Positions 1 to 45,689 of a stretch of 45,689 bases of DNA are shown in pieces. The stretch comes from Pseudomonadales bacterium (GTDB lineage: Bacteria > Pseudomonadota > Gammaproteobacteria > Pseudomonadales > Pseudohongiellaceae). The first letter of the stretch is position 1. The number at the start of each line of letters is the position of its first letter. A program made the translations under genes and the position numbers. Below the pieces are notes generated by a model. It was not told where the DNA came from, searched no databases, and saw only the letters and a program-made list of their open reading frames with translations. The stretch covers positions 1 to 45,689 of the forward strand of contig JAJDVS010000095.1 in the NCBI GenBank assembly GCA_022825945.1. The letters are read 5' to 3'.

Positions 1-140
1 GGCTGCAAATCCGCTCTCATCCGCGCCCCTGGCCGCTCGATTTCGTTGAATATCCACCAATATTCGCCTCAATCGACCGGCCAGGGGCGCGGCGATAGCG
101 AATTTTCGCTTTCGCGAATTCCTACGGCGCAGGCTCCTAG
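1..140. repeat. Palindromic miniature element, copy A (left end outside window)
   Basis: This copy aligns without gaps to 18650-18789 with only a few substitutions. Its right end carries the same terminal sequence (CCTACGGCGCAGGCTCCTAG). An inner inverted repeat pairs 21-42 with 71-92 around a short AT-rich loop. The first roughly 27 bases of the element lie outside the window. The end abuts a dioxygenase relic, and its CTAG (137-140) supplies a stop codon to that relic. No coding capacity is seen, so it is a non-autonomous element or REP-like structure. Confidence 0.8.
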
Positions 141-335
141 CGGTTGTCGGCGTTCAGGGTCTTGCACCAGCCCCGGCCCTGTCCCGATTCCAGGTCTTCC
201 CCGGGCGGCATCACATTGATATGGCGCACGCCTAGTCGCTCGCACTTGTCGATGAACCCGGGAGTGCGCTCGCGCAGGCGTTCGAGCAGCCGGTGGGACC
301 GGCACAACGGGGTCTGGCCGCCCCGGTTCGGCGGA
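137..335 (-). pseudogene. Relic of a TauD/SyrP-like Fe(II)/2-oxoglutarate dioxygenase
   Basis: Reading the - strand gives about 60 residues: GGQTPLCRSHRLLERL near the start, then a G-V-R-H-I-N-V stretch and GRGWCKTLNADNR just before a stop. The pattern G-G-x-T-P-L...L...G-V-R...W...T-x-N-x-D-x-R resembles the middle of TauD/SyrP-like dioxygenases. No iron-binding HxD...H segment is present, so the piece cannot be active. The stop codon lies inside the CTAG at the miniature-element boundary. On the other side the piece is fused out of frame to a symporter start. The family assignment is by eye and moderate at best. Confidence 0.4.
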
Positions 336-500
336 ATGATTGGTCAGCAGCAGCGAACCTTCGATGAAAGCCGCGCCAAGACCGCGCCCGGCAAGAAAAT
401 AGCCATCCCGGGTGCGGGTCTGGCGCCAGGAAATCCACGCCACCAGCGCCATGAACAAGGCGCAATTCGTCAGCGAGGCAAACAGATTGGAGGTGCTCAA
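327..500 (-). pseudogene. N-terminal relic of a sodium:solute symporter (SSS family)
   Basis: About 58 residues are left, from a TTG preceded by a GGGAGAGG-type ribosome site. They comprise a first membrane helix (LFASLTNCALFMALVAWISW) followed by the signature GYFLAGRGLGAAFIEGSLLLTNHSAE. SSS transporters (sodium/glucose and related) carry this x-Y-F-L-A-G-R-x-L motif and T-N-x-S-A-E segment in helices 1-2. The frame then runs into the dioxygenase relic at about 330. A full transporter has roughly 450-600 residues, so this is a deletion remnant. Confidence 0.6.
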
Positions 501-520
501 ATGCCGCCTCTCCCGGAAAA

Positions 521-557
521 GATTCTGCGACTGCGCTTCGCTCCGCGCAGAATGACA
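521..557. repeat. Dispersed intergenic palindrome (GATTCTGCGACT type)
   Basis: GATTCTGCGACTGCGCTTCG followed by CTCCGCGCAGAATGACA makes a stem of ATTCTGCG against CGCAGAAT. Related copies occur at 5281-5308, 18351-18435 and 22014-22071, always between genes. It is a REP-like short repeat of unknown function. Confidence 0.65.
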
Positions 558-631
558 TCAGCAAAGAGTATTGCACATTGCCCCTGGGCTGGCACAATTG
601 GCGCTGGGGTTTTTTGCGGGGTGGTACGGAA

Positions 632-1498
632 ATGAAATTGGTGAGACTGTTGGGTTTGCCATTGTTGCTTGCGGCCTGCTCCGGCGTGGTGGAAATCGAA
701 TCCACCAATCAGAACAGCCGCGTGGCCTATGTGGTATTGCACGCCACCTCGCAAAATTTCGCCGAGTCGGTCAGGCTGCTGACCACCAGAACCGACCGTC
801 CGGTCAGTTCACACTATCTGATCCCGGCCGAGAACGACCCGAGCTACAACCGCTCCCGGCTGCGGCTGCACCGGTTCGTCGACGAGAACCGCCGGGCCTG
901 GCACGCGGGCCAGAGTTACTGGGCCGGGGAAACCGCGCTCAATGACCGCTCCATCGGCATCGAGATCGTCAATGAATTCGACTGCGTTGCGCCGCCGGAC
1001 ATCACCGTGGACGATGATCTCTCCTTGATGGAGTGCGAATTTCTGCCCTTTTCCGAAGCCCAGATCGAAATGACCATCGACCTGCTCCACGGAATCCTGG
1101 AACGTTTCCCGGATATCAATCCCATCGACATCGTCGCCCACTCCGATATCGCCATCATGCGCCGCTCGGACCCGGGCCCGCTCTTCCCCTGGGAGCGATT
1201 GTACGAGTCGGGCATCGGCGCCTGGTATGACCGGGAAACCGTGGCGGAATACCAGTCGCGATTCAGCCGGGAGCCGCCGGGCATCCGGCTGCTCCAGACC
1301 GCCCTGCTGGCCCTCGGCTATCAGGTGGAAATCACCGGCGAGCTTGACAACCAGACCCGCTTCGCCCTGCGCGCCATGCAGTTGCATTTCCGCCCCGATG
1401 ATTATTCCGGCGACGCCGATCCGGAGTCCGCGGCAATCATCTGGAGCCTGTTGGAAAAGTACCGCCCCGGCGAATTGCCTTTGCCTGGGGAAATGTAG
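632..1498 (+). CDS. amiD: Lipoprotein N-acetylmuramoyl-L-alanine amidase, AmiD type
   Basis: This is a 288-aa zinc amidase that cleaves the lactyl-L-alanine amide bond in peptidoglycan or its recycled fragments, probably at the outer membrane. ATG 632 is preferred over an upstream ATG at 578 because it starts directly on a lipoprotein signal with lipobox LAAC (Cys16). The amidase_2 domain shows YVVLHATS (His37) and the AHSDI...DPGP pair (His170/Asp180), spaced ten apart as in E. coli AmiD. A C-terminal peptidoglycan-binding domain covers about residues 225-280 (IRLLQTALLALGY, T-R-x-A-L-R-A-M-Q). It stands alone upstream of the amine dehydrogenase operon. Confidence 0.85.
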   Translation: MKLVRLLGLPLLLAACSGVVEIESTNQNSRVAYVVLHATSQNFAESVRLLTTRTDRPVSSHYLIPAENDPSYNRSRLRLHRFVDENRRAWHAGQSYWAGETALNDRSIGIEIVNEFDCVAPPDITVDDDLSLMECEFLPFSEAQIEMTIDLLHGILERFPDINPIDIVAHSDIAIMRRSDPGPLFPWERLYESGIGAWYDRETVAEYQSRFSREPPGIRLLQTALLALGYQVEITGELDNQTRFALRAMQLHFRPDDYSGDADPESAAIIWSLLEKYRPGELPLPGEM

Positions 1499-1594
1499 TA
1501 TCAAGAGCGGCTATTGATTTCCGCTTTCGCCGCCGGCGCAACGGGTATCGGACGACACTTCCCGCACCGGCGCATCCATCTTCAAGGAGGGCTC

Positions 1595-2683
1595 ATGCGA
1601 CTCATCATCTTTCTGGCCGGCATGGTATTTCTTTCCGGGGCGATGGCCCAGGTATTGCGTGAGGAAATCAGCGTGGAAACCATGCCCGAGCACGGGCCGA
1701 ACTGGTTCATCGCCAAGTCGGGCAGCGGCGCCCGCATCTTCGATGCCGAGAGCGGCGAGATGCTCGGCCTGCTTTCGCTTTCCAGCCGCACGCCGGCGGT
1801 GGCTCCCTACCTGCCCCGGGGCGAATTCTATGCGGCGGAGTCGTACTATTCCCGCGCTGTCCACGGCGACCGCACCGATATCGTGGCGATCTATGACTAC
1901 GCCAATCTCAGCCCCGTGGCCGAGATCGAGATTCCCAACCACATGGCGCGCCTCGGGGTGCGCAACCACCTGGGCCTGCTCGGCAATGGCCGGCATCTGG
2001 CGGTGCTCAACATGAATCCGGGATATTCGGTGTCGATCGTCGATGTGGTGGACCGGGAATTCATCTATGAAATGTCCACTCCCGGCTGCGCCATTATCCT
2101 GCCCGTGGCGGAAAATGATTTTTTGCTGGTCTGCGGCGACGGCACCCTGCAACTCAGCCAGCTCGACATCAGCGGCTTTGAGGAGAACCGGATCCGCAGC
2201 GAAGTCTTTTTCAATGTGCGGGATGATGCGGTGTTCGACCGCACCGCCAGAACCGGCGACGGCTGGCTGCTGATCACCCACGCCGGGGTCATCCATGAAG
2301 TCAGCACCGATGACGATGAAATCCATATCAGCGAGGGCTGGAGCATCGTCGCCGAAGACGAATCCGGCTGGCGGCCCGGAGGGTTTGAATTTCTCGACGT
2401 GCTTCGCGCCAGCAACCTGCTATATGTGGCCATGCACGAAGGCCCGGTGGACACGCATCATCAGGCGGGCGATGAAATCTGGGTGATCGATCTCGCCAGC
2501 CGGCGACGGGTGCATCGGCTGAAACTTGATGATCCCGCCGACCATCTGACGCTTACCCAGGAAACTGCGCCGAAACTGATTGTCGGCACACAATCCGGAA
2601 GCACCGAAATCTTCGACGCCCTTACGTTCCGCCATGAGCGCACCATCGATGGCCCCGGCGTTTCCATGTACGAGGACTTCTAG
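1595..2683 (+). CDS. mauB: Amine dehydrogenase heavy (beta-propeller) subunit
   Basis: This is the heavy chain of a periplasmic TTQ enzyme that oxidises primary amines to aldehydes. The start is set by a perfect AAGGAGG (1584-1590) four bases before ATG 1595, followed by a signal peptide ending near AMA-Q. The 362-aa product carries the propeller blades typical of MauB/AauB: WFIAKSGSGARIFDAESGEM, LAVLNMNPGYSVSIVD, GCAIILPV, FLLVCGDGTL, and the GDEIWVIDLASRRRVHRL blade near the end. It heads the operon B-E-D-A-cytochrome. Light-chain features favour the aromatic-amine (AauB) branch over the methylamine branch, but substrate cannot be read from sequence. Confidence 0.88.
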   Translation: MRLIIFLAGMVFLSGAMAQVLREEISVETMPEHGPNWFIAKSGSGARIFDAESGEMLGLLSLSSRTPAVAPYLPRGEFYAAESYYSRAVHGDRTDIVAIYDYANLSPVAEIEIPNHMARLGVRNHLGLLGNGRHLAVLNMNPGYSVSIVDVVDREFIYEMSTPGCAIILPVAENDFLLVCGDGTLQLSQLDISGFEENRIRSEVFFNVRDDAVFDRTARTGDGWLLITHAGVIHEVSTDDDEIHISEGWSIVAEDESGWRPGGFEFLDVLRASNLLYVAMHEGPVDTHHQAGDEIWVIDLASRRRVHRLKLDDPADHLTLTQETAPKLIVGTQSGSTEIFDALTFRHERTIDGPGVSMYEDF

Positions 2684-2686
2684 TTC

Positions 2687-3259
2687 ATGCTCGACCCGCT
2701 CGTCATCAAGCTGCTCTCCCTGGCCTTCGCCCTGCTGTTGGCGGGCGCGGCCTGGCACAAGTTCGCGGATCATCAGCGCTTTCGCGGGATTCTCGCCGCC
2801 TATGAACTGCTGCCCGAGTTGGCCGTGGCCCCGGTTGCCGCATTGATCGCGACGCTGGAAGCGGCGTTGGCGGCGGCATGGGCGCTGGGCTGGAATCTGC
2901 CCGCAACCGCCATGGCGACGGCGGTGCTGCTGGCGGTATACAGCAGTGCGATCGCCCTCAATTTGTCCCGCGGCCGGATCTATATCGACTGCGGCTGCGG
3001 CTTCGGCGTCAAGGGCGCGGCGGGCAACAGCCAGCAATTGAGCAACCGCCTGCTGTGGCGCAATGCCCTGCTGATCGCCCTCGCCCTGACCGCCGCGCTG
3101 CCGCCCGCGGGGCGGGATCTGTTGTTAATCGATTTCATCAGCCTGGCCGCGGCCTGCCTGGTGATGATTCTGCTCTACGCGGCCGCCGGACAGTTGCTGC
3201 TCAATACCCAGACCATTCAATCCTGGCGCAAGCCGGACGGGGAGAGCAGTCGGCCATGA
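2687..3259 (+). CDS. mauE: MauE family membrane protein
   Basis: This 190-aa inner-membrane protein has about five hydrophobic helices. It is required in mau operons for processing or export of the disulfide-rich light chain and is thought to work with MauD. A short loop with a C-G-C-G-F motif (IDCGCGFGVKG) between helices is typical of the MauE/DoxX-like group and could relay thiols. It starts three bases after the mauB stop, and its TGA overlaps the mauD start (ATGA at 3256). It has no catalytic domain of its own. Confidence 0.85.
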   Translation: MLDPLVIKLLSLAFALLLAGAAWHKFADHQRFRGILAAYELLPELAVAPVAALIATLEAALAAAWALGWNLPATAMATAVLLAVYSSAIALNLSRGRIYIDCGCGFGVKGAAGNSQQLSNRLLWRNALLIALALTAALPPAGRDLLLIDFISLAAACLVMILLYAAAGQLLLNTQTIQSWRKPDGESSRP

Positions 3260-3924
3260 CCGAAGCGCTGCTCATCTCCAATCTCGTTCTGTGGGTGCTG
3301 GTCATCGGTCTCGCCCTGCTGGTGCTGGCGCTGGCCCGGCAGGTGGGCGTGCTGCACGAGCGGGTGGCCCCCGCCGGCGCCCTGCTTCCCACCAATGGCC
3401 CCAAGGTGGGCGAACTGACTACGGCGCTGGAGCTTGCCGCCCTGGATGGCGGCACGGTCACCATCGGCGGCGAGCGGTCCGGCCCGGGCGCCATGCTGGT
3501 ATTGTTCATTTCACCCACCTGCCCGGTTTGCAAGTCGCTCGTGCCCACCGCCAAATCCCTGGTGAAATCCGAACGGGGCCGTCTCCGCCTGGCTTTCGCC
3601 AGCGACGGCGCCGAGGACGACAAGCAACTCGAACAGCACCGGGCCTATGTCAGGGACCTGGGCATCGACGATTTCCCCTACGTCATTTCCCTGCAATTGG
3701 GAATGACTTACCAGGTCAGCAAGTTGCCTTTCGCGCTGCTGATCGGCAACGACGGAATTCTCAAGAGCAAGGGGCTGGTGAATTCCCGGGAACATCTGGA
3801 AAGCCTGCTGGAATCGATGGATTCGGGAGTTGCCAGCATTCAGGAATTCGTGGCGCGGGAAGCGCCGGGCGAATCTCGGGGCCAGGCTGAATACAAGCCT
3901 TCGGCGATGGAACAGACATCATGA
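3256..3924 (+). CDS. mauD: MauD, thioredoxin-like maturation protein
   Basis: This 222-aa membrane-anchored thioredoxin-fold protein is needed to form the six disulfides of the amine dehydrogenase light chain. ATG 3256 overlaps the mauE stop. An N-terminal signal anchor (LLISNLVLWVLVIGLALLVL) precedes the thioredoxin-like domain with active site SPTCPVCKSL near residue 93. A cis-Pro segment (SKLPFALLIG) follows. The gene ends in an ATGA overlap with mauA, which fits translational coupling to its client. Confidence 0.9.
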   Translation: MTEALLISNLVLWVLVIGLALLVLALARQVGVLHERVAPAGALLPTNGPKVGELTTALELAALDGGTVTIGGERSGPGAMLVLFISPTCPVCKSLVPTAKSLVKSERGRLRLAFASDGAEDDKQLEQHRAYVRDLGIDDFPYVISLQLGMTYQVSKLPFALLIGNDGILKSKGLVNSREHLESLLESMDSGVASIQEFVAREAPGESRGQAEYKPSAMEQTS

Positions 3925-4460
3925 ACGCAAACCGGATTATGGAGCGCGGCTGGTACTGGGTCGATGAACAGGCCCGGCGCGGCACGCTGGCGCTGGCGCG
4001 GCGACTTTCGCGCCGCAACTTTCTCTCCAGGCTGGGGCTGATGCTTACCGGCGCCGCGGCCTTGCCGCTGTTGCCGGTGGCCCGGGCCTTCGCCCAGGAA
4101 ACCAGCCTGCGGGAAATCGGCGACCCCCAGACTTGCGAGTACTGGCGCTATTGCGCGTTGAGCGGGCAATTGTGCAGTTGCTGCGGCGGCAGCCACCGCA
4201 GCTGCCCCCCGGGGGCCGAAGCCTCGCCGATTACCTGGGTGGGAACCTGCCGCAATCCGCTGGATGACCGGGAATATCTCATTTCCTACAACGACTGCTG
4301 CGGCAAGTCCGCCTGCGGGCGCTGCGGCTGCCACAATACCGAGGGCGACAAGCCGGTGTACTTCAACAGCAACAGCAGCACGGTGCTGTGGTGTTTCGGC
4401 GTCGAACACACGAGCTACCACTGCACGGTGGCTCTGGTGCTCGGCGAGTCCAGCCAGTAG
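3921..4460 (+). CDS. mauA: TTQ amine dehydrogenase light chain (aromatic-amine-like)
   Basis: This 179-aa catalytic subunit has a long Tat leader (LSRRNFLSRLGLML) and a Cys-rich mature domain. The tryptophylquinone precursors are Trp106 (ITWVGTC) and Trp157 (VLWCFG), 51 residues apart exactly as Trp57/Trp108 of Paracoccus methylamine dehydrogenase. The cysteine pattern LCSCCGG, SYNDCCGKSACGRCGC resembles aromatic amine dehydrogenase more than methylamine dehydrogenase. Asp125 matches the conserved Asp76. The position equivalent to the conserved Asp32 (25 residues before the first Trp) is Ser81 (AGC) in CALSGQLC. The family normally has D-G here. Whether TTQ still forms is an open question. 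Confidence 0.88.
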   Translation: MNANRIMERGWYWVDEQARRGTLALARRLSRRNFLSRLGLMLTGAAALPLLPVARAFAQETSLREIGDPQTCEYWRYCALSGQLCSCCGGSHRSCPPGAEASPITWVGTCRNPLDDREYLISYNDCCGKSACGRCGCHNTEGDKPVYFNSNSSTVLWCFGVEHTSYHCTVALVLGESSQ

Positions 4461-4463
4461 CGC

Positions 4464-4880
4464 GTGACAGCAATGAGAGCCGTTTTCCTTTTCCTGCTGG
4501 TCTCCGCGCTGTCCGTTGCCAATGCGGCCTTTGGCGCAAGTCCGCGCACCAACTATCTGCTGTATTGCAGCGGTTGCCACCTGCCCTCGGGCATCGGCAA
4601 TCCACCCAATGTTCCCACCCTGCACGATGAACTCGGCCGCATGATGGCCGTGGAGGAAATGCGGGCCTACCTGGTCCAGGTGCCTGGTTCGTCGCAAACC
4701 CCCCTCACCGATGCCGACCTCGCCGCCGTGGTGAACTGGATGCTCCGGGAATTCAACGCCGACACCCTGCCCGAGGACTTCCAGCCCATCACCACCGGGG
4801 AAGTCTCCGCCGCCCGCCGGACCATCCTCGCCGACCCGCTCAAGTACCGAATCCGCTATTGGAAGGACTACGAAGAGTAG
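4464..4880 (+). CDS. Small monohaem c-type cytochrome in the mau operon
   Basis: This 138-aa secreted protein has one haem site (YCSGCHLPSG, about residue 35) and a signal peptide ending near ANA-AFGA. It starts at GTG 4464, three bases after the mauA stop; ATG 4473 is an equal alternative. Position in the operon suggests it takes electrons from the TTQ enzyme in the role amicyanin or cytochrome c has elsewhere. It is too short and has only one CxxCH, so it is not the dihaem MauG. Its 3' end overlaps the convergent DUF2834 gene by 13 bases. Confidence 0.75.
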   Translation: MTAMRAVFLFLLVSALSVANAAFGASPRTNYLLYCSGCHLPSGIGNPPNVPTLHDELGRMMAVEEMRAYLVQVPGSSQTPLTDADLAAVVNWMLREFNADTLPEDFQPITTGEVSAARRTILADPLKYRIRYWKDYEE

Positions 4881-5206
4881 TCCGTTCCTCCCCCCTCCGT
4901 TTCCGCCTGCCGGCTGGTGACATAGAGGTAGGCCGGCAGGGCGCAGCTTAGGCCGATGAGCAGGTTGATCAGGATGAAGGGCCATGGGGCAGGCCCGGCG
5001 GGACGCCGGGAAAACATGAAAACCCAGAAGACCAGGGAAGAAATCAGCAGGTCGGCGGTGAAACCCGTCACTACATTGTTTGCTGTGGCAGCCGCGAGAA
5101 ATCCTCCGATATCCAGGGGGTTCTCCACCATGAATCCCGCCAGGTAGTACCAGGGCAATACCGCGCCGATGATTGCCAATGCCAGCCAGACATTTCTGAG
5201 GTTCAT
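4868..5206 (-). CDS. DUF2834 family membrane protein
   Basis: This 112-aa integral membrane protein has three helices (VWLALAIIGAVLPWYYLAGF, NVVTGFTADLLISSLVFWVFMF, PFILINLLIGLSCALPAYLY). ATG 5206 follows GGAGGAG at a good distance. A start seven codons upstream is possible but less well placed. The family has no known role. It is convergent with and overlaps the cytochrome gene, so transcripts may be antisense at the end. Confidence 0.75.
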   Translation of the reverse strand: MNLRNVWLALAIIGAVLPWYYLAGFMVENPLDIGGFLAAATANNVVTGFTADLLISSLVFWVFMFSRRPAGPAPWPFILINLLIGLSCALPAYLYVTSRQAETEGGGTDYSS

Positions 5207-5280
5207 TTTTCTCCTCCACTTCACGCCATACGGAATCTTCAGTGTAGCAAACCGGGCCTCGTGCCACGGCTCTCCAATGA

Positions 5281-5308
5281 GATCCTGCGACTACGCGCAG
5301 GATGACAG
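5281..5308. repeat. Dispersed intergenic palindrome, second copy
   Basis: GATCCTGCGACTACGCGCAG plus GATGACAG is a shortened relative of the repeat at 521-557. ATCCTGCG pairs with CGCAGGAT. The stem change T to C (ATTCTGCG to ATCCTGCG) is matched on the other arm (CGCAGAAT to CGCAGGAT), which supports a selected hairpin. Confidence 0.6.
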
Positions 5309-5430
5309 GGAAATCTCGCGAAGACGGGATTTTATCCCGTACGTAGCATTTTAGCACTCCTGTGCCCGGCAATCGCCCAAATTGTCACGAGCGGGACATT
5401 TTCCTTGATTTGCAACCGTTCAATTGCTAT

Positions 5431-5450
5431 TTTTTACCGCACGGTAAAAA
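5431..5450. promoter_or_regulatory. Probable HipB operator
   Basis: TTTTTACCGCACGGTAAAAA has two perfect 9-base arms around CA. It lies 4-13 bases before the possible hipB starts. HipB-type repressors bind short palindromes upstream of their own operon, so autoregulation is likely. Confidence 0.75.
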
Positions 5451-5463
5451 ATGGATGCTGAAT

Positions 5464-5757
5464 ATGGCCAAGAAAGAAATTGCCTACGGACAAATACGTA
5501 CAACCGCCGAACTCGGCAGACTGGTGCGCGCCTACCGCAAGAACAAGGGACTGACTTTGGAGGCCGTATCCGGGCTCGGAAACCTGAGTACAAGATTCCT
5601 GTCCGAATTCGAACGCGGCAAGGAAACCGCCGAAATCGGCAAAATCCTGAAAACGCTGAAAACCCTGGGTCTGGAAATTTCCCTGCAGCCAAGGGGACCT
5701 CAAGCGCCGTCCTTGCGTAGCCCCCTCGCAACGAATACCGGGACGGAAAAATCATGA
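5464..5757 (+). CDS. hipB: HipB-like antitoxin, HTH_XRE repressor
   Basis: This 97-aa DNA-binding antitoxin of a HipBA-type module has a helix-turn-helix over residues 15-65 (LGRLVRAYRKNKGLTLEAVS, RFLSEFERGKETAEIGKIL). A TLGLEISLQPRG tail is typical of HipB. ATG 5464 (MAKKEIAYG) is chosen; ATG 5455 in the same frame is the alternative. The palindrome at 5431-5450 lies just upstream, and the stop overlaps the hipA start by ATGA, so the pair is coupled. Confidence 0.85.
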   Translation: MAKKEIAYGQIRTTAELGRLVRAYRKNKGLTLEAVSGLGNLSTRFLSEFERGKETAEIGKILKTLKTLGLEISLQPRGPQAPSLRSPLATNTGTEKS

Positions 5758-7007
5758 CCGGCGCGGATTGGCTCAATGTCTGGTATGAAAACCGCCTCGT
5801 GGGAAACTTGTGGCGGAATCCCGCAGGCGCCATCGGATTTCGCTATGAGACGAGCTGGATAGAATCCGGCGGTTTCCCAATTTCCTGCTCGCTGCCGCTT
5901 GCGCCGGGCGAAATCTCAAGCGCCGATAGCCCTGCCCATCGATTTTTTGCAAATCTGCTGCCGGAAGGTGGAGCTAGAGAACAGCTCGTTCGTGACTTGA
6001 AAATTCCCAATGCCGAGTTTGACCTGTTGCGCGCCATCGGCGGGGAGTGCGCCGGCGCGCTTACGATACTGCCGGCGGAACGCGCTCCAACGAATGATGG
6101 GAGCTACACCATACTTGGGGAAGATGAGTTGTCCCACCTGATAGCACGGCGCGGTCGAATCCTTTCGAACACGCCGAATCAGGCGCATCCCCGCCTCTCA
6201 TTGGCCGGGGCGCAGAACAAATGTCCCGTACTTTTTCAGGATGGCGAGTACTGCCTCCCGGAAGAAGCCGCTCCAACGAGCCATATTCTCAAATTTGAAG
6301 TGCGGGATTACCGGCACGTGCCAGCCTATGAAACATTCACCACACAACTGGCGCAACAGACCGGCCTGCCTGTTGTTGACATCGATCTGGAATCCATTGG
6401 CAAGCGCTTTTTTACGCGAAGCGAGCGATATGACCGGGTCCGGGATAACGCTCATGGGCTGAAGCGCCTGCACCAGGAAGACTTCTGCCAGGCCTTGGGC
6501 TATGGGCACGAAAGGAAGTATCAGGAAGACGGCGGCCCGGCCTTCTCGCAATGCCTTGCGCTGCTTCGGGAAGTATCTTCGGACCCGGCCATTGATGTCG
6601 GGAATCTCCTGCGCTGGCAGATCTTCAATGTGCTGGCGGGCAATTCGGACGGACACGCCAAAAACCTTTCGCTGCTGTACCTGCCGGGCCGCGGAACCCG
6701 CCTTGCGCCCTTCTACGACCTGATTTGCACCCGCGCCATGGAACGTATCGATCACCATCTGGCTTTCGCTGTCGGCGGTCAAAGAGACCCGGGGATTATT
6801 GGCCGAAATCACTGGGAAACCATGGCAGAAGAATGCGATACAGGTTCACGCTTTCTGCATGGACTCGTTGAGGAAACAGCAGCCATGCTGCTTGACCGGA
6901 TTGGCCCGGCGAGGGCGCGATTTGAGGCGCGTTACGGCAGTTATCCAGCGCTTCAGCGCATCGAGCGTGTCGTAAAACGTCAATGCCAGCGAGTTATCCG
7001 AAGCTGA
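5754..7007 (+). CDS. hipA: HipA-like serine/threonine kinase toxin
   Basis: This 417-aa kinase toxin normally phosphorylates an essential target (glutamyl-tRNA synthetase in E. coli). It has an N-terminal HipA_N domain (VWYENRLVGNLW, FFANLLPEGGAREQL), the loop SLAGAQNK, RLHQEDFCQALG, the catalytic NVLAGNSDGHAKNLS and the metal site FYDLICT. The family usually has G-A-Q-E-K or G-A-Q-D-K in the regulatory loop; Asn here is a mild deviation. All catalytic residues are present, so the kinase looks intact. Translation is coupled to hipB. Confidence 0.9.
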   Translation: MTGADWLNVWYENRLVGNLWRNPAGAIGFRYETSWIESGGFPISCSLPLAPGEISSADSPAHRFFANLLPEGGAREQLVRDLKIPNAEFDLLRAIGGECAGALTILPAERAPTNDGSYTILGEDELSHLIARRGRILSNTPNQAHPRLSLAGAQNKCPVLFQDGEYCLPEEAAPTSHILKFEVRDYRHVPAYETFTTQLAQQTGLPVVDIDLESIGKRFFTRSERYDRVRDNAHGLKRLHQEDFCQALGYGHERKYQEDGGPAFSQCLALLREVSSDPAIDVGNLLRWQIFNVLAGNSDGHAKNLSLLYLPGRGTRLAPFYDLICTRAMERIDHHLAFAVGGQRDPGIIGRNHWETMAEECDTGSRFLHGLVEETAAMLLDRIGPARARFEARYGSYPALQRIERVVKRQCQRVIRS

Positions 7008-7112
7008 CGAGTGCTGGAAGCCCCGGCACGGGCGTGACCCGGACACCGGGATTCACCATCGGTGGGCGACGGGACATTTGTGATATAAGGTTTCGCTGAA
7101 TATTGAGTCACA

Positions 7113-7931
7113 ATGGTTTGCGCGATGTTTTCGTCAAAAAGCCGGTTGGTCCATTACGCCAAACATTCGCTGTTATCCGCGTGGTGTATGCTTGCGATTT
7201 GCACCGGGGCCGTGGCGCAAGACGAGGAAGAACAGTGGATCAGCCTGTTCAACGGCAGCAACCTCGATGGCTGGACGCCAAAGTTTACCGGCTTCCCCGC
7301 CGGAGAAAATCATCTGGATACCTTTCGCGTCGACGACGGCTTGCTGACGGTCTCCTACGACAACTGGGCCGATTTCAACAACGAATTCGGTCATCTGTTC
7401 CACGAGCAGTCCTTTTCCCACTACCTGTTGCGGGTGGAGTATCGTTTCATTGGCGAGCAGGTCGTCAACGGCCCCGCCTGGGCCTTCCGCAACAATGGCA
7501 TGATGCTGCACAGCCAGACGCCGGAATCGATGACTCTCGATCAGGAGTTCCCGGCTTCCATCGAAGTGCAACTGCTCGGCGGCAATGGAACCGAAGAACG
7601 CAGCACCGCCAATATCTGCACGCCGGGAACGCATTTCCGCCTGGAAGGCGAACTGATCACCGAGCACTGCACCAATTCCCGCTCGGCCACTTTCCACGGC
7701 GACCAATGGGTCACCCTGGAAATCGAAGTCCGAGGCGACGAACTGATCCGTCACACCGTAAACGGCGAAGTCGTTTTCGAATACTCCGCAACCCAACTAG
7801 ACGAATCCGACCCCGACGCAAGCCGCCTGCTCAACTCCGGCGCACCACTGGCATTAAGCCAGGGCCAGATAGCCATCCAGGCCGAAAGCCACCCTACCCA
7901 GTTCAGGCGTATTGACGTGATGCCATTGTGA
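7113..7931 (+). CDS. Secreted DUF1080 (3-keto-glycoside hydrolase) protein
   Basis: This 272-aa protein has a signal peptide (about residues 1-35, ending AVA-Q) and one DUF1080 jelly-roll domain. The hallmark ISLFNGSNLDGWTPK and late VNGEVVFEYS are visible. Members of this family cleave 3-keto-disaccharides or 3-keto-glycosides by beta-elimination chemistry. The convergent neighbour is a GMC oxidoreductase with its small subunit, which could make the 3-keto sugar. Function is inferred from family and context; substrate is unknown. Confidence 0.8.
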   Translation: MVCAMFSSKSRLVHYAKHSLLSAWCMLAICTGAVAQDEEEQWISLFNGSNLDGWTPKFTGFPAGENHLDTFRVDDGLLTVSYDNWADFNNEFGHLFHEQSFSHYLLRVEYRFIGEQVVNGPAWAFRNNGMMLHSQTPESMTLDQEFPASIEVQLLGGNGTEERSTANICTPGTHFRLEGELITEHCTNSRSATFHGDQWVTLEIEVRGDELIRHTVNGEVVFEYSATQLDESDPDASRLLNSGAPLALSQGQIAIQAESHPTQFRRIDVMPL

Positions 7932-7936
7932 GGATG

Positions 7937-9646
7937 TCAGACAATACCCTCCGCCAGGAGGTCGGCGGCGTGGTTGGCGGCTCTGGCGCTGAAGGCCATG
8001 TAGGTCAGGGATGGATTCTGGCAGGCGGCTGAGACCATGAAGGCGCCGTCGGTGATGAAGAGGTTGGGCACGTCGTGGGCCTGGCACCAGCCGTTGAGCA
8101 CCGAGCTTTCCGGGTCGCGGCCCATGCGGGCGCTGCCCATTTCGTGGATGCGGTTGCCCGGGTTGGTCAGGTTCACCGGAGATGACGTGATTTCCTCGCA
8201 GCCCGCGGCTTCGAGCATGGCGATGGCGTCCTTGCGGGCTTCTTCGAGCATGATTTCCTCGTTGCGGCTGTAGCGCACCTCGAACACCGGCAGGGGATTG
8301 CCCCAGCGGTCGGCTCTTGTGGGATGCAGCGTCACCCGGTTGTCGGGATTCGGCAGTTGCTCGCCGAATGCGCCGATGGAGATTCGCCAGGGGCCCGGGC
8401 GGCGGTGGGATTCCTTGAATTGCCTGCCGATGCCGGGAATCTGGCCATTGGCGTGGCCGAGTGGGCTTGCGCCGCCCTGGTAGCCGAAACCCCGGGTGTA
8501 TGGCTTGTCGGTTTCGGTGATGTTCGCGTAGCGGGGGATGTAGATTCCGCCGCTGGGCCGGCGGCCGAAGACCTTGCGGTCGTCGAAACCGCGCATGATG
8601 CCGGCGGCGCCGGCGCCGCTGACATGGTCCATGAGATTGCGTCCCACCTGGTCGGAACGGTTGGCAAGGCCAGTGGGGAAGCTTTCCGACTGCGATTGCA
8701 GCAGAATCAGCGCCGAGGCGATGGCGGAAGCATTGAGGAATACGATCCGGCTGGTGTAGGTTCGGGCTTCACTGGTTTCGGCGTCGACCACCCGCACCCC
8801 GCTGACGCGGTTGGATTCCGGGTCGTATTCCAGGGACTGCACGATGGCATTGTGCGCCATGGTCAGATTGCCGGTGCGCCCGGCTGCGGGCAGGGTGGCG
8901 TTGAGCGAGGAAAAATAGGCCCGGAAGCTGCAACCGTGGTGGCAGCGGTTGCGGAGCTGGCAATTGGAGCGGCCGAGCGAGCGCTGTTCTTCGGTGGCGT
9001 CTGTGAGGTGGGCAACCCGCGCGGGAATGACATTGCGGCCGGGAAAGCTGGTCTCGACGCGCTGCTTGAATGCCTTCTCCACCGCGGTCAATTCAAATGG
9101 CGGCTGGAATACGCTGTCCGGCAAATGGCCCAGGCCCTCCTCGCTGCCGGCGATGCCGACAAAAGTCTCGACTTTCTCATACCAGGGAACGATGTCTTCG
9201 TATCGCACGGGCCAGTCGATCGCCACGCCCTCGCGTTGGTTTTCCTCGAAATCCTGGGGGCCGAGGCGGTAGGTCTGCCGGCTCCACATGATCGAGCGGC
9301 CCGCGGTATGGTAGCCCCGCAGCCATTCGTAGCGGGTGCCTTCGGCCTCCACGTAGTCGTGCACATCATCCCTGACCCAGAAGTCCTTGTTGGATTCCTT
9401 GAGGGCATAGGGGACACCGGGATACTGGCGAAAATAGCGCTGGGCGATCTCGTCCTGGGAAACATTGTCGAAATTGGGGCTTTGCCAGGGGGCGAGGTTA
9501 TCGCTGTAGTCGCGCTCCGGAACGATTTCCGGGCCCCGCTCAAGCACGAGCACCCGCAGGCCCCGCTCGCACAATTCCTTGGCGGACATGCCGCCGCTCA
9601 TGCCCGAGCCCACTACAATCGCGTCGAACTGTGTCGCTTCCGCCAT
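7937..9646 (-). CDS. GMC-family FAD oxidoreductase (glucoside 3-dehydrogenase-like)
   Basis: This 569-aa flavoenzyme starts at ATG 9646 behind AAGGAG. The FAD-binding motif is IVVGSGMSGGMSAKELCERG at residues 10-29, followed by LRVLVLERG. The active-site His lies in HEMGSARMGRDP, with ITDGAFMVSAACQNPSLTYM near the C-terminus providing the catalytic Asn. It has no signal peptide. Export may be by co-transport with the Tat-type small subunit encoded two bases upstream, as in gluconate and glucoside 3-dehydrogenases. The likely role is to oxidise a sugar C3-hydroxyl, feeding the DUF1080 hydrolase. Confidence 0.85.
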   Translation of the reverse strand: MAEATQFDAIVVGSGMSGGMSAKELCERGLRVLVLERGPEIVPERDYSDNLAPWQSPNFDNVSQDEIAQRYFRQYPGVPYALKESNKDFWVRDDVHDYVEAEGTRYEWLRGYHTAGRSIMWSRQTYRLGPQDFEENQREGVAIDWPVRYEDIVPWYEKVETFVGIAGSEEGLGHLPDSVFQPPFELTAVEKAFKQRVETSFPGRNVIPARVAHLTDATEEQRSLGRSNCQLRNRCHHGCSFRAYFSSLNATLPAAGRTGNLTMAHNAIVQSLEYDPESNRVSGVRVVDAETSEARTYTSRIVFLNASAIASALILLQSQSESFPTGLANRSDQVGRNLMDHVSGAGAAGIMRGFDDRKVFGRRPSGGIYIPRYANITETDKPYTRGFGYQGGASPLGHANGQIPGIGRQFKESHRRPGPWRISIGAFGEQLPNPDNRVTLHPTRADRWGNPLPVFEVRYSRNEEIMLEEARKDAIAMLEAAGCEEITSSPVNLTNPGNRIHEMGSARMGRDPESSVLNGWCQAHDVPNLFITDGAFMVSAACQNPSLTYMAFSARAANHAADLLAEGIV

Positions 9647-9648
9647 GC

Positions 9649-10194
9649 TCAGACTCCTTGCCGGTCGCTGACCAGCACGTCCGGGTCCCAGCGGCCGGGA
9701 ACCGCGATCCACTGCAATTCCTCACGCGCCCCGCCTTCGGTGGCGAAATAGGAACGGGTGACGTAGCCCTTGAAAGTGCGATAGCCGCCGAGTTCACCGG
9801 CGGCTTCCGCGAACGCGGCGCGGTCGAGTTCGGCGAGGAGGCTTTCGGCTTGCGCGTCGTCAAGGGCGGGAAAACTGCCGTTGGCCGACAGGCGGCGCTC
9901 AATCTCCCCCAGCGCCCGGCGGTGCGCGCCCCGGGTTTCCTCACTGGCCCAATCCGCCATCAGGCCGTCGATATAGCCCGGCACGTTCACATCGATGGCG
10001 CCGGGGGTTTCCGTGCGGGGAATGATCAGTTCGGACAACCGCGCCATCAGTTCCATCTCCTCCGCAGTGTGGAATCTGCCGGGCTCACCTGTGGCAGTGG
10101 CCACCACTACCGGCGCATCGCCGCAGGCGGCGAGGGCGGACACGCCGCCCACCGAGACGATCAGTTCGCGCAGGAAATCGCGCCGGGTTTTCAT
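9649..10194 (-). CDS. Gluconate 2-dehydrogenase subunit 3 family protein
   Basis: This 181-aa accessory subunit has a twin-arginine leader MKTRRDFLRELIVSVGG running into a lipobox-like LAAC. The domain (MARLSELIIPRTETPGAIDV, FAEAAGELGGYRTFKGYVTRS) matches the small gamma subunit that assembles and exports GMC dehydrogenases. It ends two bases before the GMC start. ATG 10194 is used because longer in-frame starts would have no signal peptide. Confidence 0.85.
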   Translation of the reverse strand: MKTRRDFLRELIVSVGGVSALAACGDAPVVVATATGEPGRFHTAEEMELMARLSELIIPRTETPGAIDVNVPGYIDGLMADWASEETRGAHRRALGEIERRLSANGSFPALDDAQAESLLAELDRAAFAEAAGELGGYRTFKGYVTRSYFATEGGAREELQWIAVPGRWDPDVLVSDRQGV

Positions 10195-10210
10195 GGGCGA
10201 TTCTCCAGAG

Positions 10211-11038
10211 TCAGAATTCCAGCTCGCGCAGATGCCCGATGCTGTTGGCCACCGACGCCAGGCCGTCGCCGGGATTGTCGTGTTCCACGAAATAGTGCCG
10301 GAAGCCGGCGTTTTCCACCTGGGCGAAAATGCCGGCGAAATCAATCTCGCCGCTGCCCACATCAGCCATGGCGCCGTCTGCGGTGCGATCTTTCACGTGC
10401 AACATGCTGAAACGGCCGGGATGGGCCGAGAACCAGGCCTGCGGGTCGTGGCCGGCATGAATGATCCAGAACAGGTCGAGCTCCATATCGACAAGTTCCG
10501 GGTCGGTTTCTTCCAGCAGGATGTCGTAGGGAATGCGGCCATCGGTGTTCTCGAATTCGAAACCGTGGTTGTGATAACCCATTTTCAGCCCGGCGCGGCG
10601 GCATTCCTCGCCGGCGCTGTTCAGGGTTTCGGCGTGGCGGCGGTAGTCGTCGAGGCTGCGCTCGTTTCCGGGCAGACTCGGCACGACGAGAAAGCGCTGC
10701 CCCAACTCTGCGGCGAACTCGATTTCCCGCGCCAGGTTCTCGCGAATCGCGTTTAACTGGATGTGGGAGGCCGGCGAGACGAGTCCGTTGTCCGCCAGAA
10801 CCCGGCGCACTTCGGCCGCGCTACGGCCGAAGTAGCCGGCGAATTCCATTTCGCTATAACCCAATTCCGCGACTCTCGCCAGAGTGCCGTCGAAATCCTC
10901 GGCCATCTCGTTGCGCAGGGTGTAAAGTTGCAGGCCGACCCTGTCCACTCGTCGGCCCTGGGCGAAAGCCCTGGAGCCGCCGAGAGCGGATGCGGCGAAA
11001 GCTGCGCCTAGCATATGAAAAACCTGTCTGCGTCGCAT
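10211..11038 (-). CDS. Tat-exported sugar isomerase/epimerase (xylose isomerase-like TIM barrel)
   Basis: This 275-aa protein has a Tat-like leader (MRRRQVFHMLGAAFAASALG) and an AP-endonuclease-2/xylose isomerase fold. Metal-binding strands are visible: GYHNHGFEFE, DLFWIIHAGHDP, SMLHVKD and HYFVEHDNPGD. It is first in the operon with the GMC enzyme. In 3-keto-glycoside pathways such isomerases process the keto sugar, so a shared pathway is likely. Confidence 0.82.
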   Translation of the reverse strand: MRRRQVFHMLGAAFAASALGGSRAFAQGRRVDRVGLQLYTLRNEMAEDFDGTLARVAELGYSEMEFAGYFGRSAAEVRRVLADNGLVSPASHIQLNAIRENLAREIEFAAELGQRFLVVPSLPGNERSLDDYRRHAETLNSAGEECRRAGLKMGYHNHGFEFENTDGRIPYDILLEETDPELVDMELDLFWIIHAGHDPQAWFSAHPGRFSMLHVKDRTADGAMADVGSGEIDFAGIFAQVENAGFRHYFVEHDNPGDGLASVANSIGHLRELEF

Positions 11039-11124
11039 GGTTGCCCGATTTCTGTTCTTTGTCCTGTCGAGCGGGCTAGCCTAAACCGAATCCCCAATCC
11101 GCGCAACGCAAGCAATGCAGCCGC

Positions 11125-11153
11125 TTGACCCATACGGCAATTCGGCGTAGCCT
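11125..11153 (+). promoter_or_regulatory. Possible promoter of the Phd/VapC module
   Basis: TTGACC (11125-11130) and TAGCCT (11148-11153) are separated by 17 bases, 35 bases before the antitoxin start. The -10 match is weak, so this is tentative. Confidence 0.3.
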
Positions 11154-11187
11154 AGCCAAGTTAGCTATAGGATTCCAGGGTAGCATC

Positions 11188-11412
11188 ATGCTGATCAATA
11201 TGCATCAAGCCAAATCCCAACTCTCGAAACTCATCGCCGCGGCGGAAGCCGGTGACGATGTAATCATCGCGCGAAACGGCAAACCGGCGGTCAAGCTGGT
11301 CCCGCTGAACTCCTCCAAATTCCGCTTTGGCGCGCTCGTCCATCTGACGACGACGGTGCCGGACTTTGACGACGGTCTCGACGAAGCCGAACTCGGCATG
11401 TGGGAACGTTAA
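11188..11412 (+). CDS. Phd/YefM-family antitoxin
   Basis: This 74-aa antitoxin (MLINMHQAKSQLSKLIAAAE, VIIARNGKPAVKLVPL) has the classic Phd/YefM N-terminal DNA-binding fold. An acidic tail (DFDDGLDEAELGMWER) would wrap the toxin. ATG 11188 is chosen; ATG 11200 is possible. Its TAA is the first three bases of the transposon's target duplication. Its PIN toxin partner now lies 3.3 kb downstream, on the far side of the transposon. Confidence 0.85.
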   Translation: MLINMHQAKSQLSKLIAAAEAGDDVIIARNGKPAVKLVPLNSSKFRFGALVHLTTTVPDFDDGLDEAELGMWER

Positions 11413-11417
11413 GATTG
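11410..11417. repeat. 8-bp target-site duplication, left (TAAGATTG)
   Basis: TAAGATTG occurs here and at 14749-14756, directly flanking the two inverted repeats. Eight bases is the IS1595-family duplication length. The left copy contains the antitoxin stop codon. Confidence 0.95.
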
Positions 11418-11441
11418 GGGGATTACATACCAAAGTAACCG
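11418..11441 (+). repeat. Left terminal inverted repeat of the IS1595 transposon
   Basis: The 24 bases are the exact reverse complement of 14725-14748. Confidence 0.95.
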
Positions 11442-11448
11442 AAAAGTG

Positions 11449-11477
11449 TTGACACCCGCTCCGATAGCGGTTACTAT
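11449..11477 (+). promoter_or_regulatory. Transposase promoter
   Basis: TTGACA (11449-11454) is separated by 17 bases from TACTAT (11472-11477). It lies just inside the left inverted repeat, and the transposase ATG follows 24 bases later. It probably drives the whole transposase/R-M operon. Confidence 0.65.
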
Positions 11478-11500
11478 CTAGTAAAGATTTGGAGATAGTC

Positions 11501-12463
11501 ATGTCACAGAAAGCACCCGGTAAATCCCGTCGTCAAGGGCTGTCGTTTCTCAAGGCCGCCGACATGTTCGCCACCGAGGAAAAGGCTCAGGCGTGGGTCG
11601 AATCGGAGCGTTGGCCGAACGGCGCCTACTGCCCGCGTTGCGGCAGCTTCGATGTTGTGCGAGTCTCGCATCCGAGTCAATCGCATCGTTGCAAGGACTG
11701 CCGCAAGGCGGGCGAGAAGAAAACGCAATTCAGCGTCCGCACCGGGACAGTCATGGAGCGAACCAAGCTGAAATACCGCACATGGGCAATCGGAATTTAT
11801 CTGTACGCCACCAACATCAAGGGCGTCAGTTCCATGCGCCTGCATCGGGAACTCGGCATTACGCAGAAGTCCGCGTGGTTCATGTTGCACCGACTGCGCA
11901 AGGCCGCCGAATCCGGCAACGTGGTGTTCAATGGTCCCGTCGAAGTCGATGAGACCTACGTTGGCGGAGTGCGCAAGAACATGAGCAACAGCCGTCGCCG
12001 GGAACTGAAAGACACCGGACGCGGAGCGGTAGGCAAAACCGCCGTAGTGGGTATCAAGGACCGCGAGACCAATCAAGTACGAGCGGCGGCGGTCGAAAAC
12101 ACAGACAAGGCCACCTTGCAGGGTTTCGTGGTGCGACACGTTACAGGCATGGCGACTGTCTACACCGACGAGGCCACGGCCTATTCGGGACTTCCCTTCT
12201 ACCAGCACGAGGCCGTCAAGCATGGCGTTTCCGAATTCGTTCGCGGCATCGTTCACACCAACGGCATCGAGTCCTTCTGGTCGATGTTCAAGCGCGGCTA
12301 CAAGGGCATCTACCACAAGATGTCGCCAAAGCATCTTGACCGCTACGTGAAGGAATTCCAGCATCGCCACAACATGCGCGAAATGGACACCATCAAGCAG
12401 ATGGGCCATATCGTTACGTCGATGCAGGGGAAGCGGCTCAAGTATCGGGAGTTGGTAGCGTGA
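11501..12463 (+). CDS. IS1595-family DDE transposase
   Basis: This 320-aa transposase starts at ATG 11501 after GGAGAT. It has an N-terminal zinc ribbon (CPRC ... CKDC, residues 41-64) and a DDE core: VEVDETYVGG, VYTDEATAYSGL and the terminal H-x-N-x-I-E block HTNGIESFWSMFKRGYKGIY. The reading frame is intact, so the element may be mobile. The TGA overlaps the methyltransferase GTG (GTGA at 12460), coupling cargo to transposase translation. Confidence 0.93.
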   Translation: MSQKAPGKSRRQGLSFLKAADMFATEEKAQAWVESERWPNGAYCPRCGSFDVVRVSHPSQSHRCKDCRKAGEKKTQFSVRTGTVMERTKLKYRTWAIGIYLYATNIKGVSSMRLHRELGITQKSAWFMLHRLRKAAESGNVVFNGPVEVDETYVGGVRKNMSNSRRRELKDTGRGAVGKTAVVGIKDRETNQVRAAAVENTDKATLQGFVVRHVTGMATVYTDEATAYSGLPFYQHEAVKHGVSEFVRGIVHTNGIESFWSMFKRGYKGIYHKMSPKHLDRYVKEFQHRHNMREMDTIKQMGHIVTSMQGKRLKYRELVA

Positions 12464-13350
12464 GGGCGGTAGACCTGTTTTGCGGCTGCGGCGGCCTGAG
12501 CGCCGGATTGATTGAATCCGGCATCAACGTGGTGGCGGCCTACGACTATTGGGAGCCCGCGCTGGAAACCTATCGCCGCAACATCGCCGCCCATTCCCAT
12601 CGGCTTGATCTGTCCGATGTCGAACTGACAACCGAGGCGATTCGACGGCACGGGCCGGACATGATTGCCGGTGGCCCGCCCTGTCAGGACTTCTCGACGG
12701 CGGGCAAGAGAGTGGAATCCAGCCGAGCCAATCTGACGCTGGCGTTCAGCGAAATTATCGAAGCTTGCCGCGTCCCGTTTTTCCTGATGGAGAACGTGCC
12801 GCAAGTTCGATTGAGCGAGACATACCGAGCGGCGCGGGAACGGTTGGAATCGGCCGGATACGACATATCGGAAATCGTGCTCGACGCGAGCCGCTGCAAT
12901 GTGCCGCAAGCCCGCAAGCGGTTTTTCGCTTTCGGTGCGCTTGCGGGGCAATCCGGCGCATTTCTTGAATCGGTGGCCGACCGAATCGCCGACGAGCCGC
13001 TTACTGTCAAGGCGTACCTCGGCGACGAAATCGACATCGAGCACTATTACAGGCATCCCCGAAACTACTCGCGCCGCTCGGTGTTTTCGGTGCATGAGCC
13101 GTCCCCCACGGTGCGCGGCGTGAATCGTCCCGTTCCGCCCGGATACAAGGGCAATCATCTGGACAGCGTATCGCCAAGTACGGTTCGCCCGCTCACCACC
13201 AGAGAACGCAGCCGGGTCCAGACGTTCCCCGAGCGATGGGAATGGAACGCCGGCGACCGTAACGCGGATGCGGAGACACAGATTGGCAATGCCGTTCCCG
13301 TCGCGCTGGCGGAGTTCGTCGGACAAGGCATTCTCGATGCTGTCGCCTGA
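12460..13350 (+). CDS. DNA (cytosine-5) methyltransferase
   Basis: This 296-aa m5C methyltransferase shows all main motifs in order: DLFCGCGGLSAG (I), GGPPCQDFSTAGKR with catalytic Cys75 (IV), FLMENVPQ (VI), QARKRFFAFG (VIII), RPLTTRERSRVQTFP (IX) and QIGNAVPVALAE (X). It is short but complete. It begins with GTG overlapping the transposase stop and overlaps the endonuclease start by 14 bases. Its partner is HindVP-like, so the likely target is the GRCGYC type. It protects host DNA and ensures transposon retention. Confidence 0.93.
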   Translation: MRAVDLFCGCGGLSAGLIESGINVVAAYDYWEPALETYRRNIAAHSHRLDLSDVELTTEAIRRHGPDMIAGGPPCQDFSTAGKRVESSRANLTLAFSEIIEACRVPFFLMENVPQVRLSETYRAARERLESAGYDISEIVLDASRCNVPQARKRFFAFGALAGQSGAFLESVADRIADEPLTVKAYLGDEIDIEHYYRHPRNYSRRSVFSVHEPSPTVRGVNRPVPPGYKGNHLDSVSPSTVRPLTTRERSRVQTFPERWEWNAGDRNADAETQIGNAVPVALAEFVGQGILDAVA

Positions 13351-14401
13351 GCCCTCGCTGTACGGCATCTCGCGAGAGAATTCCAGTCGAAGCGGTAAGC
13401 AACTCTGGGGCAAAAACCAGTTCAATTCGACCTTCCCGCTTTCCCTCTGCCTGTACATGAGAGATCAGGGTATCGGCCCGGTGGCCGTTGCCTATGACGA
13501 CGGGAGGGTCTCCGCGCAAGCCGGATTGTGGGAAATGGCCGATGTCGTCGGGGATACGGCAGACGTGCCCTACTACCACTTCGAGGCGAGCTTTGGCCCC
13601 TACGCCGCCTATTCCCGCAACGAGACAGACCATATCGACATCGTGGTCGAAGCGCGGGGGCGGCATTTGCGCCCGCTCGAAGTGAAGCTGACGGTGGTTC
13701 CCGACAAGGGAACCTCGAATCAGCCGGAAGCCGATTGGGCACCGGAAATGGTCATGCGTCCGGTGAGTTCCGCCCATGCCATGATGGGGATAGCAAGGCG
13801 ACTGCTCGAAGAGGCGCACGACGAAACACGGATAGAAGCAATCAGCTTTTTGCGAGCGGCCTACAATCGCGTTTCGTCATGGGACAACACGGCGGAAGTC
13901 TTGCGGCATGGGTCCGCTCTGGCCGATGCACTCGGTGCAGTGCTGGACCTTTCGGCGGAGATTCAATCTCCGTTCCTGGTACAGCCGATTTGGCGGACAC
14001 AGGGGCAATCGCTCAAGCTGAAAACCCAGTGTTTCGATGTCTTTGTCTGGTCCGACCTGGCGGTCATGGCGATACCGCTACAAGAGCATCGGAAGTCCGC
14101 GGACAGCGACGTTACCCGATGGCTGCGGGAAATCGCTCGACACGTTCGAAGCCTGTATGACATCCTGCAAACTGGCGATTATGATTACAGTGGCATCTAC
14201 AAGGGAATGCCGCACGGCGGACAGACCGACAAGTCGTTTGCCCTGCCGGGACGGAAAAGCATGAGCTATCTGCGCCATGAACGGCTATTGCGTCCGATAC
14301 TCGACAAATCGGTGTTGGACGTTCTGGTCGGAGAAGGCGGCGCCGATTCACTGAAACCGGAGCGTAGATTCGACGCGGCGGTAAAAGCCCACATGGTCTA
14401 G
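13337..14401 (+). CDS. HindVP-family type II restriction endonuclease
   Basis: This 354-aa protein resembles the HindVP/HgiDI family. The N-terminus LYGISRENSSRSGKQLWGKN followed by QFNSTFPLSL is the family hallmark. A nuclease-like core is visible as ETDHIDIVVEARGR, then LRPLEVKLTVVPDKGTSNQ with E-x-K. ATG 13337 is inside the methyltransferase end; a longer ATG at 13268 would extend into the methyltransferase and lacks family similarity. Family members cut GRCGYC, which suggests the same specificity here. Confidence 0.85.
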   Translation: MLSPEPSLYGISRENSSRSGKQLWGKNQFNSTFPLSLCLYMRDQGIGPVAVAYDDGRVSAQAGLWEMADVVGDTADVPYYHFEASFGPYAAYSRNETDHIDIVVEARGRHLRPLEVKLTVVPDKGTSNQPEADWAPEMVMRPVSSAHAMMGIARRLLEEAHDETRIEAISFLRAAYNRVSSWDNTAEVLRHGSALADALGAVLDLSAEIQSPFLVQPIWRTQGQSLKLKTQCFDVFVWSDLAVMAIPLQEHRKSADSDVTRWLREIARHVRSLYDILQTGDYDYSGIYKGMPHGGQTDKSFALPGRKSMSYLRHERLLRPILDKSVLDVLVGEGGADSLKPERRFDAAVKAHMV

Positions 14402-14413
14402 AGGAGAAGAGCA

Positions 14414-14593
14414 ATGAACCCCACCAGAAAACGCAAGGCCAAAATTCCGCCCGCCCGTAACATCACGGTCAAACCGCCCGACTATCAGCCGAGCGCGAAG
14501 GAACTCAACGAAGAACACGATATGCCCGGTATGAGCCGAAAGCAGATTCGGGATACGTTTTTCCGCCCCTTCAACGTGACCGAAAAACGATGA
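14414..14593 (+). CDS. Small basic protein in transposon cargo (59 aa)
   Basis: ATG 14414 follows GAGGAGA and lies 12 bases after the endonuclease stop. The product is very basic at its N-terminus (MNPTRKRKAKIPPARN) and ends ...SRKQIRDTFFRPFNVTEKR. No family is recognised. Its stop overlaps the next start (ATGA at 14590), so the two small ORFs are a coupled pair. It might be a controller or accessory of the R-M system or of transposition. Confidence 0.6.
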   Translation: MNPTRKRKAKIPPARNITVKPPDYQPSAKELNEEHDMPGMSRKQIRDTFFRPFNVTEKR

Positions 14594-14721
14594 TGTCCGC
14601 CTACGAATCGCGTCTCCGCACTGCGCCCATCGAGGACGTGGAGGACTACATGCGCGAGAACGGCATCATGGCCGAATTTTACGAGGCGTTCCCGAATTAC
14701 GAGAAGCGGGATGAGACGTGA
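14590..14721 (+). CDS. Small acidic protein in transposon cargo (43 aa)
   Basis: The product (MMSAYESRLRTAPIEDVEDY ... EFYEAFPNYEKRDET) is acidic, opposite in charge to its coupled 59-aa neighbour. The start overlaps the neighbour's stop. The end (GTGA) overlaps a GTG that opens the PIN toxin frame running through the inverted repeat. No homologue is recognised. The strong operon signals argue that it is translated. Confidence 0.55.
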   Translation: MMSAYESRLRTAPIEDVEDYMRENGIMAEFYEAFPNYEKRDET

Positions 14722-15149
14722 ATCCGGTTACTTTGGTATGTAATCCCCTAAGATTGAGCGCAATATTGCTCGACACCCATGCGTGGGTCTGGAGTTTGAT
14801 GGCGCCGCACCGGCTCGGCGGGGCGGCCAAGGCGGCGATCGCGACGGCGGATTCGGTTTTCCTCAGTCCAATCAGCGTCTACGAGGTCACGCGCAAGGCG
14901 GAACTTGGCGGGTGGCCGGAAATCGTTCCGCACCTCGATGAACTGATCGCCGAGACCGAGACGTTGACGGCGCCGTTCAGCCGCGGGATAGCGGCCCGCG
15001 CCGCACTGCTCGATTGGCGGCATCGCGACCCATTCGACCGTTTCATCGCGGCCACCGCGATCGAATTGCGCTACCCGCTTGCGTCGAAGGACGCCGAATT
15101 CGATTCGCTCAAAAGCGGAACCGGTTGGCCGGGGCGCGTGTGGTCGTAG
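14718..15149 (+). CDS. PIN-domain (VapC-type) toxin, 5' end remodelled by the transposon
   Basis: This PIN ribonuclease toxin shows ILLDTHAWVW (first Asp), VYEVTRKAELGG (Glu), DWRHRDPFDRFIAATAIE (third and fourth acids) and YPLASKDAEFD. Without the transposon it would start at TTG 14754, one base after the antitoxin stop (131 aa). As sequenced, the frame is open to GTG 14718 inside the element, adding 12 residues. That GTG overlaps the stop of the transposon's last ORF. The toxin could therefore be translated from transposon mRNA, away from its antitoxin. The true start is uncertain. Confidence 0.82.
   Translation: MNPVTLVCNPLRLSAILLDTHAWVWSLMAPHRLGGAAKAAIATADSVFLSPISVYEVTRKAELGGWPEIVPHLDELIAETETLTAPFSRGIAARAALLDWRHRDPFDRFIAATAIELRYPLASKDAEFDSLKSGTGWPGRVWS
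14725..14748 (-). repeat. Right terminal inverted repeat of the IS1595 transposon
   Basis: This is the exact reverse complement of 11418-11441. The PIN toxin reading frame passes through it without a stop. Confidence 0.95.
14749..14756. repeat. 8-bp target-site duplication, right (TAAGATTG)
   Basis: This is identical to 11410-11417. Its last three bases (TTG) are the native PIN toxin start codon candidate. Confidence 0.95.
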
Positions 15150-15172
15150 TGTCGACTTGGCAGAACTTCCAA

Positions 15173-15895
15173 CTAATCCACCACCGGGTAAAACGGTTGT
15201 CCCCAGTCTTCACAAGGGTTATCCATCATCAGATCGATGAATTGAGGTACTAGGAAGGCAAGAATCGCGGCACCGTCATTCACCTGCTCCCGGTTTACGC
15301 CACTGTTCCACGTCGCGCCACCGTGCAGTATCTGATTGCGAAGTACATAGAGCCGATTGAACACCTCGTTGAGTACACTGATAGTATTCTGACTTTCGAC
15401 TGAAGAAATGAATCTCTTTCTGGAGGCATCAAACCAAGACTTCCAATTCTCGCATCCGGCTATACCGTTGTAGTGTTTCCAGAACGGACTATAGACGTAT
15501 TTGTTCGCCATAAGCAGCCGAATGGGCCCCGAAAAATTCTCCCATATCGCATTATAAATCCGCTTTTCTCGATCCAGCGAAACAACTTTTTGCAAGTAGT
15601 CGGCGAAAATTGACCTCTCACTTCTTTCCTCGTAGCTCCCGATGTTTGAACGCATCAGTTTCTCTTCGTCCGCATAGGCAGCATTGAAAGCTATCCACAG
15701 AAGTATGAACTGCGTATCGGAATCCTCGGCCTGCTCAGCCCGACCAATCCAACTGATCGAACGGTGAATGCGTAAACCCATTGACTCTGGAAATCCTTTC
15801 CTGATTCGTCGTTGTTTTACCTTCAACTCACGGTGTGTCTGAGATGTCAGCATTTCTCGTTCTTCCATTTGATGTACTTTGGTCACTCCACTCAT
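15173..15895 (-). CDS. HEPN-like domain protein (RNQILH motif)
   Basis: This roughly 240-aa protein of mainly helical pattern is convergent with the PIN toxin. FILLWIAFNAAYADEEK (about 63-79) and the C-terminal RLYVLRNQILHGGATW resemble HEPN ribonuclease domains. R186-N-Q-I-L-H191 fits the catalytic R-x4-6-H motif. HEPN proteins are common RNase effectors in defence and TA systems. No nucleotidyltransferase partner is adjacent. Start is uncertain (15895, 15868 or 15853). Base composition is less GC-rich than the flanks, suggesting recent arrival. Confidence 0.6.
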   Translation of the reverse strand: MSGVTKVHQMEEREMLTSQTHRELKVKQRRIRKGFPESMGLRIHRSISWIGRAEQAEDSDTQFILLWIAFNAAYADEEKLMRSNIGSYEERSERSIFADYLQKVVSLDREKRIYNAIWENFSGPIRLLMANKYVYSPFWKHYNGIAGCENWKSWFDASRKRFISSVESQNTISVLNEVFNRLYVLRNQILHGGATWNSGVNREQVNDGAAILAFLVPQFIDLMMDNPCEDWGQPFYPVVD

Positions 15896-16016
15896 TTTCA
15901 ACCGCGTTTCGCGCAATGCTCGGTCAGTACGCATTCGTCACATATTGGCCGTGTGGCATGACACCAAATCTGGCCGATTCGCCAAGCTGGCCAGTCCAGA
16001 GCAGCCGGGAACTCTC

Positions 16017-16033
16017 ACGGCGCAGGCTCCTAG
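16017..16033. repeat. Right end of the miniature element (17-bp remnant)
   Basis: ACGGCGCAGGCTCCTAG matches the last 17 bases of the complete element at 18623-18789. The rest is missing; upstream sequence is unrelated. Its CTAG creates the stop codon of the alkylsulfatase relic, so a deletion or recombination ended exactly at the element terminus. Confidence 0.7.
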
Positions 16034-16449
16034 TGTGCCGTGGCGGGGAGTATTTCGAAGCCGCGCACCTGATAAACGAAATCGGGCACGACTTCGTACA
16101 GGCCGTAATTCATGTTGAGCAGGACCTGGCGCTGCAGGGAAGGATGAATCGAATCGAAGTCCTCGCCAGCCAGCAGAAAATCATAGCTGCCCATATCCCA
16201 GACGACGTTGCCGCTGGAACCGGTGATGCGCCGCGAGTCGGGCTCCGCCAGGAAACCCCGGCGCGACTCTTCAAAGTCACGCCTGTCCTCGAATGGAAGC
16301 GACTCCCGCAAAGCCTGTTGCAAGGCGCGAGTATGTTCGCTCGGCCCCGCGCCGGCGGGATTGAAATGCTCCTGGGGAAACGCCAGGCAGGACCAGACAA
16401 CGCCCAACAGCACGGCGCTGCCGTAAACGAGAGAGCGATGAGTATTCAT
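16030..16449 (-). pseudogene. N-terminal relic of a linear alkylsulfatase (SdsA1/BDS1-like)
   Basis: 139 residues remain, with a signal peptide (LVYGSAVLLGVVWSCLAFP). The conserved alkylsulfatase entry region follows: DFEESRRGFLAEPD, GNVVWDMGSYDFLLAGEDFD, SIHPSLQRQVLLNMNYGLYE, VPDFVYQVRGFEI. In intact enzymes (about 650 aa) this precedes the metallo-beta-lactamase zinc motifs, which are absent here. The frame stops at the CTAG of a miniature-element end. The TPR gene lies upstream on the same strand. Confidence 0.75.
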
Positions 16450-16473
16450 GTTGATTCCGCGGCGGGAAAGCAT

Positions 16474-16501
16474 GCCGGGACGGGAATGCGCCCGTCCCGG
16501 C
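16474..16501 (-). terminator. GC-rich hairpin after the TPR gene
   Basis: The 11-base arms GCCGGGACGGG and CCCGTCCCGGC surround AATGCG, starting 12 bases beyond the TPR stop on the - strand. It lacks a clear T-run, so it could be a weak terminator or an mRNA-end stabiliser. Confidence 0.5.
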
Positions 16502-16512
16502 TGCGGACAAAC

Positions 16513-18180
16513 TTACAATCGCGAGCGTTCGAGTTCCACGTCGGCATTGCGCCAGAGCGAATCGAACTGGCGCTTGACGATGATGGCTTCCTGGGTCTTG
16601 CCCTGGGCTTCCAGCGCCTGGGCGAGGCCGAATGTGGACCAGCCGTTTTGCTGATTCCATTCCAGATCCTTGCGGTAGACGGCTTCGGCATCTTCCGCCC
16701 GCCCGGCGGACAGCATGGCTGCGCCAAGATACAGACGCATGGATTGCGACCAGTCCGGCGGTTCGGTGTAATTGTTGGCGTCCTGCATTTCCACCGCGGC
16801 CTGGTAATGGGCGATGGCGGAATCGAGATTACCGCGCGCTTCGGCGATTTCGCCTTGCAGCGCATGGGTCGCGATTCCCAGCACGTGCGAAGCCGGCGTA
16901 GGCCCGACCCCGGTATCGTCCACGCCGTCGGCTACGGCCTGGGCCTGGATGTTGGCGAGCTCGGCCCCGGCGGCGTCGAGATCGCCTTTGGCGACATGGG
17001 CGCTGCCCAGCACATAGCTCCACATGCCGTCGAGGTACGGGGTGCCGCCGTGGCTTTGTTCGGCTTGCAGGATGCGGTCCCACTTGCCGAAGACCTTGTC
17101 CACGACCCAGGAATGCACCACGCGCTTTTCGCCGCGGTTGACGGCTTCCGCCGCCCGGCCGACGCTGGCCGCGCCGCGCTGGGCCGCTTCGAACGAATCC
17201 GCGTAGTTGCCTTGCAGCATGTTTGCATAGCGCACGAAGTCCAGCGCGTGGGGCGCATGGGATTTGTGGGACAGGCCATAGGTGCCGATCATCGGGAAGT
17301 TGTTGTCGCCCCAGATTTCAGCGAACTGCAGATCGACGATCTGGGAACGCTCATTGGTGGAAATCGCCTTTTCGTATTCGCCCACGCGAAGATAGATATG
17401 GCCGGGCATATGCACCATGTGGCCTGAAATCGGCACGATGCCTTCCAGTTTCTGCGCCGCGGGCATGGCGAGCTCGGGCTCGTTGGAAGCTTCCATCAGG
17501 TGAATGTAGAGATGGTTGGCGCCGGGATGGTCGTGTTCGACCGCCATGGCGGCTTCGAGCGCGGCGCGGGCCTCGGCGACCCCGGGTCGGTGCGAACCGT
17601 CGGGCTCCCAGTAATCCCAGCGGGTGGTGTTCATGAACGCTTCGGCGAAGATGGAAGCGATGTCGGCGTCATCGGGATACTTGTGATGCAAGTCACGCAT
17701 GGCGTCGACAAACGCCTCATCCCGCTCGCGGTCGTCGGCAATCGCGTCCTTGTTATAAAGCACGAACAGCGCGTTGACCATGTCCCGCTCGCGCTCGCTG
17801 CCGTTGTTGATCCGCTCCAGAGCATTGCGGATGGCTTCCAGCCCGGCGCCCTGCGGGTCATCGGGCAGGCCGGCGTAGCGGCTGTTGGGATTGGGCCCGG
17901 CGGCGTGGGCGAGGCCGAAATACGGCATGGGGTGGTCCGGGTCGTGCCGGGAAGCTTCCTGGTAGGAGGCGATGGACTCGGGAAAATAGAAACTCCAGGC
18001 CATGCGCAGGCCCTGGTCAAAAAAGGCCTGGGCTGCGGGCAAATCGGTGGAAATCGGCCTGCTGTAGGTTCCGCCCCCCGGCACGAGAATCGCCAGGGCC
18101 TCGTCATCCTGGGCGTATACGCCCTGCCAGGACATTGCCGCCGCCAGCCAGCCGGCGGTCAGAATCAGGTATCTTTTCAC
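16513..18180 (-). CDS. Exported tetratricopeptide-repeat protein
   Basis: This 555-aa protein has a signal peptide (YLILTAGWLAAAMSWQGVYA-Q). It begins at GTG 18180 behind GAGGAG. TPR-like helices run through the whole length, e.g. AFFDQGLRMAWSFYFPESIA, VHMPGHIYLRVGEYEKAIST and WSTFGLAQALEAQGKTQEAI. The HMPGHIYLRVGEYEKA segment marks a family common in environmental proteobacteria with no defined function. It probably forms a periplasmic protein-protein scaffold. Confidence 0.75.
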   Translation of the reverse strand: MKRYLILTAGWLAAAMSWQGVYAQDDEALAILVPGGGTYSRPISTDLPAAQAFFDQGLRMAWSFYFPESIASYQEASRHDPDHPMPYFGLAHAAGPNPNSRYAGLPDDPQGAGLEAIRNALERINNGSERERDMVNALFVLYNKDAIADDRERDEAFVDAMRDLHHKYPDDADIASIFAEAFMNTTRWDYWEPDGSHRPGVAEARAALEAAMAVEHDHPGANHLYIHLMEASNEPELAMPAAQKLEGIVPISGHMVHMPGHIYLRVGEYEKAISTNERSQIVDLQFAEIWGDNNFPMIGTYGLSHKSHAPHALDFVRYANMLQGNYADSFEAAQRGAASVGRAAEAVNRGEKRVVHSWVVDKVFGKWDRILQAEQSHGGTPYLDGMWSYVLGSAHVAKGDLDAAGAELANIQAQAVADGVDDTGVGPTPASHVLGIATHALQGEIAEARGNLDSAIAHYQAAVEMQDANNYTEPPDWSQSMRLYLGAAMLSAGRAEDAEAVYRKDLEWNQQNGWSTFGLAQALEAQGKTQEAIIVKRQFDSLWRNADVELERSRL

Positions 18181-18350
18181 GGGTTGCTCCTCTTCTCTCT
18201 GTCAATCCGTTTGCGGGATCAGGCCAACTGTAAACTCTGGTCGGCTTGAACCGGGATTTGCGTGGCCGACAAGTATACCCCCGGCCCGGCCCCCCGTCAT
18301 TCTGCGCGCGGTCGCAGCAGCAATTCCCATTTTGGCGCTCCAACCTCCAT

Positions 18351-18435
18351 GTCATTCCGCGCGCAGTCGCAGAATCTCCCTGAGAGGCCTCTGCAAGAGA
18401 TTCTGCGACTCCGCTTCGCTTCGCGCAGAATGACA
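18351..18435. repeat. Paired dispersed palindromes in head-to-head orientation
   Basis: TGTCATTCCGCGCGCAGTCG runs on into CAGAATCTC, followed by GAGATTCTGCGACTCCGCTT continuing to GCGCAGAATGACA. Together they make one large near-palindrome of two repeat units, as also seen in reduced form at 22014-22071. Confidence 0.65.
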
Positions 18436-18507
18436 GTAGAAGGGTTTGCTCGGTGCAGACAGGTGAGGTCCGGCTGGCGCCGCAGGCTGAAGCGATACTG
18501 CTCGCTG

Positions 18508-18536
18508 GGGAAGCCCTGATCAAGTCAGGTCTTCGG
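18508..18536. repeat. REP-like hairpin, copy 1
   Basis: GGGAAGCCCTGA then TCAAG then TCAGGTCTTCGG. It is the same design as the hairpin at 20477-20505 read on the other strand. One stem pair differs as T-A versus C-G on both arms, a compensatory change. Confidence 0.55.
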
Positions 18537-18575
18537 GAGCAAAACAAAACCACGCTTTTGTTTTTCAGAGAAAAC

Positions 18576-18942
18576 CTACTGCACTTGCACGCGCAGCCAG
18601 ACGTTGCTCCAGCAGCACTGGTCTAGGAGCCTGCGCCGTAGGAATTCACGGCTGCAAATCCGCTCTCATCCACGCCCCTGACCGCTCGATTTCGTTGCAT
18701 ATTCACCAATATTCGCCTCAATCGACCGGCCAGGGGCGTGGCGATAGCGAATTTTCGCTTTCGCGAATTCCTACGGCGCAGGCTCCTAGGCCGTCGCTGT
18801 CGGAGGCGCTCCAGTTGTCGAGCCGGGCGCGAATCAGATATTCGCCCGGCTCGGGAAAGCTGGCATTGACCCGCGCGGGGCCTTCGCCCTCCACAACCTC
18901 GTTGGCGATTTGTGGCTGCGCCAGCCGGGCGGCAGCCGTCAA
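18576..18942 (-). pseudogene. 3' relic of a surface/periplasmic protein gene, disrupted by the miniature element
   Basis: The frame before the element reads ...PEPGEYLIRARLDNWSASDSDG; the frame after it reads LDQCCWSNVWLRVQVQ-stop (18576). Removing the element and one CTAG joins these exactly in frame (GAC GGC CTA GAC CAG). With the element present, translation runs into it and stops after about 24 foreign residues. The 5' part is missing; the relic begins at the ankyrin gene's stop codon. The E-P-G-E-Y-L-I-R-A and D-Q-C-C-W-x-N pattern resembles the C-terminus of secreted beta-sandwich proteins. Confidence 0.65.
18623..18789. mobile_element. Complete palindromic miniature element (MITE-like) with CTAG duplication
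   Basis: The unit is 167 bp including CTAG at each end. Perfect terminal inverted repeats (GAGCCTGCGCCGTAGGAATT ...) lie at 18627-18647 and 18765-18785. A second, inner stem pairs 18670-18691 with 18720-18741. No ORF is present. The flanking gene is restored by removing the element plus one CTAG, which proves a 4-bp target duplication. Copy A (1-140) shows a compensatory base-pair change in the inner stem. Confidence 0.88.
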
Positions 18943-20144
18943 TCGTTGACCAGGCCCAAGCGGCGACCCAACTCTCGGAGAGCCCGTGCGGCAGCGACAG
19001 AACCGTTATCTTCCGCGCCCGACTCCAATAGCAACTGCTCCATATCGCGGTTTCCCTGAGTAACGGCCTCGCCAAGTGAAGCTCTTCCTGCGGGGCCAGT
19101 GGCATCGGCGCCTGCTTCCAAGAGCGCCCTAACGGTATCCGTGCTTCCGCTTCTGGCGGCTGCTGTCAATGCCGTTGAGACTGGATTAGGCACCTTATAA
19201 TAATTAACGTCGGCTCCAGCGGCGATCAGCAGTTCAACCGCCTCCACATGCCCCCACCGCGCGGCGCGGCGCAACGCACTATTTCCGCCCGGTATCGTCA
19301 GGTTTACATCCGCCCCCGCGTTGATCAGTATCCGCATTATTTCCGTTTCGTTGTACCATGCGGCATTATGCAGCGCCGTCTCCCCATCGGTGGTCATCTG
19401 ATTTGGATCAGCACCCGAATCCAAATACGCCTGCACCGAGGCCAGGTCTCCGCGGCTTGCGGCCACCACGATTCCGGTATAACCTCCGTCTATCATTCCT
19501 TGATATTCCGCTTGGACTTGCGCCGCGTTCTCCGCCAAAAGCAAGCGTTCATGGTTCTCTAACTCCGCCAACTGTTCGGACGAGAATATCCCGGCGATAC
19601 GTGAGAGGAAGTTGCTTTCCGCCTCGCCAATCTCGTCGCTAGCGGCCAGCGGATCAACCAGGCCTTGAGTGATCATGTCGTACAATTCCGATTTGGCGGC
19701 CTCAAGCTGGACCCAGGCATCCCGCACCCGCCGCGATTCATCCGGGGTGAGGCCAATGTCGTCCATGAGCTGTGACCAACCGTCTTCGTCATACTTCCTG
19801 CTTGCATAGGCGTAAGCGTCGAAAGGCTGGTTCAGGCGCTCACCGATTGATTGTTCCAATTCAATTGTCGTCGGCGGATTGAACAATCTGTCCAATTCTG
19901 CAGGAGTGTAGTTCTCCTGGAGTTCCGTCAGCAAAACCTGTTCCTGATTCGTCAGCGTTGCCTGTGTGGTCGCGGTCTGATTCGCACCGCGCGGCCCCGC
20001 AGTTTCAATATCGCGATTTGTGCTTTGCGAAAAGGCGGCGGAGTCATTGTCCACAGTCGGCTTCGAAGGGTCTCGAAACGCAATGAACACGGTGAACAGG
20101 GCGATTGCGCCACATACGACAAAGGATACTGTTCGGAAGTTCAT
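18939..20144 (-). CDS. Ankyrin-repeat protein with N-terminal signal anchor
   Basis: This 401-aa protein starts at ATG 20144 behind AGGAGA. A membrane anchor or signal (VSFVVCGAIALFTVFIAF) is followed by a Ser/Thr/Gln-rich linker and a helical region (about 60-215). At least four ankyrin repeats then occupy about 220-390: GDLASVQAYLDSGADPNQMT, GETALHNAAWYNETEIMRIL, NSALRRAARWGHVEAVELLI, VSTALTAAARSGSTDTVRAL. It probably faces the periplasm. Its partner is unknown. A 96-aa gene lies 33 bases upstream on the same strand. Confidence 0.82.
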   Translation of the reverse strand: MNFRTVSFVVCGAIALFTVFIAFRDPSKPTVDNDSAAFSQSTNRDIETAGPRGANQTATTQATLTNQEQVLLTELQENYTPAELDRLFNPPTTIELEQSIGERLNQPFDAYAYASRKYDEDGWSQLMDDIGLTPDESRRVRDAWVQLEAAKSELYDMITQGLVDPLAASDEIGEAESNFLSRIAGIFSSEQLAELENHERLLLAENAAQVQAEYQGMIDGGYTGIVVAASRGDLASVQAYLDSGADPNQMTTDGETALHNAAWYNETEIMRILINAGADVNLTIPGGNSALRRAARWGHVEAVELLIAAGADVNYYKVPNPVSTALTAAARSGSTDTVRALLEAGADATGPAGRASLGEAVTQGNRDMEQLLLESGAEDNGSVAAARALRELGRRLGLVND

Positions 20145-20177
20145 ATGTATTTCTCCTGTTTAATATGACGACGATAA

Positions 20178-20468
20178 TCAGTTTCCATTGGATACTTGAT
20201 GTACTGTTACGATTCCCTGTCGGAGCCGGGGAAGCGTAAAAACAACAGTGCCACCAGTCCCAAAGGAAGTGTAATAGATATCCCAAGATCTTTGGCCTCC
20301 CCACGCCGCAGTTCCACCACCGAGATTGAACTCAACTTGCAATCGTGCGCATTCCTTTAGGCGTTCCTTAACTTTTCGCACTGCAACACCCATTACCGCA
20401 AACTCCACCAGTATCCACTTGGTATTCTCTGAAAAACTCCATCCGTGGAGTTTTTCATTATCTTCCAT
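20178..20468 (-). CDS. Small hypothetical protein (96 aa)
   Basis: The product (MEDNEKLHGWSFSENTKWIL ... RQGIVTVHQVSNGN) has no recognised domain. A central segment VRKVKERLKECARLQVEFNL is helical and charged; the C-terminal half is Gly/aromatic-rich. No strong ribosome site precedes ATG 20468. It may be co-transcribed with the ankyrin gene 33 bases downstream. Moderate doubt remains that it is coding. Confidence 0.45.
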   Translation of the reverse strand: MEDNEKLHGWSFSENTKWILVEFAVMGVAVRKVKERLKECARLQVEFNLGGGTAAWGGQRSWDIYYTSFGTGGTVVFTLPRLRQGIVTVHQVSNGN

Positions 20469-20476
20469 GTGCCGCA

Positions 20477-20505
20477 GGGAAGCTCTGACTTGATCAGAGC
20501 TTCCC
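20477..20505. repeat. REP-like hairpin, copy 2
   Basis: This has 12-base perfect arms (GGGAAGCTCTGA / TCAGAGCTTCCC) with loop CTTGA. On the - strand it follows the haem/copper protein gene and precedes the 96-aa gene, but no T-run follows, so a simple terminator is less likely than a REP-type element. Confidence 0.6.
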
Positions 20506-20539
20506 TTGCCGTTCGAGAACTGCCTGGGGCCTCAGTCCC

Positions 20540-21889
20540 TCAGTCATCGCCTCCCGCCAGACTGCGCTCGTTGCTGCTCCGTTCGGCCAACAGTCTCTCG
20601 TAGGTTTCCTGATCGAGGTGGGATACGGCAATCCAGGCATGGGTCATTTCGTCCGCGGTGCGCTGACCCCAGCCCACCCACTGGCGCGGGTCCGGGTTGT
20701 TTGGGTTGTTCCCGGTGTTGTCATACCACTGCTTGATCACGAGCACGGCGCCGGTGGGCAGCAGCGGGGCCACATGGGGCTCATAGAGATGACTGTGATG
20801 CCAGGTGGCGCTCCAGTCGGAAATCACGCTCACCACTTCCGTGCGCCCGGTTTCGGGATAGAAGATTTCCAGCGAAGCCGCATGCATGCGCAAATGGCCA
20901 TGTGGCTGAAAGCTGTCGATTCGCACCGGATGGTCGAAGCTGTGGAATCCCTGGGTCATGGCGGTGCCGTGGGGCGGAATGAACAGATTGCCCTGATCGA
21001 GTTGATAGGCGGCGAGGTCCTGGGAAATGCCGGACTCAAAGTCTTCATCGTGGAGCCAGATTCCGAGTTCCACCACATTGTCTTCAATCATGGTGCCGGG
21101 GGCCGCGCCGCCCACGCCGCCGGGGTAGAGGTGGATATCCCACTGGATCAGCATGTCGGCTTGGAAGGTGCGGCAAACGCCGTCGGGCATGATCTCGCCC
21201 CATTTGCCCATGGCGTACTCGGTTACCGGGCTGCGGGTGACCTGGCCGTCCTCGTTGATCTCGGCGAAATAGGTATTGGCGTGGTGGACCACGGTCTTGG
21301 CGTCGCCCCGGGGCTTGACCTGCATCGCCTTGATGCAGCGGTCCTCACTCAAGCCGCTGGCGATGAAATGCTTGTCCCACAGGTCGTTGCCATTGGCGGG
21401 CACGTCGATGGGATTGGAAGGCAGCACCAGGTCCGGTTCGCCGAACTGGTCCTCGAAGTTCCAGTCGTCGAGGCTGGGCAGCGGCGGCGCCGGAGGCAAT
21501 TCATTCAGATTGCCCGGCAATGCGCCCTGATCGACCCAGGCGACCACGGTGTCGATGTCCTCCCGGGACATGCGCCAGTCGCCCTGCAACTCCTGAATGC
21601 CCAGATCGCGATCATACGAGTACGGCGGCATCTCGCCATTGGCCACCTTCATCCGGATCAGCGGCGCCCAGGGGCGAACCTGCTCGAAATTGGTCAACTG
21701 CATGGGGCCGATGCCGCCTTCCCGGTGGCAGACCACGCAGTTCTCGTTGATGATCGTGGCCACATCGCCGGAATAGGTAAGTTCCTCGCCGGCGGGGTGG
21801 CTCTGGGCCAGCAGGCCGAAAGACGCAATCGCCGCCGCGCCGGAGGTCAAGCCGGCCAGAAGTCGGGAAAGTCTGGTCTGGTTCATCAT
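20540..21889 (-). CDS. Exported haem c / copper type II monooxygenase-like protein
   Basis: This 449-aa protein has a signal peptide and one N-terminal haem site (NENCVVCHREGGIGPMQL). A domain resembling copper type II ascorbate-dependent monooxygenases follows: VVHHANTYF (His pair), DIHLYPGG, QPHGHLRMHAASLEIFYPET (H-x-H) and WHHSHLYEPH. ATG 21889 is chosen because AAGGAA lies about seven bases upstream; ATG 21895 is too close to it. Related proteins are frequent in marine and soil proteobacteria with unproven substrates. It likely works in the periplasm. Confidence 0.72.
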   Translation of the reverse strand: MMNQTRLSRLLAGLTSGAAAIASFGLLAQSHPAGEELTYSGDVATIINENCVVCHREGGIGPMQLTNFEQVRPWAPLIRMKVANGEMPPYSYDRDLGIQELQGDWRMSREDIDTVVAWVDQGALPGNLNELPPAPPLPSLDDWNFEDQFGEPDLVLPSNPIDVPANGNDLWDKHFIASGLSEDRCIKAMQVKPRGDAKTVVHHANTYFAEINEDGQVTRSPVTEYAMGKWGEIMPDGVCRTFQADMLIQWDIHLYPGGVGGAAPGTMIEDNVVELGIWLHDEDFESGISQDLAAYQLDQGNLFIPPHGTAMTQGFHSFDHPVRIDSFQPHGHLRMHAASLEIFYPETGRTEVVSVISDWSATWHHSHLYEPHVAPLLPTGAVLVIKQWYDNTGNNPNNPDPRQWVGWGQRTADEMTHAWIAVSHLDQETYERLLAERSSNERSLAGGDD

Positions 21890-22013
21890 GATCATTTCCT
21901 TCCGTTTCGGATTCTTGTCATGGAACGGGGCGCCCGCACAATGCAGTTGGCGGCTGACTATCGCGAATCCTATAAGAATTCCCGCGCGAAAACCAGTTTT
22001 GACCGGGCCACCT

Positions 22014-22071
22014 GTCATTCCGCGCACAGTCGCATAATCTCATTGGATGGCCACTGAAAGAGATTCCGCGA
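22014..22071. repeat. Dispersed palindrome pair, degenerate copy
   Basis: TCATTCCGCGCACAGTCGCA and, inverted, AGAGATTCCGCGATTC are degraded versions of the units at 18351-18435. They lie between two - strand genes. Confidence 0.5.
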
Positions 22072-22089
22072 TTCAGGATTCCCCGGAAC

Positions 22090-23688
22090 TCAGACCAACT
22101 GGCTTTTGCGACCCTGCCAGAAGGGTTTGCGGAGTTCGGTCTTGAGCACCTTGTTCACCGAGGACAGGGGCATGGGCTCGGAGCGGAAGCTGACGCTCAC
22201 GGGGCATTTGTAGCCCGCCAGGTTTTCCTTGCAGTATGCGATCAGTTCATTCTCGCCGGCGGCTGCCTCCGCTTCCAGGATGACCACGGCGTGGACCGCC
22301 TCGCCCCAGACTTCGTGCGGGATGCCGATGACGGCGCATTCCTTCACCGCCGGGTGATCGCTGAGCACGTTCTCGACTTCGATGGGATAGATGTTTTCGC
22401 CGCCGCTGACGATCATGTCCTTGACCCGGCCTTCGAGGAAGAGGAAGCCCTCCTCGTCGAGATAGCCCGCGTCGCCGGTGTGGTACCAGCCGCCGCGCAT
22501 GGCCTCGGCGGTCAATTCCGGCTGCCGCCAGTAGCCCACCATGATGTTCAGCCCCCGGATGACGACTTCGCCGATTTGTCCCGCCGGCAGGAAGTTGTCT
22601 TCGCTGTCCACCACGGCGACTTCCACATGACTTGCGGCCCGGCCCACGGAGCCGAGCTTTTCCGCCTTCGGGCCTTCGGTGACATGGTATTCCGGGTCGA
22701 GAATCGTGGCGATGGGGGATGCCTCGGTCATGCCATAGGTCTGGTATTGCCGCGCATTGGGGAGCGCTTCCAGCAGCCGTCGCTGCAGCGCGAGGGACAG
22801 CGGCGCGGCGCCGCAGGCCACCATTTCCAGCGAGGACAGGTCGTAATCGGCGAAGCGGGGATGGTCCAGCAGCATCTGGATCATGGTGGGCACCAGGGTT
22901 GCCGACTGGATGCGGTGGCGTTCGATGGATTCGAGCACCTCGGCGGCGTTGAAGCGCGCCAGAATCAGCACATGGGCGCAGAGCGCGGCGGTGCTGAAGA
23001 TGCGCGCTCCCGCGGCAAGATGAAACAGCGGCCCGAGGATGATGAAGTTCCAGCCATCCTCCATGAGATAGGCGTCCACGGCGCAGGCGGTGTTGGACAG
23101 CATATTGCAGTGGCTCAGCATTACGCCCTTGGATTTGCCCGTGGTGCCGCCGGTGTAGAACAGCAGAATGGGATCGTCGCCGGCGCTTGGGGCCAGTTCG
23201 GCGTAGCCGCCGGCGGCAATGATGTCCGCCAGGGACCGCTCGTATTCGTCGTCTTGCGGATCGTCGTCGCCATAGATGATGACCTGGCGAATGAACTCGC
23301 ATTGCCGCTGCATTTCCCGGGCGGTTCCGGCGAATTCGGCTTCCGCCAGCAAAACCGCGGGGGTGCAGTCTTCAAGGCATTCCCGCATTTCCCGGGACGC
23401 CAGCCGGTAATTGAGGGGCACGAACATCGCGCCGATCAGAGCCGGCGAATAATAGCTTTCAAAACAGACTGCGGAATTGAGCCCAAGCAGCGCCACCCGG
23501 TCTCCCCGGCCCACGCCCAAACTGGCGAACAGGGTGGCGGCGGCGCGGCAGCGGGACGCCACTTCGGACCAGGTTCGCGTATTTCCGCCGAAACTCACCG
23601 CGGGCGCATGGGGCGCTTTTTGCGCGGCGTTGAACAAGAGGTCGGCAATGCCCGTGCAGCGATTGCCGCGGATGGTGAATTCTTTCAC
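22090..23688 (-). CDS. Acyl-CoA ligase (AMP-forming, class I)
   Basis: This 532-aa ANL-superfamily ligase makes an acyl-CoA via an acyl-adenylate. Visible motifs: FYTGGTTGKSKGVMLSH (P-loop), YQTYGMTEASP (A5), GWYHTGDAGYLDEEG and GRVKDMIVSGGENIYPIEVE (A7-A8). Catalytic Lys lies in SSVNKVLKTELRK. GTG 23688 is chosen because it overlaps the upstream TAG by one base (TAGTG). The gene is last in the CoA-ester operon and probably activates the carboxylic acid substrate. Confidence 0.88.
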   Translation of the reverse strand: MKEFTIRGNRCTGIADLLFNAAQKAPHAPAVSFGGNTRTWSEVASRCRAAATLFASLGVGRGDRVALLGLNSAVCFESYYSPALIGAMFVPLNYRLASREMRECLEDCTPAVLLAEAEFAGTAREMQRQCEFIRQVIIYGDDDPQDDEYERSLADIIAAGGYAELAPSAGDDPILLFYTGGTTGKSKGVMLSHCNMLSNTACAVDAYLMEDGWNFIILGPLFHLAAGARIFSTAALCAHVLILARFNAAEVLESIERHRIQSATLVPTMIQMLLDHPRFADYDLSSLEMVACGAAPLSLALQRRLLEALPNARQYQTYGMTEASPIATILDPEYHVTEGPKAEKLGSVGRAASHVEVAVVDSEDNFLPAGQIGEVVIRGLNIMVGYWRQPELTAEAMRGGWYHTGDAGYLDEEGFLFLEGRVKDMIVSGGENIYPIEVENVLSDHPAVKECAVIGIPHEVWGEAVHAVVILEAEAAAGENELIAYCKENLAGYKCPVSVSFRSEPMPLSSVNKVLKTELRKPFWQGRKSQLV

Positions 23689-24932
23689 TATGCCGCTCCC
23701 CTGGATGCGTCTGTTGCCGGTTTGCCGGGGCCCGCCACCAGGCCCTGGTCGTGAAGTCTGGCGATTTCCCCGCTGCCGAGGCCCAGTTCTTCGGCGAGAA
23801 TCTCGTCGGTGTGCTGGCCGAGCAAGGGTGCCGGGGACGGCGGCGTGTGGTCCAGGCCGCCGAAATTCAGCGCCTGGGACGGGGTCAGCAAATCGCCGAC
23901 GCCCGGTTGTTCCATACGCTGGAAAAGCGGGTTGGCCTCGGAACATTCGGCATCGTCGCGCACCAGTTCGGTAACGGTTTGATATGGGCCCCAGCAGACT
24001 CCGGCGCGGTCGAGTTCGGCGGCGGCCGCGGCGAAATCACGCTCGGCAAACCAGGGCGCGAACAATCGCGCAAGTTGCTCCCTGGCCTGGAAGCGGTCGC
24101 CTTCGCGGCGGAAATCGAGCCCGAGCTTGTTCGCGAGACCGTCGACTTCGGCTTCGGTTTGCGTGACTTCGACAATGGACCGCCATTGCCGCGGGCTGAC
24201 TCCCACAATCATCACCCGCCGCCCGCAGCGGCAGGCAAAATCGTGGCCGAAGCTGCCGAACACATGGTTGCCCACGCTTTCCCTGCCGGCGCCGTTGACT
24301 TCCACCTCGGCGAGGTAACCCAGATGCCCCATGGCCGCCAGGGCCACATCGGCCAGGGCGATGGAAACGAACTGTCCGGCGCCGGTCATTCGCCGGTGCC
24401 GCTCGGCGGCAAGCAGGCCCAGGGCGATTTGCTGTCCCGCGAGCAAGTCCCACCCCGGTAATGGATTGTTCACGGGACGATCCGCCACGGCGCTGAGCCA
24501 GGGCAGGCCGAGGCGGCAGTTGACGGTATAGTCCAATGCCGAACCGCCGTGGCGGTCGCCGCTGAGGCTGAGGTAGATGAGATCATCCCGCTTCGCCCGC
24601 AAGCCCTCGTCCGCGAGCCAGCCCCGGGGCGGAAAGTTGCTGAGGAATATGCCGGAATCCGGGCCGGGACTTGCAATCAGTTCGCTAAGCAGCTCCTGTC
24701 CTTCGGGCTGGCGGAAATCGATGGCGATGGAGCGCTTGCCCTTGTTCAGGCCGTGCCAGTAGAGGCTGTTTCCGCGGGAGTCCACGGGCCAGCGGCGATA
24801 GTCGAGGCCGCCGCCGATCAGGTCGAAACGAATCACGTCGGCGCCGAGCTGGGCCAGGGTCATGCCGCCGGATGGCGCGGCGATGAAGGCGCTGCCCTCC
24901 ACCACCCGCATGCCCTGAAGTATCTTCTGCAA
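23688..24932 (-). CDS. Family III CoA transferase close to 2-methylfumaryl-CoA isomerase (Mct)
   Basis: This 414-aa CaiB/BaiF protein starts at TTG 24932 behind GGGAGAG. The N-terminus VVEGSAFIAAPSGGMTLAQL, GGGLDYRRWPV and LNKGKRSIAIDFR closely resemble Chloroflexus Mct, which moves CoA within mesaconyl-CoA. It also has DYTVNCRLGLPW and RVMIVGVSPRQW. The usual nucleophile Asp position of family III is occupied by D in LDYTVN. No other 3-hydroxypropionate-cycle genes are near, so the substrate may be another branched or dicarboxylic acyl-CoA. It is followed directly by the ligase. Confidence 0.72.
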   Translation of the reverse strand: MQKILQGMRVVEGSAFIAAPSGGMTLAQLGADVIRFDLIGGGLDYRRWPVDSRGNSLYWHGLNKGKRSIAIDFRQPEGQELLSELIASPGPDSGIFLSNFPPRGWLADEGLRAKRDDLIYLSLSGDRHGGSALDYTVNCRLGLPWLSAVADRPVNNPLPGWDLLAGQQIALGLLAAERHRRMTGAGQFVSIALADVALAAMGHLGYLAEVEVNGAGRESVGNHVFGSFGHDFACRCGRRVMIVGVSPRQWRSIVEVTQTEAEVDGLANKLGLDFRREGDRFQAREQLARLFAPWFAERDFAAAAAELDRAGVCWGPYQTVTELVRDDAECSEANPLFQRMEQPGVGDLLTPSQALNFGGLDHTPPSPAPLLGQHTDEILAEELGLGSGEIARLHDQGLVAGPGKPATDASRGAA

Positions 24933-24960
24933 GGAAACTCTCCCGAAAGCTCCCGGAATC

Positions 24961-25818
24961 TCAGCCCGTCAGCAGATAGCCGTTGTTGATGACGATCTTG
25001 TCCTGCTCCAGCGATTTGCAGCGAAAGGCGAAGGCTTCGCCCTCGCGCCAGATTTCGGTGCGTATGGTATCGCCGGGATAGACCGGGACCGAAAAGCGTA
25101 GCCGCATGCGCCGGAAGCGTCCCGGGTCGTAGTCGCAGCAGGTCTTCATCAGGGCATGGGTGGCTACGCCAAGCGTGCAAAGCCCGTGCAGGATCGGCTC
25201 GCGGAAACCGGCGTTGCGGGCGACTTCCGGCACGGCGTGGAGCGGATTGTAGTCACCCGAAAGCCGGTACAGCAGCGCCTGCTGCCGCAGGGTTGGCAAG
25301 TCGCAGACGCTGTCCGGCTCGCGCACCGGAACGATGTCGGTGCGCGCCGATGTCTTGCGTTCGCCACCAAAGCCGCCGTCGCCCCGGGCGAGAATCGTGG
25401 TGATAAGGGTGCAGATGTCCTCGCCGGTGGCCACATCGCGAACCACCCGGTCGGAGATGATCAGTGCGCCGATGCGCTGCCCCTTGTCGATGACTTCGGT
25501 TACCCGGGTGGTGGCTTCCACCGTGCCCGAAGTGGGGAAAGGGCGGTGCAGGATGATCTCCTGACCCGCGTGCAATACCTTGACCCAGTCCAGGCCGGTG
25601 TCGTCTTCCTTCGCCCAGAAACCGGGATGGGCCATGATCACCGCCTGGCTTGGCAGCACCTTGAGGCCGTCTTCGTAGAGGAAGGCGAGGCAGTCCTCAT
25701 CCAGCGGGTCGATGCCCATGCCAACGCCCAGGGCATAGAGAATGCAGTCCTTTTCGGTATAGCTGTGGCGGATCTTGCGAAATTTGTGGTCCAGCAGGCT
25801 GCGCGGGTCAAATGGCAT
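24961..25818 (-). CDS. MaoC-type enoyl-CoA hydratase (HSD17B4-like double hot dog)
   Basis: This 285-aa protein combines an N-terminal incomplete hot-dog domain with a C-terminal catalytic one. The hydratase-2 motif LSGDYNPLHAVPEVARNAGF (Asp and His catalytic) sits near residue 192, followed by REPILHGLCTLG. The layout is that of peroxisomal MFE-2 hydratase and bacterial steroid or branched-chain hydratases. Together with the SDR of the HSD17B4 family encoded upstream it would make the hydratase/dehydrogenase pair of beta-oxidation. Confidence 0.85.
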   Translation of the reverse strand: MPFDPRSLLDHKFRKIRHSYTEKDCILYALGVGMGIDPLDEDCLAFLYEDGLKVLPSQAVIMAHPGFWAKEDDTGLDWVKVLHAGQEIILHRPFPTSGTVEATTRVTEVIDKGQRIGALIISDRVVRDVATGEDICTLITTILARGDGGFGGERKTSARTDIVPVREPDSVCDLPTLRQQALLYRLSGDYNPLHAVPEVARNAGFREPILHGLCTLGVATHALMKTCCDYDPGRFRRMRLRFSVPVYPGDTIRTEIWREGEAFAFRCKSLEQDKIVINNGYLLTG

Positions 25819-25862
25819 GGTTACGGTTTCCGAATGGCTTTGCGTGGTCAGACGGACGAGTT

Positions 25863-25873
25863 ACATGGGGTCC
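25863..25873. repeat. Direct repeat flanking the TA insert, left
   Basis: ACATGGGGTCC is found again at 27093-27103, where it encodes the last codons of the SDR gene. The two copies bracket the + strand toxin-antitoxin-like genes. Confidence 0.4.
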
Positions 25874-26065
25874 TGGAAGAAAATGCACCGATTTCCATCG
25901 ATGCGCATTGTGGACCGCCTCGCGACGAACGGCAAGGACCCCGGTTTTCCAAATCCGGGATCTGCTCGGCGTGGGACCGGGTACCTTTCCGGGCAACGGC
26001 CAGACCTGATGGATTCTTCGTCTCCGCAATTTGATGGGTTGTTAGCGCTTGCGACAGGATAGGAT

Positions 26066-26094
26066 TTGCCACAGCTAGTTTATGCGGCTAAAAT
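26066..26094 (+). promoter_or_regulatory. Promoter of the toxin-first TA-like operon
   Basis: TTGCCA (26066-26071), 17 bases, TAAAAT (26089-26094). This is a good sigma-70 match 30 bases before the first gene. Confidence 0.65.
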
Positions 26095-26124
26095 GTCCGC
26101 TTGGAGCGACGGGGATGTATCCTC

Positions 26125-26472
26125 ATGGCCGAAGTGATCCCGTTTCCCGGAAGCGACCGGATAGGTTCGGACGACCTTCAGCGATTGCTGAAAGAGGCTG
26201 CTGTCAACACGGACAAACTGACCTATCTGAGGAAGTTCAAGGAATCGGAAGAGTGGTACCGATTAGTAACGTCCCGTCAAGTCTTGAAATGCCTGGAGGA
26301 TGGCAAAGTGAAAAGTGGGCCAGTCAAGGACGAGGCGGGGAATTGGCGGTGTTCGCTTTACAGGCTCTGTGCGGGAGGCCCAGTGTACATAGATGTAGCT
26401 TTACACTTGAACACTGATGGGTCTCTGGCGCGGGCTTATGTCCTTAGCGTTGACAATAGGGTTCATGTATGA
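26125..26472 (+). CDS. Putative DUF4258/MqsR-like toxin of a toxin-first TA pair
   Basis: This 115-aa protein's core (YRLVTSRQVLKCLEDGKVKS, GNWRCSLYRLCAGGPVYIDV, TDGSLARAYVLSVD) resembles the beta-rich RelE/MqsR-like DUF4258 fold. It starts at ATG 26125; a TTG at 26101 is less likely. Its stop overlaps the next start (ATGA at 26469). Gene order, toxin before HTH antitoxin, fits HigBA/MqsRA-type pairs. Toxic activity is inferred only. Confidence 0.6.
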   Translation: MAEVIPFPGSDRIGSDDLQRLLKEAAVNTDKLTYLRKFKESEEWYRLVTSRQVLKCLEDGKVKSGPVKDEAGNWRCSLYRLCAGGPVYIDVALHLNTDGSLARAYVLSVDNRVHV

Positions 26473-26939
26473 AGAACGAGACTTACCATTACATGGAATG
26501 CGGTTTGCCAAACATATACTTGACAAATGGGTTCAGAATTGAACAGACCCCCTATGGAAAAGGGGTGTCCATCATCAACATCCCGGGTCTGCACCGGTGC
26601 ATCGCATTGGCACTGTGCCAAAAGCCCGAACCGCTAACTGGGGGTGAGTTCCGGTTTTTGCGGCTGGAACTCGACTTTTCACAAAAGATGTTTGCGGAAA
26701 TTCTTGGCTGTGACCCCAGAAGTATTCGCAGAATAGAAAAGAGTCAGAGAGACAAGGGGGTCAGGAGACCGTATGACATTTTGGTGCGGTCTATTTATTC
26801 CCAGGCAATTGACCCGAAGAACACCATCATGGAAGTGTTCGAGCGATTGCGGGAGTTTGACCGGGAAATGGATGACGGATGGCACAACCGGTTAAATCTG
26901 CAAACGGGGCAAGATGCATCATGGACTTTAGCCGCATGA
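26469..26939 (+). CDS. HTH-domain antitoxin partner
   Basis: This 156-aa protein has an N-terminal beta-rich part (MECGLPNIYLTNGFRIEQTP) and a C-terminal helix-turn-helix (FRFLRLELDFSQKMFAEILG, CDPRSIRRIEKS). It resembles MqsA-type and related antitoxins, but the MqsA zinc-binding cysteines (two CxxC) are absent. It probably represses its own operon. The stop lies inside a short third ORF that starts at 26921. Confidence 0.65.
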   Translation: MKNETYHYMECGLPNIYLTNGFRIEQTPYGKGVSIINIPGLHRCIALALCQKPEPLTGGEFRFLRLELDFSQKMFAEILGCDPRSIRRIEKSQRDKGVRRPYDILVRSIYSQAIDPKNTIMEVFERLREFDREMDDGWHNRLNLQTGQDASWTLAA

Positions 26940-27214
26940 AAGCCATGCTTGATCCCAAACGCGATCTCAAGGGCGCCACACCCGAGACGCTTGCGCGGGC
27001 GCTGTTACTGGCGGGCAGCGCTCGGCAATCCTTACATAAGTCTGGCCAGCCGCTTGGCTACTGTTGCATACAACTCCCAAAAAAGAGATATCACATGGGG
27101 TCCCAACTGAATACGTCGCCGGAACGCGCCAGGGGGGTGAAGTCGGCGGCGAAGGCTGGCAGGGCGCGTTCGAGGACTTGCCGCGGCGTCCAGTCGTCGC
27201 CCTGGTGGGCGTAG
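26921..27214 (+). CDS. Possible third small ORF after the TA pair
   Basis: MDFSRMKAMLDPKRDLKGAT and PETLARALLLAGSARQSL look like real helical protein. After about residue 58 the frame runs antisense into the SDR gene, so the natural end was probably lost at the insert border (about 27091). No family is recognised. It may be a truncated fragment. Confidence 0.3.
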   Translation: MDFSRMKAMLDPKRDLKGATPETLARALLLAGSARQSLHKSGQPLGYCCIQLPKKRYHMGSQLNTSPERARGVKSAAKAGRARSRTCRGVQSSPWWA

Positions 27215-28005
27215 CGGATGGGGCGGTTCTGGTTGAACAGGAAAATCTCGTTGTTGCGCACGCCGAAGATCTGGCCCGTGACCTCGGCGGCGGCATCGCT
27301 GCACAGGGCGATGGCCAGGGGGGCGATCTTGTCCGGCGTCATCTGCCTGATCTTTTCCACCCGGGCCTGCTCTTCCCCGGTGCGGGTGGGAATCGTGCCG
27401 ATGAGTCGGCTCCAGGCAAAGGGCGCGATGCAGTTGGAGCGCACCCGGAAGCGGCCCATGTCCAGGGCCATGGATTTCGAAAGACCCACAATGCCGAGTT
27501 TGGCGGCGGCGTAGTTGGCCTGGCCGAAATTTCCGATCAGGCCCGAGGTTGAAGTCATGTTGACGAAACAGCCGCTGGTCTGGGCGCGGAAATGCGGCGC
27601 CGCGGCGCGGCTGACATTGAATGTGCCCTTGAGGTGCACATTGATGACCGAGTCGAAATCGGCCTCGCTCATCTTGTGGAAAATGGCGTCGCGCAGGTTG
27701 CCGGCATTGTTGACCACGCAATCGATGCGACCGAAGTGATTGATGGCGTCTTCGATGATGCCGTGGGCGGCGTCCCAGTCCGCCACGCTGGCGCCGTTCG
27801 CCACGGCTTCGCCGCCGCCGGCCCTGATTCCAGCGACCACTTCCGCCGCGGGGCCGGTGTCCTGTCCGCTGCCGTCCTCGGCGCCGCCGAGATCATTGAC
27901 CACGACCCTGGCGCCCTCGGCGGCGGCGAGCAGGGCGATGCCCTTGCCAATGCCCCGGCCCGCGCCGGTTACCACGATCACCTTGTCCTGCAATAGTTTC
28001 CGCAT
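27091..28005 (-). CDS. SDR 3-hydroxyacyl-CoA dehydrogenase (HSD17B4 family)
   Basis: This 304-aa short-chain dehydrogenase starts at ATG 28005, overlapping the acyl-CoA dehydrogenase end by 28 bases. NAD-binding VIVVTGAGRGIGKGIAL (residues 8-24), VVVNDLGG, CVVNNAGNLRD, catalytic Ser in NMTSTSGLIGN and YAAAKLG (Tyr/Lys) are all present. The N-D-L-G-G segment and a long C-terminal tail are typical of HSD17B4-like enzymes. It should oxidise the 3-hydroxyacyl-CoA made by the MaoC hydratase. Confidence 0.9.
   Translation of the reverse strand: MRKLLQDKVIVVTGAGRGIGKGIALLAAAEGARVVVNDLGGAEDGSGQDTGPAAEVVAGIRAGGGEAVANGASVADWDAAHGIIEDAINHFGRIDCVVNNAGNLRDAIFHKMSEADFDSVINVHLKGTFNVSRAAAPHFRAQTSGCFVNMTSTSGLIGNFGQANYAAAKLGIVGLSKSMALDMGRFRVRSNCIAPFAWSRLIGTIPTRTGEEQARVEKIRQMTPDKIAPLAIALCSDAAAEVTGQIFGVRNNEIFLFNQNRPIRYAHQGDDWTPRQVLERALPAFAADFTPLARSGDVFSWDPM
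27093..27103. repeat. Direct repeat flanking the TA insert, right
   Basis: ACATGGGGTCC, matching 25863-25873, overlaps the stop and last codons of the SDR gene. Confidence 0.4.
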
Positions 28006-29696
28006 TCTGAATGACTCCCTATCGCCTGGGCCACGAGTTGCCGGGCGATGACTTTCAGCGCCAGGGTTTCCTCGGCGCCTTCGAAGATCGACAGCACCCG
28101 GGCATCGACGAACAGGCGGCTTACCATGCTCTCTTCCGCATAGCCAAGGCCGCCGTGCAACTGCATGGCCTCCCGGGTCAGCCATTCGGCGGCCCGGCAA
28201 CTGAACAGCTTCACCAGGCTCGCTTCCATCTGTCCGCCGCCGGCGTCCAACTGCCGCGCCACCTGGTAACTGAACTGCCGCGCGGCGGCCAGTTTCGCCA
28301 GCATGCGCGCGAGTGTAACCCGGCTGAGCTGGAATTCCGCCAGTGCCTTGCCGAATACCCTGCGCTGGCCACTGTAGCGCAGCGCCTGCTCGAAGGCCGC
28401 CTGCATGACCCCGGTGGCCCGGGCCGCGGTCTGGATGCGGCCGCCGGCGAATCCCGCCATGGTATGGTAGAAGCCTTTGCCGACGCCTTCCTCGCCGCCC
28501 ACAAGATTCGCATCCGGCACGAAATAATCTGCAAAGAACAGGTCAAAGGAATGCATGCCGCGATATCCCAGGGTGGCAATGGCCTTGCCGCAGAGACTGC
28601 CGCCGCCGGGCTGCTCGTGGCGGAATTCGTGCCCGGGGAAGGCGGGCTTGTCCACCAGCAGCAGGCTCAGGCCCCGGTGCCCCAGGCCCGGGTCGCTGCC
28701 GGTGCGGGCCAGTACCACCAGCAACTCCGAGCGCCCGGCGAAGGTGCACCAGGTCTTGCTGCCATTGAGCAGCCAGCCCTGATCCACCTTGCGCGCCGCC
28801 AGCGCCACCGCGGCCACATCGGAGCCGGTATCAGGTTCGGTGATCGAAATCGCGCAAAGCTTCTCTCCCGAGGCAAGCAAGGGCAGCCAGTGCTGTTGCT
28901 GCGCCGCCGTGCCGCCGGCAAGCAGCGCCCGGGCGGCGATTTCCGGGCGGGTAATCAAGCTGCCGGCGGCGCCCAGGGAGCCGCGGGAAAGTTCTTCGGT
29001 AACGACGATCATCGCCAGGCTGTCGGCCTGCCCGTCCGGTTGCATGCCGCCGAAACGCTCGGGAATGCAGGCGCCGAAACAGCCGAGTTCCGCAGCGGCG
29101 CGGATCAGGCTTTCCGGGATGTCGAGATCCCGCCGGTGGATCGCCTCGGCTTCCGGCAGGACGACTTCCTCGGCGAAGCGGCGGAAGCTGTCGCGAACCA
29201 GTTCGATCTCTTCCGGCAGGGAGGCGGGCAAACGCTCCCGCTCCTGCTCGCAGATCAGCCGGCCGAGGCCATCCCAGCGGGCCGCCGCGAGATGGGCGTC
29301 GAGCAAGGCGCGGAACTCGGGCCTTTTGGCCATCTGCTTGATGCGGCCCGCGCCGATTCCCATTTCCCGGCAGCGAAGCCGCAGCTTGCCAAGCAGGCCA
29401 TAAAACGATTCCGCGGCAAAACCCAGCGCGAGGCCGTGGATCAGTTCATCGTCTTCGGGTTGTTTGCGGGCGTATTCCAGCATGGCGGCAGCCGCCGCCA
29501 GGTCGGCAGCCGCCAGGGCGAGTTCATAGCAGATCAGTTGATAGCGGTCGAGGCCGGCCGGATCAAACTTGCCGTCTTTCTGGCACCGCCGGCGAAGCTG
29601 CCGCGCGAGCAAGCCGAGTTGCCGGCGCAGCTCGCCGTGGAGGCGTCTGACCGCCACATGATCGCTTTCCGTATGCGTGATGGGATCGGGCTTCAC
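27978..29696 (-). CDS. Acyl-CoA dehydrogenase with N-terminal helical extension
   Basis: This 572-aa flavoprotein begins at GTG 29696, ten bases after the thiolase stop. Residues 1-150 form an extra helical domain (LALAAADLAAAAAMLEYARK). The standard fold follows: FGACIPERFGGMQPDG, AISITEPDTGSDVAAVA, WLLNGSKTWCTFAG, TAARATGVMQAAFEQALRYS, QLHGGLGYAEES and EGAEETLALKVIARQ with the catalytic-type Glu. The extension is shared with some ACADs from steroid, terpenoid or branched-acid clusters. Confidence 0.85.
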   Translation of the reverse strand: MKPDPITHTESDHVAVRRLHGELRRQLGLLARQLRRRCQKDGKFDPAGLDRYQLICYELALAAADLAAAAAMLEYARKQPEDDELIHGLALGFAAESFYGLLGKLRLRCREMGIGAGRIKQMAKRPEFRALLDAHLAAARWDGLGRLICEQERERLPASLPEEIELVRDSFRRFAEEVVLPEAEAIHRRDLDIPESLIRAAAELGCFGACIPERFGGMQPDGQADSLAMIVVTEELSRGSLGAAGSLITRPEIAARALLAGGTAAQQQHWLPLLASGEKLCAISITEPDTGSDVAAVALAARKVDQGWLLNGSKTWCTFAGRSELLVVLARTGSDPGLGHRGLSLLLVDKPAFPGHEFRHEQPGGGSLCGKAIATLGYRGMHSFDLFFADYFVPDANLVGGEEGVGKGFYHTMAGFAGGRIQTAARATGVMQAAFEQALRYSGQRRVFGKALAEFQLSRVTLARMLAKLAAARQFSYQVARQLDAGGGQMEASLVKLFSCRAAEWLTREAMQLHGGLGYAEESMVSRLFVDARVLSIFEGAEETLALKVIARQLVAQAIGSHSECGNYCRTR

Positions 29697-29706
29697 GGGA
29701 CAGTGG

Positions 29707-30903
29707 TTACATATGCCCGATCATGGAAATGCTGCAAATGTTCTGGTGGGGGAAACCGCCGAGATTGTGGTTCAGGCCCAGCTTTGGATTAGTGAGTTGC
29801 CGCGCTCCGGCGCGACCCTGCAATTGCAGGTAGTTTTCGTAGATCATGCGCAGGCCCGAGGCGCCGATGGGGTGGCCGAAGCATTTCAGGCCGCCGTCGA
29901 TCTGGCAGGGCAGCTTGCCTTCGGCGTCGAACTCGCCATCGAGTACGGCGGTAACGGCCTCGCCTTCCCCGGCGAGTTGCAGGTCTTCCATGGTGACGAG
30001 CTCGGTGATGGAAAAACAGTCATGGACTTCGGTCATGCTGATTTCCTCGGTGGGCTTGCGCACGCCGGCTTCGTCGTAGGCCCGCCGGGCGGCGATGCGG
30101 GTGGTCTTGAGGTAGGAGCCATCCCAGCTTTCATGGCTGGATTCCGTGCCATTGGAAACCGCGAGTTGCAATGCCTTGACGGCAACGAGATGGTCCTTGC
30201 CCAGGGAGCGGGCGATTTCCGGCGTGGTGACGATGGCGCAGGCGGAGCCGTCGCTGACTCCGCAGCAATCGTACAGGCCGATGGGTTCGGCGACGAAGGG
30301 CGCTTCCATGGCCTGCTGCTCGGTGATTTCCCGGCGCAGGTGGGCTTTGGGATTCTTGGCGCCATTGGCGTGGCTCTTCACCGAAACATGGGCCATGGCG
30401 CGCTTCAGATCCCGTTTGTTGACCCGATGCCGGGCACGGTAGCCGGTGGCGAGCTGGGCGAAGGCGCCGGGGGCCGACAGGTTGGGCCAGTACATGTCAT
30501 TCTCCACGCCCCGGGAGCGTTGCGGCAGGCCGCCGTAGCCGGTGTCCTTGAGTTTTTCCACTCCCAGGGCGAGGGCGATGTCGCAGGCCCCAGAAGCCAC
30601 GGCGTACACCGCGCCGCGAAAAGCTTCGGTGCCGGTGGCGCACATGTTTTCCACCTTGGTCACCGGGATGTAGTTCAGGCGCAGGGCGATGGCCATGGGC
30701 ATGGCGCTTGCGCCCACATGGAATGCGTCAATGCCGGCGCCGAACCAGGCGGCTTCGATGACTTCCCGTTCAATGCCGGCATCGGCGAGACATTCCTCGA
30801 ATGCTTCCACCATCAGGTCGGCGGGGCTGGCGTCCCAGCGTTCGCCGAATTTGCTGCAACCCATGCCGAGGATTGCGACCTTGTCTTTGATGCCCTGGGC
30901 CAT
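29707..30903 (-). CDS. SCP2-type thiolase (acetyl-CoA acyltransferase)
   Basis: This 398-aa thiolase starts at ATG 30903 with AGGAGG upstream. The nucleophile is Cys88 in VENMCATGTEAFRGA. EVHDCFSITELV and GGLKCFGHPIGASGLRM supply the His and second Cys regions. It belongs to the SCP2-like group that commonly pairs with DUF35 proteins. The preceding gene supplies such a DUF35 domain, here fused to an HMG-CoA-synthase-like domain. It probably performs the last thiolysis step. Confidence 0.9.
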   Translation of the reverse strand: MAQGIKDKVAILGMGCSKFGERWDASPADLMVEAFEECLADAGIEREVIEAAWFGAGIDAFHVGASAMPMAIALRLNYIPVTKVENMCATGTEAFRGAVYAVASGACDIALALGVEKLKDTGYGGLPQRSRGVENDMYWPNLSAPGAFAQLATGYRARHRVNKRDLKRAMAHVSVKSHANGAKNPKAHLRREITEQQAMEAPFVAEPIGLYDCCGVSDGSACAIVTTPEIARSLGKDHLVAVKALQLAVSNGTESSHESWDGSYLKTTRIAARRAYDEAGVRKPTEEISMTEVHDCFSITELVTMEDLQLAGEGEAVTAVLDGEFDAEGKLPCQIDGGLKCFGHPIGASGLRMIYENYLQLQGRAGARQLTNPKLGLNHNLGGFPHQNICSISMIGHM

Positions 30904-30922
30904 TGCTGTTGCCTCCTGATGG

Positions 30923-32368
30923 TTAACCTGCGGGAGCCGGCTCCCGCAGGATCTTCGCTTTCCAGAAATACTTGCGGAAACCGCGTTGCGGGTCATACTG
31001 CCGCACGCGGAAGTGCATCGAGATTCTGGATCCGGATTCTATACCGCCTTCGTCCACTTCGGTGAAATCCATCATCAGTTTGCCGCCGCCGTCGAACCGC
31101 ACCATGCCGAAGTAGGCTGGCGGGCTCGGGTCGAAGGTGAGGCGGTCGGCGGTCCAGGTGAGCACTTCGCCCCGCTTGTCGGCAAAGGGGTGTGGGTCCT
31201 GGCTGTCGAGTGCGTGGCATTCGGGGTTTACGCAATATTTTTCCCGGGGAATCTGCACCGTACCGCACTCCCGGCACTTGCCGCCGAGGAAGGAGGTGAC
31301 CAGGTCCCGGCGGCGGTTATAGCCCGAGAGATAGGTTTGCCGGTCGGTTTCGCCGCGTTTGCCGGTGTCGCGCTCCACCAGATCATTGAAGGCGAGGAAT
31401 TTGGCGTAATTGCGCTCTTCCCGGCGCGCCGCCAATGCGCCGGAAACGCCCCGGGCGGGCCGGAAGCCCCCGATGGCGTCGGTCACGCGGAACAGCAGGG
31501 CGTCGCAGCCCTGGCCGAATCCGGTCAGCAGAATCAACTCGCCCGGCTTCGCCGATTCCAGCGCGGCCGCGAGCAGCAGCAGGGGCTGCGCGGCACCTGC
31601 CACGCCCACTGTGGCGGTCTGGTTGTCGACGATGGCGCCGGGGGCGATGCCGAGCTGTTTGGCTACCGCGCCCGGAGCGCGGGCCTGCTCCGTGGGCAGA
31701 ATAAAGTGCGCGATGTCCGCGGCGCCGACCTTGCAGTTCGCCAGCAAGCCCGCCACGACTTCGGGAATGATCTTCAGATAGCCTTCGTCCCGAATCCAGC
31801 GTTCTTCCCAGTCGTAGTCGAATTCGCCGCCGCGATAGTGATCGACAAAATCCGCGGCAAGGCTTTGGCCGCCGAGGAACTCGGCGATCACCGATCCGCC
31901 GCCGGTGGTGACCGCGGCGGCGGCGTCGCCCCAGAGCATTTCCCCCCGGGAGCCCGCCTTGGCCCGGCGATGTTCCGAGGCCACCACCATGCCGTCGCCG
32001 GCGCCCCGCAACAGCGCCAGCAGGCTTGAGGTTCCGGCGCGCTGGGATGCGCCGACATCCACGGCGAGCGTTTGCCGGGGCAGATTGAGCGCCTCCAGCA
32101 ACACCACCGAGTTCTGGCGGTCGAGAAAGGGAAAGGTGGTGGAAGCGAAATACAGCGCCGGCGGGGCATGGCCGTCGAAACCGGCAAGGCAGTCACCCGC
32201 CGCCTCGACGCCCATGGTGATCACGTCCTCATCCCAGTTGCACATGCTCCGCTCGCCGCGGCCAAGCCCTTTCAGGCTCGCGTCGAACCAGGCATTCGCC
32301 CCGGCAATCTCGGACCGCTGCAGCCGCCCCTGGGGAATATAGGCGCCGAACCCGGTGATTCCTCTGCT
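30923..32368 (-). CDS. HMG-CoA-synthase-like/DUF35 fusion protein
   Basis: About 481 aa. TTG 32368 (GGGGAG six bases upstream) is preferred over an upstream TTG at 32416. Residues 1-330 have the thiolase/HMG-CoA synthase fold (TGFGAYIPQGRLQR, MCNWDEDVITMGVEA, MLWGDAAAAV). The C-terminal 130 residues are a DUF35 unit with zinc ribbon GKCRECGTVQIPREKYC plus VNPEC and an OB fold. Where HMG-CoA synthases have A-C-Y-A-G-T with the nucleophile Cys, this protein reads GASQRAGTS, with no Cys. It may be a non-catalytic partner or scaffold for the thiolase. It is first in the operon. Confidence 0.75.
   Translation of the reverse strand, partial: SRGITGFGAYIPQGRLQRSEIAGANAWFDASLKGLGRGERSMCNWDEDVITMGVEAAGDCLAGFDGHAPPALYFASTTFPFLDRQNSVVLLEALNLPRQTLAVDVGASQRAGTSSLLALLRGAGDGMVVASEHRRAKAGSRGEMLWGDAAAAVTTGGGSVIAEFLGGQSLAADFVDHYRGGEFDYDWEERWIRDEGYLKIIPEVVAGLLANCKVGAADIAHFILPTEQARAPGAVAKQLGIAPGAIVDNQTATVGVAGAAQPLLLLAAALESAKPGELILLTGFGQGCDALLFRVTDAIGGFRPARGVSGALAARREERNYAKFLAFNDLVERDTGKRGETDRQTYLSGYNRRRDLVTSFLGGKCRECGTVQIPREKYCVNPECHALDSQDPHPFADKRGEVLTWTADRLTFDPSPPAYFGMVRFDGGGKLMMDFTEVDEGGIESGSRISMHFRVRQYDPQRGFRKYFWKAKILREPAPAG
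30927..30950. repeat. Perfect 24-bp palindrome at the end of the synthase-like gene
   Basis: The half-site CCTGCGGGAGCC is followed by its exact reverse complement. It encodes the last residues (REPAPAG), lies just before the stop, and sits 24 bases before the thiolase start. It may be a hairpin that affects thiolase translation or mRNA ends. Confidence 0.6.
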
Positions 32369-32609
32369 CAACTCGTACTCCCCGATAGCATGTTCGCGCC
32401 TGAGCGCACAAGACAACGGATTCTATTGGAAAAGAGCGTACGATGCAGCCCTGCTCCAATCGGGTTGGCAAAACCATGGGCAAAACATCCAGCGATCCCC
32501 TATAATACTTTTCGCCACTTGGACGACAAGACAGACATGGACTGCAGCTTGCGTCATCCGCTTGCAAAATTGACGTTGTCTAGGTACTGCGATCACCAGA
32601 GGAAACCGA
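32369..32609. other. Divergent intergenic region between catabolic and TIGR04255 operons
   Basis: Separates the - strand CoA operon from the + strand AT-rich operon. A TATAAT box at 32501-32506 points toward the + strand operon; the matching -35 region is poor (about 32478-32483, GGGCAA). No other gene is seen. Confidence 0.4.
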
Positions 32610-33378
32610 ATGAAAGAACGTCGACGCTACAAGAGCCCACCCATTGAAGAGGCAGTTTGTGAAATTAGCTTCGACCCCGGAAAGGATTGGAATCTAACCG
32701 TGCCTGGAAAGCTTCAGATGGTCCTTGGCGAAGAATTTTCGGGAAAACCAGAAGAACAAAATATTGTACAAGTTGAACTCAAATTCGAAGAACAAAAACG
32801 AACACAGTTGCAATATGGCGAAGCACTTGCAAAGGTCCAACTTGCCACAATGGATGGAAAGAGGATAGTAGCCGTAGGGCCTGATGTTCTTAGTATTCAT
32901 ATGCTACGCCCATATCAGCTTAGCGCAGATCCAAGCGCCAGCGGATGGGATGAATTTAGGCCTTTAATATCAAGAGCACTAGATTCTTACTGGGAAGTTT
33001 CTGAGCCTAAAGGTGTATCTCGAATTGGAATTAGATATATCAACAAGTTTGTTCTTCCTCATGGAGAGAATGTGGAAAAAGTATCTCAAGAGCGCAAAGT
33101 TTCAGGTTGAAGGATTACCGAATGAGACACTCCACTTCATGAGCCGTGTTGAATATGCCTATGAAGACAATACACGGCTGCTAATGATTCAATCGCTAAT
33201 AAATATGACAGAGAATAACAAAGAATATGCTTTGGATCTTGATGTTATTCAAACATGTAAAAGCTCAATTCAAAAAAATGAAGCATTAGAGATTGCGGAA
33301 AATCTGCGAGACCGAGAAAGAGACGCGTTTGAATCCATCATTACTGATAAAGCCAGGGAGCTTTTTGATGTCATTTGA
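32610..33378 (+). CDS. TIGR04255 family protein, interrupted by a +1 frameshift
   Basis: The ATG follows AGAGGAAA. The first 157 codons (YKSPPIEEAVCEISFDPGKD, IVAVGPDVLSIHMLRPY, WEVSEPKGVSRIGIRYINKF) have the TIGR04255 pattern (sporadically distributed, about 250 aa). At 33076-33080 a run of five A leads to a frameshift. Skipping one base joins ENVEK to YLKSAKFQVEGL and continues to 33378. The cause could be a true mutation, a sequencing error in the A-run, or less likely recoding. It is the first gene of an AT-rich operon; the next gene overlaps its end. Confidence 0.7.
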
Positions 33379-34063
33379 ATCTGCACAATCAATAACGCAT
33401 ATGACCACAGGCTCTCTATCAACCAGTGAAAAGAGAATGAAACACTGGCCAGAATTACATTACAATCTGGCACGTAAAGTAAATGGCACACTAGCGGCAT
33501 CTACATATGTTGATCATTCACAAAACGAATGGATTAAATTGTTTGAAAGAGTTTTCCTTGATAGGCCGGTTCTAAATGCCGATGACTTAGAGTACATCAG
33601 ATTTCATACTCCGTTTGGTCTGAATATAGTTGACTTGGATGAAGTAAATTCCGAAAAAGAGAAGCTTAGAAGTTGGCTAATGAATGCATTTGATGTTGAA
33701 CCGCTGGAGAATGGGGTTACTCACCCAGCCGAAAAAATCATCAGTCAATTTCTTTTAAAGTCGAAGGGACCACTAGTGTATATATGGCTAGAAGAACTCA
33801 TCGTGAATGCTACTAGCCCCGCATTTGTGTCTTCAATAATTCTTTGTCTTAGCCGATTCGAACAGTTGGGGACAGTCGACTGGCGGGCAACAATAATTAG
33901 ACAATCCTTAGCTTCAGAAAGTATTGAAGTTCGAGACGCCGCAGCTCAAGCAGCAGAGTCATGGGGAGGATATTCAATACGGGACATTCTTTTGCAACAT
34001 AACGAGCAGATACTCTGGCTTCGCGACTATATTCACAGTATCATTGAAGACATGGAAAACTAG
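33368..34063 (+). CDS. Unknown protein of the TIGR04255 operon (231 aa)
   Basis: Starts at ATG 33368 inside the end of the TIGR04255 gene (11-base overlap). The C-terminal half has alternating helices (SPAFVSSIILCLSRFEQLGT, SLASESIEVRDAAAQAAESW) that look like HEAT/armadillo repeats. The N-terminal half (WPELHYNLARKVNGTLAAST, DLEYIRFHTPFGLNIVD) is unrecognised. No catalytic motif is visible. It probably acts as a protein-binding partner in this operon. Confidence 0.65.
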   Translation: MSFESAQSITHMTTGSLSTSEKRMKHWPELHYNLARKVNGTLAASTYVDHSQNEWIKLFERVFLDRPVLNADDLEYIRFHTPFGLNIVDLDEVNSEKEKLRSWLMNAFDVEPLENGVTHPAEKIISQFLLKSKGPLVYIWLEELIVNATSPAFVSSIILCLSRFEQLGTVDWRATIIRQSLASESIEVRDAAAQAAESWGGYSIRDILLQHNEQILWLRDYIHSIIEDMEN

Positions 34064-34066
34064 TGG

Positions 34067-34570
34067 ATGAGTATGTTTCTTGCTCGAAAAATATCTCGTT
34101 CCAAATGGGATGCACAGGTCGATCTCGGAAAGGGCGAGATTTCTGCAGATGCAATTACCGGAGATTTGCGTACTCAAGGAAACCGGCTTTCCCTATGCAG
34201 GTGCCGTACTAATAAGGAAAGTGATGTAAACGAGGCTGTTTTGGCAATTGCCGCTGCCGGAGACCGTGTCGATAGCTTTGACATCGTATTGGTTGAAAAT
34301 GAAAAATTAATCTCCGACGGTCAGAATTTGAATGATTCATTAGGCCGGACACCTATTCCAGATCTTGTCGACCGGCATGTCGACGTTTGTGATCTCGATT
34401 ACATGAGTCTCGGTAAATTCGCATATAAAATCCTGGCGGCCATAAAAAATGATCAATGTCGAAGAATAAGAAGAAGTCAGCTAATTAATTTGTTAAAAAT
34501 AGCAGCAGAGCAAAATCGATTTGACGAAAGTAAGCTGAAAGATGGAATAAAAAAAGCAATCAAAAATTAG
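34067..34570 (+). CDS. Unknown protein of the TIGR04255 operon (167 aa)
   Basis: Begins three bases after the preceding stop. The N-terminal ARKISRSKWDAQVDLGKGEI and SADAITGDLRTQGNRLSLCR suggest a compact globular fold. DSFDIVLVENEKLISDGQNL follows, with a basic C-terminal tail (QCRRIRRSQLINLLKIAAEQ). No known domain could be assigned. Position and composition tie it to the two upstream genes as a three-gene cassette. Confidence 0.62.
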   Translation: MSMFLARKISRSKWDAQVDLGKGEISADAITGDLRTQGNRLSLCRCRTNKESDVNEAVLAIAAAGDRVDSFDIVLVENEKLISDGQNLNDSLGRTPIPDLVDRHVDVCDLDYMSLGKFAYKILAAIKNDQCRRIRRSQLINLLKIAAEQNRFDESKLKDGIKKAIKN

Positions 34571-34647
34571 AAAGCCTTTTCGCCATTCTATGTTACATTT
34601 TGCAGGTTATTGCTAACGAAATACTTCCCACAAGGAATTAGTTGCAC

Positions 34648-34860
34648 TCAGCGCGATAGTCGTTCCAAAACCTTTATAACCAAGCTCATAGCCTCTTCAA
34701 CTTGCTCGTCAGTTGTTTGGAAGCCGAGGCTGAATCGTACCGACGCTTCTGCGTCATCAGGCTTTAGACCTATTGCATCCAAGACATGCGAAGGCTCGGG
34801 TATACCCGATGTACATGCGGAACTCGTAGATGCCGCGAGACGCGGCTGAAGTGCTCCTAG
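34648..34860 (-). pseudogene. C-terminal relic of an IscS/DndA-like cysteine desulfurase
   Basis: About 70 residues remain: GALQPRLAASTSSACTSGIP, EPSHVLDAIGL, EASVRFSLGFQTTDEQVEEA. The catalytic persulfide Cys lies in S-S-A-C-T-S-G. The PLP-binding domain is missing. The break is exactly at the CTAG that borders an IS1380 element; the far side of the IS restores only a few plausible codons. DndA-type desulfurases feed sulfur to DNA phosphorothioation, and others to Fe-S clusters; which this was cannot be told. Confidence 0.65.
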
Positions 34861-36322
34861 CCCGGATATTGCACGAGTGGATTGATTTGACCCTGAGTCC
34901 ATGGTTTTCGGTTCCTGCCGGGACGTGACGATTCCGTCCTGTTGGAAACGGGACCGTTGTCCGCCTTTTTTGGCCTGGTCATCGAGATGGATTGGCGGAT
35001 TTCCTTCTCCGCGGGAGCATTTCCCGGATTCGGGGCGAACGCGACCCCGGACCGGGTCCGCCCATATGGAACGCGGGTCTGGCGTTGCGCCTATCCGGGC
35101 CGAAGTTTGGCCGCGGCGGTGTGGAACAATATCTGGTGGGGGCGGGAACCGGACAGCAACAGGCGCACGCGTCGGGTATTGCGCAACACGACGGCGCCGA
35201 ACTTCAGCAACTTGAGCCGGATCGTGCCGACGTGGGCGTTGGCGAGTTCGCCGCCGTCGAGGGCGACGCGGCGGATGGCTTCGAGCAGCACATAAGCCAG
35301 GGTGGAGAGCGGCAGCCGGTACTGGTTCGGCCACCAGGCGTGGCAACTGGTGCGGTCGGCGAACAGGTCGAGCTGCTGTTCCTTGATCCGGTTCTCCATG
35401 TCGCCTCGGGCGCAATAGACCCGGTCGTACAGCCATTGCGGGGCGCCTTTCAGGCTGGTGACGACGTAGCGCGGGTTGGCGCCCCGCGACGTATGCTTGG
35501 CCTTGACGATCACCCGCCGGGACCGTCGGCGCCAGGACCTGGCGGCATAGGGGAACTCGTCGAACACGCGCGCCTTCCCGCCGCTGGCTTCGTGCCCCAT
35601 GGCCGCCAGTTCCATGATGGAATCCGCCGTCGCCGCGGAAGACGATCTTCACCTCCGGCCAGGTCTGGCGCAGACGCCGGGTCAGCAAGGCCAGAATCGC
35701 CCAGGCGTGCCGGGCGCCGTCGCTGTTGCCCGGGCGCAGCCAGGCCGCCAGCGGCCGGTCGCCACAGAACACGTACAGGGGCGGAAAGCAGTGGCGGTTG
35801 TAGTATCCGTGGAAGAAACGACCTTCCCGCATGCCATGCACCGGATCGTCGGTGGCGTCGAAGTCCAGCACCAGACGGCGGGGCGGGCGCGCGAAGGATG
35901 CGATGAACCGCTCCACCAGCGGCCCGTCGGCGTCCACCGCCGTTTGCAGCGCCGGGTCCGACCGCAACTCGTCATGGTCGTCCGGGTCTTCGTATCCCAG
36001 CGCCAGCGCGTACACCCGCTGCCGGACCATCGTCGGAAGCGAATGCCGGCAACTGGCCTGGCGGCGCGTATCGGTCAACGCCTTCGCGGCCCGGTCGGTC
36101 AATCCCAGCATCCGGTCGGCCTGCCGCAACAGCACCGCGCCACCGTCGGAAGTGATCGCGCCCCCGGAAAAAGAGGCCTCCACGAGGCGGCTCTTGCAGT
36201 GTGGAAAAGCGATGGAATGCGGATTACAATCTGTCATGGGCGCAGTCCTTCAATATCAGCCTAAGTAACTGAATTACATCGAAATATGGACATCCCGCCC
36301 ACCTGATCATGCAATATTCGGG
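34861..36322 (-). mobile_element. Degenerate IS1380-family insertion sequence
   Basis: The ends are imperfect inverted repeats (CCCGGATATTGCACGA against CCCGAATATTGCATGA) flanked by CTAG on both sides (34857-34860 and 36323-36326), a 4-bp duplication. The element is about 1.46 kb, shorter than typical members because of an internal deletion in the transposase. It is inserted in the cysteine desulfurase gene. Probably not autonomous. Confidence 0.8.
35091..36237 (-). pseudogene. IS1380-family transposase, internally deleted and frameshifted
   Basis: The first frame (from ATG 36237) gives FSGGAITSDGGAVLLRQADR, LVLDFDATDDPVHGMREGRF and VKIVFRGDGGF, which carries two catalytic Asp regions. At about 35615-35630 the frame breaks and roughly 35-40 residues are missing. 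The second frame continues MGHEASGGKARVFDEFPYAA, CARGDMENRIKEQQLDLFAD (E-N-R-I-K-E-Q) and LLKFGAVVLRNTRRVRLLLS to 35091. Catalytic parts are present but split, so the enzyme is inactive. Confidence 0.85.
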
Positions 36323-36326
36323 CTAG

Positions 36327-36457
36327 AATCCAACGGAGTCGTGGCCTGATGATAATGAACTCCGATACACAAAGTCGCGGCTTGGGGGTCGTGGCGTGAC
36401 GATTATGCAGATTGGGCAAAGCGGACCATCTACTGTGCCATGGCGTAACTCGTTGCT
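36327..36457. other. Short intergenic stretch after the IS
   Basis: Two imperfect copies of GTCGTGGCCTGATGATAATG (36339-36358, 36389-36408) are seen. No gene is visible. Confidence 0.35.
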
Positions 36458-39400
36458 TTAGAATGGCCTTCTCAGCACCTCGAAGAGAGACTTGAATCGC
36501 ACTTGGTTTCCAGCGGCTACTGCCTGTGCATGGGCGGCTGCCAATTGCGGCCCAAATCCGTTCGAATCAGTGTTCCAAAGCGGATGGGTAATGATCTCCG
36601 CAACGCTTCCACGAATTCCTGCCTGAAGACCGGCGAACGTCGTTTGTTGCCATCCAGGCATGGCTGCGAAATATGGGCCAGCAACTGCCGCATCAAGCCC
36701 CTGCCAATATGACTCGGTGAAATCGATTGGTGCGTTTGGGTCCAAGGCAAGTCTTGCAACATCTAGACCCAGGCGCCAGTCGAGGATCGGATGATAGGGA
36801 AGGTTGCTGAAGTCACGCAGGCAATCTGGGCATGAGGTTCTGCAGGCGTTGGTTCCTAGTCCAGCGTGTCGTGGCCCAACCAGGAAGTCGTAGAACGTGG
36901 GTGCTTGTGGAGGCCGGCCCAATATGTAATTCAGCAAATGTTCGGCTTCTTGTGCCTGTCCCAACAATGATGCGTATCCGGCACCGTTCTCGAGGCTATC
37001 GGAGAGGAATACCTGCCCGATGACCTCGCCGGTAGCATCACGAAGAACGCGAACGCCTACGTTGATCTCCCGTTCGTGAATATCCAGGTAGTCTGCTGCT
37101 GCACGCCGCAGGAGGAAACCAAAAGAGAACAGCGCGGCGCGAACTTCCAGAGCTCCGGGTCCAGCGGGCGATTTCCGTACGCCCTTTGGCCAGTTGGCGA
37201 TCCCCAGAACCATGACGTCGGTAACCTTGACTGATGCCAAAGCTCTTTCAAGGCTGCCGGCGCCTGCGTCCATCGAAGGGTTGTTGACTCCCGTAGCGGC
37301 AAGCGCATCCCGCGTCGCCCAAGTCTCCCCCTGTACTAGCCTCTCGAAGGTGAACAAACGACTATCGTTGTCATTGACGACGTATACAGTCTCTTGGTCC
37401 GCCCAAACCTCGAAGTTCGCCTGTCGTTTGACGGGGAGCGGTTTAACTCCCAACTTTGGCCGAGATGCGCGAGGCGTCCACTCGAAAGCACCATCGAAGT
37501 CACGACTGCGACCAAACCATGACCGGAAACCAACGGGTTGAGAAAGGTCAATAACGCGATACCCTGGATCTTGGGTCGATGTCGCTCCACAAACTGCGCA
37601 GGAGGCGGGAGGTGGCTGAGATTCGTCTATAGCCTGACAGTTCCCACATAGGCCAACTGATATGGTCGGTCCTAGCGGCCCAGGCTCCTCGCTGATGTTG
37701 TTGCCCTGAGGCCGGTAGTCTACGACTCCGATGGCGGTGTGAATGAGTCCATCCTTGACAGTTTCCGCCCCGGGCGCGAACTGGCTGATTGCGATGTCAA
37801 GCTCTCGATCAATTACACCTTCGGGTGGCCATGGAAAGGCACGGCGGGGCCGATCATGGTAGAGAAACCGGATTCGCGTGGGGAACCCGAACATCGGCAA
37901 CACACCGGCATTCGCGAGTTTCTCGCTCAGCGCAGTCTGTGCATAAAGCGGATTGATCGAAACGGCAGTAACTTCGGGAACGAGGTCACGCATCATGTAT
38001 TCGATTAAGGCTTGCCGCTGTGCCTGAAGAGTGGCATCGGCGTAGACCAGCAGAACATCGGTGACGTGGGCGACTTCTGCCTCATTTTGCTTGATCCATT
38101 CGCCAACTAGCTGGGCAGTAGTCGCTCCTTTAGGTGCTCCGGCGGGTAAGTGAACGGGGGGAAGATTCCAGTTTGCGGCAGTCCCGAATTCGCCGTGCAC
38201 GCTATCCCCAGAGCCTACAAAAAAATTCAATGAATCAAACGCCCGCCGTAGAACCTCCTTTGCTAAAACTCGTTTGACGATGATCTCCCGTCGCACATCC
38301 ACGTAGGGTTGGGGAGGCGGGTCCGACGTGATCCGTTGGGGACGCTGAAAGTAATAGTCGTCGTGGCTTCGTCCTCGACATAGCGTGAGCGCCACAGACA
38401 TTCCGGATCCCCGGCGACCGGCGCGACCAATCCGCTGCTGATAGTTAAATCGCATTGGCGGCATGTTCGCCATCATGACAGCGAGTAGGGACCCGATGTC
38501 AACGCCAGCTTCCATCGTGGTCGTCACGCTTAGCAGATCAACCGGATCAGCAAGTGGATTCTCTTGGGGTGCAGGCAGACAGACATTTTGAAAGAGGCGC
38601 TGTCTTCTTCTCGCGTCTTCCTTATTTGTCTGACCGGTGAGTTCTTCGCAGTTCAGACGGAATACTTGGCCTGCCTGCCTTGCCAAGTAGCTGTAGTAGT
38701 CGGCAGACACTTGCCCGGCGGCGATCAGTTGTGGCGGTCGAAGTGACGAACAGCAATCGGCACATACACCGCCAGACGGGTGAAGGTGAATTCGCCGACA
38801 CTGCTCGCATTCATGGAAGTTGGTTCCCGCCGATTGGAGGCAGAGGGACGTAACCTCGAGGTAGTAGTGCGCTTTGTTTAGGCATCCCGAATCTGAAAGG
38901 TGGTCTATTACGTCGTCTATATAGCTGTCGGGTGTCAGGCCATTTTGAGTCGCAACCTTCGTCAAGTATCTGACCATGTAGCCAGGAATGGAGTTCTGCG
39001 AAGACACTTGATGTGTTGAAAGTCGCTTGCGGGACCCGAGCAGGCGAATGGAGCCATCGGCACCCTCTTGGATGAGATTGGAGGCTGCTGGGGTAGTAAT
39101 TCGATCCGTGGTCGGAAGAGCGAGAAGCAGAGACTCGATGCTCCGGCGCCCCGAAGCGAAGAGAAGGTCCATCAACTCGACGACCGAACGATCTTGAATT
39201 CTGTTCAGATGGTCGCGTTGTGGCTGCGAAAGGTGAGCCCGCGGCTTCGCCACTGGCTGTCCAACCGGTGGCCAGTCGTATAGGTCGCACCAGCTACCAC
39301 GGTGATCCTGCGAATCAGTCCACAAAACCTCCTGCCCGTAACCAGCGGGATTCATCCCTTCCGCGAGCAGGCGTACCGAGATATCGGCGGCTATTTGGGT

Positions 39401-42019
39401 TATGCGGAACGGGCCGCTAGCAGCACGTTGGAGAATTCTTTGGGCAGCCTGTTGATTGGTCAGTGCCGGATCGCCAACTGACGGAAACGCTTCGGTGTCT
39501 GGATTGTTGGCCATCAAAATAGTCGACGCGTCCTGTGGATGTTCGGACAGAAAAGTTGCCGCGGCCTGTTGGTGATCCGGTGACTGTGCCTTCCCCAGGC
39601 ACCGGTCTGCAAACGCTTGGGGACCAACCGACTGCTGCTCAAGCGCTGCCGTGAGCGCTTGGCGTAAAGCATCCCGGTAGTGGGAGAAGCGCATCCCTGC
39701 GGAGAGTTTTGCGGCATCCTGGCGGCTGTCGGAAAACACGACCAGCTTACGTTCAGTGGAAAGCGGTGGTTCGGCGAGATCACGCAGTAGCCCATCGGAA
39801 AGAACCTGAGCGATCTTTTGGAAGCCTGTGCGCTGCGCTCGAATCGGCGACCGGACTACCGTTCGCCTCGCCCAGTCCGCATCGCACCGAGGGCAACGGG
39901 CCGGATAGGCTTCGCGGCCAACGTCGGCGGGTGGTGGATTTTGACCGTGAATCGAAGGTACGTAGTAAAGGTATCCGGAGCGCGCACTCGGAGGCGCTCC
40001 ACCAAGTCCAACGCGACCGTCAACAGGATCAAAATATGCTTGCCGCCAAGCTCGCCGGACACTGTCCTGTGTCCACTGATCAGACTCCGGCACCACATCG
40101 CCCGACACAGGCCAGAAAACCGCGTAACGCTCGTAATCCCGATCAAAAGAAGCAAGGTCTGGAGCAGCTTCCAAGTTGGGATGATCTGGACTCAGATACC
40201 ATTCGTTCGGGTTGCCTGCAGCGCGTCGGTATCCACCGAAAAGTACCTCGCCGCATGCCTCGCAGTACAGCAATTCCAGTACACGAGCGCCACACTGGCA
40301 TGTCAGGGCGGGCACATAGTGAAGGACGCCGGTGGGACATGGAGCGGATCGCTGTGGGGCCTGCTCGCATCCAGGGTCGGTACAGACCCACAATCCCTGC
40401 AGATTGCGGAACATTAGGTGGGCGCGCACCGAAATCGGGGCGAGACCCGTACCGCTCCGAGCATGACAGAGTGCGGTCAGCAGCCCATCGGTAGCAAGTT
40501 CGGCGTCGGGCATGGCCGGAAAGAGTGCGGGTGCAAGCTCGTGGGGAGTCTGAGGAACAGTCTGATTGTTCGTTGTGCAGGCTAGGCGCAAGGCGTCCGG
40601 AGCTACTACATGTTGGAGCGCCGCACTCAGAGTCTCCTCCGTGGGTGTGTCGTCAGACAAGGTTGGCGCCCCAACTGCGACATGAAGATTGGCTGTCGCT
40701 TGCGGAAGGGCAGCAGCGCCCTTGCCGACATCGTGAGCGAACTGAGCAAACGCTCCAGCGTGACTGGAAAGTGCTGCTGTAGCCCCGGGGGTCGGTGGGA
40801 CTACATAAGTTGGTCCCCCAATCACCCGAAACCGGCTCCGATCCCTGCCGAAGAACTGTTCCAAGTATTGCAACCCTTCCGTCCCGCTATCGAGAGAGGC
40901 GCTGGATGCAACGATCCGAAGCTGATTGGAATCCGGAGTTAGGCCAAGACGATCAAGTAAAGCTCGAAGAAGGTAGGCGACTTCTGTGCCAGGGGTACCC
41001 CGGTAAGTGTGCAGCTCATCAACAACCAGATGAAAGATGTGCTCCGATGACTGCTCCAACCACTGGCGTGTTTGATCAAAAAGGGGAGTTTCGATCGCAC
41101 GCATCAACATGATATTAAGCATTGAGTAGTTCGTGATGAGAATATCCGGAGGGGAGTCCTGCATGTCCCAACGGGACCACATCTCCGATCCATCTACATT
41201 CTGAAAGAAGCGTTCAGCCGAGGTCCCCGCAACAGCTTGCGCGTCCCGATGAATGCTCGTTAGCTCTTGTCGAAGTCGCGTCGTGTTTGAGGAGTTTGTA
41301 TTCCCCGAGATCGGGGTTCTTCCCGTGTACCGACCGAAGTAAAGGAGATTCCCTTGGCGATTCGCCTGAAGCCATGATCTTGCCCCAGGGCTATCCAGTG
41401 CCTCGCGAAGGCGCATGAGTTGATCCTCTACGAGAGCGTTTAGCGGATATAGGAGCAGAGCCCGAACAGCTGCAGGTCGTGTCTCGTGCGCCCGCTGGCC
41501 GACCCGTTGGGCCCAGCGACGACTCGTTCCCTGCATCGTGAAATGGTTCCACCAGTCCCACTGGGCGGGTCGTTGTCCCGGTGCGCTCCATACTGCGGAT
41601 TCGCGCACAATTGATGCGCCCACGGGGAGCAGGAAGCACTCTGTTTTGCCAGAACCTGTTCCGGTGGTGACGATGACGTCCCGCCCGTTGATTACGGTCT
41701 CCTCGAAGACATCCCGCTGGTGTTGATGAAGCGTCAGTGAAGAAGGAAACAGACCTTGGTCTATGAAAGCGGATGCGTCGGACACCTCGCCGGCCTGCCA
41801 GATGCTCCCAAGAAGGGATTTTGCAGCCTGGCTGAACGACTCACCCGAGGATCGGTAAGCAGGAACTGGCTCTATCAGTGGCTGGCGATAAATTCGGCCG
41901 TCTTGATCAAGCAGGCTTCTGCGCTCCGCAGTCAGATTTTCGTACCTGAGATCGAATGGGCTATCGAGATACCTTAGGTACATGTCGCGGAGGTTCTCGA
42001 AGAGCCGAAGGGGGTTCAT
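36458..42019 (-). CDS. Giant DEAD/DEAH-box helicase with DUF1998/MZB C-terminus (DruE/DrmA-like)
   Basis: This 1853-aa superfamily 2 helicase shows Walker A VTTGTGSGKTECFLLP (about 117-132), Ia ALLLYPLNALVEDQLMR, the DEAH-type box VVDELHTYRG, III ASSASLDSG, V TTTMEAGVDIGSL and VI QQRIGRAGRRGSG. Between motifs III and V lies a large insert with zinc clusters (CQCGARVLELLYCEACGE, CPRCDADW, CEQCRRIHLHPSGGVCADCC). The C-terminus has the DUF1998-type CRTSCPDCLRDFSNLPYH. Such helicases are core parts of Druantia (DruE), DISARM and Dpd defence systems; length fits DruE best. ATG 42019 overlaps the preceding stop (ATGA). It is the last gene of a four-gene operon. Confidence 0.85.
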   Translation of the reverse strand: MNPLRLFENLRDMYLRYLDSPFDLRYENLTAERRSLLDQDGRIYRQPLIEPVPAYRSSGESFSQAAKSLLGSIWQAGEVSDASAFIDQGLFPSSLTLHQHQRDVFEETVINGRDVIVTTGTGSGKTECFLLPVGASIVRESAVWSAPGQRPAQWDWWNHFTMQGTSRRWAQRVGQRAHETRPAAVRALLLYPLNALVEDQLMRLREALDSPGARSWLQANRQGNLLYFGRYTGRTPISGNTNSSNTTRLRQELTSIHRDAQAVAGTSAERFFQNVDGSEMWSRWDMQDSPPDILITNYSMLNIMLMRAIETPLFDQTRQWLEQSSEHIFHLVVDELHTYRGTPGTEVAYLLRALLDRLGLTPDSNQLRIVASSASLDSGTEGLQYLEQFFGRDRSRFRVIGGPTYVVPPTPGATAALSSHAGAFAQFAHDVGKGAAALPQATANLHVAVGAPTLSDDTPTEETLSAALQHVVAPDALRLACTTNNQTVPQTPHELAPALFPAMPDAELATDGLLTALCHARSGTGLAPISVRAHLMFRNLQGLWVCTDPGCEQAPQRSAPCPTGVLHYVPALTCQCGARVLELLYCEACGEVLFGGYRRAAGNPNEWYLSPDHPNLEAAPDLASFDRDYERYAVFWPVSGDVVPESDQWTQDSVRRAWRQAYFDPVDGRVGLGGAPPSARSGYLYYVPSIHGQNPPPADVGREAYPARCPRCDADWARRTVVRSPIRAQRTGFQKIAQVLSDGLLRDLAEPPLSTERKLVVFSDSRQDAAKLSAGMRFSHYRDALRQALTAALEQQSVGPQAFADRCLGKAQSPDHQQAAATFLSEHPQDASTILMANNPDTEAFPSVGDPALTNQQAAQRILQRAASGPFRITQIAADISVRLLAEGMNPAGYGQEVLWTDSQDHRGSWCDLYDWPPVGQPVAKPRAHLSQPQRDHLNRIQDRSVVELMDLLFASGRRSIESLLLALPTTDRITTPAASNLIQEGADGSIRLLGSRKRLSTHQVSSQNSIPGYMVRYLTKVATQNGLTPDSYIDDVIDHLSDSGCLNKAHYYLEVTSLCLQSAGTNFHECEQCRRIHLHPSGGVCADCCSSLRPPQLIAAGQVSADYYSYLARQAGQVFRLNCEELTGQTNKEDARRRQRLFQNVCLPAPQENPLADPVDLLSVTTTMEAGVDIGSLLAVMMANMPPMRFNYQQRIGRAGRRGSGMSVALTLCRGRSHDDYYFQRPQRITSDPPPQPYVDVRREIIVKRVLAKEVLRRAFDSLNFFVGSGDSVHGEFGTAANWNLPPVHLPAGAPKGATTAQLVGEWIKQNEAEVAHVTDVLLVYADATLQAQRQALIEYMMRDLVPEVTAVSINPLYAQTALSEKLANAGVLPMFGFPTRIRFLYHDRPRRAFPWPPEGVIDRELDIAISQFAPGAETVKDGLIHTAIGVVDYRPQGNNISEEPGPLGPTISVGLCGNCQAIDESQPPPASCAVCGATSTQDPGYRVIDLSQPVGFRSWFGRSRDFDGAFEWTPRASRPKLGVKPLPVKRQANFEVWADQETVYVVNDNDSRLFTFERLVQGETWATRDALAATGVNNPSMDAGAGSLERALASVKVTDVMVLGIANWPKGVRKSPAGPGALEVRAALFSFGFLLRRAAADYLDIHEREINVGVRVLRDATGEVIGQVFLSDSLENGAGYASLLGQAQEAEHLLNYILGRPPQAPTFYDFLVGPRHAGLGTNACRTSCPDCLRDFSNLPYHPILDWRLGLDVARLALDPNAPIDFTESYWQGLDAAVAGPYFAAMPGWQQTTFAGLQAGIRGSVAEIITHPLWNTDSNGFGPQLAAAHAQAVAAGNQVRFKSLFEVLRRPF

Positions 42020-43032
42020 TGAATTTGCACCTCTTGTCTCAGCAGTCTTGCGGCGTGACTCGCCACCTTTTGGGGAACAGCGTACTGTAAACGTCGAGTG
42101 GCCCTGTCGAGGTTCGGGAGTAATCCGGTGTAGAGGATCAACCCTCTTTCGATGAGAAGCGGCGGCCTACAGGTCACCGGAACCGACAGCAGAGACCGGG
42201 AAGGATCGTACTGCATGAAACCATGCACTCGCTGGTGCCGGAGAACAGCGTACTTTCCCACTTGGACGGGAACGTCGTACGTCTGCCCTCGCCAACGCAG
42301 GTAGTGGAAACGCTGGTATTTCATGCGAAACCGAAACAGTCCCGTCTGGCATCCAAGTACATGTTGAAACTCAAGATCTTGCGCGCCAGTGTATTCTCGC
42401 GCCGTCCAGCGCAAAGTGGACGGCGAAAATCTCTCAATCGTCCATCCGGGTGCAGTCGGCGCCTTGGCAGGGACGCGGCTTCGCGGATCATCTACTGGTG
42501 GAATTGCCGCCAACAGAGAGAGAGGAGCGTTCACTTGAATGCGTATGCCTGCCGCCCTGCAAACCGCCTCTAAGTCATTAAATTCGCCACCTGCCACGCG
42601 TATGCAATCGGGCATGCCGGGCGCTGGTTGAGTCTCCCAATCGACGAGGCCTGAATCACTCTGCTCGCGCAATCCCGGAGGGCGCGCCCCACACAGGATT
42701 CCCACCCAACGGTCACCTTCCTGGTGGATAGCAAGCGCCGGAGGGACGACACACCAGTCAGGTCCCGCAGCCTGGGAGCAGAACTCCGCATGCGCCAGTC
42801 GCTGCAATCCAAGGCGCGCTGCCTGATACATGGGAAGCTCGCTTGCGTTCGCGTCATCTGCGTATTCCCCGTCCTTTTCAGTATCACCGGAGTCCACATG
42901 AAGTTCTTCCACCGCCGCACGGAACTGCGACCAAGAACCACTTCCACGGACAGACATCCACGTAAGAAGGTTGTTCAAGCTCACCGGCGCGATCTCCAAA
43001 TGTGTCGTGCCAAGTGCTTGTAAGACTTCCAT
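42016..43032 (-). CDS. Unknown 338-aa protein of the helicase operon
   Basis: No domain is recognised. The sequence alternates helical N-terminal parts (LNNLLTWMSVRGSGSWSQFR, ARLGLQRLAHAEFC) with beta-rich later parts (WCVVPPALAIHQEGDRWVGI, LFRFRMKYQRFHYLRWRGQT, KYAVLRHQRVHGF). No membrane segment or catalytic signature is visible. The start at 43032 overlaps the previous gene by 52 bases; ATG 42957 is an alternative. It is coupled to the helicase by ATGA, so a shared complex is likely. Confidence 0.7.
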   Translation of the reverse strand: MEVLQALGTTHLEIAPVSLNNLLTWMSVRGSGSWSQFRAAVEELHVDSGDTEKDGEYADDANASELPMYQAARLGLQRLAHAEFCSQAAGPDWCVVPPALAIHQEGDRWVGILCGARPPGLREQSDSGLVDWETQPAPGMPDCIRVAGGEFNDLEAVCRAAGIRIQVNAPLSLLAAIPPVDDPRSRVPAKAPTAPGWTIERFSPSTLRWTAREYTGAQDLEFQHVLGCQTGLFRFRMKYQRFHYLRWRGQTYDVPVQVGKYAVLRHQRVHGFMQYDPSRSLLSVPVTCRPPLLIERGLILYTGLLPNLDRATRRLQYAVPQKVASHAARLLRQEVQIQ

Positions 43033-45044
43033 AGAGCATTCACGGGCTCCGTGTCAGGGTTCTTGGTCATCCCCTTTCGGCCTGCGTCCAAGATCAGCCG
43101 AGACCATTGGGCAACTGCAGCATCGGTGCAATTGCTTGATCCGCCGCCATCACACATCTTCGGCTGTTGCAACTCGCACCCGGCGACGCAGAGTATGCGG
43201 GTAGTCTTCTTGTCACAGTGAAGTGGATCCCGCGGCAAAGCCCAGATAGGGCGAAAGCCAGGGGAAGCAATCACTGGTGTTCCACCTAGCGGAGAAGCTT
43301 TTTCGGCCGTCACGATCTGTCCTGGTTTAGGCCCCAGCAGGACAGGATTCGACTCTGGAATAGAGAAAGACTCCGAGCCCCAGGGCTCGGAGGACACGGC
43401 CCGAACATTCGGACCGCAGATAGCAAGCCGTTGGGATTTACCCGCAGCAACGGGAAAGGTGTACGCATCCCACAACTCCCAAGACGCCTCGAAGGGTACG
43501 ATCTGATATGACTTGCTCGATCCAGCACACCAGACGGTGTGCTGCCCAACAGCATCCGATGAGGACGTGCGATAAGCGCCATCCGCGAGACGTTCGGCTA
43601 CTCGACCATCGATACGAACTTCAGAGGCGTGTTCAGGGTCTCCATATACACGAATTGATGGCGGATGCCCTTCGAGCCAATTTGCATGCCTAATCCGAAT
43701 CCCGCGCTCCAGGCTGATCTTGATTCGGGGAAGCGGCCTGAGCGCGTTGAAGATGTCAGCGTCATCTGTTGGTGGAACCGGTGCGCTTGGAACTACATTT
43801 CGAAAGAGAAGCCATCCGGGCGGGATCCCGAACGATTGATCGAGTACAGTCGTAGGCTGGGCTCGTGCATCTCGGATCGCCTCTTCGACGCGGCTTCTGA
43901 GCGTTTCAGTACAAAGGATGACATGATCTCGTCCAAGGTCGAGACGTGGCTGTGAAACATATCCACTGACGTCAGATCGAGCCGCCAGCACGTAAAGTTC
44001 GCGGCCACTTAGAGACCATATACACTGCCCATTCTCGCCTTCCTGCGTCCATACCGTGCCGTTCCGAAGTACGCTTGAAATGTCGTCCGGGACGATATCC
44101 TGGTACCACTCATCCTGCATGGCCCGCAGATACACTTCGCCTTCCGGTGCGGAAACCGTAAACTCTTCCGGCAGGTACGCGGCTCTTCTTGCTAGGAGGG
44201 ATACATTACAAAAACCGCCACGATCGAATCGGAGTCGAATTTGAACGAGCAAGGAACTCTCTTGCGAGACTACTCTCTCTCGCTCAGGGAGTTTCGGGAA
44301 TGATGCTACGTCATTGGTTTGCGGGACGGCGCGTGCAATCCCCTTGTACTTGCGGGGCCTCTTCCTGGCCTGTTTCTTTCGCGAAAGCTGATCGCGTTTC
44401 GCTGGTTCTTCCTTTGTGTCATCACCCCCATCTTGGATTACCGGGCCAGACGGCTGTCCGTTATCTTGAGCAGAAGTGGCGCCGGTCACAGCCATTACAT
44501 TTGTAGCACTCGATGGTTCCTGAGGAGTTGCGACATCTGCATCTACGTCTGCATAGTCCTCCCCTGGACGATCCGTTAAGCCAACAGCGGTGGTGGCCGC
44601 TTCGACCGGCTGGAGCGGGTGTCCGGAATTGGGTTTTTCGCTCGGTTCGCTCTCACCCGGAGTCATCTGCTCGTCTTCGGGAAAGACGGTAAAGTCGGAC
44701 TGCTCAGATGCTTCCTCGGGTCGAACTCCAGACTCTGCCATCATAGAAGGTCCATCGGCAATGAGGGCGGGCGTGCGCTCTTCCATGGCGGCTGTACTCT
44801 GCTCGGCACCGCCGATTGACATGCGAAGATCACGTGTGACTTCCTCTCCCCCACGGGATTCGGGGCACGGGGTTCTTTCCGATGTCGTGTCCGATACCTT
44901 GTCACCGTGCTCACCGGTGGTAGAACGTGGAGACCTCGGAAAAGGCTCCGCTCGCGAGGATTTTCCCCATTTCCGGACGCAATAGATGAGGACACCTGTG
45001 CCTACAACAACGGCCAGGAGAGTAATCAAATGGCCAACACTCAT
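42981..45044 (-). CDS. Membrane-anchored 687-aa protein of the helicase operon
   Basis: A single N-terminal helix (LITLLAVVVGTGVLIYCV) is followed by a long acidic, Ser/Glu/Pro-rich linker (about 30-235) and a basic patch (RDQLSRKKQARKRPRKYKGI). A beta-rich globular half follows (CIWSLSGRELYVLAARSDVS, IRIRHANWLEGHPPSIRVYG), then a Cys-rich segment (ILCVAGCELQQPKMCDGGGS). No known family is recognised. The design suggests a membrane-tethered sensor or platform. The start overlaps the endonuclease III-like stop by ATGA. Confidence 0.72.
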   Translation of the reverse strand: MSVGHLITLLAVVVGTGVLIYCVRKWGKSSRAEPFPRSPRSTTGEHGDKVSDTTSERTPCPESRGGEEVTRDLRMSIGGAEQSTAAMEERTPALIADGPSMMAESGVRPEEASEQSDFTVFPEDEQMTPGESEPSEKPNSGHPLQPVEAATTAVGLTDRPGEDYADVDADVATPQEPSSATNVMAVTGATSAQDNGQPSGPVIQDGGDDTKEEPAKRDQLSRKKQARKRPRKYKGIARAVPQTNDVASFPKLPERERVVSQESSLLVQIRLRFDRGGFCNVSLLARRAAYLPEEFTVSAPEGEVYLRAMQDEWYQDIVPDDISSVLRNGTVWTQEGENGQCIWSLSGRELYVLAARSDVSGYVSQPRLDLGRDHVILCTETLRSRVEEAIRDARAQPTTVLDQSFGIPPGWLLFRNVVPSAPVPPTDDADIFNALRPLPRIKISLERGIRIRHANWLEGHPPSIRVYGDPEHASEVRIDGRVAERLADGAYRTSSSDAVGQHTVWCAGSSKSYQIVPFEASWELWDAYTFPVAAGKSQRLAICGPNVRAVSSEPWGSESFSIPESNPVLLGPKPGQIVTAEKASPLGGTPVIASPGFRPIWALPRDPLHCDKKTTRILCVAGCELQQPKMCDGGGSSNCTDAAVAQWSRLILDAGRKGMTKNPDTEPVNALWKSYKHLARHIWRSRR

Positions 45045-45569
45045 GCGCGAGTCCTCTCCCGCGAGACCTTAACCACACAGGAATCGCTATCCGCAACATC
45101 CCGTGCAGGCGATTTGATGTCAGTGGGTACATCACGCATCCGGCAAATTCTTCGCGCTACGCAATTTGAACACCGGGGCCGTAAAGGCAGGCAGGTTCGC
45201 TGACCATGTACTACGAGATTAATGTGAAATGCCTTTCTTCGTGACCTCTCAACAGCATCCTGCAAGCCGTCGTGAAGGCCTCGTCGCCGGTACACGGACC
45301 TGTCGCCGAGTACCCCTATCCGCTTAAAAATCCTAAATGTGTTGACGTCGACCGGGAACACATCCCTGCCTACGCTGTAAAGCAGCACGCAACGGGCAGC
45401 TTTCCACGACAAACCAGGCAAGCAGGTCAGAAAACGCTCCGCGTCTTCATCGTCCATGTTTCGCAGGAAATCCAGGGAATAAGTCCCCGTTGCGTCCTTT
45501 GTGGCCTTAAGTAGCTTTCTGATTGTCCGTGCCTTTTGCTCTTGGATCCCAGAAGTGGTCGGGCAAATT
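45041..45569 (-). CDS. Endonuclease III-like HhH-GPD glycosylase, 5' end cut by an IS
   Basis: The frame is open from the IS border (about 45569) through SGIQEQKARTIRKLL and TYSLDFLRNM to the stop at 45041. The helix-hairpin-helix LPGLSWKAARCVLLYSVGRD carries the catalytic Lys; FPVDVNTFRIFKRIG carries the catalytic Asp. The iron-sulfur loop CLPLRPRCSNCVARRICRM is a perfect C-x6-C-x2-C-x5-C. The N-terminal third is missing beyond the IS, so activity is doubtful. ATG 45457 lies inside the domain and is not the true start. As first gene of the operon it points to a base-excision or modified-base function for the system. Confidence 0.78.
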
Positions 45570-45689
45570 TGGACAGTCTGTTAAGGTAGTTTTCGCGGAC
45601 TGGGAGGCTGTCTAATGAAGAGGAGAAGATTCAGCGCGGAGTTCAAGCGCAAAGTGGTTTTGGAGGCGATGCGAGGCGACGATGCGGTT
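45570..45689 (+). mobile_element. Start of an IS3-family element (continues outside)
   Basis: The left end is placed at about 45570 (TGGACAGTCTGTTAAGG), where the glycosylase frame ends. An orfA-type transposase begins 45 bases inside. The boundary cannot be confirmed because the right end lies outside. Confidence 0.6.
45615..45689 (+). CDS. IS3-type transposase OrfA, N-terminal 25 codons
   Basis: The product begins MKRRRFSAEFKRKVVLEAMR, the standard start of the IS3-family OrfA helix-turn-helix (K-R-R-x-F-S-x-E-F-K-x-x-V-V-L-E-A). The gene is cut by the window end. Confidence 0.8.
   Translation, partial: MKRRRFSAEFKRKVVLEAMRGDDAV

Follow-up and report, generated by a model that had tools for sequence, protein, structure and literature searches.

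The 45,689-nucleotide contig analysed here as a whole (the window) carries the core of a type II/IV Druantia system. Sequence comparison makes it quite probable that the HhH-GPD glycosylase encoded beside this core is the antimutator of a C5-MTase, with Vsr as the alternative in other loci, and not an antiviral effector. In the window the glycosylase gene is incomplete, only its 3' part being present, and the C5-MTase gene sits on a different contig from the same genome. The features are listed in Table 1.

Table 1. Features of the Druantia region in the window
Feature	Position	Strand	Basis
End of IS element interrupting the glycosylase gene; cut off by the contig end	45555..45689	.	135-base copy elsewhere in genome
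Glycosylase gene, 3' part (~codons 89-260), endonuclease-III-like HhH-GPD	45041..45554	-	
Glycosylase, catalytic Lys codon	45401-45403	-	
Glycosylase, Asp codon	45347-45349	-	
Glycosylase, four-Cys cluster	45143-45193	-	
druF, 687-aa protein	42981..45044	-	PADLOC DruF2 and DruF4 matches
druF, predicted N-terminal membrane helix	44958-45035	-	Hydropathy, AF2 model
druF, low-confidence linker	~44268-44954	-	Hydropathy, AF2 model
druF, beta-rich C-terminal part		-	Hydropathy, AF2 model
druL, 338-aa ORF	42016..43032	-	PADLOC DruL4 and DruF2 matches
druE, 1853-aa YprA-family SF2 helicase with CxxC (zinc-type) motifs	36458..42019	-	PADLOC DruE4
druE, Walker A	41642-41662	-	Read in sequence
druE, DELH box	41009-41026	-	Read in sequence
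druE, motif VI	38414-38437	-	Read in sequence
Transposase ORF of a different IS, downstream of druE, outside the system	34648..36237	-	Pfam DDE_Tnp_1_4, two stretches

The inserted element, which we take to be IS3-like, takes off the first ~90 codons of the glycosylase gene; the ORF as listed spans 45041-45457 on the minus strand and encodes 138 aa. The 135-base copy of its end (G000:C48:1081-1215) is 100% identical. The other end of the element adjoins the N-terminal half of the glycosylase on contig C2, where the N-terminal 92 codons lie 10 bases behind a C5-MTase gene (G000:C2:428-1759). We infer that C2 and the window contig (C20) flank one IS copy. The glycosylase part in the window shares 74% identity with the protein of locus L016 (260 aa, intact) over residues 89-259 of the latter, and DruE of the window is 83% identical to that of L016. 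The original operon apparently had five members in the order MTase–glycosylase–druF–druL–druE. The preliminary description had reported a four-gene operon with an endonuclease-III-like glycosylase bearing all its cluster cysteines. The ORFs are real, the operon is of the defence type and the cysteines are present, but the C5-MTase on C2 is a fifth member and the glycosylase gene is not whole. The IS cut the glycosylase gene, and the frames of the MTase, druF, druL and druE are intact in the same genome. This genome also contains two Vsr genes, each beside one of two other C5-MTases.

Among the overlapping junctions described earlier, the ATGA overlaps at 45041 and 42016 are present in the sequence, but the 52-base overlap between druF and druL is probably a start-codon artefact. 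This is because a GTG at 42984 overlaps the druF TGA by GTGA, the gene also begins at this GTG site in relatives (e.g., L004, L025, L030 and L034), and the AF2 model of the 338-aa form, with a pLDDT of 87.7, stays under 50 in residues 1-16. The 322-aa form starting at this GTG is the likelier one. The 687-aa protein had been described as tethered, with a long acidic linker. Hydropathy and the AF2 model do predict an N-terminal helix (residues 4-29), and the low-confidence stretch in the AF2 model (~31 to 259) is probably disordered, but the linker turned out to be only mildly acidic (42 D/E vs 28 K/R in 229 residues). The helicase motifs GTGSGKT, VVDELH and QRIGRAGR are intact.

Using the PADLOC models, we found that the helicase matches DruE4 end to end (residues 2-1852, 1771.7 bits, E 0) and the DruE2 models with 1603 and 1557 bits. 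Dpd DpdJ and DISARM DrmA belong to the same helicase superfamily as DruE but give far lower scores (52.9 and 34.2 bits). DruE4 thus exceeds both by >1700 bits, which rules out membership in DISARM or Dpd and confirms that the helicase is of the DruE kind. The 687-aa protein matches DruF2 (38.6 bits, E 8.7e-11) and DruF4 (30.6 bits, E 3e-8) in its C-terminal half. The 338-aa protein matches DruL4 (70.1 bits, E 4.7e-20, and also E 1.2e-15) as well as residues 770-1009 of DruF2; judged by these profiles, druL is a homologue of what is the C-terminal part of DruF in type II. Since the three proteins match DruE4, DruF and DruL, the core is identified by homology as Druantia type II/IV, an already known kind of antiviral system. 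The same matches rule out a new helicase defence system, and the earlier claim that the genes do not fit the Druantia set has to be abandoned. No DruG match was found with PADLOC among the four window proteins, and no significant trace of DruK behind druE in the window. The window copy is presumably antiviral in function.

Homologues of DruE, DruF and DruL in a co-directional set with overlapping junctions are shared with Druantia type IV. According to Payne et al. 2021 (PMC8565338), type IV lacks DruM, whereas here a C5-MTase adjoins the system, and most related loci hold one, mostly with a glycosylase or Vsr. With type II (DruM-DruF-DruG-DruE) the system has in common the C5-MTase and the matches to the DruE2 and DruF2 models, but the type II DruF models hold the DruF and DruL parts together, and here they are two genes. 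The MTases of relatives match DruM2 models (E 4e-52 for L003), but generic MTase_II models of PADLOC score higher. On these grounds, the window system may be filed between types II and IV. In L062 and L063 a single protein holds both the DruF part and the DruL part; the comparison points to types II and IV being a single system, in which DruF is either fused or split.

We compared 39 DruE loci from 38 genomes, one of which holds both L008 and L025. A C5-MTase was found in 27 loci. Nine of the 27 contain an HhH-GPD glycosylase, 16 contain Vsr, two contain neither, and none contains both (rechecked with profiles; Fisher p 1.2e-5, with the loci treated as unrelated). When only MTases that precede the core and share its strand were counted (n = 17), the glycosylase was found in 7 loci, Vsr in 9, neither in 1 and both in 0 (p 4e-4, kinship of the loci again being disregarded). 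The wider Fisher test counted L059 and L061 as MTase-free with just ~3 kb of left flank. The Pfam search for Vsr took in 37 of the 38 genomes, leaving out that of L032, and every examined locus where Vsr was found lacks the glycosylase. On the DruE tree, which leaves out L021 and L023, the glycosylase/Vsr label changes three times, or twice without the distant L062, which indicates few independent switches. Vsr is mostly located downstream of druE, not in the glycosylase slot before druF; in L008 a NotI-like endonuclease comes after the MTase, with Vsr behind it. The C5-MTase is adjacent in eight of the nine glycosylase loci. The exception is L004, where the glycosylase is intact, the only MTase detected is ~10 kb downstream, and a partial hsdM lies upstream. 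Of the 27 MTases, ten are found elsewhere than in the operon position and could be components of independent restriction systems. In the wider set, 4 of 30 MTase-bearing loci (L015, L030, L056, L063) have neither partner. No MTase was seen in 12 of the 39 loci, eight of which are on cut contigs (L010, L012, L013, L014, L021, L022, L023, L036); L022 contains Vsr. The right side of L005 is cut. Since no MTase was present in the examined stretch of L011, L039, L055 and L057-L061, the MTase seems not to be essential to the core.

The L018 and L038 loci are 96.8% identical in DruE and 92.3% in DruL vs 31% in the MTase and 30% in the glycosylase, and in L038 the latter two are fused. The whole MTase and glycosylase cassette has been exchanged on a near-identical core. 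The glycosylase goes with the MTase also in loci without DruF and DruL, and it is paired or fused with a C5-MTase in L053, L054, L070, L072 and L081. DruK and the glycosylase co-occur in six loci (L007, L018, L026, L031, L034, L038); the glycosylase was therefore rejected as a stand-in for the DruK nuclease.

The glycosylase fragment in the window keeps the catalytic Lys and Asp and the cluster C-x6-C-x2-C-x5-C, and Pfam HhH-GPD was found in its intact relatives. Its best PDB matches are endonuclease III enzymes; the family profile gives 130 bits for endonuclease III vs 51 bits for Mig. In the PDB the profile ranks five endonuclease III chains first and then ROS1 (70 bits), which we take to be a 5mC glycosylase. 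The Asp is conserved throughout 19 glycosylase rows (two of them for a single protein) apart from the remnants in L005 and L006, loci where no MTase was found. The Lys position holds K, Y, T or N, with Tyr in L038, L062 and L072 and Asn in L007; the window has Lys, as do most Druantia relatives. Mig.MthI (PDB 1kea) has the same HhH-GPD fold, Asp and four-Cys cluster, and Mig itself has a C5-MTase partner, as the glycosylase has here at the C2 junction; it differs in having Tyr126 in place of the Lys. This Lys and the profile nearer to endonuclease III speak against an antimutator, and the decay of the glycosylase without the MTase fits a restriction glycosylase as well. The best PDB match of the fused glycosylase domain in L038 is 1kea, annotated as a "possible G-T mismatches repair enzyme" (E 5e-37). 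This domain has Tyr, Ala and Leu at the positions of Mig.MthI Y126, A50 and L187, as these residues are given in PMC2714593. As a sign of T:G activity they are suggestive only, because MutY with Ala and Leu put in gained no such activity, and BsMutY, a MutY, also has Tyr (PMC2714593).

The antimutator is the most likely role of the glycosylase because of the either-or relation to Vsr, the cassette exchange between L018 and L038, and the likeness of the L038 domain to Mig.MthI. The MTase would methylate a motif in host DNA as a self mark, and DruF, DruL and the DruE helicase would act on invading DNA. Deamination of 5-methylcytosine to thymine would leave the methylated motif with T:G mispairs. 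The glycosylase, with a putative T:G activity, would take out the thymine, and base-excision repair would restore C:G. In this way it would do for the MTase the job of Vsr, a nicking endonuclease of unrelated fold that likewise accompanies C5-MTases. In the genome studied, this repair step would be the one broken by the IS. In the literature searched, no paper connects Druantia to a mismatch glycosylase, or to Vsr in the role of a distinct partner in the operon.

It is also conceivable, though unlikely, that Druantia II/IV is a modification-dependent immunity with an exchangeable cassette of C5-MTase and repair enzyme, in which some glycosylases double as a weapon; abasic sites in un- or differently modified phage DNA would then be turned into lethal breaks by DruE. 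We consider still less likely an effector role against phages that carry modified bases, in which the glycosylase would excise hypermodified C or T for DruE to degrade the abasic DNA. The known defence glycosylase acting on T4 DNA is presumably Brig1. PMC13064858 describes the excision of glucosyl-hydroxymethylcytosine from T4 DNA by such an enzyme, and the ROS1 match also fits an effector. However, the glycosylase is replaced together with the MTase on a DruE core that is retained, it is missing from the 16 MTase-bearing loci with Vsr, and a 5mC glycosylase next to a 5mC-forming MTase would attack the host. The earlier model, with a helicase-driven sensor that would bring in a modified-base glycosylase at the membrane, was not supported, since the glycosylase tracks the MTase even without DruF and DruL, and in other Druantia loci Vsr is present but the glycosylase is not.

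Base-excision restriction, in which the glycosylase would remove unmethylated C (or its neighbour) in the MTase motif and DruF, DruL and DruE would process the abasic DNA, appears very improbable. Like the members of restriction-modification pairs, the glycosylase and the MTase do form tight pairs and natural fusions, and restriction glycosylases are known for R.PabI (PMC10273834). The glycosylase remnants in two loci without a detected MTase agree with restriction as well. Against it, a mismatch-repair nickase, Vsr, takes the place of the glycosylase in other MTase-bearing Druantia loci, Mig-like residues are present in the L038 version, and in L062 an MvaI/BcnI-type REase beside the MTase and glycosylase already supplies restriction. 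The family matches HhH-GPD, a fold that R.PabI is not known to have. We give just as little credence to an ordinary endonuclease III copy that sits in a defence island unlinked to the MTase: it is favoured by the best PDB matches and by a family-profile survey of another phylum (mostly up to 6 first-look candidates scored per genome), where 26 of the 30 matches had no MTase within 1.5 kb and only four had one (L069, L070, L072, L081, one of which is the L007 locus again), but the junction with the MTase gene is a 10-base gap or a 4-base overlap in L016, L003, L018 and C2, the pairing recurs in unrelated contexts with three fusions (L038, L072, L081), and the glycosylase is absent wherever Vsr was found here.

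These data indicate that an MTase is present in many type IV-like Druantia systems, which makes self/non-self marking a testable part of the mechanism. The near-identical cores of L018 and L038 with their unrelated cassettes offer a ready comparison. An antiviral system is linked here to candidate antimutator genes, with a T:G repair candidate, of one or the other unrelated fold, in 25 of the 27 MTase-bearing loci. If the antimutator role is true, the mutational cost of 5mC would shape defence operons.

Rereading the sequence confirmed the three complete open reading frames of the operon and their overlaps as given in the preliminary description. In the 1853-aa protein, the helicase motifs are intact. 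In PADLOC-DB, the match to DruE4 extends over residues 2-1852 of this protein and scores 1771.7 bits; the DruE2 models gave 1603 and 1557 bits, and DpdJ and DrmA only 52.9 and 34.2 bits. For the 338-aa protein the match is to DruL4 (E 4.7e-20 and 1.2e-15), and for the 687-aa protein to DruF2 (E 8.7e-11) and DruF4 (E 3e-8). Since the helicase and both partner proteins match named Druantia subunits, the suggestion of a new defence system does not hold, and the core of the operon is the already known Druantia. In the accessible text of Payne et al. (PMC8565338), type IV Druantia consists of DruE, DruF and DruL, without DruM. In contrast to type IV as described there, a C5-cytosine methyltransferase (MTase) is present in the genome of the window and in related loci, which blurs this "no DruM" boundary.

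The window spans an entire contig. Its final 135 bases are 100% identical to a stretch of C48, another contig of the same genome, and the two contigs diverge beyond. These 135 bases form the end of an insertion sequence (IS), presumably IS3-like, with a transposase-like start, and the open frame of the window glycosylase starts within this IS end. Thus, the operon does have the endonuclease-III-like gene previously reported, but not as a whole gene: the IS splits it, and the rest lies on contig C2. Residues 89-259 of the intact 260-aa glycosylase of the related locus L016 match the window (74% identity), and residues 1-93 match C2 (75%), where the glycosylase frame runs into the opposite end of a similar IS. 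Because the two halves match the L016 glycosylase, we infer that C2 and the window flank one IS copy. C2 also encodes a 443-aa MTase, which shares 82% identity with that of L016; a gap of 10 bases separates its end from the start of the glycosylase. The MTase motifs GPPC, ENV, QARRR and GNSV were read in the sequence, the last three also by pattern match. The predicted gene order in this genome is MTase, IS-interrupted glycosylase, druF, druL, druE.

Coordinates of the features in the window, in other contigs of its genome and in related loci
Feature	Location	Strand	Remark
HipA-like protein	window 5754-7007	+	HipA N-terminal and C-terminal domains
IS1595-type transposase	window 11489-12463		just before the next pair
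Adjacent C5-MTase and HindVP-like restriction endonuclease	window 12460-14401	+	type II restriction-modification
druE	window 36458-42019	-	1853 aa
druL	window 42016-43032	-	338 aa
druF	window 42981-45044	-	687 aa
Glycosylase, 3' part	window 45041-45554	-	
IS end	window 45555-45689		
Copy of the IS end	C48:1081-1215		
Glycosylase, part matching L016 residues 1-93	C2:139-417		
MTase, NotI-like endonuclease, Vsr	L008 13155-15831	+	
MTase-glycosylase stretch	L053 8584-15095		viral contig
MTase-glycosylase stretch	L054 59-7117		viral contig
DruF-DruL protein	L062 5955-8996		1013 aa
DruF-DruL protein	L063 5904-9011		1035 aa
Glycosylase-MTase fusion	L072 367-2220	-	
MTase-glycosylase fusion	L081 1483-3660	-	

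A pattern-based DruE scan of species genomes yielded 39 loci in 38 genomes, and many of the loci come from metagenome-assembled genomes. Genes for the glycosylase, the mismatch endonuclease Vsr, the MTase, DruK, DruF and DruL were sought with phmmer and tblastn. Gene calls were checked against Pfam on samples, and those of glycosylase, Vsr and MTase were rechecked with profiles built in this analysis. Detection rests on similarity to members of the same set, and very divergent partners may escape. A C5-MTase lies inside the fetched locus in 27 of the 39. It turned out that nine of these carry an HhH-GPD glycosylase (L003, L004, L007, L016, L018, L026, L031, L034, L038), 16 carry Vsr (L008, L009, L017, L019, L020, L024, L025, L027, L028, L029, L032, L033, L035, L037, L040, L041) and two carry neither (L015, L030). 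Neither the similarity search nor the profile recheck found both partners together in any of the 27 (Fisher p 1.2e-5, relatedness ignored). The MTase is on the same strand as druF and upstream of it in 17 loci, counting L015, where no druF was found and the MTase is upstream of the helicase. Among these, seven have the glycosylase, nine Vsr, one (L015) neither and none both (Fisher p 4e-4, relatedness ignored). The remaining ten have the MTase in some other position, where it may be part of an independent restriction system. In L008, for example, a NotI-like endonuclease and then Vsr come after the MTase; this row adjoins a type IV-like Druantia core and resembles a stand-alone type II restriction system that has its own Vsr.

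Cut contigs account for eight of the 12 MTase-free loci. Of the other four, L005 and L006 retain glycosylase fragments (162 and 77 aa) in which the catalytic Asp is gone; in L011 and L039 no glycosylase or Vsr was found. Nine extra loci (L055-L063) were taken from viral contigs and plasmids. Three have an MTase, accompanied by a glycosylase in L062 and by neither partner in L056 and L063, and in the other six neither MTase nor partner was found. In the wider set, a partner is present in 26 of 30 loci with the MTase versus 0 of 10 without it (Fisher p 1.2e-6, relatedness ignored). On a DruE tree built by a quick method, the glycosylase/Vsr label requires three changes, or two without the distant L062.

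Two sisters on this tree, L018 (Steroidobacteraceae) and L038 (Nitrospira sp. BO4), share 96.8% identity in DruE, 92.3% in DruL and 60% in DruF; over the aligned parts, their MTases are 31% and their glycosylases 30% alike. In L038 the two are joined in a single 552-aa protein, C5-MTase plus HhH-GPD. The whole modification cassette was swapped while the Druantia core was kept, and the new cassette again holds a glycosylase. The nearest PDB entry to the L038 glycosylase domain is 1kea (130.8 bits), with MutY chains next (122). This entry is Mig.MthI; according to the accessible text of PMC2714593, its substrates are T/G and U/G, and it counteracts the deamination of 5mC. The aligned L038 domain carries Tyr, Ala and Leu at the positions of Mig.MthI residues Y126, A50 and L187, respectively. 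The same text cites A50V/L187Q as switching Mig from T/G to A/G, and reports that the reverse changes gave MutY no T/G activity. In L031, the MTase-glycosylase pair stays together on the opposite strand, downstream of the core.

We aligned the glycosylases in 19 rows (L007 and L069 are one protein). The Asp is retained in all except the L005 and L006 remnants, and the lyase Lys position holds K, Y, T or N. With the Asp kept and the Lys position variable, conservation is apparent for base excision and not for the lyase step. The matched endonuclease III structures are, we assume, from Deinococcus. In L062, the MTase, an MvaI/BcnI-type endonuclease and a Tyr-type glycosylase occur together. The family profile, run on 392 genomes of another phylum, gave 30 matches in 29 genomes. 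An MTase lies within 1.5 kb of four (L069, which is the L007 locus, L070, L072, L081). For the other 26 none was found within this distance, and they may be ordinary endonuclease III. The L072 and L081 fusions have Tyr or Thr at the lyase Lys position. On viral contigs L053 and L054, a C5-MTase overlaps a glycosylase frame of the same family, and a search for DruF, DruL and DruK found none of the three. Named by eye, these stretches also hold an SNF2-like helicase frame (593-596 aa), a 509-529-aa frame, a small sigma-factor-like frame and a 154-182-aa frame. Together, these genes may form a defence cassette linked to modification that has not been described before.

A strong N-terminal hydrophobic segment, scored by hydropathy as a 19-residue mean of 1.7 or more within residues 1-160, occurs in 22 of the 31 DruF proteins, including that of the window. 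It is absent from L006, L013, L030, L037, L039, L040 and L041; the DruF of L010 and L012, within the 31 scanned, are cut. In the model of the window DruF, residues 4-29 form a helix; a linker of low confidence follows, and most of the C-terminal part is predicted with confidence (overall mean pLDDT 70.2). DruL has a confident predicted fold (pLDDT 87.7), for which structure comparison found no clear match. L062 and L063 have the DruF and DruL parts fused, which makes DruL the counterpart of the C-terminal portion of type II DruF. This points to a gene split as the difference between Druantia types II and IV. A DruK-like gene of 270-520 aa follows DruE in many relatives (L010, L012, L015, L018, L020, L026, L034). 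The L020 copy is PD-(D/E)xK by PADLOC, L004 and L005 have fragments, and none was detected behind the window druE. The genome also has two Vsr genes on contigs other than the window's, each adjoining another C5-MTase. The HipA-like protein in the window is likely a toxin-antitoxin component.

In the literature searched, mostly papers outside subscription, we found no joint treatment of Druantia, a glycosylase and DruE. Where Druantia and glycosylase co-occur in its accessible parts, their link is not the subject. Accessible passages combining Druantia and Vsr concern Vsr-like domains of helicases and CoCoNuT effectors, and an inactivated Vsr domain is stated there for type I and II DruE. The accessible text of Bell et al. 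(PMC12458937) assigns DruE to the YprA family. We propose that the MTase would mark host DNA with 5mC, and that the glycosylase would repair T:G mispairs at 5mC sites. Attack on DNA would be the task of DruF, DruL and DruE, because of published work on other Druantia types; a preprint (PMC13192584), in its accessible part, describes type III DruE as a helicase-nuclease effector that engages intermediates containing ssDNA. The Lys-type glycosylase of the window probably has the same T:G role, given the equivalence of its cassette to those with Mig-type and Vsr partners.
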